Shown here: positions 1-64,000 of the stretch, piece after piece
Layout: each line of letters begins with the position of its first letter
Numbering within the stretch: the first letter of the stretch is position 1
Source: Rhodamnia argentea
Taxonomy: Eukaryota > Streptophyta > Magnoliopsida > Myrtales > Myrtaceae
Direction of reading: 5' to 3'
Length of the DNA stretch: 64,000 nt
Assembly (NCBI RefSeq): GCF_020921035.1
Contig: NC_063160.1
Span: 18,193,095-18,257,094, forward strand
Notes under the pieces: model-generated
Database searches by the model: none
Seen by the model: the letters and a program-made list of their open reading frames with translations, nothing else
Told to the model about the DNA's origin: nothing
Position numbers and translations under genes: made by a program

Positions 1-147
1 CAAGGTCGAACAAGCCTAATCGTCCCATTTTGTACGCTCCATAACTTCCATAATTGTCTTACTTGACGATCAAACAGATCGGGCTCTAACTAAGACTTCT
101 CTTGATCTTGAAATGGTGTGTATAGACCCACAACGCTGACTGAAGGT

Positions 148-235
148 ATTGGAATATATAAATATTAAACCACGCCTTCTTTTAAAAGCTTAATCTAATA
201 GAAGAATGCATGATTTAATATTTATATATTCCAAT
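148..235. repeat. Perfect 22-bp inverted repeat (hairpin)
   Basis: Positions 148-169 and 214-235 are exact reverse complements (arm begins ATTGGAATATATAAAT), separated by a 44-base spacer. The folded length of about 88 nt could be a tiny foldback element or the end of an older repeat. No gene lies next to it. The pairing is read directly; its nature is unknown. Confidence 0.75.
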
Positions 236-539
236 AGAAGGTCGCGATCGAAGTCTGTGTTTATGAGTCAATAAAGAAATCAGAGCCAGTTGTGAACATT
301 TTGTGGTGGCAGGACATGAAATGAGTCTGAATGGTGAGTGATAACATAAGCTTTTCTCTCTGTGGGGCTATTACATTGTCTGTACATTTTGTCTCTACTT
401 TGTTCTGGCATGCTTGTGTTCTTCTTCTTGACTCCTAAACGAAATGGGCCAAATAAATGGAACGTGTGCTTCTCAGTTGTTTTTCTCTTTTATCCCAATC
501 CCTTTGCTTATACATTATTCATTCAAGCATGTCAACATG

Positions 540-740
540 TCTGCAATTATCAATTCAAACGATGGGAAGATTCGTTCATACAAACATAACGTTGCCATAG
601 ACAACGACGAAGAGAAGGATATGCATTTCGATCCCCCTAGGAAAACAAAATTAGATTGCAGTGTCTTAGACATTTTGTTAGAAAATCCAGACTCTCCCAC
701 GTCTGCACTTTTAAACTTTCGCTGGGAAAATCACCAATGA
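540..740 (+). repeat. Unit 'X', copy 1: conserved unidentified reading frame
   Basis: First of three related blocks (others at 3918-4135 and 10405-10626). In the plus strand it reads as about 60 codons containing HNVAIDNDEEKDMHF and ending in LLENPDSPTSALLNF. Relative to the other copies it lacks about 36 bases in the middle, a frame-preserving difference. I do not recognise a protein family. It may be a gene fragment or part of an old element caught in the tandem array. Confidence 0.55.
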
Positions 741-1976
741 TCGTCAACTTTCTCCTGGTTACGGGCAATGCGGACCTTCTTACTTCGCTACCACGTACTT
801 TGAGAAATCATTTCATGCGGTCAATTTCATTGCTGGCTTTGCTCTTGGAGAAATATAACTAGTTTTCGGCTAAGAAAATGAAGGAAAATCACGGAAATAT
901 ATGTGCCATGTAGCTTGTAGTGTGCTTTGAGAGGATGTTAAATCCTATGGTTCACTGCCTTAGTTTGAGTAGAGCGGATGCAAGATCAAGATTTTGAAAG
1001 GTCAAAGTTTGATGACCAACCTTTTAATTCCTTTTGCTCTAAGTTGCTAGTTCAAACTTCTTCGTGTAGGTTAGAACAAATGCAAAGTGTAATGGAAAAA
1101 TTTACCGAGAGAAAAATTAGTAAATCACATCATAAAATAAACGTCGATAACTAACTCAAATGAGAGTTGTTAACCTATTATTACGTGAAAGTTTAATCTA
1201 AAAAAAAAAATGGCGGGTTATGCTAAAGGTTGGTAAGTTTTTAAAAGAGTTAGTAAATGTAAAGAATTGTCAACAAATGACATAAAATTTTGATAACACA
1301 ATAGATAAATTTTGTAGATAAGAAAGGATATCGGTAAGTCACTCGATGGAAAGGTAATAACCAAAAATTAGTTGGTAATTCAATCCGATGGTAATTGATA
1401 AATCACGTTAATTTGGGTTAATAATTTGATATAGTGCTTAGTAAAATCGAACCGTTAGTAAGTTACGAAAATAAACGGTAGCTAAGTTTGAACAAAAATT
1501 CCATATTTGCACACCATCAAGAAATGTTGGCAATTTTGTAAAACTGGTGAAATTTACCGGGGCGAAGGAAAATTCGTATGTTTTTTTAAGAATTCTGCCA
1601 TTTACGGAATGCTTTTCATGGTTGTGAAGATCTAAACTAGCCTAAGTAATACAATGTTAAGCTAGTAAATTAAAATCTAATCGCGACATTGGACCACCTC
1701 CTCGTATGAGCTCATAGTACCCACTAGACAACTCAGGGCACATTCGACTATCAAAACAGAAAAGGAAAGATTATAGAAGTTCATCATATGTACAGCTGGA
1801 TTTAAGGAACCAACTAACCCACAAACAAAACTATTAACAAAAAATTGCCATTTGATAAATAAATTAAGTTAATTTAACCCGAATCACGAAAGCAAATTGT
1901 ATGCTTTCTCATCCTTCTCTTTCCTTTTTTTTTTTTCTAAATATTTTTAATCCTTCATTTTGGTTGAACAGGTTTC
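741..1976. other. Intergenic DNA downstream of the first J-protein gene
   Basis: AT-rich, no supported gene. The part around 895-1260 has a diverged counterpart at 12308-12690 (older duplication), and from 1267 onwards it is nearly identical to the DNA that begins at 6751 (recent duplication). Confidence 0.6.
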
Positions 1977-2552
1977 TTAATCTCTCCGGAGGTTCTGACA
2001 GCGTTGTCGCGCGGCCCACGACCCGTTCTTCTGAGCCATCCGATTGTTTGACCTCCTCTTCAGCTCGACGATCTGATCTTGCCACCTACCCCTCACCATT
2101 TCCCGACCATCGCACGTAAATATTCCATTACCGTCGACGACGCTGCATGGTGATCCCCAAGACACGGTCGAGCTCAGGCCCAGTTCGTAGTTATAAACTA
2201 GGCGCGACTCGGGGTCGGACAGCGTCTCGTAGGCCTCGTGAAGCCAGAGGAACATCCTCGTCGACTCTTCTTTCATCGACGGGTCGCGACACGCGTCCGG
2301 GTGATAACGGAGCGCCAGCGATCTGTACGCTTTCTTGATGTCGCCAGGGCTCGTGTCGTTAGGGTTCAGTGAAAGCAGCTCGTAGTAGTTGGAGCCATTT
2401 TCACGTGCCGTCCTGGTCGCCGGCGATGATGATGATGATGATTGGCATGAGATGGTGATCCTGGGTCGTGGCCTCGGTGCTGTGGAGAGCGAGGGAGACT
2501 GAGAGAGAGAAAGCTGGGAGGCTTTTAGGGTTGAAGCGAGAGAGATGGCCAT
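1977..2552 (-). CDS. Chloroplast J-domain protein (DnaJ 11-like), copy 1
   Basis: Intronless, 191 residues. Residues 1-50 look like a plastid transit peptide (Ser-rich, few acidic residues, a run of six Ser at 38-43). A J-domain follows at about 55-120, with the YYELLSL start, KKAYRSLALRYHPD helix II and the diagnostic HPD at 84-86. There is no G/F or zinc-finger region, so this is a type III (C) J-protein of the small stromal J11 kind, which stimulates the ATPase of stromal Hsp70. The start codon at 2552 is favoured over upstream in-frame codons because it begins the transit peptide and sits about 110 bases below a TATA box. Residue 103 is Trp where both other copies have Arg. It is one of three tandem copies and differs from copy 2 at eight residues. 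Confidence 0.9.
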   Translation of the reverse strand: MAISLASTLKASQLSLSQSPSLSTAPRPRPRITISCQSSSSSSPATRTARENGSNYYELLSLNPNDTSPGDIKKAYRSLALRYHPDACRDPSMKEESTRMFLWLHEAYETLSDPESRLVYNYELGLSSTVSWGSPCSVVDGNGIFTCDGREMVRGRWQDQIVELKRRSNNRMAQKNGSWAARQRCQNLRRD

Positions 2553-2658
2553 GAATGATCTTGGAACCGAGTTGTGTGTGAAGAACAGAACGGCAAGAGA
2601 CTTGATATAGCTTGGTTTGCTAGCTCTTGCTGAGCAGAAGCCGAATGAGTTGGGATTA

Positions 2659-2667
2659 TATTTATAG
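2659..2667 (-). promoter_or_regulatory. TATA box of J-protein gene 1
   Basis: Minus strand reads CTATAAATA, about 107 bases upstream of the ATG at 2552, a normal plant core promoter distance. The same box is kept in copy 2. Confidence 0.65.
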
Positions 2668-2944
2668 GGGTCCGTGAACGTGTGAGTCGGTCGATGTTGT
2701 CAATTCGTATCATCATCTACAAAGTAGTAGGTACCAACCATGAAAGTTCAAGGCAGGTGGCTTCCGAAGACCACGTTGAGTTCGACGTCAAACGCGTTCT
2801 CGTAGTAAAATATCGATTTGGGCAACAACTGTAGTTAAATACCAGCCATCATCGGTGGACTGACCAAGGGAAGGGATTAAGTACTCCGTGGCGAGTTCAT
2901 TAGTAGATTGATGATGACCTCGACTCGAGAGGAAATTACGCAAA

Positions 2945-3390
2945 GGTTTTAGACATATTTTATTTGTGTCAATTTAGTCAATCCTAAGCGTGTCAATTTA
3001 GCGAATTCGATCCTAAAGCTTTTTATGATTTGCGATTAATTTAGATACGAAAACGCTAATGTGGCGGTCTGGTCTGTGTCATTGGTCCGACATGGCACGT
3101 CCGACGCCGACGTGGATAATTTTAGTAACCTTTTTTTTATTTTTAAATTTTGTGAATTTAATATATATATATATATATATATTTTTTTTTTGCTTTTCCT
3201 CTTTTTCTTTTAAACTCGTAGCCGGCAAGGTTGCCGGCCACGATTAAGGACCGGCAACCCTCTCCTGGTCCGGGAGAAGGCGTCGGGCCCCTCGCTTGTG
3301 GCCTCACCCGGACCAGCCTACGGCCGGTGACCTCGTCGGCCAAGAGTTGGAAAAAAAAAAAGGAAAAGGAAAAGAAGGAAAAAAAGAAAA
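2945..3390. repeat. GC-rich dispersed repeat, truncated copy in S1
   Basis: Has the style of the family seen at 8440-9142: phrases such as GTCAATTTAG, then T-rich DNA, then a GC-rich core with self-complementary GCCGGCAAGG/GGCCGGTGAC stretches, then an A-rich tract. The right side present in the S2 copy is missing here, so a deletion or replacement in S1 ends inside it. A (TA)n run lies at about 3161-3182. Confidence 0.55.
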
Positions 3391-3917
3391 CCTTTTTAAT
3401 TGTGATATGTTGGGCGCATCACTTTTTGAATTATTTTGGCTTTTATGTACGATTTGAGAGAGAGAGAGAGATCGGGCGAGTGGGTGACAAAAAAAAGAGT
3501 TCGGGTACCCATATGTGAATTTTGGCCGTGTCGTGGATTATTAAGCTGCGAAAAACCGACCTGTGATTTAGCGAGACCGAGGATGGGATTTCCCTCTCGC
3601 TTTCTTCGAGTCCAAAGCATCTCTCGATTTAATTTCAAATCCACCCTGTGGCCTTGGTTTTTAAAACCGATGATTTTTCCAATAGCTTGACCATTTCTTC
3701 TTTCGTTATCCGTTATTTGGCCCCGATTATTCAAGAAGGAAACAAAGAGAATCGTTCGATTTAAAACGACGACTACCCAGATAACATGGAAAAAGAAAGG
3801 TCAATCCGTAATCATCGAGCGCAATTGGAGTTGGCAAATGCACGTGGCATGTTAGTTTTTCCAAAATTTTCTCTGGAAACAACGTGGAATAATACATCAT
3901 ATCTTTCTCTCTCGTCC
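3391..3917. other. DNA unique to S1
   Basis: About 500 bases that I cannot match to the S2 copy. No supported gene; includes a short (GA)n run near 3457 and purine-rich low-complexity DNA. It stands where S2 carries about 1.5 kb related to 16230-16930. Confidence 0.5.
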
Positions 3918-4135
3918 ATTCAAACGATGTGAAAATTCATTTGTACGGACATAACATCTGCATAGATAACGGCGAATGTAAGGATATACATTTTTATTTT
4001 CCTAGAAATACACGATTACATTGCAATGCCTTAGGCAGTTTCAATTTCATGGATCGTGTGGATGGAGAGCTTCTTTTGTTAGAAAATCCAGACTGCCCCA
4101 CAATTATGCTCCCAAAATTCCATGGGGAAAATTAG
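3918..4135 (+). repeat. Unit 'X', copy 2: conserved unidentified reading frame
   Basis: Reads as 68 codons from 3929 (begins MKIHLYGHNICIDNGECKD, ends MLPKFHGEN then stop). Near-identical to 10405-10626 and clearly related to 540-740. The frame is open in all three copies. No family recognised. Confidence 0.55.
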
Positions 4136-4439
4136 ACAATTTTGACAGTACATTCAAGTTGAAATTCTAGAAGGGAAATTGAGTAATTGTTCAACTCGAT
4201 TCTCTCTGATTTTGGTGTATATCCCGGATATACGTCTTTTCAAAAAATACGACGGCAACAATATTGGGGTAAATAACACCTTAAAAAACAGCAATCGTCG
4301 TCAAGCATCCAAGTATTATAAATAATGCTCGAATCTTCATCAACAATAGAATATCTTCAATAACCAATGCACTTTTCTTAGTAGTCATGTGCTACCGTAA
4401 ACAGGGTAATGTGTTTTTGAATTTTGAAATCTCAAAATT

Positions 4440-5714
4440 CCGATGGATGACACCCGATGTACTTATTATTAATGTGTAATTATATGTATATTGAGGTATT
4501 TATGTAATTGTGTTTATTTATACCCTTATTATAATTAGTTACTCATATAAATATATATTATACAACCCTAATTTGGGTTGAGCCACCATAAACACTCTGT
4601 GACTTTAACCATCAACATGGTATTAGAGAGGGAAAACGCATCACGTTCTTCAACATCTTTACCCTAAATCAACAATTTCTTTGCTCCAATTACTGCCTCA
4701 ACAATGTTCAATGCATCTGCAAATTTTTCTTCTTTTCTACCATCTCTTTGGCCATCATCTTCTCTTTTTGTTAATCCCAATTTCTCATCACCTCTAATAA
4801 TATAACGTCCACTTTCACCTCTTCTTCTCTTTTCTCTACCGTGCCGATCTCTACTGCTGCCCAAATTACCGCCGTGCAATCAACCTCGCCAACTCCATCT
4901 CGGTTTGAACCGATCATAATCTATAACAATATGTTGGGATATATGGGGGATTTTTTCCGTGTTCGCAGAGGCTTATCAATGATCTGAATTGTACTGTGGT
5001 GGCCAATCCCTCTTATTCCATTTGGATCAAGATGGATCAATGCATTTGTAGTTTGATTAACTCAACCCTCACAGTTGAGATTTTCTATGAAGTTCATGAT
5101 CTTCGAACATCTTAAGAGATTTGACTATCTCTAGGGTGACACTTTACTAATGGATGCGCAGCCAAGAAAATTGGATTAAAGCTTGATTTTCGGAACGCCG
5201 TTAAGAAACATGATCAGTCAATATCTGATTATCTTCAGCATTCGAAGTCAATTACGGATTCTCTCACCGCAATCAATTGCTCCGTCCGTGATAAGGACCT
5301 GGTGATTCAATCCCTCAATGGGCTCCCATCAGAGTATGATCCTTTTGTTACATCGGTCACCAATAGCCCTACTATTCTTTCCTTCGGTGATCTGCGGTCA
5401 CGCCTCCTCATACAAGAAGAACGATTTCTTCAAAAATTGAATGCCCCGTCTTCATCTGATATTCATCATGCTTTGATTGGTCATGTCACTTCACCCAATC
5501 CACTGTTTCGAGGGAGTTGTGGTGGATGTAATTTTAGGGGCCGAAGATCTGGTCAAGAGCAAGGTGGAGGGTTCTCGCGTGATCAATCGGTTTGGAAAGC
5601 TTCCAATGATCGATTTAATTTACAGCCATTCTCTGTCCGCTATGCTGATCGGTCCTCCCCTTTCTCTAGTCGGCCTTGTGGTGGTTCGAGGTCCTATGTT
5701 CCCCCATTCACCTA
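4440..5714 (+). mobile_element. Copia-type LTR retrotransposon remnant in S1 (fossil)
   Basis: An AT-rich stretch ending near 4614 resembles the 3' part of a short LTR. It is followed at 4618-4630 by TGGTATTAGAGAG, the usual Copia primer-binding site pattern for initiator-Met tRNA. The region to 5714 resembles a Copia gag (for example LIQEERFLQKLN). The element is broken and incomplete: no protease, integrase or reverse transcriptase is visible and I see no second LTR. A second copy, carried along by the tandem duplication, is at 10740-12074. Its insertion predates the recent duplication. Confidence 0.7.
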
Positions 5715-5720
5715 GGAAGG

Positions 5721-6470
5721 TGTTAAAATATGTCTCGAGTTTGATCCTAAAACGAACATATGAATTGCGAAAAAAAAAAATAAAGGCTGAACTTCTGTGG
5801 ATGAACGAAATCAAGAGAATCCAAACCAAAACGAAAAGGATATATTCTTGTTGGATTTGGCAAGGGACTTTATACGATGCAGTCTTGTATTTGGTTTTGA
5901 TTTTGTGGTTTTTCAATAGAAAGTCCAAGTGGACTTTGATTTGGGGATTATTGACTCGGTCAAGAAAGGATAAGGACTTGTTCAAATAAAAGGAAAGGGT
6001 AAAGAAAAAAAAAAAAAAACAGATACGGACTCTATCATGCAGAAGTTGTTTTGCGTCCAGCTTGCATATATAATAGCAAGCGAACGTCTTGGCCGAAGAT
6101 CATCGTTGAAGCGCCGACGTACGAGCGCTTGATAGAGGATTTTTCTCCGTCATTGAATTCTAAGTGTTGAAGCCAATAGAAATCTTGTATCAAGGTTTGT
6201 GTTATTTTTCTTTTGCGAGATTATTTCGCAAGGAATTGAGGGCTAAACACTGTGTGCGTTTTTAAATGTAATTGGGGCTGGGAAATACCGTGAGTGTTTG
6301 AGTGACTCGAGTGTGGTTCTGTAATCTCCGTGTATCGCTCGTTCTATAGCGGAATTCGTTGCTGCTCTTCCCGTGGACGTAGGTCTCTACGATCGAACCA
6401 CGTACATCCGGTGTCCGATTTATTTTCTTATTCTGTCTAGTTTATTGTTCGATCGCTTGTTCCGCGCAAC
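5721..6470 (+). mobile_element. Solo LTR (fossil) inside S1
   Basis: A 750-bp block starting TGTTAAAATATG and ending near CGCGCAAC, flanked by the direct repeat GGAAGG (5715-5720 and 6471-6476). The S2 copy lacks it and runs uninterrupted through the matching site at about 12075. It carries a promoter-like TATATAATAG near 6067 and no coding region, as expected of a solo LTR left by recombination between the two ends of a full element. The family is probably Copia, but this is an inference. Ends are certain to within a base or two. Confidence 0.85.
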
Positions 6471-7458
6471 GGAAGGCATTCTTGGATCTAGGCCTTAGCT
6501 TTCTTGTCGGATACGTAATAGAGCCAGGCACACTGCGCTACAATGTTGGCAAAGATTTAACCATGCCTTCACTACAACCGATTTAACGGAGCCGGGCACA
6601 CTGCTTCACTACATCAACACTTATTACTTGAGATATTCTCTTACATTTTAAGTCTTGATAACGAGTATTAACTAAGAAAATAAAAGAGGAAACTTAGAGA
6701 AAGTATATGCCTTGTAGCTTATAGTATGCTTTGAGAGGATGTGAAACCCTTTGTCAACAAATGACATAAAATTTTGATAACACAATAGATAAATTTTGTA
6801 AATAAGAAAGGATATTGGTAAGTCACTCGATGGAAAGGTAATAACCAAAAATTAGTTGGTAATTCAATCCGACAGTAACCGATAAATCACGTTAATTTGG
6901 GTTAATAATTTGATATAGTGCTTAGTAAAATCGAACCGTTAGTAAGTTACGAAAATAAATGGTAGCTAAGTTTGAACAAAAATTCCATATTTGCACACCA
7001 TCAAGAAAAGTTGGCAATTTTGTAAAACTGTTGAAATTTACCGGGGCGAAGGAAAATTCGTATGTTTTTTTAGGAATTCTGCCATTTATGGAATTTTTTC
7101 ATGGTTATGAAGATCTAAACTAGCCTAATTAATACAATGTTAAGCTGGTAGATTAAAATCTAATCGCGACAATGGACCACCTCCTCGTATGAGCTCATAG
7201 TACCCGCTAGACAACTCGGGGCACATTCAACCATCAAAACAGAAAACGAAAGATTATAGAAGTTCATCATATGTACAGCAGGATTTAAGGAACCAACTAA
7301 CCCACAAACAAAACTATTAACAAAAAATTGCCATTTGATAAATAAATAAAGTTAATTTAACCCGAATCACGAAAGCAAATTGTATGCTTTCTCATCCTTC
7401 TCTTTCCTTTTTTTTTTTCTAAATATTTTTAATCCTTCATTTTGGTTGAACAGGTTTC
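6471..7458. other. Duplication junction and intergenic DNA
   Basis: Up to 6750 this matches 12075-12353 (end of the duplicated block). From 6751 it matches 1267 onwards (start of the block). The TTGT at 6751-6754 is shared by both parental ends. No gene. Confidence 0.7.
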
Positions 7459-8034
7459 TTAATCTCTCCGGAGGTTCTGAGAGCGTTGTCGCGCGGCCCA
7501 CGACCCGTTCTTCTGAGCCATCCGATTGTTTGACCTCCTCTTCAGCTCGACGATCTGATCTTGCCACCTACCCCTCACCATTTCCTGACCATCGCATGTA
7601 AATATTCCATTACCGTCGACGACGCTGCATGGTGATCCCCAAGACATGGTCGAGCTCAGGCCCAGTTCGTAGTTATAAACTAGGCGCGACTCGGGGTCGG
7701 ACAGCGTCTCGTAGGCCTCGTGAAGCCGGAGGAACATCCTAGTCGACTCTTCTTTCATCGACGGGTCGTGACACGCGTCCGGGTGATAACGGAGCACTAG
7801 CGATCTGTACGCTTTCTTGATGTCGCCAGGGCTCGTGTCGTTAGGGTTCAGTGAAAGCAGCTCGTAGTAGTTGGAGCCATTTTCACGTGCCGTCCCGGTT
7901 GCCGGCGATGATGATGATGAAGATTGGCATGAGATGGTGATCCTGGGTCGTGGCCTCGGTGCTGTGGAGAGCGAGGGAGACTGAGAGAGAGAAAACTGGG
8001 AGGCTTTTAGGGTTGAAGCGAGAGAGATGGCCAT
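7459..8034 (-). CDS. Chloroplast J-domain protein (DnaJ 11-like), copy 2
   Basis: Intronless, 191 residues, nearly the same as copy 1, with differences at L14F, R47G, A80V, R89H, W103R, V130M, R150Q and C185S (copy 1 to copy 2). Transit peptide, J-domain at about 55-120 and HPD at 84-86 are intact. The frame is open further upstream to 8196, but the ATG at 8034 matches the starts of the other copies and lies about 105 bases below a TATA box, so I take 8034. Likely role: stromal co-chaperone for Hsp70. Both recent copies look intact, so both may be expressed. Confidence 0.9.
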   Translation of the reverse strand: MAISLASTLKASQFSLSQSPSLSTAPRPRPRITISCQSSSSSSPATGTARENGSNYYELLSLNPNDTSPGDIKKAYRSLVLRYHPDACHDPSMKEESTRMFLRLHEAYETLSDPESRLVYNYELGLSSTMSWGSPCSVVDGNGIFTCDGQEMVRGRWQDQIVELKRRSNNRMAQKNGSWAARQRSQNLRRD

Positions 8035-8138
8035 GAATGATCTTGGAACCGAGTTGTGGGTGAAGAACAGAACGGCAAGAGACTTGATAGCTTGGTTTGC
8101 CAGCTCTTGCTGAGCAGAAGTCGAATGAGTTGGGATTA

Positions 8139-8147
8139 TATTTATAG
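8139..8147 (-). promoter_or_regulatory. TATA box of J-protein gene 2
   Basis: Minus strand CTATAAATA at the same relative place as in copy 1. Confidence 0.65.
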
Positions 8148-8439
8148 GGGTCCGTGAACGTGTGAGTCGGTCAATGTTGTCGATTCGTATCATCATCTAC
8201 AAAGTAGTAGGTACCAACCATGAAAGTTCAAGGCAGGTGGCTTCCGAAGACCACGTTGAGTTCGATGTCAAACGCGTTCTCGTAGTAAAATATCGATTTG
8301 GGCAACAACTGTAGTTAAATACCAGCCATCATCGGTGGACTGACCAAGGGAAGGGATTAAGTACTCCGTGGCGAGTTCATTAGTAGATTGATGATGACCT
8401 CAACTCGAGAGGAAATTACGCAAAGGTTTTAGACATATT

Positions 8440-9142
8440 TTATTTGTGCCAATTTAGTTCTAAGTCTGTCAATTTAGCGAATTCGATCATGATGTGCGAT
8501 TAATTTAGATACGAAAACACTAATGCGGCGGTCTAGTCTGTGTCATCGGTCCTACGTGGCACGTCCGACGCCGACGTGTGGATAATTTTAGCAACCTTTT
8601 TTATTTTTAAATTTTGTGAATTTAATATTTTTTTTTGTTTTTCCTCTTTTTCTTTTAACTCTTAGCCGGCAAGGTCGCCAGTCACAGTTGAGGATTGGCG
8701 ACCCTCTCCTGGTCCGGGAGAAGGCGTCGGGCCCTTGCTTGTGGTCTACAAGGGCACCGAGGCACTCACTCGTAGACGGCAACTGCGTGGATACCCTCAC
8801 CCAGGCCAACCTATGGCTGGTGACCTTGTCGGCCAAGAATTGGAAAAAAAAAAAAAGGAAAAGGAAAAGAAGGAAAAAAAAGAAAAGAATAAAGAATAAA
8901 AAAATTATTCACTTTAGCGCCGGCCATGCCACATAAGACTATTGGCACCGACTAGATTGATAAATCGTCAAAAAGTTTAGAACTAAAATGACAAATTATC
9001 AAAAGATTTAGGACTAAATTGACACAATTAAAAGGTTTACGATTTAAATTTGATATTGTCAAAAGGTTTAGGATCAAATTGAAAAGTTTAGGACTGAATT
9101 AGTACAAGAACAATAAGTTTGGACTTTTTTAGTAATTTTCCG
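8440..9142. repeat. GC-rich dispersed repeat, full copy in S2
   Basis: Left part repeats GTCAATTTAG-like phrases; the centre has T-rich and A-rich tracts around a GC-rich core (GGCAAGGTCGCCAG, TCCTGGTCCGGGAGAAGG); the right part has many AGGACTAAATTGACA-like phrases and ends near TTTTTTAGTAATTTTCC. Other members of this style are at 14791-15285, 23150-23400, 37430-37745, 45983-46425 and 62815-63255. No coding capacity: a non-autonomous element. Confidence 0.6.
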
Positions 9143-9548
9143 ATGACTTTAGGGTGGATTGTAACTACCATCATTCACCCTTTATGTTGATGAAAAGAAT
9201 TTCTCAACAGACGATCTTTATCTCGATGTGTTGGGCTGAAGAATTATTCCGTGAACGTCACGTATTGCGTCATGAGTTAATGTGGTGCCCTGTCTACAGA
9301 TGTCAATTTTTCTGGATGTGTTGTCGTTCATTGAAAGTCATGGTAGAACATTGATTTGTAGGCATAAATGACACTAACAAAAAGAGGGGCCCATGTAAAT
9401 TGTCTGGTTAGTGTGCTAACGATGATAGATAATCCACTACTCAACATTATGTCTATAAAACGTTTTTCACATTTAACCATATATTAATATCAATAAAAAA
9501 AAAAGTATAATAAACTCAATGTTTGGTCGTGAAAGATAGTTTGGATCT

Positions 9549-10340
9549 TCGAAAGACATAGGCTCGTTATCAAACATGTCTTCGGGACAAAGCGAGGTTT
9601 AAAAAACCCTCGTGGACGACTCCATTTAGGACAAACAGGCCAAATCAAGTTTTAGATCTCACAATATACTCAGAACCTATCTTGACCAGAAAGGGTCTTC
9701 TTCCCCCCTCTCGTTGCTAAACAAAACAAAGGTAGGTGTCAAATTTTTGCGTATTAAAATCTCATCGGGCGGACAATCAGCTACCCCTATAAGCCGATGG
9801 CGCAGAAGGCTGGCGAGCACGGTTTTCTAACTCGCGTTACTTGAGGTCGACTCGTAGCATCGACCGGCAACCTAAATCACTTGCGACGTGATGGTGATCA
9901 AATAATAGGTGAGATTGAATGCATTTTCAATATCTTGTTTTCTTCCACTTGGTTTCCGGTGGTGTGAACGTACACATTCAATATTGATATAGCTATATCG
10001 TGTTAGGTGTTAGGCCAATGTGTATTGCGTGTGTACATTTTGTACATAGAATGTGTCGCCCTTAAAATGGTCAACCACCATAAGAAATTTGTACATAGCT
10101 TGTCCAAGAAGAGTACAAGAAATTTGTGCTCGCTCTTCTTTGGAGAGACAAAAAGTTAACCAGTAAATCCAGGGCCGGCGAGATTAGTCAAAGCATGATT
10201 AATCATTCTTGTCTGTTTCGGCCGCCCGTTGGATGCAGCCGAACCGGCACATGTCACGGGCCAGAACTAGGGCTGGAATTTGGCCGCCGCACAGGCCTCA
10301 AATGTCATTAATAGTTAAATCACGTTTTGATTTTATGCAC
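9549..10340. repeat. Flank block shared with 16230-16930
   Basis: Phrases such as AGGCTCGTTATCA, CAAATCAAGTTT, AAATCTCATCG and GTGACAAAAAGTT occur in the same order in both blocks. They mark the upstream flank of J-protein genes 2 and 3 and show the older duplication reached this far. Gene 1 has lost the equivalent block. No gene seen. Confidence 0.6.
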
Positions 10341-10404
10341 TTCAGATTTTGAAAAATTGATACGAGCGCTGGTTTTTTTTATTTTTTCCCAATCTTTCTG
10401 TCTA

Positions 10405-10626
10405 GTCCATTCAAACGATGTGAAGATTCATTTGTACAGACATAACATCTGCATAGATAACGGCGAATGTAAGGATATACATATTTATTTTCCTAGAAAG
10501 ACACGATTACATTGCAATGTCTTAGGCAGTTTCAATTTCATGGATCGTGTGGATGGAGAGCTTCTTTTGTTAGAAAATCTAGACTGCCCCACAATTATGC
10601 TCCCAAAATTCCACGGGGAAAATTAG
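10405..10626 (+). repeat. Unit 'X', copy 3: conserved unidentified reading frame
   Basis: Plus-strand frame reads HNICIDNGECKDIHIYF and ends MLPKFHGEN before a stop. The frame is open upstream to 10327. Pairs with 3918-4135. Function unknown. Confidence 0.55.
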
Positions 10627-10739
10627 ACAATTTTGACAGTCCATTCAAGTTGAACTCGAATCTTCATCAACAATCGAATATCTTCAATAACCAATGCACT
10701 TTTCTCGGTAGTCATGTGCTACCGTAAACAGGGTAATGT

Positions 10740-10803
10740 GTTTTTGAATTTTGAAATCTCAAAATTCTGATGGATGACACCCGATGTACTTATTATTAAC
10801 GTG

Positions 10804-10852
<49 letters not shown>

Positions 10853-12074
10853 AGGTATTTCTGTAGTTGTGTTTATTTATACCCTTATTGTAATTAGTTA
10901 CTCATATAAATATATATTATACAACCCTAGTTTGGGTTGAGTCACCATAAACACTCTGTGACTTTAACCATCAACATGGTATCGGAGCGGGAAAACGCAT
11001 CACGTTCTTCAACATCTTTACCCTAAATCAACACTTCCTTTGCTCCAATTACTGCCTCAATAATGTTCAATGCATATGCGAATTTTTCTTCTTCTCTACC
11101 ATCTCTTTGGCCATCATCTTCTCTTTTTGTTAATCCCAATTTCTCATCACCTCTCATAATATAATGCCCACTTTCACATCTTCTTCTCTTTCCTCTATTG
11201 TGCCGATCTCTACCGCTGCCCAAATTACCGCCGTGCAATCGGCCTCGCCAACTCTATCTCGGTTTGAACCGATTTTAATCTATAACGATATGCTGGGATA
11301 TGTGGGGGATCTTTTCCGTGTTCGCAGAGGCTTATCAATGATCGAATGGTACTTGTGGTGGCCAATCCCCCTTATTCCATTTGGATCAAGATGGATCAAT
11401 GCATTTATAGTTTGATTAACTCAACCCTCACGGTTGAGATTTTACGTGAAGTTCATGATCTTTGAACATCTTGAGAGATTTGACTATCTCTAGGGCGAAA
11501 CTTTACTAATGGATGCGCAGCCAAGAAAATTGGATTAAAGCTTGATTTTCAAAATGCCGTTAAGAAACCCGATTAGTCGATGTCTGATTATTTTCAGCAC
11601 CTGAAGTCAATTGCGGATTCTGTCACCGCAATCAATTGCTCCATCTCCGATAAGGACCTGGTGATTCAATCCCTCAATGGGCTCCCATCGTAGTATGATC
11701 CCTTTGTTACGACGGTCACCAATAGCCCTACTATTCTTTCTTTCGGTGATCTGTGGTCACACCTCCTCATACAAGAAGAATGATTTCTCCAAAAATTGAA
11801 TGCCTCGTCTTCATCTGATATTCATCATGCTTTGATTGGTCATGTCATTTCACCCAATCCACTGTTTCGAGGGAGTTGTGGTGGATGTAATTTTAGGGGC
11901 CGAAGATCCGGTCAAGAGCAAGGTGGAGGGTTCTCGCGTGATCAATCGATTTGGAAAGCTTCCAATGATCGATTTAATTTACAGCCATTCTCTGTCCCCT
12001 ATACCGATCGGTCCTCCCCTTTCTCTAGTCGGCCTTGTGGTGGTTCGAGGCCCTATGTTCCCCCATTCACCTAG
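10740..12074 (+). mobile_element. Copia-type LTR retrotransposon remnant in S2 (fossil)
   Basis: Duplicate of 4440-5714: LTR-like AT-rich DNA, the primer-binding site pattern TGGTATCGGAGCGG at 10978-10990, then gag-like sequence. Broken and incomplete. It has the uninterrupted site where the S1 copy took up the solo LTR. Confidence 0.7.
10808..10850. repeat. (AT)n microsatellite
   Basis: About 21 AT units in the LTR-like part of the S2 remnant. The matching place in S1 (about 4482-4495) has only a short interrupted run, so the tract grew (or shrank in S1) after the duplication. Confidence 0.9.
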
Positions 12075-12353
12075 GGAGGCATTCTTGGATCTAGGCCTTA
12101 GCTTTCTTGTCGGATCTGTAATAGAGCCAGGTACATTGCGCTACAATGTCGGCAAAGATTTAACCATGCCTTTACTACAACCGATTTAACGGAGTCGGGC
12201 ACACTGCTTCACTACATCAACACTTATTACCTAAGATATTCTCTTACATTTTAAGTCTTGATAACGAGTATTAACTAAGAAAATAAAAGAGGAAACTTAG
12301 AGAAAGTATATGCTTTGTAGCTTATAGTATGCTTTGAGATGATGTGAAACCCT

Positions 12354-13213
12354 TTGTTCACCGCTTAGTTTTGAGTGGAGCGTATGTGATTTCAAGATTT
12401 TGAAAGATCAAGTCTACTTATAAGTTATAAGCACCTTGGTTGCTAGTCCAAATTTAATGGTGTAGGTTCTTCTAAATTACAAGATATAATTAGTATACAG
12501 TTTAACCGAATACTATATCGATAATTTAAAGGAAGAAAAAATTGATAAGATAAATAAACAAATAAATATTGGTAATTAACTCAACTGAGAGTTGATAACC
12601 CAATACGATGTGATAATTGAATCGGAGAAAAGTATTGAGTTAAGCTAGTGATTGGTAATTTTAAAAATAGTTAGCAAGTTTAAAGGGTTTCAACAAATGG
12701 CATGAAAATATATAACATAATAGGCAAAGTTGGTAAGTACAAAAAGAAGAATGCTAGTAAGTAACTCAGATGAGAGTTGGCAAGTAAAATCTAGTTAGTA
12801 AATCAATTTGACGATAGTTGATAGATCACTTTAATATAGATTGATGATTATATACGGAGGAGTTAGCGAATTCGAAATATTAGTTAGTTATGAAGAGAAA
12901 AATTGATAATTTTATACAAAAATTGCTTATCTGAAAACTAACAAGAAAAGTGGGTAACATGAAGTTTATGGATACGGACCGTACTTTATTCTTTTTTTAA
13001 ATAAGGAAGAATAGAATTGTGCGAGCTTAGACGGGGAAGGAAGAAACCAGAATGACAAAAGAATAAACGAATCTGAATCAATGAATCATCAATGAAGTGT
13101 CTTACATAATCATGAATAATTAGAGGGACTAATAGGAAAAACAAATCATGTTCTTTCTTTTCCTTCATTCTCTCCTTTTTTTTTAATCCTTAATTTCGGT
13201 CGAACAAAGTTTC
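12354..13213. other. Intergenic DNA downstream of J-protein gene 3
   Basis: AT-rich. A diverged counterpart of 950-1900 with repeated GGTAAGT/AGTTGGTAA-like phrases. No gene supported. Confidence 0.5.
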
Positions 13214-13780
13214 TTAATCTCTCCGGAGGTTCTGAGCGCGTGTTCGCGCGGCCCACGACCCGTTCTTCTGAGCCACCCTTCTGCTTGACCTCCTCTTCAG
13301 CTCAGCGATCTGATCTTGCCACCTACTCCTCATCATTTCCTGATCACCGCTCGTATCCGCGACCCTGCGTGGTGATCTCCAAGACACGGTAGAGCTCAGG
13401 CCCAGCTCGTAGTTATACTCCTGGCGCGACGTGGGGTCGGACAGCGTCCTGTAAGCCTCGTGAAGCCGAAGGAACATCCTCGTTGACTCTTCCTTCATCG
13501 ACGGGTCGCAGCATGAGTCCGGGTGATACCGGAGCGCCAGCGATCTGTATGCTTTCTTGATGTCGCCAGCGCTCGTGTCGTTAGGGTTCAGCGAAAGCAG
13601 CTCGTAGTAGTTGGAGCCATTTCCACGTACCGAGTTGGTCGTTGATGATGATGATGATGATGATGATGATTTGCAGGAGATGGTGATCCTGGGCAGTGGC
13701 CTTTGTTTTGTGGAGAGCGAAGGAGGTTGAGAGAGAGAAAGCTGGGAGGTTCTTAGGGTTGAAGCGAGAGAGACGGCCAT
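13214..13780 (-). CDS. Chloroplast J-domain protein (DnaJ 11-like), copy 3
   Basis: Intronless, 188 residues. Same architecture as copies 1 and 2: Ser-rich transit peptide with a longer run of nine Ser (38-46, coded by a GAT-repeat read on the minus strand), J-domain at about 57-122 and HPD at 86-88. The C-terminal part is shorter because residues around the VVDGNGIFTCDG segment of the other copies are missing. It is clearly more diverged than copies 1 and 2 are from each other, so it descends from the older duplication. The open frame extends to 13915, but 13780 matches the other starts. The TATA region is altered compared with the other two genes, so expression may differ. Confidence 0.9.
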   Translation of the reverse strand: MAVSLASTLRTSQLSLSQPPSLSTKQRPLPRITISCKSSSSSSSSSTTNSVRGNGSNYYELLSLNPNDTSAGDIKKAYRSLALRYHPDSCCDPSMKEESTRMFLRLHEAYRTLSDPTSRQEYNYELGLSSTVSWRSPRRVADTSGDQEMMRSRWQDQIAELKRRSSRRVAQKNGSWAARTRAQNLRRD

Positions 13781-13876
13781 GGATGATCTTGGAGATGGGT
13801 TGTTCGAGAAGAACACAAGAGACTTCGATTCTTTACGTTGCTGGCTCTTGCTGAGCAGAAGTTTGAATGCGTTGGG

Positions 13877-13888
13877 ATATATTTGTAG
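13877..13888 (-). promoter_or_regulatory. Altered TATA region of J-protein gene 3
   Basis: At the position of CTATAAATA in copies 1 and 2, copy 3 reads CTACAAATATAT on the minus strand. A TATA-like run remains, but shifted by a few bases. Confidence 0.45.
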
Positions 13889-14790
13889 GGGTCTGTGAAC
13901 GTGCGAGTCGGTCAATGTTCGCAGTTTGTATCTTCTTCCTTAAAATACTAGGAACCATGAAAGGGCAAGGAAGGTGGCTCTCGAAGACCACGTTGAGTTC
14001 GAGGTTGAACGCGTTTTTGGAGCAAATATCGATTTGGGCACTGACCGTATTAAAGTACGGCTACCCTTCATGGGGCGTGTCGTCAATTCATTTCTGTTGC
14101 CGCCCAAAAATGCCGAAACCTTTGACTGTTGAGCCGGGCTAGCCTGTCGGCAAACTTGTTTAGTCGACAAAGGAACATGAATGGAAATAACTAAGTCCCG
14201 GAGCACGGGCGTCGGTAAACAAAACTGTTCAATCGATGAAAGGCCATGACTTATGAGATTTTCGAGATGCTGGAAGCATGGTAGTTATTTATGTGACGGA
14301 GCCAACAATTTCGGACACAACCGTTGCGACTCGGTAAAGGATGAAGATTGACAAAGCCGGGAAGAAGGGAAACTGAGACAACCGTCAAATCGCGGAGACA
14401 TAGATCTTGGAATCCAGTGATGAGAGCGGAACTAGGAACGTCGAGAGTTAAATGTTGATGGTGGCTGTGATAGAGTGTACGAGAAACGACTGTGAAGTAT
14501 TTGTATTTGTTTAATGAAGTTGCTAGCATGATATTATTGTGAGTTATTTCTGATTACATGATTTCCAAATTAACGAATACGTGGTGATAGTGTGTGAATC
14601 TACGTTTAAGATTATACAATCCCTGAAAATACTGTTAAGGAAGCATTTTCCTTTGTTTTATATCAAGTAACCATATGTAAATAGAAGATGCTAAATTCTA
14701 GGAGTCACGTAGCATGTGTTTTTTTTTTTCTTTGGAACAGTTGTTAATTGTTGATGATACGTATAAATACTTGAATTGTAATTTATAGAA

Positions 14791-15285
14791 GGGAGCATTA
14801 CCAAAAAAGTCTTAAACCTATTGTAATTATATAAATTCAGTCATAAACTTTTTTTTTGCGAATTTAGTCTTAAACTTTTTACATCTAGTCGATTCAGTCC
14901 ATTTGGCAAGCCAATGATGACCTTGCCAATTTTTAATAATATTTTGAGAATTTTATTGTTTTTTATTTTTTCTTTTCTTTTCTTTAGTTTTTTTTTCCCA
15001 ACCCCTTAGTGGGGCGAGGGCCGAGACACCCTCGTCTGGCCGGACAAGGGCACCACAACCCTTGCCGACCTAAGTGTTGGGGAAAAAGAACCTAAAAAAA
15101 TAAAAGAAAAAATCATAAAAAGTGAAAAAACTGTTAAAAAAAAGTCCACATCGGTGTCAACCGGCCAAATGGGCTAAATTGGCACAAATGCAAAATGTTC
15201 ATGACTGAATTGGTCGAAAAAAAAAAGGTTTATGATTGAATCTGCACAATTGCAACAGGATTAGGATTTTTTTGGTAATTTTCCC
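14791..15285. mobile_element. MITE-like element with long terminal inverted repeats
   Basis: Left end ATTACCAAAAAAGTCTTAAA and right end (reverse complement) ATTACCAAAAAAATCCTAAT continue to match for about 50 bases. The centre holds a GC-rich core with CCTCGTCTGGCCGG and pyrimidine/purine tracts. No ORF. Part of the right-end sequence is repeated again at 15355-15415. Confidence 0.65.
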
Positions 15286-15564
15286 CTTCCGGAAGGTCTT
15301 GTCAATTAATCGATGAATACCTCTTATTCAATCTCAATTTCATTCACACCAAAAAAAAAAAAAATCTCAATTTCATAATTGCAATAGATTTAGGATTTTT
15401 TTGATAATTTTCCCCTTGTAGAAGGCACTTTTTGGCGAAACAATTTCATTAGTAGGATTAATTATATGATCTCCACTCGAAGATGGCTTGCAAAGCATTA
15501 TAGCCCTTTCACTTTTTTGTCAATTCACTATCTTTACATTGATGATTGGGCCAAAGAATTATTT

Positions 15565-16050
15565 AGGGCGCGCATGATAAGTATTATGTTTCTATGTTTC
15601 TCTTTCAAACCTATTTCTGGAATAGGTTTACAACAGAAATTAATTTGGCAATGCAATTTTTTTTTTTCTGAAAAATAAGTTTTTAGTCAAGAAATAGGTT
15701 TGGAATAGAATTGAGAAGAAGAAGTTTCCTAGTTCTCTGTTTCTGGAACAAAAATAGAAACAAAAATTCTTGTCATCACTCACTCCCTCTCTCTTGCGTG
15801 CGGCCTCCCTCTCTCTCATATCCCTCTCGCCGGACGCCGATTGTCGTTCGGCGGCCCGGTTAAGGTCCGGTGGCTAGCAACCATATAAATTTTGTATTGT
15901 TATCAAAATAAATTTCTATTTTAGGACTAGATATTTTGTGTCGTCAAACACGTTATTTTGCTCAGAAACTCGTCCAGGAATTAAAATAAAAAAAATATTT
16001 ATGTCTAGAAATTGTTGTCAAGAACAGAATGATTATCATTCGCGCCCTTA
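15565..16050. mobile_element. hAT-style non-autonomous DNA transposon
   Basis: Ends are inverted: left AGGGCGCGCATGATAA, right (reverse complement) AAGGGCGCGAATGATAAT. Length about 486 bp, no transposase ORF. The same terminal sequence flanks the element at 31776-32311, so the two belong to one family. I could not find a clear 8-bp target duplication. Confidence 0.65.
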
Positions 16051-16229
16051 GTGAATGCCATATATCTTGTCATGAGTTAATAGAATCATTGGCTACAAAT
16101 GGCGATTTTTCTTGTTTTCTTGTCAATTGTTAAAGTGAAATTTCTTCTTATAGTGCAAAAGATTATACGTGGTCCACTATTTAATACTACATCGATAAAA
16201 TGGATTTTACAGAAAACCATATCTTTGAT

Positions 16230-16930
16230 TACACAGGCTCGTTATCATCTATGTCTTTGAAAGAAAGCGACATTCTAAGAAAACCTCGGGGACGACGACA
16301 CATTCTTAGACATACAGAACAGACCAAATCAAGTTTCAGATCTCATAATATAACTCGAAACCTCCTCCCGTTGCTAAAAAGAAAACAGGGGTCAGTATCA
16401 AATTTTATATATTGAAATCTCATCGTGAGGACAATCAAGCACCGGATAAGCCGCCGGCATAAAAAGCCAGCGAGCACCGACCAGTGACCTTAAATCACTT
16501 GCGACGTGAAGATGACCGTATAGCGGGTGAGGTCGGATCCACTTTCAAATCTTCTCTTGTTTCCTTCCTCTTGATTTCCGTGGAAAGCGAATGTAAAAAT
16601 TCATGTGGCTGTATTCTTTATTTGCGTGGCCAATTTGGACATAGCTTCTGTCTCCCTAAATATGGTCAACCGTTGTAAGAATCTGCACATGGCTAGTCCG
16701 AGAATCGAACAAGAATCTGCCATTTTACTTGGCAATAATATTTTTTTCCCTCGCTCATCTTGGGAGTGACAAAAAGTTGAACCAGTACATCCATAAAGCC
16801 GGGCCGACACACGTCAATGGCGACATGCGAGAGAGTCTTCTAAATTTGGTCGCGACCCGGGGCCACACATGTCACTAGTAGTCAAATCGCATTTTGGCCT
16901 TCATCTACTCTAGATCTTAAAAAAATGGAC
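16230..16930. repeat. Flank block shared with 9549-10340
   Basis: Diverged copy of the block upstream of J-protein gene 2, here upstream of gene 3. It marks the outer limit of the older duplicated unit. No gene. Confidence 0.55.
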
Positions 16931-17755
16931 CGGACTCATTAGCATTACCAATCAGGGCCAAAATGTAATTAATGATTGTTAAGTAAATGGGACACGACTT
17001 TCCCTCGATTTGTTTTGTTTCGTTTCGTTTCGTTCCCACATATGAAAATGCGCGAGAGCTCATCCCACGGTCTATTTGGAGTGGAATGGTTGTATAATGC
17101 TCTCCATGGGGCTTCAAGACAAAGAGTCGACTTAGGCTATGCATGATGAATACTAGATATGTGGCGAAGGACCGCACGGGATTTGACAAGATTTAAGCAA
17201 AGTCGGTGCGAAACCGGCATGTTTCGACCATTTTCGGGGTGAAGTTGGCTTGTAATCCGGTGAGTTGATTTTTAAGTTTGAGCTTAGAGTGTTATCTTTG
17301 GCAGACATGCTGCGATAGTGCGATGCAATCGTGGGGAGTAGGAGTACGATGATACGAGATGAAATGCGACTCGCAGCCGACCATGTCGGGGAAACGTGGG
17401 CTCAGGCCCCGTTGATGTCTAGATTCGAGAAGTTCGTTATTGGGCTTCAAGCCTATCAAATATGTTGGGCTGAAAAGAAAGTTCACCTCGAAAAGAATGG
17501 GAAATGGGTTCAAACAAGGTTTCTGAAAGACGCTTCATGCAATACTCCTTTTACGGCCCAATGCAACCTCCTCCTCCTCCTCTTTCTTCTTCTTTTCTTT
17601 TTGCTACTATCCGTCCCCATCTCAAACGTATACCGAACCCCACGTCACTGGTCCGGGATGTCGGTGGCTGCTCAAAGGCAGGTATTAACAGAAGAATTTG
17701 AGCTCGCTGTAGGTAAAATCAATATCCACGGAGTACTTCACTAACCTCTCGGTAG
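16931..17755. other. Intergenic, no supported gene
   Basis: A 137-codon open frame at 17331-17744 has a Leu-rich low-complexity stretch coded by pyrimidine repeats and no recognisable domain. I do not treat it as a gene. Confidence 0.4.
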
Positions 17756-18165
17756 ACATGTCAAAATGAGTCAAAGTCATTTCTTAATCAATATATGATG
17801 TGTTGAATTGTTGTATGAGTTAGTTATATTCAATAAATGGGTCGTAGATGAGTTTAACCTTAATATGCTTGTTAAATGGGTCATAAGGGGATTGTAAATG
17901 GGTCATGAATGGTTTATAACTTATTTAGACGCAACCCACCTTTGTGACTATCTCTTCATTCTCTCTCGTCCCCTCGTTTGGGTATAAGTTTTCTTAAATT
18001 GGATCAAATATGAAAGTGTTTTTAGGAATATGGACGGATTGGGTACGAATAAGATCGGTATAAATTACAAGAGTTGCAATACAATAAATATGTTATAAAT
18101 GGGCTAAATGAGTCTAATTGGATAATTTATGATCCGATCCACTCAATTTGACGATTCTATCTCAT
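17756..18165. mobile_element. Possible non-autonomous DNA transposon
   Basis: The left end TGTCAAAATGAGTCAAAGTC is weakly inverted at the right end (CGTCAAATTGAGTGGATC). The inside has repeated AATGGGTCATAA-like words typical of many plant elements. No ORF. Confidence 0.4.
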
Positions 18166-18206
18166 GGTTCCAAGTAAGAAGGCAAGTCGAAGTCCTAGTT
18201 CACTTA

Positions 18207-18755
18207 GGCTGCGTTTGGTCGTCGGGATTTCCGGTTAAGATAGGATATGATAGGATAGGATAAGAAATTTAGGGATTTGGCCATATCCTATCCATTGTTT
18301 GGTAAACTGTGGATTTAAAGTCGGATATTCTCATATCCTATCATATCCTCGCATTTGGTAGAAGCGTATATCAATGTAAAGGACATATATGCCCCTACGT
18401 GATGCTCATGAAATATTCCGATCTTATTACTATAAAAATAACGTTCTCATACACAAAAAAAACTTGAACATGTATACATTTTATTAGATTTTCAAACCTC
18501 TTTGCAAAAATAAATAAATAAAATGAAAATAAAAACAAATGAGACAAGAAAGTTGTTATCATTTTAAAAGTTAGCTTTTATATAACGGATAAGAGAAATC
18601 CTATCCGACCTTATCCTACCCCTTCCCATCGGATTTTTTTATCCAGGTTATATCCCATCTATATCCGACATCATACTATCCGGGACATCTACCAAACATG
18701 GGATATGATAAAATATATCCTATCTCGAGTTTTATACGGACGGCCAAATACAGCC
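18207..18755. mobile_element. PIF/Harbinger-type MITE with TTA target duplication
   Basis: Left end GGCTGCGTTTGGTCGTC, right end (reverse complement) GGCTGTATTTGGCCGTC; flanked by TTA at 18204-18206 and 18756-18758. The 3-bp TTA target duplication is the hallmark of the PIF/Harbinger (Tourist) superfamily. 549 bp, no transposase. The subterminal part repeats ATAGGATATGATAGGATA-like words in both orientations (18240-18350 and 18600-18730). Confidence 0.8.
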
Positions 18756-19388
18756 TTAGCGTCGTAACTTTGGACAGGCGGGGGGGCCCAAAAATGGAAG
18801 CATTCTGAACTGCCGTGGACATGAAAATTGAAAGACTCAGAACAAGGGACACCAGATCCAAAACAGAGTCAAAGAAAGGGCAAAAGAGGGAAGAAAAAAG
18901 GGGGGTGATTAGACATGACCTTACTTATTCTCATTGAACGAGAATTTTCTTAAATAAAAGTACAGAAAGGCGATGGCGATGGTGCATGGGGACATCATGA
19001 GAAAGCATGTGGGCGATCAGCAATGAGCGATGCGTCCCCCCCGCATCACGCTGTATCGAACAATCATGAGCACGTCCCCCGTGTCGTGGGTCGAGGTCGC
19101 TCGATCAGGACGATCGTGCTTCGATCACGGGCCTTTCGGCTGGCGGTCAAATTGGACCCCACCCCACACTTAAAGCTTTGGATCCTCGGTTGCACGAGTA
19201 ATTATTGCCCAGATCCTGCAAAAAACCTAATTGACTACGGCCCGTTTGAATTCCTACTATTGCACGTTATTGGCCACTTACGAAGAACAAATGAGCTTTC
19301 TAGAGGCAGAACAACACAACAGAACACGGTGTTTCCAAAGACCTTCCACCACCATTCGCAGCCACGTCAAACTCTTTAACCCCGTTTT

Positions 19389-19390
<2 letters not shown>

Positions 19391-19428
<38 letters not shown>
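19391..19428. repeat. (TC)n microsatellite
   Basis: About 19 TC units, about 450 bases past the stop of the lipid-transfer gene. The rest of 18760-19876 shows no gene. Confidence 0.9.
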
Positions 19429-19429
<1 letters not shown>

Positions 19430-19876
19430 GTCATGCCACGTCATCCTTACATTCGATTAGTCCCCCACATAAGTAACTAATGCAAGTTAACTGCGGAGAA
19501 CTGACACCGTCAATATCTTTTGACTTGATCAAGATTTTTGCCCAAGTCCCTGCGGACAGGCCCTTTTAATGATCAAATGTTAAAATAAGGAAAGATTACA
19601 ATTTTCGTGTGAGATAACAGATTAGATGTTTTGATTTGAGAAATCGAATTAGACATGATCATTGAGAAAGTGATTTCCAGAAACCTCATTAATATATTTC
19701 CATCAAAGAGTAGTTCCACACAATGAATCCTTACCCTACAACTACAACCATCAGCGGAAAAGAAGACTCAAGAACCTCACAAATACAAATCAACAAAATG
19801 AAGATTTTGTCTATAGTCCCTCAGCAACCCCATGTTCTATCTTTCACCCAAAACTGCATCATAGTTCCCCTCGAGT

Positions 19877-21718
19877 TCAAAGCAGCAACCATCCAACTGA
19901 TGCGAGAACAGTGACCCCAAATGCAGAAGGAATGGAGAGAAGGGCAGCTGCTGAGTCACCGCCTGGAGCTGGGACCGGCGCTTGCTCGTTCAATCCTTCG
20001 GTGGGGCCCGGCGCCATTGCTATTGGAGTTGGTGAAGAGCTTGGAGATAGAGCTGCAAAAATCAAAACCAAAACATGACCAAAAGCCTTGGACAGAGGAG
20101 AGAGTTGTTTAGTTCACAACCAATAATCATTCTTCCTCAGAAGGAAGATCGAACATAGGCACGGCCAAGATTCGAACAGATCGCTCATTTTCCCTCGAGT
20201 TTTTACTTTGGTTAGAAAGGGGAGGCACATTGAACATGTGCATCCAGATGAAAAACTAGCAAGACAGACAAGATTTTTATGACGAACCAAACAGCTGAGC
20301 AAAGCAAGAAACTTTGCTAGACTTACAAACGCAAATAGGACAGAGAGAACCGATTCAGCCAATAAAGCCCCTTCAATGCGCATGATAACAGCACACAAAT
20401 AGCTTGATTAAGACAATGCAAGAATTTCCCTGTCCAAGGTATTCTTGTTTCTCAAGGACTACCCACCATGAAGGTTCTTCCTTGTTTTTCCTTTGTCAAG
20501 AAAAGGAAACTGAGAAACAGAGTGCTAGACTCCTGAAACCTCCAATTAACAAAGTAAAGTCCATTCAATCCCCACAGTTGTTAGGCTACATTGCCTACAA
20601 AACTTCAGCAGGATCATTAGATCTGTGGCTTGGAGTCATCTTATGGGGCAACATTATATCTCCAACAAATTTTCCACAAGGCCTGAGGAAACAAAGATCA
20701 CTGGCTGAACCTCTTAGTCAGCATATAAGCTAGTACGTGACCCAGAATGAAGTACCAAAACATCAGGCACAGAATTCTTCCATGAAAAAGACAAAACCAC
20801 GCAGCACCACTCTCTAGAAGACCAAGACTTTTACGTGCAATTTGTAGGACCATGGGGGAAATCCGCTCCAAAAAAATACAAAGCATATAAAACATGAAAC
20901 ATATCAAATCAAGCTTTGTCCTTTGTCCATAGGAACAAGAACAATCTCGAGCGTACACAAATATCATGACTAAGAAGAAAAATAAAACACAAGGGCAATG
21001 GCAAAGAGAAAATACCTGGAGCAGTCGCAGGAGCTACGGACACTGCAAAAACAACAAAACGCGAGGGTAAATCACCAAACTAGTCGCGAGAACATCAATC
21101 GCCAGCTAAAGGCCACAAATTTCAGACATACGATAGATACTCGGAAAAATCTTCCTTGAGCCTAAAGGGAAAGAAAGGGAAATAAAAGATGCCCTCCAAA
21201 AACCGAAGAAAGCGCAGACAAACAAGCAAACATGATGAACTCGAAATGAATGGACTATGAAGGGGTCAGTCAGTCAAGTGGTTCCAAACGAGCATTACTT
21301 GACTAAATGTCGAAAAAGGAGACACCTTTGAGACAGAAAGCAAGAAAAGGAACCGAAACAGAGGATACCCACATGCGCACTTGGTGGCAGAAGAGGCGGA
21401 CACTTTGCAAGCGGCGGGGAGAGACATGGCCTTAGTGACATTGAGCACGACGCCGAGCTGGGCACTGCTCTTGAAGGCCTCACAGATGCACTCGGCGTCG
21501 GCCTTCAAGACGGTCTTGAGCCCAGAACAGCAGGTCCCCTCCGGCTTCTCGGCGGTGCTCCCGTTGGAGACGAAGGACAAGCAGTCGGCCATGGTCAGCA
21601 CGAGGCTCGAGCAGTCGACGGCCGGCGCCGGCGCGCTGGGGGACGAGGCGCCGTGGGCGGAGTCGGCGGCCAAGACGGCGAGCGCGAAGAGAAGGAGAGA
21701 GATCTTTGTGGCTTTCAT
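19877..21718 (-). CDS. GPI-anchored non-specific lipid-transfer protein (LTPG type)
   Basis: Three exons: 21373-21718, 21016-21042 and 19877-20052, coding for 182 residues with all junctions in frame. An N-terminal signal peptide ([20 protein letters not shown]) is followed by the eight-cysteine motif in the order C-C-CC-CxC-C-C (CC in GTCCSG, CxC in ECICE). A Pro/Ser/Ala-rich linker follows, with a hydrophobic C-terminal tail ([12 protein letters not shown]) that serves as a GPI-anchor signal. Family role: lipid binding or transfer at the outer face of the plasma membrane, for example in cuticle or suberin deposition. The middle exon is only 27 bases. The first donor is GTGGGT after the last cysteine codon; a nearby GT would break the frame. 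The gene is probably LTPG-like but the exact member is not certain. Confidence 0.85.
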
Positions 21719-21817
21719 ATCTCCTCTCTAGTTTTGTTGGGGGTGCACAGAGAGTGCTGTGTGACTGATAGAAGGAGAGAGGGAGGGTGAGAGAAGCAAA
21801 AGAGGAAACTTTCTGAG

Positions 21818-21825
21818 ATATATAA
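21818..21825 (-). promoter_or_regulatory. TATA box of the LTPG gene
   Basis: Minus strand TTATATAT, about 100 bases upstream of the ATG at 21718, in a GA/CT-rich 5' leader. Confidence 0.5.
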
Positions 21826-21829
21826 GGGG

Positions 21830-24800
21830 GAAGGGGAGGGGAGAGAGTGCAGCCTGCGTTTGAGAAGGATGCAGAACAGTTCTTGTGATTTTATTCATAC
21901 TTAAATTTCTTTCTCGAGGGTTTCATTTTTCTGCCGAAAGAGGAGGAGGAGACTGGAGAGAGGGCGAGGCGTGGCGTGGCGTGGCGCGGCGCGGCGTGTG
22001 GGCACAACAGTCGGGGAAGTGGGAACAGGCAGGTGTTTGCGTACGCGTCGCTCTTCTACTACCCCACGATACGGCAACATTAACAAACACCTTTGGATTT
22101 TCATAACCAAAAAAAAAAAAAAAAAAATTCTTCTCTAGGCATTCCTGAAAAAAAAAAAGTTTCAATTTTTTTAAGACTTTTTCGATATTTGATTCGTAAA
22201 AAAATATTAGTAAAAAAAAATTTAAAAAAAATTCAAATAATAATTTCAAATGCTCTTATTTTCTCAAATAAAGGCTTGAAATGATCGCCATCATCTCCAA
22301 AAAGGGCATGAAGTGGCCATGGCTATTTCAAATAAAGGCCTGACCTCATCGATCGGTTAAATATTTCGATCGATCAAGGATATCTTCGTCAAAATACAAC
22401 TTTAACTTAATTTTTAGAAAAATTAAATTTAAAATTTAAAAAACTAAAAAGTTAAGGGGGGAAAAAAAGGAAACACAAGCGGGAGGGGCTGTCTCCACAA
22501 CGCCCGATGGGGGTGAGGTCGTCGGTGCCTCGGCGAGAGGGTCGGCAACCTCAACGGCCATCGTCGCCACCTCCACCGAGAACGTCAATCACCGGTTGTC
22601 ATAGTGACGAACGACTTACAAAAGCAAAAAGAAAAGGACAAAAAAAAAGATCATTAAAAAATTCAAAATTTTATAAAAACTATCCACATTAGTATCAACC
22701 GGATCCATGTCGGTAATTATTGATCAAGCACAATTTATTTCTTCAGAAACAAACCGCGCTTTTTCTTAACACGAGTTGGACAGGCCCTGTCAAATTTCGT
22801 CAACCAATTTCATGGCGGATTTCAAAAGGCAATTTCATTTATCATCCTATATATTTTTCATTTACCCTACCTTTTTTTTTTTTTTTTGTTGACTAAATCT
22901 GCTTTTATTACCGCACCCTACTTTGCCTTCCTCAGTCCTCACGCATTTATTGACTCTAATTGTCCTCTCTCCGGCCACATCGACACCTATTATTCTGCGG
23001 AACTCACGACTCACAAGCGAGAAAAAAGCTGCATTAGTCACTTTGGATTTACTTTATTAGTCCATGCTTCTTCGGTCCCCAGTTCACACGCACTTTCAAA
23101 TCAGTATGTAAACACGCTAACTTGCATTATATTTTAATAAAAAATATAAATTTTATTATAATTATATCAATTTGATTTTAAATTTTTTTTATGTTTATGT
23201 TAACTTAGTCTTTTAAACCTTAATTTTTTTTACCGATTAAATTCTAAACCTTTTTTTGCATTTGTACCAACTCGGTCCATTTGTCAATGTTGACATGGAC
23301 GTCGGTCGTCTCATGTGACATTATTAGGACTGATGTGGGTTTTTTTTTAATTAATTTATCTTTTCTGTCTTTTATTGAATTTTTTTTTTAACTGACCTGT
23401 AACAAAGAAAGAAAGTAGAATCGTGTGTGTGATCAACTTCCGCAGTACGTGGAAAGACGAAGCCGTTCTTTTTGCCGTTGATCTTTTGAGGAAAGATCTC
23501 AGATCGGTGAAAGGATTTTCATTTGAAATCTCGAGGGGACCCCCACCATACGGGGGGCCTTTTTAGCCGTCTAAACATGATTAGGCTAACGTTGCAGATC
23601 GGATTGCCGCTGCGACATGGATTTAAACACAGGCAAAGAAGAGAACAGGAACGGGGGAAAACCCAACTTTCACCTTCGCATTGTTCCGTTTTGTTTTGAA
23701 ATTGCCCACCAACAAATTTGATTTGACTAGGCAAAGGATTGACGGGAGATGCAGAGTGGCCATTAAGGTGGCGTGATTGAGCTCGTGAGCCCAATTTAAT
23801 GATGCCTAGTGAGTGAGCGGGACCCCCCTCTTTCATTATGGGGAATCTTTATCTTTTCCCTCTTATCAATTTCTCGTCTTTTTTAAGTCAAAAAGCATCA
23901 AAGCAAAGCGGACAAGTTTCGCCCTTTTTTGCTCAATCCCAAATCCTAGTGCCTCAAGTGATGAAACTTGCTAAAGCTACAAATCCAATGTGGACATATG
24001 TTTCACCTTTTTTGCTCATCTCAAGTCATAGTGCCTCGTTTGACCGACCCGATCGAATTAGATACCGTTCAGATCGGACCGCACCGGCCGATTGGACCCG
24101 ATTCTCGAGAGCTCCGATCCAGTTCTCAATTTCAAGAGCAAACCAAACCACCCAGACTAGATTGAATAATATTTTTAACCCAAAAAATATATATATATAC
24201 CTAAACATAATATGCTTAGGATGCTTAGTATGATTTTCAGGTTTAGCGACAACGAAATGCAATTAACAAGAGGTGGTCCGGTAAATATGTTGTTAATGAA
24301 AAAAAAAATTAACGACAAATTAAAAAAGAAAAAAAAAACTTGTTGTCGGTGGCAAACCGAACAGCAAATATGATTCCATTCCTTATGCCTGTGAAGCATG
24401 TTCTTGTGTGGAGGGTCCTGCAGCCGCAACTCGCCATGAGAACGTCCGAAAATCCTGACTTTTTCTTTGACGCATTTCCTCTCTTCGTTTGTTAAATCTT
24501 CTTCCTATCTTTTTGTTGGGTCCCCTCCGTTCGTGTTCTAGATGTCATGCTATATATTACAGCATGCTCCCAGAGTCCCAACTCATCATACGAGGCAGAG
24601 CATGTTCTTAGTACCTTTTGAACTTTGCACATCAACGTGACCCTTCAATTTTTACTTTTTTTTCCAATCTGAATGGATCTAGATTGTCCTAGATCTGCAC
24701 CTCTCGTGAAGTATGAAATTTCATATCTACTCAAAGCAACATGCCAGGAGCGAATGGACCCCGTTAATGCTCCTGTGCATCTTGGCAATCATATCCGATC

Positions 24801-25148
24801 CACATTTATCATTCTGTTCGCTTGAGGCATCCATGCACGAGTTCGCCTCCATGCGCCTATGGGGACGTTTAGCTTTCCTGTGGAGTCCTTGCACTTTGAA
24901 CTAACTCGACCTAAAAGGATCGAGACATCTAAGGAATGGAAAACCACTTCGCCGATGAATCTTCGGCCTAAGAAACCGAAACAGCAGGGAAGTGAACCCC
25001 AGAAAGGATGATATTGGACATTTTCCTATTGATACTGCACAAACTGTTTCCTCAGATCAAGATAAATACAGCCCGGGAAAAAGGATCACGCAGGAGCACA
25101 AAGAGGAGTTTGAACTGTCATCGTCTTAATTCAAAGAGAAAAATCGTC
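21830..25148. other. Intergenic, low-complexity and repeat-rich
   Basis: Contains short tandem GGCGTGGCGTGGCGCGGCGCG (21967-21995), A- and T-rich tracts (22107-22230) and a GC-rich dispersed repeat with purine tracts at 22270-22700, like 62815-63255 in its CTCAAATAA phrases. A second dispersed-repeat piece lies at 23150-23400 (GGTCCATTTGTCAATG and similar). A short stretch at 24030-24170 is rich in GATCGG-type words. No gene is supported. Confidence 0.45.
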
Positions 25149-28100
25149 CTACAGCCGAGAGCTAGATCTCTTCTCGACCATGGACACGACCACAGTAACA
25201 TCATCCAGCTTGCCGCCAGTATAACCAACATAACCAGCTGCATGGGCTGCATCTGCAAACGGAGTCCTTGCAGATTTTGATTGCCCCATCTCCTGTCCTC
25301 TAGTAGCCAATATTTCTGCCATGTCCTAATGGAGAAGTATGAACTAGCAGTCAATATCTTCTAGTGGAAACTCTATCAATGGCTCATGTGAAGAGCTCAA
25401 TAGTCGATAATACTATAAGGCAATGATCTGATGCAGTATATCAGAAGTAGGTCATGGATCGTAGCAGGCATCAATGCAGGTCCAAAAATTCAATCCAATT
25501 ATTGATACTCGGTGAAACCACTATAAGCATGTGTGGTTTTTCCATTGTTTCCAGCCAACAAAGAGGCTTAGTGAAACATAATTAAGATAAGCAAGGTACC
25601 TGAGGACTTAAACGGGATTGCAAGGACTTGCGGACGACTGAAGCTATTTCTTGCTCGTAGAGATTGTCGAAGAGACCATCAGTTGCAGACACAACCACGT
25701 CGCCCTCATCCAACTCAATGCTGTAACACTGATCGATAAAAGATTTTGAGATTCTAGGGTTTCATCTCGCCATCTATCTCTCTCCCTTTAATTTTTCTCC
25801 ATATAAATGAGAAGCAACTAAGTTCCAAGAAAGATTTATTCTCTAATATACTGAAAATTGCATGTATTTAGGAGTTCCACTTACGACATTGCCGAACATC
25901 TAATTCAGCATAAATTACCTCGATAAGCTCAGAGGGAGAATCTCCTCCTTCTATCAGCACGGGAAAATTGAACTCATAAGCCATCGGAGAAGATTTCTTA
26001 TAGATCATGCCATCTCTAATTATGATAAACCCTGAGTTTCCTATATTTGCCACATGCAAGACCTGTCATTCAAATTGTCAATCAACCGGAGAATATGTAG
26101 CCTTGCAAGCAGTGGCATAGAAGACACTGCAGCTTCAGCTTTTAACAGTTCAAGGGCCAGAAAATTCCATGAAAGGTCATCAGGAGAATGGTTAAAGATA
26201 AATCGGTTAGAGTTTCTGAAAGGAGCCTGAAAAGATATTTAGAGCGTCCACCATTTCATTAAAGCTATGCAAACTCACTTATCCAAAGCACATCTAAAGC
26301 TCTACAAATGTATAGTTCGGGCCTTAAAGGTGTATGTCTCCTCTGCTTTGACTAAAATATAGGAGATTTGATGAATAAACTTCAAAAGAAACAATGGATA
26401 TTAAAATTTTCACTAATTAAAATATCCTGAAGATTCAAGATATAACCACCTGCATCCCAATAAAGATGACAGTTTTTTTTTTTTTTTGGGGTCAAATAAA
26501 GATGACAGGGTTCACATGCAGCATTTTAAGGTTAGTTTTTAATGTAGAAGTTCCCCAGGCACCCCCTGAGAGAACCAAAAAGAAGCATACAATGCAATTG
26601 CAATCAGAGTATCACATCTACATAAATCATATTACCTGGCCATCAAAGCATGCGACCAAAACTGTAGACAATCCTATAGATTGTGTTGCTGCAGCACCTC
26701 TAATTATCACACCGACAGGATCAGTTACAGCATTGCTCTCGCTGGCGGATACTATCTCTCTGCAGTTGTCCATCAATCCTTGGGCAAATAATCCGGCATT
26801 AGTTCCTGAGAAAAGAAGACAGTTAATATTTGGCTTCTTCATGATTTGCAGTTCATTCGAACTAGTCTTCTGAAAGCATTAAGTAATAGTGAGAAAATCT
26901 CCATAATAAGTTCATGCAGCACAAGAAGTCAACTTAGTAGAGTCAATTCGTGCGGAAATTGGAAATAATTTTCTTACCAAACATAATTAATTTCTGACGT
27001 CATTCGGAAAGGCTGTTTTCATAATGTATAGTTCCTATTCTCATTTAGTAAATATCCGGATGCATCTTTTCTGTACACTCGATTATTTATAAAGAAGGAA
27101 GAAGAAGAAATTAGACTGTTAGAGATATCCAAATCTGTTTTGTTTCTAGCAGTTTCCTGTAAACTGAGTAGAAAAATTTACCTTCAATAGACCACTTGCC
27201 AGCTCCATCGGCAACACCTAGCCAGCTCCTGTTAGTGATGAAATGAGAATCCTCTCCACCTGTCAACACCTGGAAGCTATTATTTATTCAACCATAGTGT
27301 CAGTACTTCATACTAGACATGAAATGTCATGCAATACCCTGAGCTTTCCCTTTATCAATATGGAAGCATTTTCTCCTTTTAACATCACAAATGATTTACT
27401 AAGGTATTCAATGTGACAGGGACTGTTGATACTGTAAGGCAATTCTCAACTTGATAATAACCAAATTCTCTCAAGGGGAAAAAAAAAAGATGTTAGAAGA
27501 ATTGCCGGCTGCTATCCTACTTTGATTTAAGTATCCTTCCTTCCTCTTATCAGTTTCAACACTATTTAGTTCCTCTATAGTAGTTGCATTAAGGTTTCAC
27601 GCATCTTGCCGGCACTCTATAACAAGGAGGTCATGTACTATCACTGGAACTTATATAGCCATAGTCAGCCATACTTTCAGATCAAGATTCCCCACGCAAA
27701 TGTTCGAAGATGGGAATAATTAGAAGAAACAGTTATTAATGGAATACTGGAAAAAGAGAGATAATGAGGCAAAAAGAATTTCTGTTATACTAATTTCATT
27801 TATTTTTTCTGTCATAGTGCATCCAAGAAAAATACTTTTCATGCCTACCTCATATTATGGGAACAGCTGTCCATGAAATGTAGTTACCTTAGAGGGATGA
27901 GGTAGTGAAGCAGCACCCGGATAAAGGCAAAATTCTGTCCTCGAGATTTCTTCCCTGGATATGGATATTTATTAGCCACAATCTCAAGGTCAAACCTAGA
28001 GGTAAATTGCAGTTGCATATTTGTCGCAGGTAATAAAAGAGAACTACCTAGTTTAGATGAATAAATAATAAATACGATAGAACTGACTCTAAGTTGAGCT

Positions 28101-30439
28101 GAAATCTAATATTACCTAATTTAAATATCAAACAGAACATAAACGAACTCTTAGAACAGAACCTTATGACCTTAGAAAACTTGCTGGAAAAGAAAAAATA
28201 AAACCAAAATGCAACTAGACCAGAAAAAAAGGTTTTGGGAGTAGAAGCTAGATGCTGAAAAATGCTGGAACTGTATTATCTTAGAACTAAAGCTTAAATG
28301 TTAAAAAAAATTGGTTGCTCTCTGCCAGGGTATTTGTCATCGCTGCAACTGTAAGAGTGACTGTGATATCAAGACAAGGGAGCTCATCCACTCACAAATA
28401 TGCAAATCCCACTATACTAAACTTCAACAGAATGAGAAACTACCCCAGAATTATTTCGACCTTATGAACACTCTGACATACTTTCAAGTTGCCATGAAGC
28501 AATGTATCGGCATTTCATCAGCAGATGCATTACGCACTCCACTAAGATGAACAAGCCAGACTTTGACGACTAATGGAAGAAGATTATCTAATAATACTCC
28601 ATATTGGCTCATCTACTGCGGTCTAAAAACCTCCTATGAACGTTATTCTCAGTGTTCATATTCCGGTACAAGGAAATGTTTATGTTTCCTTCTTTAATGA
28701 TGGTAACTCTTCGTAATGATGACACCGGTCAAATTACTCTTTGCAAACAGAACCTTCTAGATCAAATCAGTCATCATAGTAGACATTTCACCTGAGCATA
28801 GAAAAGTTTCAAACTAATTTTGCTCTGCATGAGGCACAAGAAAATCTGTGGTTACCTCTCATCACTACTTTTGGCAGACTCCTGTTCTTCCCCACTGACT
28901 GCTGGCGTTTCTCCAAGTTGAATATTATGCGAGTTAAGCTCAAGTGATTCATCTTGATTGAAGAGCATACTATCATATACCTAAAAAGAAGATATAGATC
29001 GTTTAAGTTCCTTGAACACAATAATATCATTTCCTAAGCTGGTGGCAGAAAATATTGTAAAAGTTCAATCAAGGAGAAGATGTGCTGAATTGGAACTTTC
29101 AAGAAACAGACTGACCCCTTCCAAGCTTTCACTCTTATTTACATCGGGAGCTATACTCGTGGCAACATTGCCAACTTTCTCATTCATTAAAGATTCAACC
29201 TCTGATGAAGCTGAAGCCAGCATTGTCTCAATCTGTGCACTATCCTCAGCACTCAAACTTTTGATTGACATATCCACTTTTTCCAGAGCAGTAGCAGTCC
29301 TTGTACCATCCGTTAGAACATTTTCCTGGATACTTTCCTCAGAGGGACTATCACTAGACACTTCAACTAATGAGTCAGCTTTAGATGAGGCTGGGGCTAT
29401 ATCTTCATCCACAGTCTTCAGTTCCAAAACTTCCTCGACATCACTCACGTTTTCCATGTCCTTTGTGGGATGTGACTTCAAATCAGTAGTAAGAGAAGCA
29501 TCATGACAATTCTTGCCGATACTAATGGTTTCCAAACTTACGACATCATTAGGCTCAGAAAGACCAATTGAAGGGGGAGGCTCTTGCTCGATAGTCTCCA
29601 TCAATCCTCCCTCGCTACTTATTCTAGGTACATAATCAGGAGTAGGACCAAAGGAATCACTTGTTGCCACATTGGATCGAGCATCTTCCAACGTTGTCGC
29701 AATTGATTGAGGACTTTCAAAAGACGCAATTTCTGCCATACCCGAATGATCTCCTCTAGTTGAAACTATCTCCTCATCAATCAGTTCAGGTGAGCCCCAT
29801 CTACATTCAGCTACTAAACGGGATTCAGCTTTCTCTTTTGTAGTATAGTTGAAGTTACTGCTTGCAACTTCTTTCTTGTGGTCACTGGAGAAACTTGTGG
29901 AAGCAACTTGATCAACATCGTTACTGCCTGCAACTTCTTTCTTGTGGTCACTGGAGAAACTTGTGGAAGCAACTTGATCAACATCGTCACCAGTACCTTC
30001 CAATTCCACCATTTCAACATCCACCCTCGTCGCTTCCCTCACATCACCGAAGCGAAAAAGGACACTACCATCAGAACACTCTGCCCAAAATCCCCCAAAA
30101 GACAAAGCAATAAGAAGAAGCACCAAAACAAGACAAAAATACTCAAACAACAGAAAAGAACCCATTAGAGAAACAGAAGCTGCTCGCCATCGAACCTGTT
30201 GTGGAGACGAGGCCAAAATTAGGCGAAGAGGAGGAATCTCCTGGCGACGAGGGCTTGCAGGAAACGCAACGGATCGACCTCCTCTTGCGAACGCACACTC
30301 GCAGAGGGCACTTTCGCGAGATTAGAAAGCGATGGCTAGTGCATGGAGAAAACAGAGAACCGGAGCAAGAGAAGGTCAAAGAACGAGGCTCCATGGAGAA
30401 CCACATGGCGAGACTCTTCACGGCTACAGAATCGATCAT
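25149..30439 (-). CDS. PP2C-family protein phosphatase, plastid type (PP2C62/BIPP2C1-like)
   Basis: Nine exons: 30196-30439, 29116-30080, 28856-28980, 27888-27954, 27182-27269, 26636-26805, 25919-26062, 25600-25728 and 25149-25325; 702 residues, all phases agree. The first 50 residues are basic and Ser-rich, a likely plastid transit peptide. Residues about 80-440 are a low-complexity acidic region rich in Ser, Glu and Val, with an internal repeat. The C-terminal third is the phosphatase: [17 protein letters not shown] (a DGxGxW form rather than the classic DGHGG), [24 protein letters not shown] and [14 protein letters not shown], with the acidic metal ligands present. It resembles the SpoIIE/PPTC7-like branch including Arabidopsis PP2C62 and rice BIPP2C1. 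It would remove phosphate from Ser/Thr, with Mn or Mg. The start could be further up at 30580; 30439 is preferred for its transit-peptide look. Confidence 0.85.
29855..29986 (-). repeat. In-frame 66-bp tandem duplication inside the PP2C gene
   Basis: Units 29855-29920 and 29921-29986 differ at one base and code for 22 residues twice (unit contains [17 protein letters not shown]). Because 66 is a multiple of three, the frame is kept. The near identity implies a recent event. Confidence 0.9.
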
Positions 30440-30943
30440 GGCAAGGTGATCATCTGCATTCCCACTGAAGCTGTGCGTGGATTGAGTGGTTGGTGAGTGG
30501 TGCGAGAAGAGATAATCAGCAAAAGTCAGCCATGGCGATCGTTGATTCGTAGTTACAGTTTCATCCCAACAGCGAGGCAAAAAGGATAAGGAAAGAGAAA
30601 ATGCGACGGCCGTCCATCACTTGATCAGTGACCGGTGATAACCCCCGCCACTGAGCAAAGCGGGTAAAGTAACGATTTTTCGAGAAGCTGGAACATCATC
30701 CTGTTCACACTTTTTGACATATGAACAGTTACTGAATAGATTGCTTTCTCAATATAACAGATTGTAAGCAATTAATACTAAACATCTAAGTAGCAAGCCC
30801 AACCCAAAATGAGTACTCTCCTATTCTGACTTTCCCAGAGCCTCCGATCTGATATGGTTCCAATGGATGGACTAGACATGGACAGTTCCCATAAGATTTC
30901 ATTCTTTAACAAAAATACATTTTTTATTTATTTCATCTATTCA
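30440..30943. other. PP2C upstream region, no gene
   Basis: Leader and promoter side of the PP2C gene. No clear TATA box. No ORF of note. Confidence 0.4.
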
Positions 30944-31003
30944 TTCAAGCCGCGGATTATTGGAAACAAGCTATAGCTCTCACTCCTAATAATTATATTG
31001 AAG
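30944..31003 (+). pseudogene. ycf3: Plastid ycf3 fragment (nuclear copy)
   Basis: Reads QAADYWKQAIALTPNNYIE, matching the C-terminal part of the photosystem I assembly protein Ycf3 (family reads QAAEYWKQAIALTPGNYIE). Only about 20 codons remain, so this is a captured plastid fragment and not a gene. Confidence 0.8.
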
Positions 31004-31020
31004 TAGTAGTGAAATGTTGT

Positions 31021-31148
31021 ACCTTAGATGGTGATAGTCCAACAGCCGAAAGCATCATTAGCTTACGTTCTGACCTGAGTGGCATGGTGAAATAGACAAG
31101 TCTGTGAAAATGCGGATTACCCGCACCTGGACAGAAAGACCCTATGAA
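31021..31148 (+). pseudogene. rrn23: Plastid 23S rRNA fragments (nuclear copy)
   Basis: Two pieces of plastid 23S rRNA lie side by side. 31021-31088 has GGTGATAGTCC and GCCGAAAGCATCATTAGCTT. 31098-31148 has TGTGAAAATGCGGATTACC and CACCTGGACAGAAAGACCCT. In the real rRNA these are far apart, so an internal stretch is missing here. Confidence 0.8.
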
Positions 31149-31220
31149 GATCATCGTCTTGGTAAGCTATTGCCTCACCAACTAGCTAATCAAATGCGAG
31201 CCCCTCTTCAGCCGAATTCC
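31149..31220 (-). pseudogene. rrn16: Plastid 16S rRNA fragment (nuclear copy)
   Basis: The plus strand reads GCCTCACCAACTAGCTAATC, the complement of the conserved 16S segment GATTAGCTAGTTGGTGAGGC, followed by GCGAGCCCCTCTTCAGCCGA, as in plastid 16S. It lies on the opposite strand to the preceding 23S piece. Confidence 0.8.
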
Positions 31221-31380
31221 TCCAATTTTTCTTTCTCTTCATTTTTTTTTTTCCACAATTGAATTCAATGCGCATTTGTGGATGGAATCCCCCTAGAAGG
31301 GTTAGAATGGACCGCCGGAGCTACTGGTCTTAGAACCATAGATAAATAAAGAAAAAGTAGACTTTCTTTTCTCCTCAATT

Positions 31381-31545
31381 GAACCCAAATTCCAATTTAG
31401 CACTCATCTTGGGGTGGGCATATTACTTACCTTTTAGCAGTTATTCGCTTCGCACTTGGCTACTCGGCGTTTACCGAAGGCACAATAACCGGTATACCAA
31501 AGGTGCGTCCTTCCCGAGTGTCGCATCACTTTGCATATTAATTCT
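31381..31545 (-). pseudogene. rrn23: Plastid 23S rRNA 3' region fragment (nuclear copy)
   Basis: Plus strand has CTCATCTTGGGGTGGGC, TCGCTTCGCACTTGGCTAC, GGCACAATAACCGGTATACC and GGTGCGTCCTTCCCG, the complement of the 3' part of plastid 23S rRNA. It carries several changes and small losses relative to the conserved rRNA. The DNA between 31221 and 31380 may also be organellar but I cannot place it. Confidence 0.78.
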
Positions 31546-31775
31546 GCGAATCAATATAAGTATGTTCAAATTTTGTTCTAACTCTCTGATTCAACTAGGA
31601 AGCATAACATTCTCATCGAGATTGTATTCCTATACTTTGTTTCTTACCAAAAATCTTTATTGGTAAACTTTCACAATCACTTTCATTCTGGCTAAAGTTC
31701 AAAACTCAAAAATTCTTTGTGCAAAGTCAAATTCAACACGTTTTGCACATCAAAATGACCTTTGATCGACAAGTT

Positions 31776-32311
31776 AAGGGCGCGCATGGTAACACTTCTC
31801 TATGAGAAATCAACTTCTGATCGGAAAAATTTGTTTGGTAACAGTTGAAAATTTCTACTTTTGAAACGTTATTAACAAAATCTTTGGCGGCAATGGTCGG
31901 CGGTGGCGGTGGTCGGCGTCGGGCGGCGATAGCGGCGGCGCGGGGGGGGTGGTTGGCGGTGGTGGCGGTTGGCGGCCGCGGTAGGCGGCAATGGTAGGTG
32001 GCCGAGGTGGTCGGTGGGTGGGTGGGATATGGTTGGCGGCCGGTGGTCGCAGAAACGGTGGTCGGCGGAGGCGGGTGTGGTCTAAGAAGTGATTTTAGAG
32101 CTAAGAAGTTAAAATTTTTTACTTTTCAAAATTGGCCAAAAATCCTATCAGAAGTGGAAAATCTTATCATAAGTGAAAAATACTACCAGAAGTCAATTTT
32201 TTTACCAAAAAGATTTCTATTTCGATTAGATTTTTATCAAACGTATTTATCCGCCGGATGACCTTCTGACAGAGAAATGAAATTTCTGAAGTGTTTTCAT
32301 GCGGACCCTAA
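31776..32311. mobile_element. hAT-style non-autonomous DNA transposon with GC-rich core
   Basis: Left end TAAGGGCGCGCATGGTAAC, right end (reverse complement) CTTAGGGTCCGCATGAAAAC; the match extends into ACACTTC. Same terminal family as 15565-16050. The centre (about 31885-32080) is a minisatellite-like run of GGTGGTCGGCGG variants. No transposase. Confidence 0.65.
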
Positions 32312-32446
32312 GAAAGATGGGCTTCCCACGAGACGGCAGAAGTACAGTCCACTTTACTCCGTTTTCTTCAAAGCATTGTGATTTGGTCGTGAACTGGACA
32401 TAACAGAAGCCATTATAGAATCACATCACGCATGGAGCAACCTTAA

Positions 32447-32467
32447 GATAAGAAGAGTTTTCTTATC
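32447..32467. promoter_or_regulatory. Paired I-box/GATA motifs upstream of Lhcb6
   Basis: GATAAG at 32447-32452 and its inverse CTTATC at 32462-32467, about 350 bases upstream of the Lhcb6 start. GATAAG I-boxes are known light-response elements of photosynthesis genes; function here is inferred. A CCAAT-type ATTGG lies at 32615-32619. Confidence 0.45.
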
Positions 32468-32730
32468 CACCCGACCTTTTATTCAGCGCCAAACGAAAGA
32501 GATTCATCGACGAGCGTGTGCTGTTGAATGCAGTCAAAATCAAGACGAGACAGCTAGATGGGTCCATTGCAATTGAAAGGCATCTGGAGATGGGCAATGT
32601 GACCTCGAGTTCCCATTGGTCCACGATCTATCCACAACCTGTCCTCTTCAGATTTTGTGATCCTACTTGGCTCCATAGGAAACCTCCCTTCACATTGCCC
32701 CACTCAGAGGGAATAAAAAGCTTAACGCTT

Positions 32731-32738
32731 TTTAAATA
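32731..32738 (+). promoter_or_regulatory. TATA-like box of Lhcb6
   Basis: TTTAAATA about 75 bases before the ATG at 32810. Confidence 0.4.
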
Positions 32739-32809
32739 GAAAACTCAGAATCATTAGCTCTATCTTCAAAGTTCAGATACAGAGAAACATACGAGAGAGC
32801 GAGCGAGAG

Positions 32810-33715
32810 ATGGCTGCAACATCTAGTGCATTTGTTAGCGGGTTAGGCTCAAGCTCGACCTTCTTGACTGGAGCCAAGAGAAGCCATGGCTTGTTATCCG
32901 CTGGATTTGGAGCCAGGGCTATCCCTGCCTTCACTCCTGGGAAGTTGATAGTAGCGGCTGCGGCTGTGCAGCCGAAGAAATCGTGGATCCCTTCCGTTAG
33001 AGGCGGCGGCAACTTCATCGACCCTGAATGGCTCGATGGCTCGTAAGTTATCCGTTAAGGCACATATCTATGCATACTAATGTGTTGGTCATGCATCCGG
33101 TGGTTTGTTCAAAGGGAAAAATGAATTCATTCCTTTGGTTGTCTAACTGATGAACAAAATTGCAGACTTCCAGGTGATTACGGATTTGACCCACTAGGGC
33201 TGGGGAAGGACCCGGCATTCCTAAAGTGGTACAGAGAAGCCGAGCTGATCCACGGCAGATGGGCCATGGCTGCAGTGGTCGGCATTTTTGTGGGCCAGGC
33301 GTGGAGCGGAATCCCGTGGTTCGAAGCAGGGGCGGCTCCAGGTGCAGTGGCACCGTTCTCCTTTGGCTCGCTGCTTGGAACCCAGCTCCTGCTCATGGGA
33401 TGGGTCGAGAGCAAAAGATGGGCGGACTTCTTCAACCCAGACTCCCAGTCTGTGGAATGGGCTACTCCCTGGTCCAGAACGGCCGAGAACTTTGCAAACG
33501 CGACCGGAGACCAGGGATATCCGGGAGGCAAGTTTTTCGACCCCTTGGGGTTGGCGGGCACGCTCAAGGACGGAGTGTACATTCCTGACGGGGAGAAGTT
33601 AGAGAGACTGAAGCTGGCTGAGATCAAGCATGCGAGAATTGCTATGCTGGCCATGCTCATTTTCTACTTTGAGGCAGGGCAGGGGAAGACACCTCTCGGT
33701 GCTCTTGGCTTGTAA
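32810..33715 (+). CDS. LHCB6: Chlorophyll a/b-binding protein CP24 (photosystem II minor antenna)
   Basis: Two exons, 32810-33042 and 33166-33715, joined in frame to 260 residues; intron 123 bases with GTAAGT and TGCAG. Residues 1-50 are a plastid transit peptide. The mature part starts near [20 protein letters not shown], which is characteristic of CP24. Three membrane helices follow, with the chlorophyll-binding EAELIHGRW in helix 1, [14 protein letters not shown] in helix 2 and [15 protein letters not shown] in helix 3. It ends at [10 protein letters not shown] without the extra C-terminal amphipathic helix of other Lhcb proteins, as is normal for CP24. The protein sits in the thylakoid and links the moderately bound LHCII trimer to the photosystem II core. 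Confidence 0.97.
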
Positions 33716-34634
33716 ATCGGGCATATTGGAGATAAAACGATTACCAGAACTTGTTATGATCTTAATACCTCTATGCTTTTCAAACTATGAACCAGCGCAG
33801 GGTGTACGGTAAATAGACGCTACTTCAATAGATGGACAAGGACTGCGAAAGGAAATTGAGGGGAGAGGAACCCTGACTTCTATAATGAATGCAAGGAAAT
33901 CCAGCTCGCTGTTTTTATGTTGCTTTTGTTGGCTTGTTTAACAGAACCAACTACTTATGCTGCGCAACATCCTAGCGGAATTATGTCCTGTCCGAAAGGA
34001 TGGAATGGAACAAGGTCTGGCCAATGTGACGAAAGCATATAATACGAAGACTGCATAGGATGTCACCAATGCAAAATGGGTAGATGGCCATGTCGATCGT
34101 GGAGAAACTGAAATGAGCGCAATTTCCCATGGACATGCCTTAATCTTATACGAGATATTAGTTACATAACTTTGACAGTAGTCACCCCATCAAAGCTACA
34201 ACCTATTGGCAGATTTTCTCAAAGGACAGAGATCCTTGGTTGTTGGCCATGACATCTAAATGGCTACAAGACTGAATTGTGACAGAATCTTCTGACACCA
34301 TCTCAGCCAAATTATAGGAAGTAAGAAACAGATTAAGCTGATAAGTCTTACTTGCGAAATCATTATTTCAATTCAACTGTTGGAGTAGGATAGGATAGAC
34401 AATAAAGCGTTCAATCATGATGAATACCCACCCAATAACAAAGGAGAGACGAAATTTTTTTCATCAACTGGCAAAAGCACATAAAGAAAAAGGAAGAGAA
34501 GGAATCCGTGCGAGTGACAAGTTTCCCTTCAAAGGGAGGCTCTCCTGAGTTTCACTAGCAGAAATCAAAACAAGAGATTCGCTAAATTATCTTAAACACG
34601 TAGCCATGACAAAAGATCGCTCAAAAACTACAGA
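33716..34634. other. Convergent 3' intergenic region
   Basis: Shared 3' side of Lhcb6 (plus) and FabZ (minus). No gene; presumably 3' untranslated regions. Confidence 0.5.
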
Positions 34635-36749
34635 TTATTCACTGCCAGTGCCCGTAGCCATCAAAAAGTCGCCCTCACAGACCACTTCACCCCCAACATA
34701 AGCTTTCCCTTCCATCTTTGCAATTCCAAAGCGCTTCTGTAGCTTAACAAGTGTCATCCTCATAACTAGGGTGTCACCCGCAATGACGGGCTTCCGGAAT
34801 CTTACTTTGTCGATTCCAGCAAAGAAGAAATTCTCACGAGAGCCTCCCACCTCTGGCTGTAGCATAACCAAGCCACCAACCTGTGCCATTGCCTGGACAG
34901 CCAACAAAGGGCATCATTGTCTTCATCATGGATGAAAACCTCCCAATAATGTAAGTATCTTTCCCAAAGTAATGACACTTGTAGTAACACATGTATGAAG
35001 AAACATGAATTTCTAATTCCGAAACAATTCCTAACCAAAATTTCAGAGTCACCAACTAAAAATTTGACGAGTCTAATGATATTTCTTATAGTACAGAAGT
35101 CATAAGATGTTCAGTCCATTTAAAATTCCTACAGCAGCTAAGTAATTGCTATGGCCTGTGCTTGACTAATGACTAACTCCTGTAGAATCTGCAACAAAAT
35201 CATGGCCCTCCAGACTTGCAGAACCTCCCAGCAGAGAGACAGGCAGGGCAAAGGACAGCTACTGGCATCTTGTTAAAAATGATGTTCTGCTTTCTCACAA
35301 TGGATTTCCCGTGTGTAAAATCAGATGACGTATTTCAGGAGAAATTAAGCTTAGGTCCTACCATTTAATTCCTTCAATAGAAAAGAATTTGATAAACTTA
35401 CCCTTAGGTCACTCCTTGGGTGATAGTAACATGATCAGTAGCAGAGATGTAGTCAGAAACATTACTCTTGGCTAAGGTAGTGAGGCACTAAGCATAGGGG
35501 CTCAGAATGTAATTTATAAAGCAGATCACAGGCTCGCTGAAGTGCCTTCCCCTATGCAAGGTCCAAGCTTCAGCCAGGAAGCCACTACAGTCTTCCTTTG
35601 CCTTCCAAACGTTTAAGACAATGATAAACAAAACCGAGAACTTTACACCAACGACAATTACCAAGGACATTAAAGTTGACACGATGCCAGTAGGAACTTG
35701 GCAACTTCATGGTGCACATTAGGCAATGTTAAGTGGATCCATTGTTTCATAGCACAATTTGTCCAATAAGGGCATGAGAATATAAGATTTGCAGGTGGTT
35801 AATCCATTTTAATAACAGATCTTCAAGGAAAACCCAACCTCGAGAAACCCGAAATGGATTATTGGCACTTCATGCCAAGGACTGTCGGAACAAGAACAAC
35901 TTTGGACAGAAGACACCACATCATCTTTGAGAAAGAAAGCCAAACACCTATATATGCCTTCACCAATTACTCGGCATGGCAACACATCAGAAGAAATTTC
36001 ATTCGACTTAACACAAACCATTTTAATATCTCACCGGTACTTAGATGAAATTTAAAGTAAGAGATAAACCTCAAAAAGGCGCAAGAGAGAGAAGAGGGTT
36101 TTACCTCGACCATGAGAACACCAGGCATGATTGGCCTCTCGGGAAAATGCCCAGGAAAAAAGTTGTCGTTAATAGTAACATTCTTGATAGCAACAGCTGA
36201 AACTCCAGGATTGTATTCAATCACTCTATCCACTAGGAGAAATGGAAACCTAGAGCATATTAAGAATGAAAAGAGTTCTAACTTCTATTACATGAAAAGA
36301 GATACGACGACCGAAAAAGCGTTCTTTTTCCTCGGAGAAACCCAAAGCTACTTAAAGACGTCTTTACCTGTGAGGCAAAATGTCGCGAATCTGGTTGATA
36401 TCCATCACCGTCGGAAATGCAGCATATTCTGCGCCGGAAACGAAAATGCAACAGTCACCAACGTGATCTTTGAAAAGCAATCGCGATTCTCGCCACTCGA
36501 TAACGAAAAGGGTTAAAAAGAAAATAAAAAAATCAACCCACTCAATTCGATGGGAGTGTCGTCCTTCGGATCTTGAGCTGCGCCCAGCAAGCAAGGAGCC
36601 GCGAAACGACGGCCCGTCGTCTTCGAGGCGGCGTCGAATCTGGGACAGAACTGAAAGGAGACCGGCCGCAACACAGTCGATCGGCGAGGAGCGAGAGAAG
36701 AAGGCGAAGAAGAAGAAAGCAACGAACCGGAGAGAGCTGATGAGGCCAT
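34635..36749 (-). CDS. FABZ: 3-hydroxyacyl-[ACP] dehydratase, plastid (FabZ)
   Basis: Four exons: 36542-36749, 36368-36428, 36105-36249 and 34635-34892; 223 residues, all junctions in frame. An N-terminal Ser/Arg-rich transit peptide is followed by the hot-dog fold enzyme beginning near [20 protein letters not shown]. The catalytic block [19 protein letters not shown] has the active His124 and Glu138, the two residues used to remove water. It ends [12 protein letters not shown]. It catalyses the third step of each cycle of type II fatty-acid synthesis in the plastid, making trans-2-enoyl-ACP. The third intron is long (about 1.2 kb) and lies exactly between the His and the Ala after the catalytic Glu. 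Confidence 0.95.
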
Positions 36750-36947
36750 CGGGTGAAGGGTCGGGCAGAGACGGGTGGAAGGATGAAACCCAGAAGAGAA
36801 ATGAAAGAGAGGGAGTGATGGATTTGGGGATTTATGAAGGGGGGCAGGTGAAATTGGGCGAGAGAAACGAGGGGGAAGTGGAGTTGTGTTGGACTAGATC
36901 AGAGCAGGCAAGAAAACCATTTGCTCGCTAACTGTTTGTACGTATGC

Positions 36948-36949
<2 letters not shown>

Positions 36950-36989
<40 letters not shown>
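36950..36989. repeat. (GA)n microsatellite upstream of FabZ
   Basis: About 19 GA units 200 bases above the FabZ ATG, in its promoter or 5' leader. Confidence 0.9.
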
Positions 36990-36992
<3 letters not shown>

Positions 36993-37429
36993 ACTGCGGC
37001 GTGGCCGGGACGGAGAATCCCAAGCTTTTCTGCTTCATATTCTTATCAATGATTAATCACATCGCACGAACTTGATTCCTAGTGATTTCCTTAATATTTG
37101 TCCGTTCGAATAGGGCGCGGCTAGAGGTAATAAACAGGTGGGTCGAAGTATAATAAACCCATTTTTATACCTAATCCAATCCTAGTCTAGTCTGAACCTA
37201 TCCCAATAAATCATATTTTGAGCATGACCATTAGATCAGCAAATTAATGTTTCTGTGAAAATGAAAATTAACAACTAGAAAAGAACGATGACAAAAAAAA
37301 AAAAATTGAGAAGAGTAAATCCTAATTAAAACCGAAAAATAAAGAATGGAAAAGAGAAAAATGACAGAACTATATCATACCCGCAATACATATGTGAAAA
37401 AGGGCAAGCGAAGGCATCCTAGCCCTTGC

Positions 37430-37745
37430 CTAGATTAGGCGACCGCTCGCCTGTGGCCGGCCATCGTTGGCCATCACCGGGGCCTCGACCGACCGAGAGA
37501 AATATAAAAAAAAGGAAAAGGAAAGGGAAAGATAAATAAAGGAAAATAATATAATATAAAACTAAATAAATAGCTCAAAAATTATAAAATTATCAATAGT
37601 AGGATCGGTCATGCCACGTAAGACGGTCAACATCCACGTTAGTGATTTTCAGCCAAAATTGATCAAATGGATGACATTGGCAAATCATCGGGTTTAAGAT
37701 TGAATTGATCGTCGCATAACAAATTTATAATTTTTTGGATAATCT
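37430..37745. repeat. GC-rich dispersed repeat copy
   Basis: Core CGCTCGCCTGTGGCCGGCCA and purine tracts, followed by CATGCCACGTAAGACGGTC and repeat phrases like those at 8910-9140. No ORF. Confidence 0.5.
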
Positions 37746-37773
37746 TTCAGATAGTTTTGGTATATCAAATTTA

Positions 37774-37937
37774 GGCTTCGTTTGTTTAGCGGATAATTAT
37801 ATAGTCGACAGAGATATTTTCATTATCAACAATAATTTATGTCTAAATATTTTCATTTGTTCGTTTTTGTAAGTGATATGAATGATTATTTTTAGAAAAT
37901 TATTTTTCAAATTATTCATTATGAAATGAATGAAGCC
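37774..37937. mobile_element. Short Harbinger/Tourist-like MITE
   Basis: Ends GGCTTCGTTTGTTTA and (reverse complement) GGCTTCATTCATTTC, flanked by TTA at 37771-37773 and 37938-37940. 164 bp, no coding. Confidence 0.65.
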
Positions 37938-38375
37938 TTAGCCAAGGTGGTTTTGGGTTGAAAGCTTCAAACCCACCAAGATCCATTATTAATTGGGCTC
38001 TTTTTTGTAATTATGTTTACAATATGTTTTTAAAACTTTTAAGTAACGCATATTCCACCAGTTCACTATATATGAGCCCTAAATTGAGTTTGAGACCCAT
38101 ATTGCCTCTGCCTACAAGTTTAAGAATTTGAGCTCTACATAATCAAACGTGTACAATAAAACTGCACGAATTATCAGCCCCATTATTTTTCTTTTGGGCC
38201 TGCAATGACTCTGGGCCATTGCAGAAGGCCGGATGGCCCGAGCCCAAAGGAAACACCCGACCCGGAGACCGCATACGCCTAACTGGATTCAAGTAATCCA
38301 ACCAGGAGAAAACCATCGCCGTCATCGTCCTCAACCCAAAATCCACAGTCCCCATCTCCGATCTCTTCTCACGCC

Positions 38376-39602
38376 ATGGACATCCAGCGCAACACCTCCC
38401 CTTCCTCTTCCTCCTCCTCTGCCTCTTCTGTCGCTCCGAACTCTTTAACCGCCGTCGCGACTGCCACCGCCGCCACCGACGACCCGATGCACTCCTGGTG
38501 GGAGTCCATCTCCAAGGCCCGCACCCGCATCGAGTCCCTCTCCTCCATCCTCTCCATACCTCTCTCTTTCCTCAGCGACTCCGACCGCCCCGCCCTCTCC
38601 CTCCTCTCCTCCTTGCCCGTCTACTCTGCCCTTTCCTCGGCCCTCGCCGACCCCCTTTCGGGCTCCGGCTCGGACCCCCTCTGCCACTGGCTCTACGACA
38701 CTTTCCTCTCGTCCGATCCCCACCTCCGCCTCGTCGTCTTCTCCTTGTTGCCCCTCCTTTCTGGTCTCTACCTCTCCCGCATCCACTCCGATCCCTCCCC
38801 GTCCCTCGCCGGCTTTGAGGCTGTCCTCCTTGCCATTTATTCTTCCGAATGCAAGGCCCGCGCAGGCAAACCCTCGCTGATTGCGATCCCAGACCTCTCC
38901 CAGCCCTCTCTCTACCACAGTCCGCGCACCCGATCCCCTGCGCCGCCATCCCGTGCCTCTGCCGGGGTTTTGTGGCCGCCCCTTGAGCCACAGGTTGCGG
39001 TGAAGTCTACAAAAAGGGCCGCGATAGTGGGAATAGCTCTGGATTGTTATTATAAGCAGATCTCTCAGATGCCTTCATGGTCAAAGCTCGAGCTTTGCCA
39101 GTTCGTTGCAGCTTGGGCGGGGCAGGATTGCTCCTGCAGGAGGGAGTTTGATGGTGACGAGGAAAAAGTTGATGGGTTCAGGGCTCTGGAGGATGGGAAT
39201 GGCATTGAGAATGAGATAGAGATTGATGGGTTTGTGGAGGAAGTTAGGAACTTGGCAATTGAAGAGAATGGTGTGAATCTGGAGTCAAAGGGTGCGAGAA
39301 TCCCGCTCCCTTGGGAGCTTTTGCAACCTGTATTGAGGATCTTGGGCCACTGTTTGTTGGCTCCTTTGAACGCAGAGGAAGTCAAGGACGCTGCTTCGGT
39401 TGCGGTCAGGAGTTTATATGCAAGGGCTTCTCATGATTTGGTTCCCCAGGCAATCTTGGCTACGAGGAGTCTCATTCAGCTCGACAAGAGGGCGCGAGAG
39501 GCTGCAAAAGCGGTTGTAGCTGTGGCAGCTGCAAATGCATCTTCGAATGCTAACACGCCGAGCAAAGCTAAGAAACCTGAGATTCTTTTGGTGTCCAAGT
39601 GA
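38376..39602 (+). CDS. HYC: Hyccin-family protein (PI4-kinase alpha complex subunit)
   Basis: Intronless, 408 residues. After a Ser-rich start (residues 8-20) and DPMHSWWESISKARTRIESL comes the helical hyccin domain, including the family motif PDLSQPSLYHSP near residue 172 and SWSKLELCQFVAAWAGQD. It ends with an Ala-rich stretch and a short basic tail. Plant hyccins (HYC1/HYC2) join NPG and EFOP proteins to hold PI4K-alpha1 at the plasma membrane, where it makes PI4P. The first 600 bases are very rich in C (TCC/CTC codons) and the rest is not, a strong 5'-to-3' GC fall within one exon. The start at 38376 begins the only long frame and follows a short leader. Confidence 0.9.
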   Translation: MDIQRNTSPSSSSSSASSVAPNSLTAVATATAATDDPMHSWWESISKARTRIESLSSILSIPLSFLSDSDRPALSLLSSLPVYSALSSALADPLSGSGSDPLCHWLYDTFLSSDPHLRLVVFSLLPLLSGLYLSRIHSDPSPSLAGFEAVLLAIYSSECKARAGKPSLIAIPDLSQPSLYHSPRTRSPAPPSRASAGVLWPPLEPQVAVKSTKRAAIVGIALDCYYKQISQMPSWSKLELCQFVAAWAGQDCSCRREFDGDEEKVDGFRALEDGNGIENEIEIDGFVEEVRNLAIEENGVNLESKGARIPLPWELLQPVLRILGHCLLAPLNAEEVKDAASVAVRSLYARASHDLVPQAILATRSLIQLDKRAREAAKAVVAVAAANASSNANTPSKAKKPEILLVSK

Positions 39603-42600
39603 CAATTATTTTGGTTACTTTTGCCAGTGTTGGATGTTGTTGTGTAGACAGCTCAAAATCAAACAGTTCACTGAGCATCATGTGTTGGTTCTTGAACTGG
39701 TATGTGTGTATTGATAGAGGTGAGAAGTTCATCTGCTGATACGTAGGAATGGGGTTCTACCCCTTATATTTCGTTCTGGAGAGTTTATGATCTTCTGCTG
39801 TGCTTGGATGCACTTCCTTGATGCTTGGCAAAATGTTTTGTCTGTAACCCATGAAATTGTCTCTTTTTGTCCATCATGTTGTCATGCTATGTGAGGATTA
39901 TGCCAATGTGCTGGGTGATTCTTCCTTTTATTGGTTATGTGTTTCTTAGCAAATTGATGCCATTTGCTGCTTATGAAGTTGATTATTTGATGCTTATTTG
40001 TGTTGATCCATAATTTAGATCCCTATGCTACAATTTTTCCTGGATGCTGCTACTCGCATAGATTCAGTTGTGAAGAGGACCTAACTGTCTGTCTTCTCTA
40101 AAAAGGCACTGTTGCCTTCTAAGTTATGATAGGGTCTTCTCAATAATATTTCCCAGGGAATTGTCTCCATGGATAGGGTTCAGAGAGATATGGATGGGGT
40201 AGCTCGTTCCTTCGGCAATTGTGCTTTAACTAATTCCTTTACCGCTTTACCTTTTACTTTTGACTCAGTTTCTTGTTCCATTAGGTCGGTTGTGGGTAGA
40301 GAATGTATTAGTCCTTGTAGTACGGTCTCAAGTTGGATGAATGCATCTTCATTTCCCAGCAGAAAAAAAAAAAGGATAAAGGCATCTGGACTATTTCTCA
40401 CACTGTTTTATGTTCTTGAGCTAGTTGATTTTCGCAATGACATGTTTGTTGTTCCACTATGTGCAAGAGTGTGTCTGTGAGAATTCAGTTTAACTCTAGA
40501 ATAAAATGAGATCCATTTACTGGTCATTGTAGTCTTGTGAACTGTGAAATTGACATTTTACATATCTATGAGGTAGGCTGAAGATGCCATGAATTTGTGG
40601 TCCATGGAAAGGAGTGATGGCAGGACGAGCTGCCATTAATTTGTTGTCTTCGAAAATTTATTAATACAAAATTCTTGTTAATCGACAGTTCTTTCATGGA
40701 CGATTCACCGTTGCTGAATGGTAATTTCTTTTCTGCTGTTGCTGGATAGGATAGTCTGAACAATTCAAGCAGTGGCTCTTCATATGCATTCCGGATACTC
40801 AATTTATGGTAGATAGAATTGTGGATGAATAACTACCTCATCCTGCACAGAAATGCTTTTGAACTGGACTGTATTTTTTAGTCATGATACTCTGTATCCG
40901 GCCACCGGGCGGGGGGTTTTGGGGGAGAAAGGAAGAGGGAGGGAGGGGGGAGGTGTCGGATTTAATTGAACTGAATGACACAGAAATTTAATTTAGTTGA
41001 TAAGTTAATCCTTCCAAACTCTAGGCCAAAAAGTTCTAGTGCATCTAATGGAAGAACAATTCTAGGTAGTGTAGGGCGGACCCAAGAAGATAGAAAAATT
41101 GAGTTTATTTATTAACTGGTTTAGTCTCTACTGAGTTGTCTACTTGTATTTCTTTGCTTAAGTGTGGACGAATTGTTAAGAGAAGGGGGTTTTACTATTC
41201 TATCTGAGCAAGAGGGAAGAATTGCGCATTCTATTGAGAGGTGGACGATGGAGAAGTCGTTGATCTATGGATGGATATGCAATAAATTTAAAGTAAAGCC
41301 TTCTGCTCTTTTAGACAGGCGACGAACTGTCTGCCTGCAGATTGTTGTAACTTCTACTGCGTGATAGAGGTTTGGCAAGCCAATGGTTAGTTTTGGCTCG
41401 TCAATTTCTGCTCTGGTGAGTATTTATATACGCTTCGTTATATTTTTGGCTTGTTGGAAGTCAATGTGATCGGTATGGTTGCAAGAAATGATAATTCAAA
41501 GGACAGATATGCATAGTAGTTGGTTGCTGTGAAAATGCAGATTTCAGGGCACACGGTGCCGATAGCTGACGTGTTGGTAACATAACTAGATGTATATGCC
41601 TGTGTTTTCTTTAGACGTTAGTTATCCATGGTTTTGGCCGAGATAGTTCTGTTCTTGGTTGCTCCAAATAAATGTTCTTTCCTTGGTTTATGTGCTGGTC
41701 TGCGATGATGTCTTGGCGGCTGTCTAGTGAGGGTCTACGACTCTAGATTGATTTGATCATGAAAGTCCTTTTGGAAGCAGCAGTCAGAGTTTTGGTCCTG
41801 AAATTTGTACAGCGAGGATGTTATATAGTTCTGAAATTTTTTGGCCAATAGCTTCGGCTCGTTTGAAATTTGAATTGCATTCCTTTGAGGAAGTTATACT
41901 CCATGGTGTGATCTTATTTGGGTTAAAATTGTGCCTCCTAGATAAGGTATCTGCTGGTTTATCTCCTTGTGTGGAAATATGGGGAGTAAAAAGGCAGTGA
42001 AAAATCAAGAGTTGGGTGGAATTTGGACCTTTTATGTCATTGTACATCCGTCACCATCGCTGACCTCCTGGCCAACTACCGGAATACAAATATATTATTT
42101 CAAACTCTTCACTAAAAACTATCTTTAATGATAACCAATAGGACTCTATGGTTGTTAGGAAGGCCTTCTCCTTATTATAAGAAGATGATTTGTCTATGGG
42201 CAACTTCTAAATATTATAACGAACTTCAGATAAGTAAATTTTTTTTATTTATTCAATTGTTTTGTTTGATGAAAATATAAATATTTCCAAAAATATATAT
42301 ATTTTTATTTTCCCAAGTTTAAACTTATACATTCTCTGATTTTGCATGCATAAATAAAAGGAATGCGTTTTTCGGAGCCATTCTAAAGCAAATTTACCCG
42401 CTAAAAAATCATTCAGCATTTGTTCCAGAAAAAAAGGTATATTGGATGAGGTGCATATGATATTACGTATTATATACTAGTTAAATTTTGTCAAACCTCC
42501 ACTTTAGATTACAGAATTCTACTACAGAAGCTTCTAAAGGCTAAGGATTAAGCTATTTCACGCATACTTATTCGCATTTGAGACATGGTATATTTTCCCC

Positions 42601-42823
42601 AACCTCAATTAATTCCATGTTTTCACTAAAGACGTTGGTATAAAAATTGACAGTGGGTGTCTGCTTTAATTCTTAACTAAATTCGACCCAAATTTTTTTT
42701 TTCTTCACTAAATACATAGAGGGTCTAATCCATTAAACATTTTGTGGATGTGGACTTGACCTTTCCCCCTACTCAAACATCTTGATGAAAGCTTTCTACG
42801 TTGGCTAGGCTACCGAGCATCTA
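39603..42823. other. Long intergenic region without a supported gene
   Basis: Starts with the likely 3' untranslated region of the hyccin gene. Short open frames at 40180-40401 (minus) and 41164-41364 (plus) have no recognisable domain. There is a GC-rich GGGAGGGAGGGGGG patch at 40920-40955. No repeat structure stands out. Confidence 0.4.
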
Positions 42824-43069
42824 GGGTGGGTTTATTTCACGAAAAATGAACGATTTGAAAAATATTTTCCTAAAAATGATCGCTTATTCCGTTTATAGAA
42901 ATGAATGAGTGAAAAATAAATATGTCGTCCACGAAAGTGATTAGGTATAAAATTATCATCGTAATGCAAGTATATTCTATTGGCTAATTATTCCAAATGA
43001 CATAACCATCATCTTTAGGAAAATGTTTTCCAAAACACATATTTTCCGTGAAACAAATAAATTCTTAGG
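42824..43069. mobile_element. MITE-like inverted-repeat element
   Basis: Left end has TTTATTTCACGAAAAATG and TTTTCCTAAAAATGAT. The right end (reverse complement) has TTTATTTGTTTCACGGAAAA and TTTTCCTAAAGATGAT. Total about 245 bp, no ORF. Confidence 0.6.
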
Positions 43070-43463
43070 ATGCTTTATTGTAGATAATTCGTCTATCTAA
43101 TCAACTTGAAAGTATACATACGATGATCATATTCTCTTCTTACCTATACAGTTATTTATTTAAAGCCAACATCTAATTTTGAATAAATAATCAGATATCG
43201 CCAGAAATTCCGCAGGAAGGTAAGAAACCATTGAAATTCATGGTCAAGATTTTCATCTCGGAGACGACAGCCATCAATTTTATTCAAATGAAAAGAACTA
43301 CACATTTCCTTCTTTTAATTGAGTCAACCTATCCACTTCGATGCGACCAAAAAAAAAAAACTATCCACTGCAAATTCAATAGAACGCACCATGAATCAGC
43401 TTACGCCGGTTCTAACACATAACACTCTAATCCTGGAGTTCGATTAGTCTTCAATGATCTAAA

Positions 43464-44655
43464 TCATGCATTAATGGCGGAGCATATTTTCCTAATTTCG
43501 CCATCCGTCCCCGTCTTCACACCAATGTTACTCATCTTCACCATCGATCTAGCAAACTCCGCGCCGAAGTCCAACCGGGTCGGGCCTCCACTGCTCAGGA
43601 AGCTCTGCACGAAAGTTCTCGTGGAGGCGTCGGTCCACAGCTTCTGATCGGACTCCAAAAGTCCCCTTCCGCTCCTCAAGTTTGCGAAGAAGGACGTGTC
43701 GAAGCGGTTGGGGCTGCCGGTGTCGAGGGCGACGCGCCTCGCGCCGTCGCCGCCTTGTGGACACAGAGATTGGAGTTGAGAAACAAAGGAAGGATCAATG
43801 GAGGGGTCGACTGAGGTGGTAGTGTTGAAGTTGTAGAGCCTGTTCTGGAAGAACCGGCAAGCTCCAGTTCCTATGGTGTGCCCTCCTGTAAATCCATATT
43901 GGTTAGGTTTGGACATGCTTTAATATAACACTTCTGTGTCGCCAACTTTAATTGAAATACTAACCAACGAGAGCAACAAGATCAAGGGTGTTCAGTCCTA
44001 AGTCAGCAAACTTCTGCTTTTGCACATCAACTGAATCCAGGAAGCTGGGCAAATTTCCAGCATCTGATGCAGAGGAGACCCGTCCATCTCTGCGTCCCGT
44101 CGGCACTGCCCAACTTGGTCCGTTCGTCTGCATTGAAATTCACGAATCACATCACTCAAAATGTCTCGAATGTCTGAAGACTTGGCCTTTCAAAAGAGAT
44201 CAATCTTGTTGCTGCTGCCAAGATGGGAGCCCGGGATTGTTACATACAAGAGCAACGGAATCGCGGGCCGCCAGTGCGAGAATATCAGTACAAGAAACGA
44301 CGCCGGGACACGCAGTTTCGAGCTGGGTCTTTGCGTCGTCGATCACTTCATATCCTCTCAACCCCCGGTTCGCATTCGACGTTTTCTCCGCGCTGGGCCC
44401 ATCGAGGAGGACCGAACCGTCGCATCCCCGGACGAAGCAGTCGTGGAAGTGCATCCTCAGCAGCCCGGGAGCCACAGTGGGGTCGAACCGGAAATGGGCC
44501 TGAACAGCCGACCTAACAATGGCCTCAGCACGCGGACACGAACGTGAGTAGAACCCTACTCTCGTACCTTGTCCTCTCACAAAGGTCGGCGCGATGCACA
44601 ATGCCAGGAGCATCATGAACAAGGTGGTTTTTCCGATAAAGAAGCCACCCTCCAT
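43464..44655 (-). CDS. Class III secretory peroxidase
   Basis: Three exons: 44248-44655, 43965-44127 and 43464-43885; 330 residues, in frame throughout. A signal peptide (to about residue 28) is followed by the distal heme pocket [15 protein letters not shown] (Arg67, His71), the conserved [15 protein letters not shown], and the proximal heme-ligand block [15 protein letters not shown] with His193. Eight cysteines for four disulphides are present, and FDTSFFANL and SDQKLWTD near the end are typical. The product is secreted to the wall or vacuole and oxidises phenolics with hydrogen peroxide. The classic first intron of the family is absent, leaving two introns. Confidence 0.95.
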
Positions 44656-44770
44656 TGTTTCGAAAAAAACAGGGGAAATGAAGCGAATACGCCTTAGCCT
44701 ACAATACTGAGATTTGAATATCTAAAGACGTTCTGCGTTTGGCGTGAGGCAATGCATGCAGAATGCGCAC

Positions 44771-44780
44771 GTATATATAG
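44771..44780 (-). promoter_or_regulatory. TATA box of the peroxidase gene
   Basis: Minus strand CTATATATAC, about 120 bases above the ATG at 44655, with CATGCA motifs just downstream. Confidence 0.6.
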
Positions 44781-45299
44781 GGTGAAGGAGAGGTCAAGCT
44801 ATGGAGGAGAAGTATAAAAAGATGGCTGGAGAGGGAGAGAGAGAGAAAGAGAGACAGAGCAGGTCCCATGCTCTGCATGGGTTTTTGTTCACGTGCATGT
44901 ATCCTAGTGATCACAGTACAAATGCCACTAGTTGAATCTGAATTTTCACGAGGAAGTTTCCAGGAAAGTGGATGGAGAGAAGATTCTCAGCATGCCGATC
45001 GTGGGCTGGTTCGAATAGCGGAACGGTGTGAAAACATCGCAAGGGAGGAGAGTCAAAATAGACGGAAGAAGAGGTCATCGGGAGCAAAAGATAAAGCCCA
45101 AAACAAGAAGAGGGTACGTCGTTTTGCTAAATTTGGCCTTTTGCCCGTTCTTGCCTGGCCGAACACAATCGTCGAAACCGCGTCGGGGGTCCATGCAAGA
45201 GCGCAGAGACACAGAAGAGAATACATCCAAGCTCCAATGGCTGACCCAAGTCAATTCCTTCCTCTTCTTTTTTGGAGGCTGTGTAACTTTTTTGCTCCT

Positions 45300-45560
45300 T
45301 TGAATGTATTTGTATTTATGGGTTATTATGGAGTTTTTTTATTCTTTTTGGGATTCTCTCATATATAGGGATCTGAAGTATCTCGCATCGTTTGACTATA
45401 GAGTTATATAAAGCATACACACGTGGCCTTTCTTTACTTAATTTTCTAATAGGGTATCAGAATTAGGTTCTACAAAGTTTATTTCGCGTGATATTTCACC
45501 CTCATGGCCGACAACATTAAATATGCTCTCGTAGAATCGTGATACTTTGTTGTCGCTTGT
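45300..45560 (+). mobile_element. Possible Copia-type LTR end and primer-binding site (fossil)
   Basis: A TATATAAAG-containing AT-rich tract is followed at about 45453 by GGGTATCAGAATTAGG, which resembles the Copia primer-binding site, then by a gag-start-like ATGGCCGACAAC near 45505. Nothing further of an element is visible; a short broken remnant at most. Confidence 0.35.
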
Positions 45561-45665
45561 TGGGAAGGGCGTCCTTCTAGATTGGACGTTTCGTATAGAT
45601 AATGATTACGTGCCGATAACTATTGTTAGTGGAACCGGATCCCCTGCCATAGTAGGGGAAACATT

Positions 45666-45740
45666 GCATCCCCACCCTCCATCCTTGTTTATAGGGGGGG
45701 AAAAAAATTGGGAAAATATTTTGGAGGGTGGGGATGGGGC
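45666..45740. repeat. Short inverted repeat
   Basis: CATCCCCACCCTCC at 45667-45680 pairs perfectly with GGAGGGTGGGGATG at 45723-45736, leaving a 42-base loop. Function unknown. Confidence 0.75.
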
Positions 45741-45982
45741 ATGTCACCTGCCTTTATGGCAGGGAATCCAGAGGCATTGTTACAAGAGAGACTCGAAGTG
45801 CCCAAGGATGAAGATTTCAATCCCACAGGAGAAGAGTCACTGCCTGTCCTAACTAGCAATGATGGTGAGATTAATCAAGAAGTAATTTGGTTAAGCAGTA
45901 AGCATCGAAAACTCTCAATAGAAATCCGCGGAAGATGATTCAAACATTCGAAAATTTGCTATTCTAGCACTTGTTTTGATAA

Positions 45983-46425
45983 GGGGCAAAGTATAAAAAA
46001 GTCATAAAGCTATTGCATTTGTGCGAATTCAATTTTATACTTTTCAATTGTACCAATTGAATGTTAAACCTTTTGACGATTTTTCAATATAGTCTATTCG
46101 GTCAATTTTCAAAGAAAATCTCTAACGTGAATGCCGATTTTCCTAAGTGGCATGATTACGACTTGAGCCGCCGCGGACAAATTTTATAATTTTCAAAAAA
46201 TTTAATTTTTTTATTGCTTTTTTTTCTTTTTAGAACTCTAGGCCGGCAAGTGCCTCCATGCCATCGCTAAGATCCAAATGAGAGCATCGATTTCCTATCA
46301 AAATTGGCAAAATGACTATATCGGCAAATCATCAAAAGGTACATGACTTTATTGACACTATTAAAATATTTAGGACTGAATTGGCATTAATATAGTAAAT
46401 TCAAGACTTTCCGGTACTTTCCCCC
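45983..46425. mobile_element. MITE-like element of the dispersed family
   Basis: Left end GGGGCAAAGTATAAAAAAGT, right end (reverse complement) GGGGGAAAGTACCGGAAAGT. Inside are TTGAATGTTAAACC-like phrases and a GC-rich core remnant (CTCTAGGCCGGCAAG). No ORF. The stretch 46426-47240 after it shows no gene. Confidence 0.6.
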
Positions 46426-47240
46426 TACATAAGTTGCATTAGAATATATCAGTTCTGCGAAGGGTATTTGGAAAGGTTTGTCTAGTCTATAGTAGAAAGG
46501 AAGAGTAAAATTAACGCGCATTTGAAGTCGGCCATATATCATAAAACCACCAAAAGAGAATGTGACCTTTGCATCTAAGAGTGGCCAGTCCTGTAATAGG
46601 CTCCTGCCACCTGTTGGGCCTCTTATGCATAAACGTCATTTTCCCCTTGATTCTTAGCCGTGGACTTTCACATCCTGCATCTGGACTTGAGCCGTATACG
46701 AGAGGTATCCATGTTCCCAGTTCATCAACAAACAATGCCATTCATTTTGATAGCCCGATAGGTGCTTGGCGTGCGACATAGGGATCATAAATCTTGAACA
46801 CTTCTGCGCAGAAAAGTTCTCCATAAGTGCCCTTTATTCCCCCGTTTGTTTCGACATCTCACGTAACTAAATGTTGAAAAAGAGACCTGAAAAATCTCAT
46901 TTTCACGTGCATCCGTTTCTGATTCATTCATACTGCATAGATTGACTATATCCTACAACGCAATTGAACGACTCGGACAAAACAAAGTCGTACAAGAATA
47001 GTTCTCAGCAGCAACACCACCACCATTCACGAGCACTGGAGGGTAATGATTCCAAATACGAGGCTAACAAACCGGCTCTCCCATTGAGTGCCGTGCGTAG
47101 CTGTGGAATGCCTTTCCAAGATACCTCTGTTGCCGTATGTTGAGAAACTTCATCAATGCACTTCTCTGTGGTCCATTGCTAAACAATCTACTGTGCAGCA
47201 GCGCCTCAGAATACAACTCCTTCACATCACAGTGTCTGAT

Positions 47241-50200
47241 TCACCGTCCTTTCCGTTTGGCATCCTGGATGTGAAACATGAGCTGCAAAATAGGGAAATA
47301 GGTCACTCTGTCACTTTGCTCCGCTTGATGGCAAAGACAAGGAGATATCTAACTTACCTTGGTCCCCACATAGAACGTCAAGAACATGCCAACAAGGATA
47401 GGCCATCCTGCAAGATGGAATAATCTATCAACGCCAGGAGCTCCAACATTCAGAAAATAAGAAGGAAAAAGGACAGGTGAAAACAAAGACGAGAAAACAG
47501 CTCTGCAAGTGGCAAGAACTAATTGTTCAAGTTCAAGAAAATGACATGTGTCATCAATAAATGCCATATATAGTGATATGAAAGGACAAAATTGGCGTAA
47601 TCTCTCAGATGCTAAAAGAGCAATGCAAAAGAGAAGTGGCTCAAGATCTCCGCTTGCCCACTATAGCAGCATCTGTGCATCTCCTCCCAAACTCTAGTCG
47701 CAGTTTCAAAGAGAAGGAAAATGAGTTCAAAACCACAACGAATCTCGAGTTCTTTAGCACTGGATTAACCATCTACAGAGCATCAACAGACTCGGATCTT
47801 GCGAAGTGCGCAATGGAGCTTGCTGCAGTACCACTCTTGTGTAAAATAGAAAGCTGAAACAAAGATAACTAGTGCATATGACATGATCCAGTTGGCCTTA
47901 AAGTTGTGTATCTCATGCAAAATCTCATGCAGAGAGCTTGTGCTTAAATCTTTTGCATTTCATGCAGAAAGCTTGGAGACTGGCAGGTAGAAGAATGTCT
48001 TTTTTGTCAAAGGCACAACTTGCATCATTAATCCGATCCTATCAACCAGCAGGCTCTGACAGTTTCTATTGAGAAATCTTTAAACAACATCAACAACCTA
48101 TCTTATTCAAATGTCTGATCCATATCTGCCTGAAAGATTAAAGAGACCAATCAGCAGAAAAAAAGAAAAGAAATTAACATTGTATTGTGAATCCAAAGGT
48201 AGCCCATTCTTCTCTAGTATGCCACACAAGTACCGCATCCATTGACCACACAAAGACCCTATTTCCAGACGATGAAAAAGTGCAGCTGAAATGTAATAAG
48301 CACTGGAACATTAATATTTGGATATGTATTGAGTAACGGAGAAAAGTTATCTAAAAGCACTTGTTATCTAAAAGTGATCTTAATGACTCACCATCACCCA
48401 AAAAAAAAATCTCGACAGATGATGCATGCTTTGCTCTTGTAAAAGTGGCAATATTTGGATATACCTTCTTTCTGAAGGAATCGCGCAATTAACCAATTGA
48501 TACCAGATGGTCCAATCACAAAGCCGACAAGATTTGCAACCTGATGCAGGTAAACCAAAAAGATAAGACACTATATACTTTCATGAAAAAAATGGATAAC
48601 ATACTAATTACCAAGAGACCTTTAATGCCCAATGGCATCTTTGTCTTAAACAATACAAAAAAATGCACCAAAGAACACTTGTAAAAATAGAATAAGACTA
48701 TTGCGGAAGCCATGAACACAGCAGTGGGCAGACCATCAGGCAAGTGATTGTGACAGCACCAGCGGTTGCACTGACTTCTCGAAAGAATAACTCTCCAAGA
48801 GTGTTTTCAACCTGGTAGTCATAGCAGAAATTCAACCCAAAAATTATGAAGCCAGTACACAGATAAAAAAAATCTAAAAACAGGAAAAAGAAACAACTTC
48901 CCTTTACCTATTCAATTTGTAACTAAGGTAAGATCTCTAACGACCACGCACGCTAAAACCTGATTGTTATGAATTTATCTAAAACTCCTTCCATTACCGG
49001 TTTGCGTCATTTTTGTCCTAGTCTTCATGGCCTAACTTCTGTCTTGCCATCGAAGTTTATTTAGCTATCCAATAAACATGTTCTACATCTACTTGAACAG
49101 CTCAAATCTGCTAGTCTTATACAAGTCAACACTCCCACCATGCTCATCACCGCCGACTTATGCAATCAAGAGGAATATAAGCATACTTGAATGATGCTAG
49201 TTATTCTCCTTGTAGCACGTAGATAACCAGTGACAAAACTAGGGCCTTGCATCAAGGGCAGCACTATATTTATCGCAAAATTAAGGAATTCGGTCCAGTA
49301 GAACCCCCACATATATCATGGGTCTATGAACATTCCATCACCAAGAATCATTAGTTGATTCCATTGCAAGGAAGTTGTAGCAGTTGCAGATACTCTAGAA
49401 ACACAAACAGCAACCAAATTCCACCAATGCGCAGCCAAATTCAAAGAACAACGATTGTTGGGCATAATACCATCGAACTCTAGTTTATTCAAATCAAAAG
49501 CTTCTCTCTACCCAAAAGATCTCAGTTTTGCTTCATATGCTATCCTTATCTTCCCATTATCTTACTAGATAGGAAACTTTACTGAATGCAGGGGAAGGAA
49601 ATGACCCTTAAACTGCATATCAGAATGGATCTAGCAATATAAGATCTTCTTTTAGCTGTACCAATAAGGTTTGATTTATGCCAGATGAAGGACCAATAAT
49701 GGCACCAAACTAAATTATACTTGCTCTTAGTGATCTGTTTCTTTGTCTCCGTTTACTACTTGTATCAAGGATGGGGAACTTCTAACAGAATCGACGCCAA
49801 AACAAAGATAATTGGCGAAATAGAAGGCATCACCTGAAATGCATTCGCCACTGACTTAAGTACCAGTTCTGGAACATAGAACAAACAAGTCAACCACGCC
49901 CACGATAGAAGTTTCCTGTCATTTAAATGCATAATCTGTGAGATAAGATGTATACCATCAAGCTTGTGCACCTAATTCCTCCATCAGATCAAAGAAATTA
50001 ATGAACAAGTTTCTTGAGGAATTGTAAGTACCACTCGAGGTCATGCCACAATGCCACAAATGTGAATACAACCCATATGTTGAGTATTTTCCTCTGAGAA
50101 CCTCCTAGAGGAATGTACATATACCTTACATGGTGGAAATTCAAAAAACTATGAGTCAATGTCGACGGGAGAAGTATAAACAATAAAGAGGAGGAAGTTG

Positions 50201-53200
50201 CACCTTACAAGCCATTTATTAAAGGATGCATGCCAGCTTTTCCAAAAACTTTCCAGATTATAACAATTGTTTACGCACTTTGGCATATTCTCAGGAGCCT
50301 CAACCCCACATATCTACAATTGCAGGACACCAACTCTATTAAGGCAGGAAGGTCAGCAATGCAGATCAAAGATGCACAAAGAATCCCTTGCCCAAGGAAC
50401 TAATGAGGTATAAACTACAATCAAATCCTGGAAAATTACCAATGACCAAAGTCGGAAATAGCGCCAGATCAGAAAAAACTTGAGCCACATAAAGTTTAAA
50501 ACCTGTGCAAACATAAGAATGGTCCCAAAAACGGAAGTGGTATGTCAAATTCATGATTAGTCCACAAGAAAAAAGCAAAAAAGATTAAAACGTATAATCC
50601 ACAGAAATAATTCCGCTTAATTGAAGTAGTCTCTGCCATACGCACCTTTACTCGTTTTTTACACGATACCCTTTATTGCATTAGTCCATTTTTACAGCCA
50701 AACAGTGCCTTGGTCCTTAACTATAATTTGTTCTGGAGTATGCTGTCCATCCTATCTCGGACTCTTCATGACCTTTCTTATTTAACCTTCTAATGAGAGA
50801 AATATACTCGGTTTTCATATTATGATTTTCCAGGCGAACTGCTTTTAGATGCATCTATAATTACATCCATATTGAACTAGTACTGGTCCTCTGCACTGGC
50901 CAAATGTGCTGACTTGAAATTTTCAGAAAATGTCGGAGCAGTGCCTATTTTTCCCCTTCATCAGTGATTAACTCTACCTCAGTAACCCTTTACTTCATTT
51001 TTTTCATGCATCAGAAGGTATGTTTTCTCACTTACTACACAAATTTGCACTAACAATTGAGACAATAAGCTAACAAGCAACAGACTGGATACAAAAAAGA
51101 CATGTCTTACTCCGTAGCCAATGATAAAAACATCCATGGCTGATAACTGCTTCCACAAGCCACTGGACATAAAACAAATTCAGTAAGCTATAAACGAAAA
51201 AATATTCCCTGGTGAACATTTTGTGTGAAAGAATCACCTGTTTGCAAAGGCATTGTAATAGAAGAAATGAATCATAAGTTCCATTAGGAGAAGACTGAAT
51301 ATCCATCGGAGTCCATAGAGAACCACGTCTTTAAGTACATAATTTTTCTGTGGCGTCTCCAGCTGTGACAGCCAAAAATTCGAAAGTTCAGTGCACCACA
51401 TAATATTTTTTCGTCCCAGTTTAGCAGCAAGATTGCAGTAAATCAAAATGAGAAGTTAACCACCATGCATTGTCTACTATATTCCAAAGGAAAAATCCAA
51501 AAATTCTCATAGATTTTGCCCTTCAAAAGTGAAACAATATAATAGGAGAATCTATTTTATGAATTAATTGCATGCTAACACGGTGTGAGCAGCCAATCAC
51601 ATTGGTCATATGATAAGCATCCACCAACTTTGAGTTCAAATTTTAGAATCTCAATCGACAAATTGGATCGTTTCTCCAATCTCATTGCCACATGGTATAT
51701 CCAATGCACAACAGCACAAACATTTCTAATATAACGGACCCATCTAATATCGAAGGTGTCAAAGAGGTCTTACTTACATATAAAAACCCATTAAGAATGA
51801 ATAAGTAGATTAAATGGAAAAACGACATAAAAATTATGTAATGTAACTAACCTGCGAAGCAAACGCATTGAAGCTCGTAATTGGCCCCGAGATGTAGAGT
51901 GGGGCATATATCAAATAAGACAGGTATATGCCAAAGGAATACTTATTACTCGGAACACTTCTTTCCTGATAACATCCAAACTTGTCAATAACCAAACTTA
52001 TTCCTAGAACAAAATGAATATTGTTCTGTTCTAGAATCCAACCAACCTGTAATGTTTGGTAGCATGTCTTTCCCGATTTACAAATGCGGCAATACTCAGC
52101 ATGCCTCTACACTTGGCAAAAAGAATGTCGTTAAGCAACATCCAGCCAATGTTACTAAAACTGCGTTTGTCTTAGTACATATTCTGACAAGAGATTACAA
52201 TACTTGAAAATAAGTCCAAACCATACACATGGTAGCAAAACAATTGAGACAATGAAAAAGCTAAGGATGCAACAGTTCAAAAGTAATAAGTGATGATAAT
52301 ACCTTCTGATCAAATCCAGAACCTTGACAGGCCCAGCAGTAATCATACCCAAAACTGACCATACGCAAAATTACTATCAAGAGCCACAAAAGCAGAAACG
52401 TGGTTAGCAAGAGGCGAAGGGAAAGTACCATCTAGCTTGTGAAATTGTTACAAATCGTCTCTCTCTACATCTCAATTTCCCCATGCAAACAAGGTAAAGC
52501 ACAAGACTTTCAGCAACGGCCTTTTGACAAGTAAGAATGACCATCCAAAAAAAGGCCATCGGCACCGAGAGTAACTAGTAAAGTAGCACCTTGTTTCTAT
52601 AGATGTAATGAATTCACTCAAGAATTTACGTAACTTCCCATGGCCAACAACATATACAGAAAATCTGTGACCAAAGATTTTAATGACAGTATGCCCACTC
52701 AAGCTATGACCAATTTAAATGACACATTTACCAAAGTTAAAGCAAATTTGCCAGCGAAAAACTCCCCGAAAGTTGTCCAAGAACATCCAATGTTGCCTGT
52801 CCATGATCAATGAATTACTTGCATTAGACTTTACTCACAAGTTTATCCATTGCAAGCCAATGACACTGAGAATAGAAACTTACCCGAACATAGAAAAAGA
52901 GTAACCCTCATAAACACGGTTACATATAAGAAAGAATACGGAAAAAGTCCATAGCATAAGTGAGAAGTACTTTGTCTTCGCAAAAATCTGCACAAGCATC
53001 AACAAATGAAGATATTATCAGAGGACAACTAAACTGCCCCCCTCATTGCATGCATACAAACGCCTTTCTATCTTCCCCCCACCTTAAAGTTGAATTTCCA
53101 GCACAAAAATAATAATATAAGAAAACATGGAAATTACCTTCACAAGAAGAAAGTACGGTGAAGCAATTGACAGGACAAAAACAGTGCTGCCCACAAAGAA

Positions 53201-54306
53201 GAATAGAGAGGGAGGATGTCAAAGAAGAAAAATAAACTGTACAAACATAGAAAAAGCACACAGAAGAATGGCAAGTATATCGCATACCATGCTCCATGTA
53301 GGTAAAGCAGGTAAGCTAAAGAAATCAGAAGCCACACATTGGACATGCCCCGTGCTTTCAAATGAAAAAGTGCTCTTGAGCTATTGGCAACAAATGCAAA
53401 AATTCCAAAAACGACAGTCAGAACAGGCAAATTTCCACGAAAGTTTCTCCACTGGGCATCTGATACGTCCTACACAGAGAAGAGGATATTGTGGATAGTC
53501 CAAGACAAGTGAAGGGAACATCACTCAAATGTGCAGAACTCTTCTGTACGAGTAATTTCACTTAAGCAAAACAGAAGCCTGCTGTGTACGTATGTGCGTG
53601 GTGTAAAAACTTGAGCTTAAACTCCCTGTTCAGAGAAATGATTTGTACTTCCTTCCGAAGCAATCAATCAAAGAAAACCGTCATTTTTCCCAGATAAGAT
53701 ATGCGCAAAAAGGAAAGAATGTGCTAAATTAGCAATTTATATCACAAAGCGATAAAAAGAAAGCTCAAAACAAAGTAGCTTCCTAGTCCTCAAGACCTCA
53801 CCCAAAATCCCAATCCGACCAATAGGGATGCTAATCACTGGGAGCATCATTCACTGTAAATGTACATTTGAAAAGTCCTCCTCTCTCCCTCCCCACACCC
53901 CCCCCGCAACACAACAAAATAAAAGAAAAAAAAAAAACAAAATTAGAGACATTCAAGTGAAAATTAGGGGCTCGTCAAGTGACAACTATCCATGTTGAAG
54001 TTTCAAAGGCGGGGAAAAGACATACATTGAGTCTGTGGGCAATCCAGCCAGGTCGGAGACCATAGAGATTCAACGAGTAATCTGCAGGAATCATCACACC
54101 CCAGATCGCAACTCGTGCAGTGAGGCGAAATCCGCATTACAACAACAGATAATGGAGCTCGCAGCAGCATAAATAGAACGCGAATTACCATGAGAGAGCT
54201 GAAGAGAGCGCCGTATGATGACGGCATAGAACACGAGCGCGTACAGTACCAAAAGTGGGAGCTCCCTTCGTTTCCATGAGACGGTGCTCTTGCTGTCGCT
54301 CTTCAT
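47241..54306 (-). CDS. MBOAT-family membrane O-acyltransferase (GUP1/HHAT-like)
   Basis: Nineteen exons, 529 residues, every junction in frame: 54189-54306, 54026-54081, 53288-53469, 53138-53186, 52884-52987, 52732-52796, 52303-52373, 52047-52106, 51852-51965, 51238-51362, 51111-51162, 50440-50502, 50204-50313, 50032-50124, 49834-49915, 48734-48811, 48465-48540, 47358-47407 and 47241-47282. The protein has about ten hydrophobic spans. MBOAT hallmarks are VSFGYDYCWA, GPITSFNAFA, FWKSWHASFNKW (with the conserved Asn at about 385) and FVALWHDLEW (the catalytic His at about 417). It resembles yeast GUP1 and animal HHAT; plants have one such gene. The likely site is the ER membrane, with an acyl group moved from acyl-CoA to a lipid or protein acceptor; the plant substrate is not known to me. 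The start at 54306 is the first ATG of the frame. Confidence 0.92.
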
Positions 54307-54775
54307 AATCAACGACCAACACCTTCGTTCAAGGTCTCGGATACGATGATTTCGCGAACGGGAACCGAAAGTTGTTCGACTTTCACAGTGGAGTCGCCGT
54401 CATCTGCTCCGACTCTGCTGATTTCGGAGACTCGAGCAGGAGTCAAGAGAGATCGTGTTTCTTTGGTTCCGCCAAAACGCAACCGGATTTTTATTTTTGC
54501 GCCAAAACCCGGAAGGTGATTTCCTCCATTTATTTACTGCCGGTTTGTATGTTAATTCATCGCCTAATGTTTTTACAGCTGAAATTGTCCAATTTAATTT
54601 CTATTTATTTTATTATATAAAGTATCTCAAATTTTCAAATTTGACTCAATATAAGGCATATGCTAAATAATTTATCATAATGTGTGATTTTACTGACGTG
54701 ATTTGCTCGCTTAATAAAAGTACATGTCATCTTTATTAGGTATCGATATATTTTAATCATGAGACACTCTCATGG

Positions 54776-54840
54776 ATGGTCTAGGAGGAGTTGATATTTT
54801 CGACTGTAATATCGTGAGTTCGAACTTTATCATGGTATGC
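54776..54840 (+). mobile_element. Possible tRNA-derived SINE head
   Basis: An A-box-like GATGGTCTAGGAGG (54775-54788) and a B-box-like GTGAGTTCGAACTT (54814-54827) are spaced about 35 bases apart, as in a tRNA-derived RNA polymerase III promoter. No clear tail or target duplication was seen. Confidence 0.4.
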
Positions 54841-55827
54841 CAAATAAAGAGAAAATGAAGGGATTTTTTCTTTTTACAAGAGAATTTTTTCCATCTATTC
54901 ATACGAATCTTTCCTTCGATCGGAAAGGAAAATGTTTTAAGCATAGAAAAATAAAAAAGGAATCAATATGGGTAATTTTTCATTCCAATATTTATATGTT
55001 AAAACAGGTTTTATATAATTTGTTCAAAAAACAAAAAGACACGGTGTGCAAGCCACAATATTTGCAAAAAAAATCATATTTATATTTGCAAAAAGATTAC
55101 AATAAGTTAAAAGGAGAAATCGCTACAAGAGAGGCGAGCCGCAAAATATGCAAAATATTACATACTTGCATAATTTTTGGGCCTTTTGTATTTATGTATA
55201 TATTTATTTATTCAAACGCTCAACTTAGCAAGAAAATTATGGAATTTGATCGATTCAATCTTTAACCTAAAATTTTTTTAGGTTTTATCAATTTAGCCAT
55301 CAACTTTTTAATGATTTGTCAATATACCATCTTCGATCAATTACCCAAATAATTATTTTAGGAATAAATTACAAAAAAATTAAAAGAGTTCGGATTAATT
55401 TAATATAATTAAATAATTTAAGATTAAATTCACGATAAAGTTAATATAATTGAATGATTTAAAGTTAAATTCACGAATCGTTAAAAATTTAAGAAGGTTT
55501 ATTATGACTTTTGGGACAATTGTTCTCGACGTCTCCACAGGGCCTCCACTGACAGGGGCCGATACAAGCCCGTTCAAGGGCTCAAGCAAAATCTTCCGGA
55601 GGGCGAATTCGACGTTCGCATCAACTTCCCGTTCGCTTGGTCGGATTTCCATCGGTCACCGATCGGTTTCTGACGTCGTAATCATCAACACCTACGCATG
55701 CATACGAAGGTTTGATTTGCCCTCGAAGAAGTTGAAGTTGAGGAAGTCACGAAGCGTTCCGGTTCCGCATAGACGATGAAGTGGCTTTGATTGTCCGGAG
55801 GATTCGATTGCAGTTTGCTCACCAGTC
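54841..55827. other. Intergenic, repeat piece and CRM-gene leader
   Basis: 55255-55520 has phrases of the dispersed family (TTTATCAATTTAGCC, GATTTGTCAATATACC). 55530-55827 is probably the 5' leader of the CRM gene. No separate gene. Confidence 0.4.
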
Positions 55828-58800
55828 ATGCTAAGAGCAGCATCTTCTCCTGCGAGAGCCGCGGTTCGGGGATTCTCTAGGTCTCTGATTTGCGGGTACT
55901 TTTGTGTGTTCTTGTTTCGCGTCTTTCGACATTGCCTCCAATGTTTCCTCGATCTTGTGCGGCCATTTTGTTCTTTGCCTGGCTTTATGCACTTCTTTCT
56001 CATCAAATGTCGTCTTGAAGAGATAGCTTTGTTTGATGACAATGTCGAAAAAAATGAACGTCAGTGGCGTCAACTCGGAGAAAAAGAAAACTAAGGAGCT
56101 AGTGATCGCCTGTTTTCCTCCCTCAAGTTCGGTGATCCTGTTTTTGGCATCTATTGATTCCTGACGAAACTTCAGACTAGTATATGCACATGGTGTTGTA
56201 GCTGATATGGGTGTTACAAATGGACTGTCAAACTTGAGTTGATGGTCGTTATCTTCAATTTTTTGAACTTGATTAGATAAGTAAGTGTGCTCTGGTGGTA
56301 TTTTCTCGAGTTAACTAAATGGCAAGCTGAGGTTCACTTCAATGTGTCCGTTGATTTACTTCATTAGCAGCTTTGACCTTACCTGCTGTTCAAGTAGGAT
56401 TCGGGATGGGAAAGAGAATGTTTCTTCCAATGGGGTTATAGTATTGTGCTTAATGTGAACTTTATAACCAAGGAGTGAGCCTGGTTCCATTTTGGGCTAG
56501 TTTAGACGTTGTGAGAGAAAGCCATGTTCAGAAATGAACAAGTTCTTAGTTCAAATCTAGCTTTAAAAGGCAATCTCTTTTGGCCTCACGTAGTTTCTTT
56601 CAACCTGTTACATTACTTGGGGTTGTTTCCACCCCATTCCGTTAAAATTAAGTCACGGCCAGTTGGCCTTCTATATGCAAGTAAAATACATGTGAATTGA
56701 ACAAGTTGACTTGCCTTTTGGTCCTCCAAGAGGCCCAAGTCCGGGTTTTCACTTTCTGGCGGAACTGATTAAGTTTGTACCCCTTGACTTTATCTGCATT
56801 ACCTTAAGTTATTTGATGTGTAGCAAAATGTCTCTGGCCAATTTTCTTCTTTTGCCTGCTATTTTGACTTTTCGGTTGGGCATGTTCTTCATAACATCGT
56901 ACTTGTTCTATCTGTAGGGATTCTTTCATCTGCTCTAGTTTCCTTGCTCAGCATGTTTCAAATACTTCATCATTGCCTGGAGATCATATATTCGTGAGGT
57001 CACATGCTCACATCAGAGAGAGCAGCAGGACAGTGAGGCTTCTCCAAGAACGAATTTTCTTTTCCCTTTCAGTACGTCCTCCGCAAGTATGGAGATTATG
57101 TACTCATGAAGGTTGTGTCATTGCTGACCAACTGCTACATGCTAGACATGTGAGCACTGCATCATTTGAGTTGCAGACAGATAAAGATGTTGTCCGGTTT
57201 GCTATTAATAAGCCTCTGCATAAAAATGGTCCCCCAACAAAAGTGAAGAAGCGGATAAAAAAGTCAAAAAAGGCGAAAGTGAACGAACTCAGGTTCTATC
57301 GGCTAAAGGCCAAGAAGAAGATGAACTCTCCCAATCCTGAAGTCAGGATCAGATATAAACTTGAAAAGGTTGGACATCTCACTTGTGTGTGAAGGACAAT
57401 CAAACTCCTTCATCTTTATATGAGATAGTCTTCTGTTGTAATGTGTTGAGCCCTCTGAAATTTTATTAGATGATTGCATTGCTTCTTTTTTTCTTTATTT
57501 TAAGGTTTTTTTTCGTGGGGGGGAGAAGAGGGGGGGGAGGAGGGGGGGATGTTGTTGCAAACTATTTGGCTAAGATATGTTCCACTTAGAACTTTCTCAA
57601 TTTTGCTTAAAATTTACTATTTTAAAGATATACAGACCCTGTTTTATGCAGTTTCTCTTTTAGTTTACATCAGTATGATATTCTTTCGCTTGTTCATAAT
57701 GAACCTTCTTTACCATATTGCAGTTCCCTTTTTTTGTATCTTTGCTTGAGCGTAAGATTTTTGCTCATGTAACCACCTGACAAAAAGTTATCTGCTATCC
57801 CTCCTTTGGAGAATTTTGTCTAGGCCAAGAGAAAGGAGGAATGGTTGATTGAAAAGTTGAGGAAGTTCGAGGTTCCCAAAGCACCAGCTGAAAGATATGA
57901 TCCTGAGATTTTAACTGAGGAAGAGAAACATTACTTGAAGCGTACGGGTGAGAAAAAGAAAAACTATGTTCCTGTTGGAAGACGCGGAGTATTTGGAGGT
58001 GTAGTTCTAAACATGCATCTACATTGGAAAAAGCATGAAACTGTAAAGGTTATATGCAAACCTTGCAGGCCAGGTCAGGTTCATGAATATGCTGATGAAC
58101 TTGCACGACTAAGCAAAGGAATTGTGATTGACATAAAGCCTAATAATACAATAGTCTTCTACCGAGGAAAGAACTATGTGCAGCCAAAGGTTATGTCACC
58201 TCCAGATACTCTTTCTAAAGAAAAGGTGATTTCAAGCTTTCCTTTTCTCTTTGGTGATTACTTTGTGCATTGTCAAAATCTGCATAATCAAAGTAGTGTC
58301 ATATAGACTACTTCACGTATATCCTTTTTATAAGGCACAATGACACAAGAAAGTATGGTCATAGATGATAATCTTTGAAGTCTTTATGTAACCTGTCATT
58401 CACAAGCCTGATTTGGACTGATCTATTTGTAGCCTAAAGTTAGCTTCTGTTGATTTTACTCTGCTATTCATTTTCCTTTAGTTTATCTTGTTAACTAGAT
58501 TTCCTGTTCCTGTGCTCTTAAACGTATGACTTTTCTAAGTTTTTTCGACAATAGTACTTTCATTTATATAAAGAAAAATATTTACCTCAGTGGACAATTC
58601 ACGTATAGTATATGATGATCATTAAGGGCCAAATACCTTCCTTGCTTATAAATTTTGACTAGCTCTATTGTTTGATGAATGGCTTACCTCTCTTATGTGT
58701 TTCGAAATGCAGGCCTTGGAAAAGTATAAGTTTGAGCAATCGCTTGAGCACACAAGTCAGTTCATTGAGAGGTTGGAGAAAGAGCTCGAAGAGTATCATG

Positions 58801-58865
58801 ATCACCTTGCCAGGTTCAAGAAAGAGAAAGAGGGTGCTCTCGTTCATTCTGGGGATCTAAATTGA
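55828..58865 (+). CDS. Single CRM-domain RNA-binding protein, organelle
   Basis: Four exons: 55828-55895, 56918-57368, 57824-58225 and 58713-58865; 357 residues, phases agree. The Arg/Ala/Ser-rich start (MLRAASSPARAAVRGFSRSL) looks like a mitochondrial or plastid presequence. A Lys-rich stretch (about 115-150) precedes the CRM domain at about 198-285, with the signature loop GRRGVFGG, LNMHLHWKKHETVKV and the end NTIVFYRGKNYVQP. A coiled-coil-like charged C-terminus (about 308-350) follows. CRM proteins bind RNA and help splice group II introns or assemble ribosomes in organelles. The best family match is the At3g25440/CFM9 group. The first exon assignment rests on phase and on the presequence, so it is the least certain part. 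Confidence 0.85.
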
Positions 58866-61003
58866 TGGTAAGTGCTTTTTCTCTTCCCTTTGTAGTACTT
58901 TTACTGTGTAGCTTCATATCTGAAAGGCAGCTTCTTGTGACTCTTTACAGTCGTAATTTGCTGCTTTAAAAGTTATCCACTTCTCTAGTGCATGCATGAT
59001 GCTAAAGTAGCGATGATTGACTATTTATTCGTCTTGAGTCGACAAATCCCAACATTTTTCTAGTGTTCTTTGCTCTCGATAAACCCTTTTTTACGAAAAT
59101 ATGGACATTCTCACTGTTCAATTTCCATTGTTTACAGTATCGTTGTATCTTTGTGGATTACTTGACCATGAATAATACATTCACTGCTAAAAACCGGCTT
59201 CTGTATATTTCCCCTTTCTAGATATGTGCTTGAGACACTGTACACCTAATTTTGCTGAGACGCGACATGGTAAAGCAGCATCGTATTACATTGCTAGGGA
59301 TCTTGTATTTGGGTCTTGTGCAGTAAATACTATAAGCATGAGGATACAGTTGATCTGGTATTAATGCGTGACTTGTGGAAGAATCTAATGCATTCAAGTT
59401 ATTCATTAAGTTGATTGCTCCTCCTCCCTTATTATCAAGTTTTGGCAGGAAATTTTATTCTCATCTCACCAGTCCATTTGTTTGCACCGTCTCTGACTTC
59501 AATTTTGTTTGGAAGAGAAGATTCTGTTAAATTGCAGGTCTCCTTGTAACTGTTGGTATCTTTTGGGTTACAGTGCCAAATTGTTTTGAAACTGTCTGCA
59601 TCAGTGATGTCGCTATCCGCTTGCCTTCTCTCTGTGCTATTCCATTTTCAATTCACAAGGTCTACAACAAAAAGCACAGAACAATCAAAGCATCACCGTG
59701 TAAGATATGCATGGAAGTATCATGATGGTTTCAGCTCCCGGGTTGGGCAGTTATGGAAGTGCTTTACTGTGATGAACTGGTCAATGGGAACTTCCCTAGT
59801 CCACGGTATCTGCAGTTTTGATTTTATAAGAAGAAGACATGAGTAAAGCAAGTCTGCTGCATTTTAATCAGTAAAGGGAGGGAGCGGGAGACATGGAGGG
59901 AGAGAGAGGCAAAGAGAGAGAAGTTTTCCAGTGCTAGGCTTGAGAAAAAGCAAAGTACTTACGCTGGAAATTCTGGTACACCATTTGATATATTCTAGTC
60001 ACAAGCTTTGGCACTAAAAGCAGCCCTATGGGCTCTGCAATTTTGTGACAGGAAATTCTTGCTATAAATTCCATTGAACTTTGTTTTTTCTTGTCCATTG
60101 TAAAACCCACTTTCCTGTATTCTCCTTTGTTCTCATAAAAAGAAAGAGAAGAATCACTGCTCTTGGATGAGGTTGCGAGAGTGGGTGCTGGCAATTTGTA
60201 TAATTTCCTTTTCTGAGAATATGCTGCTGGGTAAGTTCTGAATCGCCGCCGTTCTGTTGGAGGCCTCCACAAATGTTTCGAGACTGTAAAAAGAAGATGA
60301 AGGAATACTGCAATAGGACAGTGAGAAAATAAGAACTTATGGTACGTAGATGTTACAAGTTTTAGCTGCAATTTTCCCCATTATTAACTCATGTATCTCT
60401 GATAGACATCGTAAATTGTTATAGTGATGCCCCCTCTATGCATCTCTGATAGACATCATAAGTTGTTACAGTGATGCACTGTATTTAAAATTCTCGCACC
60501 AGGATTAAGGTGGAAGTTTCAGCTTACTAATCTACAGGAGCATCATGGACAGTTGTTTAAAGTAAGTATTTTGAAATATCTGCTGAGAAGGGAAGAATAC
60601 TTGCATTAGGGAAGCTTTTCGGAGAAGCCATTTCACTCCTATGATATGAGCCACAGGTTTGACATCACAAAGTGCTGTGAACAACTTTAGAGAGAATAAG
60701 ATGCTTTTGTACTTGTCTACGGACACAAATGTTAGACATTTTGAAGTCACCAGTAAAGTGAACAATCATGGGAAAGGGAGGAAACATAAGTTTGATACTG
60801 GAATGAAGGATTTGTTCCTTTAATATTCTTCCACTTTGGACGTAGCTCTTGCTTCCTTCTTCTCTACTACTCTTTCTGCAAGCCAGACAGAAATGGTTAC
60901 GAAATTCCTGAAGGACATTTAACATTGACTTTGTCCTATAAAATGCTTTTCTTTGTATGTTTGCAGCAACGGGTAAGAGATAATTCCCTAATGTAACAAA
61001 CAA
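58866..61003. other. Intergenic between CRM and annexin genes
   Basis: Includes the 3' side of the CRM gene. Open frames at 59553-59846 (plus) and 59934-60371 (minus) have no recognisable domain. A tandem repeat is at 60395-60477. Confidence 0.4.
60395..60477. repeat. Pair of 36-bp direct repeats
   Basis: 60395-60430 and 60442-60477 (both start ATCTCTGATAGACATC) match at 33 of 36 positions; all three differences are transitions. The period is 47 bp. Located about 530 bases upstream of the annexin ATG. Confidence 0.85.
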
Positions 61004-62259
61004 ATGAGCAGCACTCCTATGAAAAGCTCGAGGCAGTATGAGGCAGAGTGCAGATACTTGTATTCATTTTTCTCTGGTAACATTTCCTTAATCCAACTCC
61101 ATAAAGAACCGGGTTTTGAATAGATGTGATAAAGTGTTAATTCATTTCCGGACTTTTCTTTTTGAGATTTCTGTCATCCTCATTTTGGATTGCTATTATG
61201 TTAGGAAACGGTGGAAGTGATGGACAGAAGCTTGTGGAGATATTTTCCCGGAGGTCGCAAGAGCTCAAGGCCATTTGCCAGACATACAGTGTTCTATATG
61301 GTCATGATCTTCTTAGGGTCATCACAAGCAATCAAAAGAGCAGTGCATTTACTGTGAGTCTAGCTGAAGGACCAAGTTCTTTCAATTATGCAGTATGATG
61401 CTATTTAGTTACTTTTTTGACAAATTTATCTTCCTTGTAAAGAAATTGGCTTATCTGCGCATGAGTGATCCTCAGAGCCGTGATGCTGAGATTCTGAGAA
61501 AATCACTTGGGGCAGGAAGCATCAGTCTGGGCACGCTGATTGAGATAACATGCACCCGTTCCTCATCAGAGCTGCATGACATTAAGCAGCAGTATCATTC
61601 TCGATATCAATCTGATCTTGAACGAGACATCTCCATGAAAGTCAGCGGCGGATTTAAGGAGGTGCATAACTATTTTGAAGCACCTATTGTAACTGACTAA
61701 TCCTGCGTGCAACTTCCTGAATGTTCTAGTTCTTTTTTTCTAGATACTAGCTGCAATATGCAAGTCATGTCGCAACCATACCCACAAAGCGGACACAAGC
61801 CTGGCCTTTTGTGATGCTAAGACTCTGTATGAATCTGTGGAGAGTGGAAGGACCATTGATCAGAAGACCATCGTTTCACTTCTGAGCCAGCGAAACACAT
61901 CTCAAGTTAAAGCCATTCTACTCTCCTACAAGCAGCTATATGGGCACGAATTCTCCAAGCTGATCAAGCAAAGCAAGTGTGGCCAATTCGGTCGAGATCT
62001 TCGCATAGTGATCAGATGCATTCAGAACCCCGAGAAGTTTTTCGCGAAACAGCTGAGGATGAGGAATGCCGATGCTAGAGAGATTCTTGTGCGAATCATC
62101 GTCACTCGCTCGGAAAAGGACATCAAAGACATAAACAGGGCCTTTTCGGCTAAAACGGGGAGCTCTCTCGAGTACCTTGTGAGAAGGGAATTTAACGGTG
62201 TCAAAGAGAAGGCCAATGAAACTGTGGCGGCCATCTTACTTGAGCTTATCAGGGGCTAA
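61004..62259 (+). CDS. Annexin (divergent plant type)
   Basis: Four exons: 61004-61076, 61205-61353, 61443-61661 and 61744-62259; 318 residues, the usual plant annexin length. Four annexin repeats can be followed: KLVEIFSRRSQELKAICQTY, LGTLIEITCTRSSSELHDIK, KTIVSLLSQRNTSQVKAILL and AREILVRIIVTRSEKDIKDI. The type II calcium sites (GxGTD at the start of a repeat) are not visible: repeat 1 starts FFSGNGGSDGQ and repeat 4 MRNADAREI. Membrane binding may therefore be calcium-independent or of low affinity. The first exon (MSSTPMKSSRQYEAECRYLY...) was found by phase; it completes helix A of repeat 1, which supports it. Confidence 0.88.
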
Positions 62260-62814
62260 AATGTTAAATGTAAAACTTATCTGGGTAAATATCATAAGAA
62301 TAGTACTGGGATCAAACGTGCTAATGAAATTTAGAACCCGGCTACTGGACTATTTCCTCAATCGTTGTGGTATCGAACTTAGCTGGGAATTATTTTAAGT
62401 GTTGATATGCAAATGAAGAATGCAAAGACAATGTGATGTGTTACAACATATCGGCTTCCTTAATTCTGGAGTAGCTTTTCCCTATTTTTTGTCTTTTTCT
62501 TTTGCTTGAAGTGGAATGGGTTCTCTTACGGGGAATAAAAGGGTCCTAACAACTGCTAGTTGTAAAAATGTTGTGCCAGACAAGAATTCGACGACTCTGT
62601 CAATTTGAAAAATGATAATGTTGGCAAAGTAGCTCATTTTAAACGGAAAGTAAACATCTTCAGGGGTATGTCTCATATGTAGTATAAAGAAAGCTTCCGA
62701 ATTCGATGTCTACCTTCAGATTTACTAAAACTATAAATTCTTAAACGACAACTTTATGCATTTAATTGGGTTGTTTTCTATTAGTGGATAGCTACTTCCA
62801 CAACAATTAGGAAA
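62260..62814. other. Annexin 3' side, no gene
   Basis: AT-rich; likely 3' untranslated sequence and spacer. Confidence 0.4.
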
Positions 62815-63255
62815 AATTCTAAATGAGCACGCTTAAATAAGGGCCTAAAGTACTCACATTTTCTCAAATAAGGTTTTGAAGTATACTTTATTTTAAATAA
62901 GAGCCCAAACTGTCTCATTATTTCAAAGAAGGGCCTAACCAAAGACATTTTCGTCATTTATCTTTTCCTTTTTCCCTTTTTTTTCTTTGTTGCAGCCAAC
63001 GAGAGGGCTCGCCGACCATTAGCAAGGGTCACCTTGCCTAGGCCCTTGCCGGTGGCCGGACTTCTCCTCGGACCGGCCATCGGCACCAAAAAAAAATAAG
63101 AGAAAAAAAGGAAAAAAAAGGACAAAGGAAAAATAGAAAATTTATATAAAAATTGAATGACAAAAATACCCTTGATCAAACCTTTTTTGAAATAATGAGG
63201 ATACCTCAGGCTCTTATTTACATAAATAAGCGCATTTCGGACTTTATTTAGAATT
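62815..63255. mobile_element. MITE-like element of the dispersed family
   Basis: Left end AAAAATTCTAAATGAGCACG, right end (reverse complement) GAAAATTCTAAATAAAGTCC, each followed by phrases such as CTTAAATAAGGGCC. The centre is a GC-rich core with CTTGCCGGTGGCCGGA flanked by T- and A-rich tracts. No ORF. Confidence 0.55.
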
Positions 63256-64000
63256 TTCTCAAACTACTATTGCACCCACGTTCTTTCTTTCGACCAAAAA
63301 TAAGTACCCACATCTTTTCACTATTTGGTCATATTTTATAATCGACGAATTTAACAAAATCGACAAAGGATATTAAAGTAACTTGTGAGAAATTAAAGTA
63401 TTTTGTGACACGATAATGCATCTCTTTTTTTTGTGCATGCGTGTGTTAAAATAGATGGAATTCATAATAATTACCTAAGTTTTATGGAGAAATTTTGAAG
63501 GATAAATTTTATATCTATCCTGCGTGAAAAAATATTTATATATTTGCCATTGAATGAGTGACATGTGTGCTTGAAATTAATTTTGTAATCGAATTTTTCC
63601 ACATGTCAATTCCCAATAATGAGTGTGTAATTTTTTTTGCACACCGGTAATGGACCAAGTAAAAATTAATCTGTTTATACATAACTAGGAAAACATTTCC
63701 CTTTATCAATTGAACATGAGGTTAGACAAAAAGAGATCTAAAACCAGAATGCATATGCAACAAGGTTACTGCTTTTTCCACAGCCTGCATGGCTGGACCC
63801 AAAAATTTTCAGTAAAGGGCAATTTCGTCTCTTCAACTAAAATGCTGTCTACCCAAGCCATCTTGGTTGTGGAAATAGCCTCCCCAATGAAATAAAAACT
63901 AAAAACGACTAGCCTGAGAGAACTGGAGGTCCGACAGAGACAGAAGTGAGAATGAGCTTGGCACTTCTTCAAGGCTATTCTTCCGCGGAAGAAGAAGAAG
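63256..64000. other. Window end, no supported gene
   Basis: AT-rich spacer. The last 100 bases become less AT-rich and end in a GAAGAA repeat that might belong to a gene beyond the window, but nothing can be called. Confidence 0.35.

Follow-up and report, generated by a model that had tools for sequence, protein, structure and literature searches.

Two of the three related DnaJ units clustered in this region of the Rhodamnia argentea genome, A and B, probably arose through one tandem duplication closed by microhomology-mediated joining. The cluster occupies the left 17 kb (1–17000) of the window, by which we mean the whole stretch of 64,000 nucleotides analyzed here, and each of its units (A, B, and C) carries a minus-strand gene with a DnaJ domain. 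Self-BLAST also reveals, under the A and B copies, an older array made of the repeats X, R, and Y. These elements are located as follows:

1977–2699, minus strand: DnaJ open frame of unit A, 191 aa from ATG
7459–8196, minus strand: DnaJ open frame of unit B, 191 aa from ATG, 95.8% identical to that of A
13214–13939, minus strand: DnaJ open frame of the older unit C, 188 aa from ATG
1267–6754: duplicated unit, copy A, with its A-specific changes (self-BLAST and alignment)
6751–12357: duplicated unit, copy B (self-BLAST and alignment)
550–676 (X0), 3915–4041, and 10406–10532: X repeat (self-BLAST)
855–1533: R_A, the spacer repeat of unit A in full length, sharing 67% identity with R_C
12261–12957: R_C, spacer repeat of unit C (self-BLAST and alignment)
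9556–10121 and 16231–16715: Y repeat (self-BLAST)

X0, which self-BLAST finds 75–76% identical to the X copies at 3915–4041 and 10406–10532, is a remnant of an older unit. The closest named proteins, among the best 120 of 1501 matches, are DnaJ proteins of Syzygium, Eucalyptus, Corymbia, and Psidium, and relatives carry the annotation "dnaJ 20, chloroplastic-like." In a protein tree of 14 rows (11 inner branches, 7 of them open), A is sister to B (support 92/82), a shorter Psidium protein of 135 aa joins their group (support 97/90), and C falls outside; the unit C protein is nearest by identity, among the matches listed, to another Psidium protein (89%). From this small tree and from the identities, the A/C split appears to precede the divergence from Psidium, and the duplication that gave A and B appears to follow it. 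The window as a whole is nuclear DNA of a plant and also holds frames of the chlorophyll a/b-binding, peroxidase, annexin, CRM-domain, lipid-transfer, and hyccin-domain types; Rfam and tRNA scans across its full length returned no match. Two imperfect palindromes, at 14791–15285 (self-inverse match of 514 columns, 70%) and at 147–236 (90 bp, 84% self-inverse match), are possible fold-back elements in or beside the array. Farther right, a 66-bp tandem repeat in two copies (29854–29987; 98% matches, 22 codons each) sits in a 418-aa minus-strand open frame (29065–30321) that has no Pfam match.

The joint between the two copies can be placed to the base. The self-BLAST matches A1267–3390/B6751–8886 and 6471–6754/12074–12357 abut one another, and in a three-way alignment B departs from C at 12357 and joins A at 1267, with the motif TTGT common to both:

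6751–6754, plus strand: novel junction, 4-bp TTGT microhomology, with C-type sequence on the left and A-type sequence on the right
1267–1270, plus strand: TTGT at the right parental end, in A (self-BLAST and alignment)
12354–12357, plus strand: TTGT at the left parental end, in C (self-BLAST and alignment)

The letters around the joint read AATTGTCAACAAATGACAT in A (1265–1283), GAAACCCTTTGTCAACAAATGACAT in B (6743–6767), and GAAACCCTTTGTTCACCGCTT in C (12346–12366). Because the flanking bases differ on both sides, the overlap is exactly 4 bp, the length that the original prediction had given for the motif shared by the two parental ends. In ungapped comparison over 30 bases on each side of TTGT, B agrees on the left with C at 29 positions and with A at 10, and on the right with A throughout and with C at 7 positions. 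Informative sites tell the same story over longer distances: left of the joint (91 columns), 20 sites unite B with C, 2 unite B with A, and none unites A with C, the corresponding numbers being 4, 75, and 3 to its right (261 columns) and 5, 126, and 12 in the gene (867 columns). These counts bear out the switch from C-type to A-type sequence predicted at 6751. The junction contains no filler, and homology continuing across 6751 on both sides, which had been named in advance as an observation that would speak against the prediction, was not found. The copies thus lie head to tail with a single novel joint showing identity of a few base pairs without longer homology, and both parental sites are intact, each continuing through R in the alignment, in A and in C, as expected of a microhomology-mediated tandem duplication. 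When breakpoint pairs were drawn at random (200,000 draws for each region), the chance of an overlap of at least 4 bp was 1.8% for breakpoints from the wider flanks and 3.1% for breakpoints inside the R spacer, and the 4-bp overlap by itself is weak evidence for microhomology joining. Inspection by eye of 6735–6770 revealed neither transposon ends nor a target-site duplication, and an LTR-like insert in copy A ends 280 bp left of the joint. A weak AT-rich tandem repeat (22 bp × 1.9 copies) begins two bases right of TTGT in both A and B.

Unit B also lacks a stretch of the R repeat that the other two units possess:

949–1266: part of R_A without counterpart in B, about 319 bp (318 bp tested)
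12358–12690: part of R_C without counterpart in B, 333 bp

The two parts are alignable (A949–1266 against C12358–12688, 208 of 301 aligned sites identical), and a BLAST search of the missing stretch against the window gave matches in A and C alone and none in B. Since this homologous stretch is absent from B, the ends joined do not occupy homologous positions, as had been claimed; their offset, first put at about 340 bp, is corrected to about 319 bp when measured in A and about 333 bp when measured in C, the alignment leaving an uncertainty of 1–2 bases. The joint and its overlap, the two types of parental sequence, and the absence of the homologous stretch are all demonstrated. Both ends fall within one repeat of about 700 bp, offset by some 320–333 bp; by our own arithmetic, so small an offset would be about 12% likely if ends were placed at random in a 5.5-kb unit, and the shared-repeat position gives a mild hint of homology-guided pairing. 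Transposon excision leaving an empty site in B is disfavored as the origin of the missing stretch: A and C share it at the identity just given, B is built of C-type and A-type flanks, and inspection of the sequences showed no fitting target duplication or terminal repeats.

The sequence of events that we favor would start from an ancestral array of two older units, X0-R_A-DnaJ_A-Y-X_A-(Copia fragment)-R_C-DnaJ_C-Y_C. A single repair or replication event would have joined the left part of R_C, ending at 12357, to the right part of R_A, starting at 1267, through the TTGT common to both ends, the partner being most simply the sister or homologous chromatid. The segment in between would thereby have been duplicated head to tail, with one new joint. 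A polymerase-theta-type alternative end joining, or a template switch driven by microhomology, would be the likely pathway, rather than homologous crossing-over. Afterwards, the middle of copy A would have been lost or replaced (510 bp where B has 1505 bp), and copy A would have acquired the LTR-like insertion. What is visible is the end product, from which we infer the single step, the end-joining or template-switching machinery behind it, and the order of the later events.

These later events have left clear differences between the copies. The duplicated spans do measure about 5.5 kb, as first stated (A 1267–6750, B 6751–12353), but only about 4.06 kb of copy A can be aligned by BLAST, in four pieces (1267–3390, 3901–4163, 4328–5720, and 6471–6754), and the middles are not homologous:

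3391–3900: middle of A, 510 bp, without match to the 1505 bp of B at the same place
8887–10391: middle of B, 1505 bp, without match to A3391–3900
5721–6470: insertion in copy A only, 750 bp, starting with TGTT and with GGAAGG on both sides (5715–6476 with these flanks), putatively LTR-like
4328–5714, plus strand: stretch with a Copia-type gag fragment in unit A, with its counterpart in B at 10655–12073

Two parts of the B middle (9556–9820 and 9873–10121) match sequences beyond gene C (16231–16477 and 16491–16715) at 66–68%, so that B appears to keep the older state; the 510-bp middle of A seems to be a replacement. Stretches of 164 and 756 bp are also present in A and absent from B, the longer one corresponding to the 750-bp insertion plus a 6-bp target repeat, at the site of which B has GGGAGG once. 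The Copia stretch occupies corresponding positions in the two copies, and self-BLAST detects no copy of it between X0 and R_A; its insertion therefore predates the A/B copying. Copy B further contains a (TA)21.5 tract (10808–10850) at which A is without 32 bp, a fast-changing difference between the two.

Counted over aligned sites, A and B differ at 48 of 1726 in A1267–3000, 10 of 263 in the spacer, 12 of 284 in 6471–6754/12074–12357, and 92 of 1387 in the Copia gag stretch (162 of 3660 when pooled). This count omits A3001–3390, which is partly of low complexity and more diverged (9% over A3067–3266 in a binned alignment, misaligned beyond); over the whole of A1267–3390, BLAST reports 2179 columns with 75 mismatches and 13 gap openings. 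With the Copia fragment set aside, the copies diverge by about 3–4%. Their proteins are distinguished by 8 of 191 residues, with dN 0.019 and dS 0.037 between the A and B genes, and dS reaches 0.20 for A/C and 0.25 for B/C. With this divergence and the later insertions, the term "recent" applied to the duplication in the original prediction was overstated and holds in a relative sense: on that scale, the event would postdate the divergence from Psidium yet leave time for several later changes. For scale only, and with no kinship to Rhodomyrtus assumed, a Myrtaceae genome paper places the Rhodomyrtus–Psidium split at about 24.4 million years (PMC11165866). The Copia gag stretch diverges more than the gene stretch. 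Methylation as the reason for this is unsupported, since transitions at CG/CHG sites number 42 of 69 there and 26 of 36 in the gene stretch.

Whether crossing-over could have produced the same arrangement depends on the homology available to it. R_A and R_C are 67–69% identical, with a longest exact run of 15 bp; the DnaJ genes, at 82% identity and with exact runs of 32 and 30 bp, are a better substrate for crossing-over. Because the two spacers differ at about 30% of their sites and share no exact run above 15 bp, ordinary unequal crossing-over at the position of the joint is unlikely on this comparison, nor does the joint lie at homologous positions in long, highly identical repeats, where nonallelic homologous recombination (NAHR) would set it. 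A two-step variant deserves more attention, in which unequal crossing-over between R_A and R_C gave a full-length hybrid R, whose crossover point was afterwards lost in a deletion of about 320 bp bounded by TTGT. This would account for both ends lying in one repeat, R_A and R_C being alignable at the identity given above, and short deletions with microhomology are common. It nevertheless calls for two events, the second of which must happen to span the first, and it starts from a crossover between spacers with the divergence just described when the longer runs of the DnaJ genes would be the expected place for one. We consider this course unlikely. The 4-bp overlap, the lack of filler and of homology across the joint, and the unused runs in the DnaJ genes together favor a single microhomology-mediated joining. 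As crossover and deletion would yield an identical final sequence, the term "microhomology-mediated" rests on parsimony; the original prediction of such joining in place of unequal crossing-over is thus partly supported: the single junction with its 4 bp at nonhomologous positions stands, ordinary crossing-over there is unlikely on grounds of identity, and the predicted pathway is the most parsimonious choice.

Two further explanations were weighed. If the assembly had set two haplotypes of a single unit head to tail at a false joint, a divergence of 3–4% with large indels could be allelic in an outcrossing tree. The window, however, contains no N, the 8 residue differences in 191 and the dS of 0.037 are in our judgment high for alleles, and overlap assembly does not make joints resting on a 4-bp overlap, so that the joint is, on general grounds, unlike its products; such an artifact is highly improbable. 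Alternatively, the array may have had three old units, with an R_B long devoid of the missing stretch, and gene conversion may later have homogenized A and B up to the edges of heterology. Conversion tracts can stop at large heterologies, and both tract ends would then coincide with the loss. Conversion would nonetheless have to cover about 5.5 kb, carry the Copia fragment along, and match 6471–6754 to 12074–12357, while that fragment has no self-BLAST match in the X0–R_A spacer; a single duplication is simpler, and we find the conversion scenario very unlikely.

A more specific version of the microhomology-mediated joining is suggested by an inverted repeat in unit C that brackets the stretch absent from B, which we found post hoc, after several other ideas:

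12345–12355, plus strand: perfect 11-bp inverted repeat of unit C, left arm, located at the left breakpoint
12682–12692, minus strand: right arm, unit C, holding 12688, which is aligned with A1267

The left end of the joint (12353–12357) lies in the left arm or at most two bases from it, and the arm is intact in B, so that it probably already existed at the time of the duplication. In A, the best inverted repeat at the corresponding site is 4 bp, and the left side of C with the right side of A gives 6 bp. Among random pairs of 31-bp windows at the same distance, a repeat of at least 10 bp occurred in 5 of 6000 and one of 11 bp in 3 of 6000, frequencies that are uncorrected for the post hoc finding. 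The predicted fold of the skipped stretch is unusual in C (z −3.2, 1 of 100 shuffles as good) and ordinary in A (z +0.2, 57 of 100 shuffles as good), which speaks against a hairpin in A. We do not take as evidence the 60-bp pieces at the breakpoints, which form 5-bp stems: in C, one strand gave z −2.2 and the other −2.3, equaled by 8 and 6 of 200 shuffles, and in A z was 0.0 and −0.2. The joint might record a hairpin-bypass template switch, made while the paralogous spacers were misaligned: synthesis on R_C, at a fork or during repair, would have halted at the foot of a hairpin that the 11-bp repeat closes and resumed past it, in the paralogous spacer R_A, through TTGT. If true, one step would cover the microhomology, the skip of about 320 bp, and the position of both ends in the same repeat, and tandem arrays could grow even between copies too diverged for crossing-over. 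This is a post hoc lead, and quite unlikely to be the correct account.

Tandem copies are commonly ascribed to homologous crossing-over, yet here the seam of the added copy is not at homologous positions and the spacers are far diverged. Rice tandem insertions were reportedly treated by Vaughn and Bennetzen in 2014. NAHR is called the prevailing model for tandem direct duplications in one published abstract (PMC3744419), and unequal crossing-over is named for terpene synthase genes in the Myrtaceae genome paper (PMC11165866). The present case resembles NAHR in tandem gene arrays in adding one more unit to a pre-existing array of related genes and departs from it in that the joint is off homologous positions and about 320 bp of homologous sequence is missing. 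It also resembles the copy number variants (CNVs) that a rice survey attributes to nonhomologous recombination, the largest class there, these being likewise plant copies with little or no homology at their joints: among CNVs of all types (9015 in its figure), 52.98% fell in this class, 44.28% were mobile-element insertions, and 0.48% NAHR (PMC4812662). That count spans all types, whereas ours is a single tandem locus dated by divergence only, and as one locus it serves as an illustration. The mechanism is ordinary, of a known kind and expected from published surveys; the instance is well resolved. It likewise resembles the tandem duplications produced by polymerase-theta end joining (PMC7368036), which range from 1 kb to 1 Mb, mostly about 10–20 kb, and share with the A/B pair a kilobase-scale head-to-tail copy, one new joint, and an overlap of a few bases. 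The A/B duplication differs from them in being old, known from sequence alone rather than observed as it occurred, and in having both of its ends inside one older, diverged repeat.
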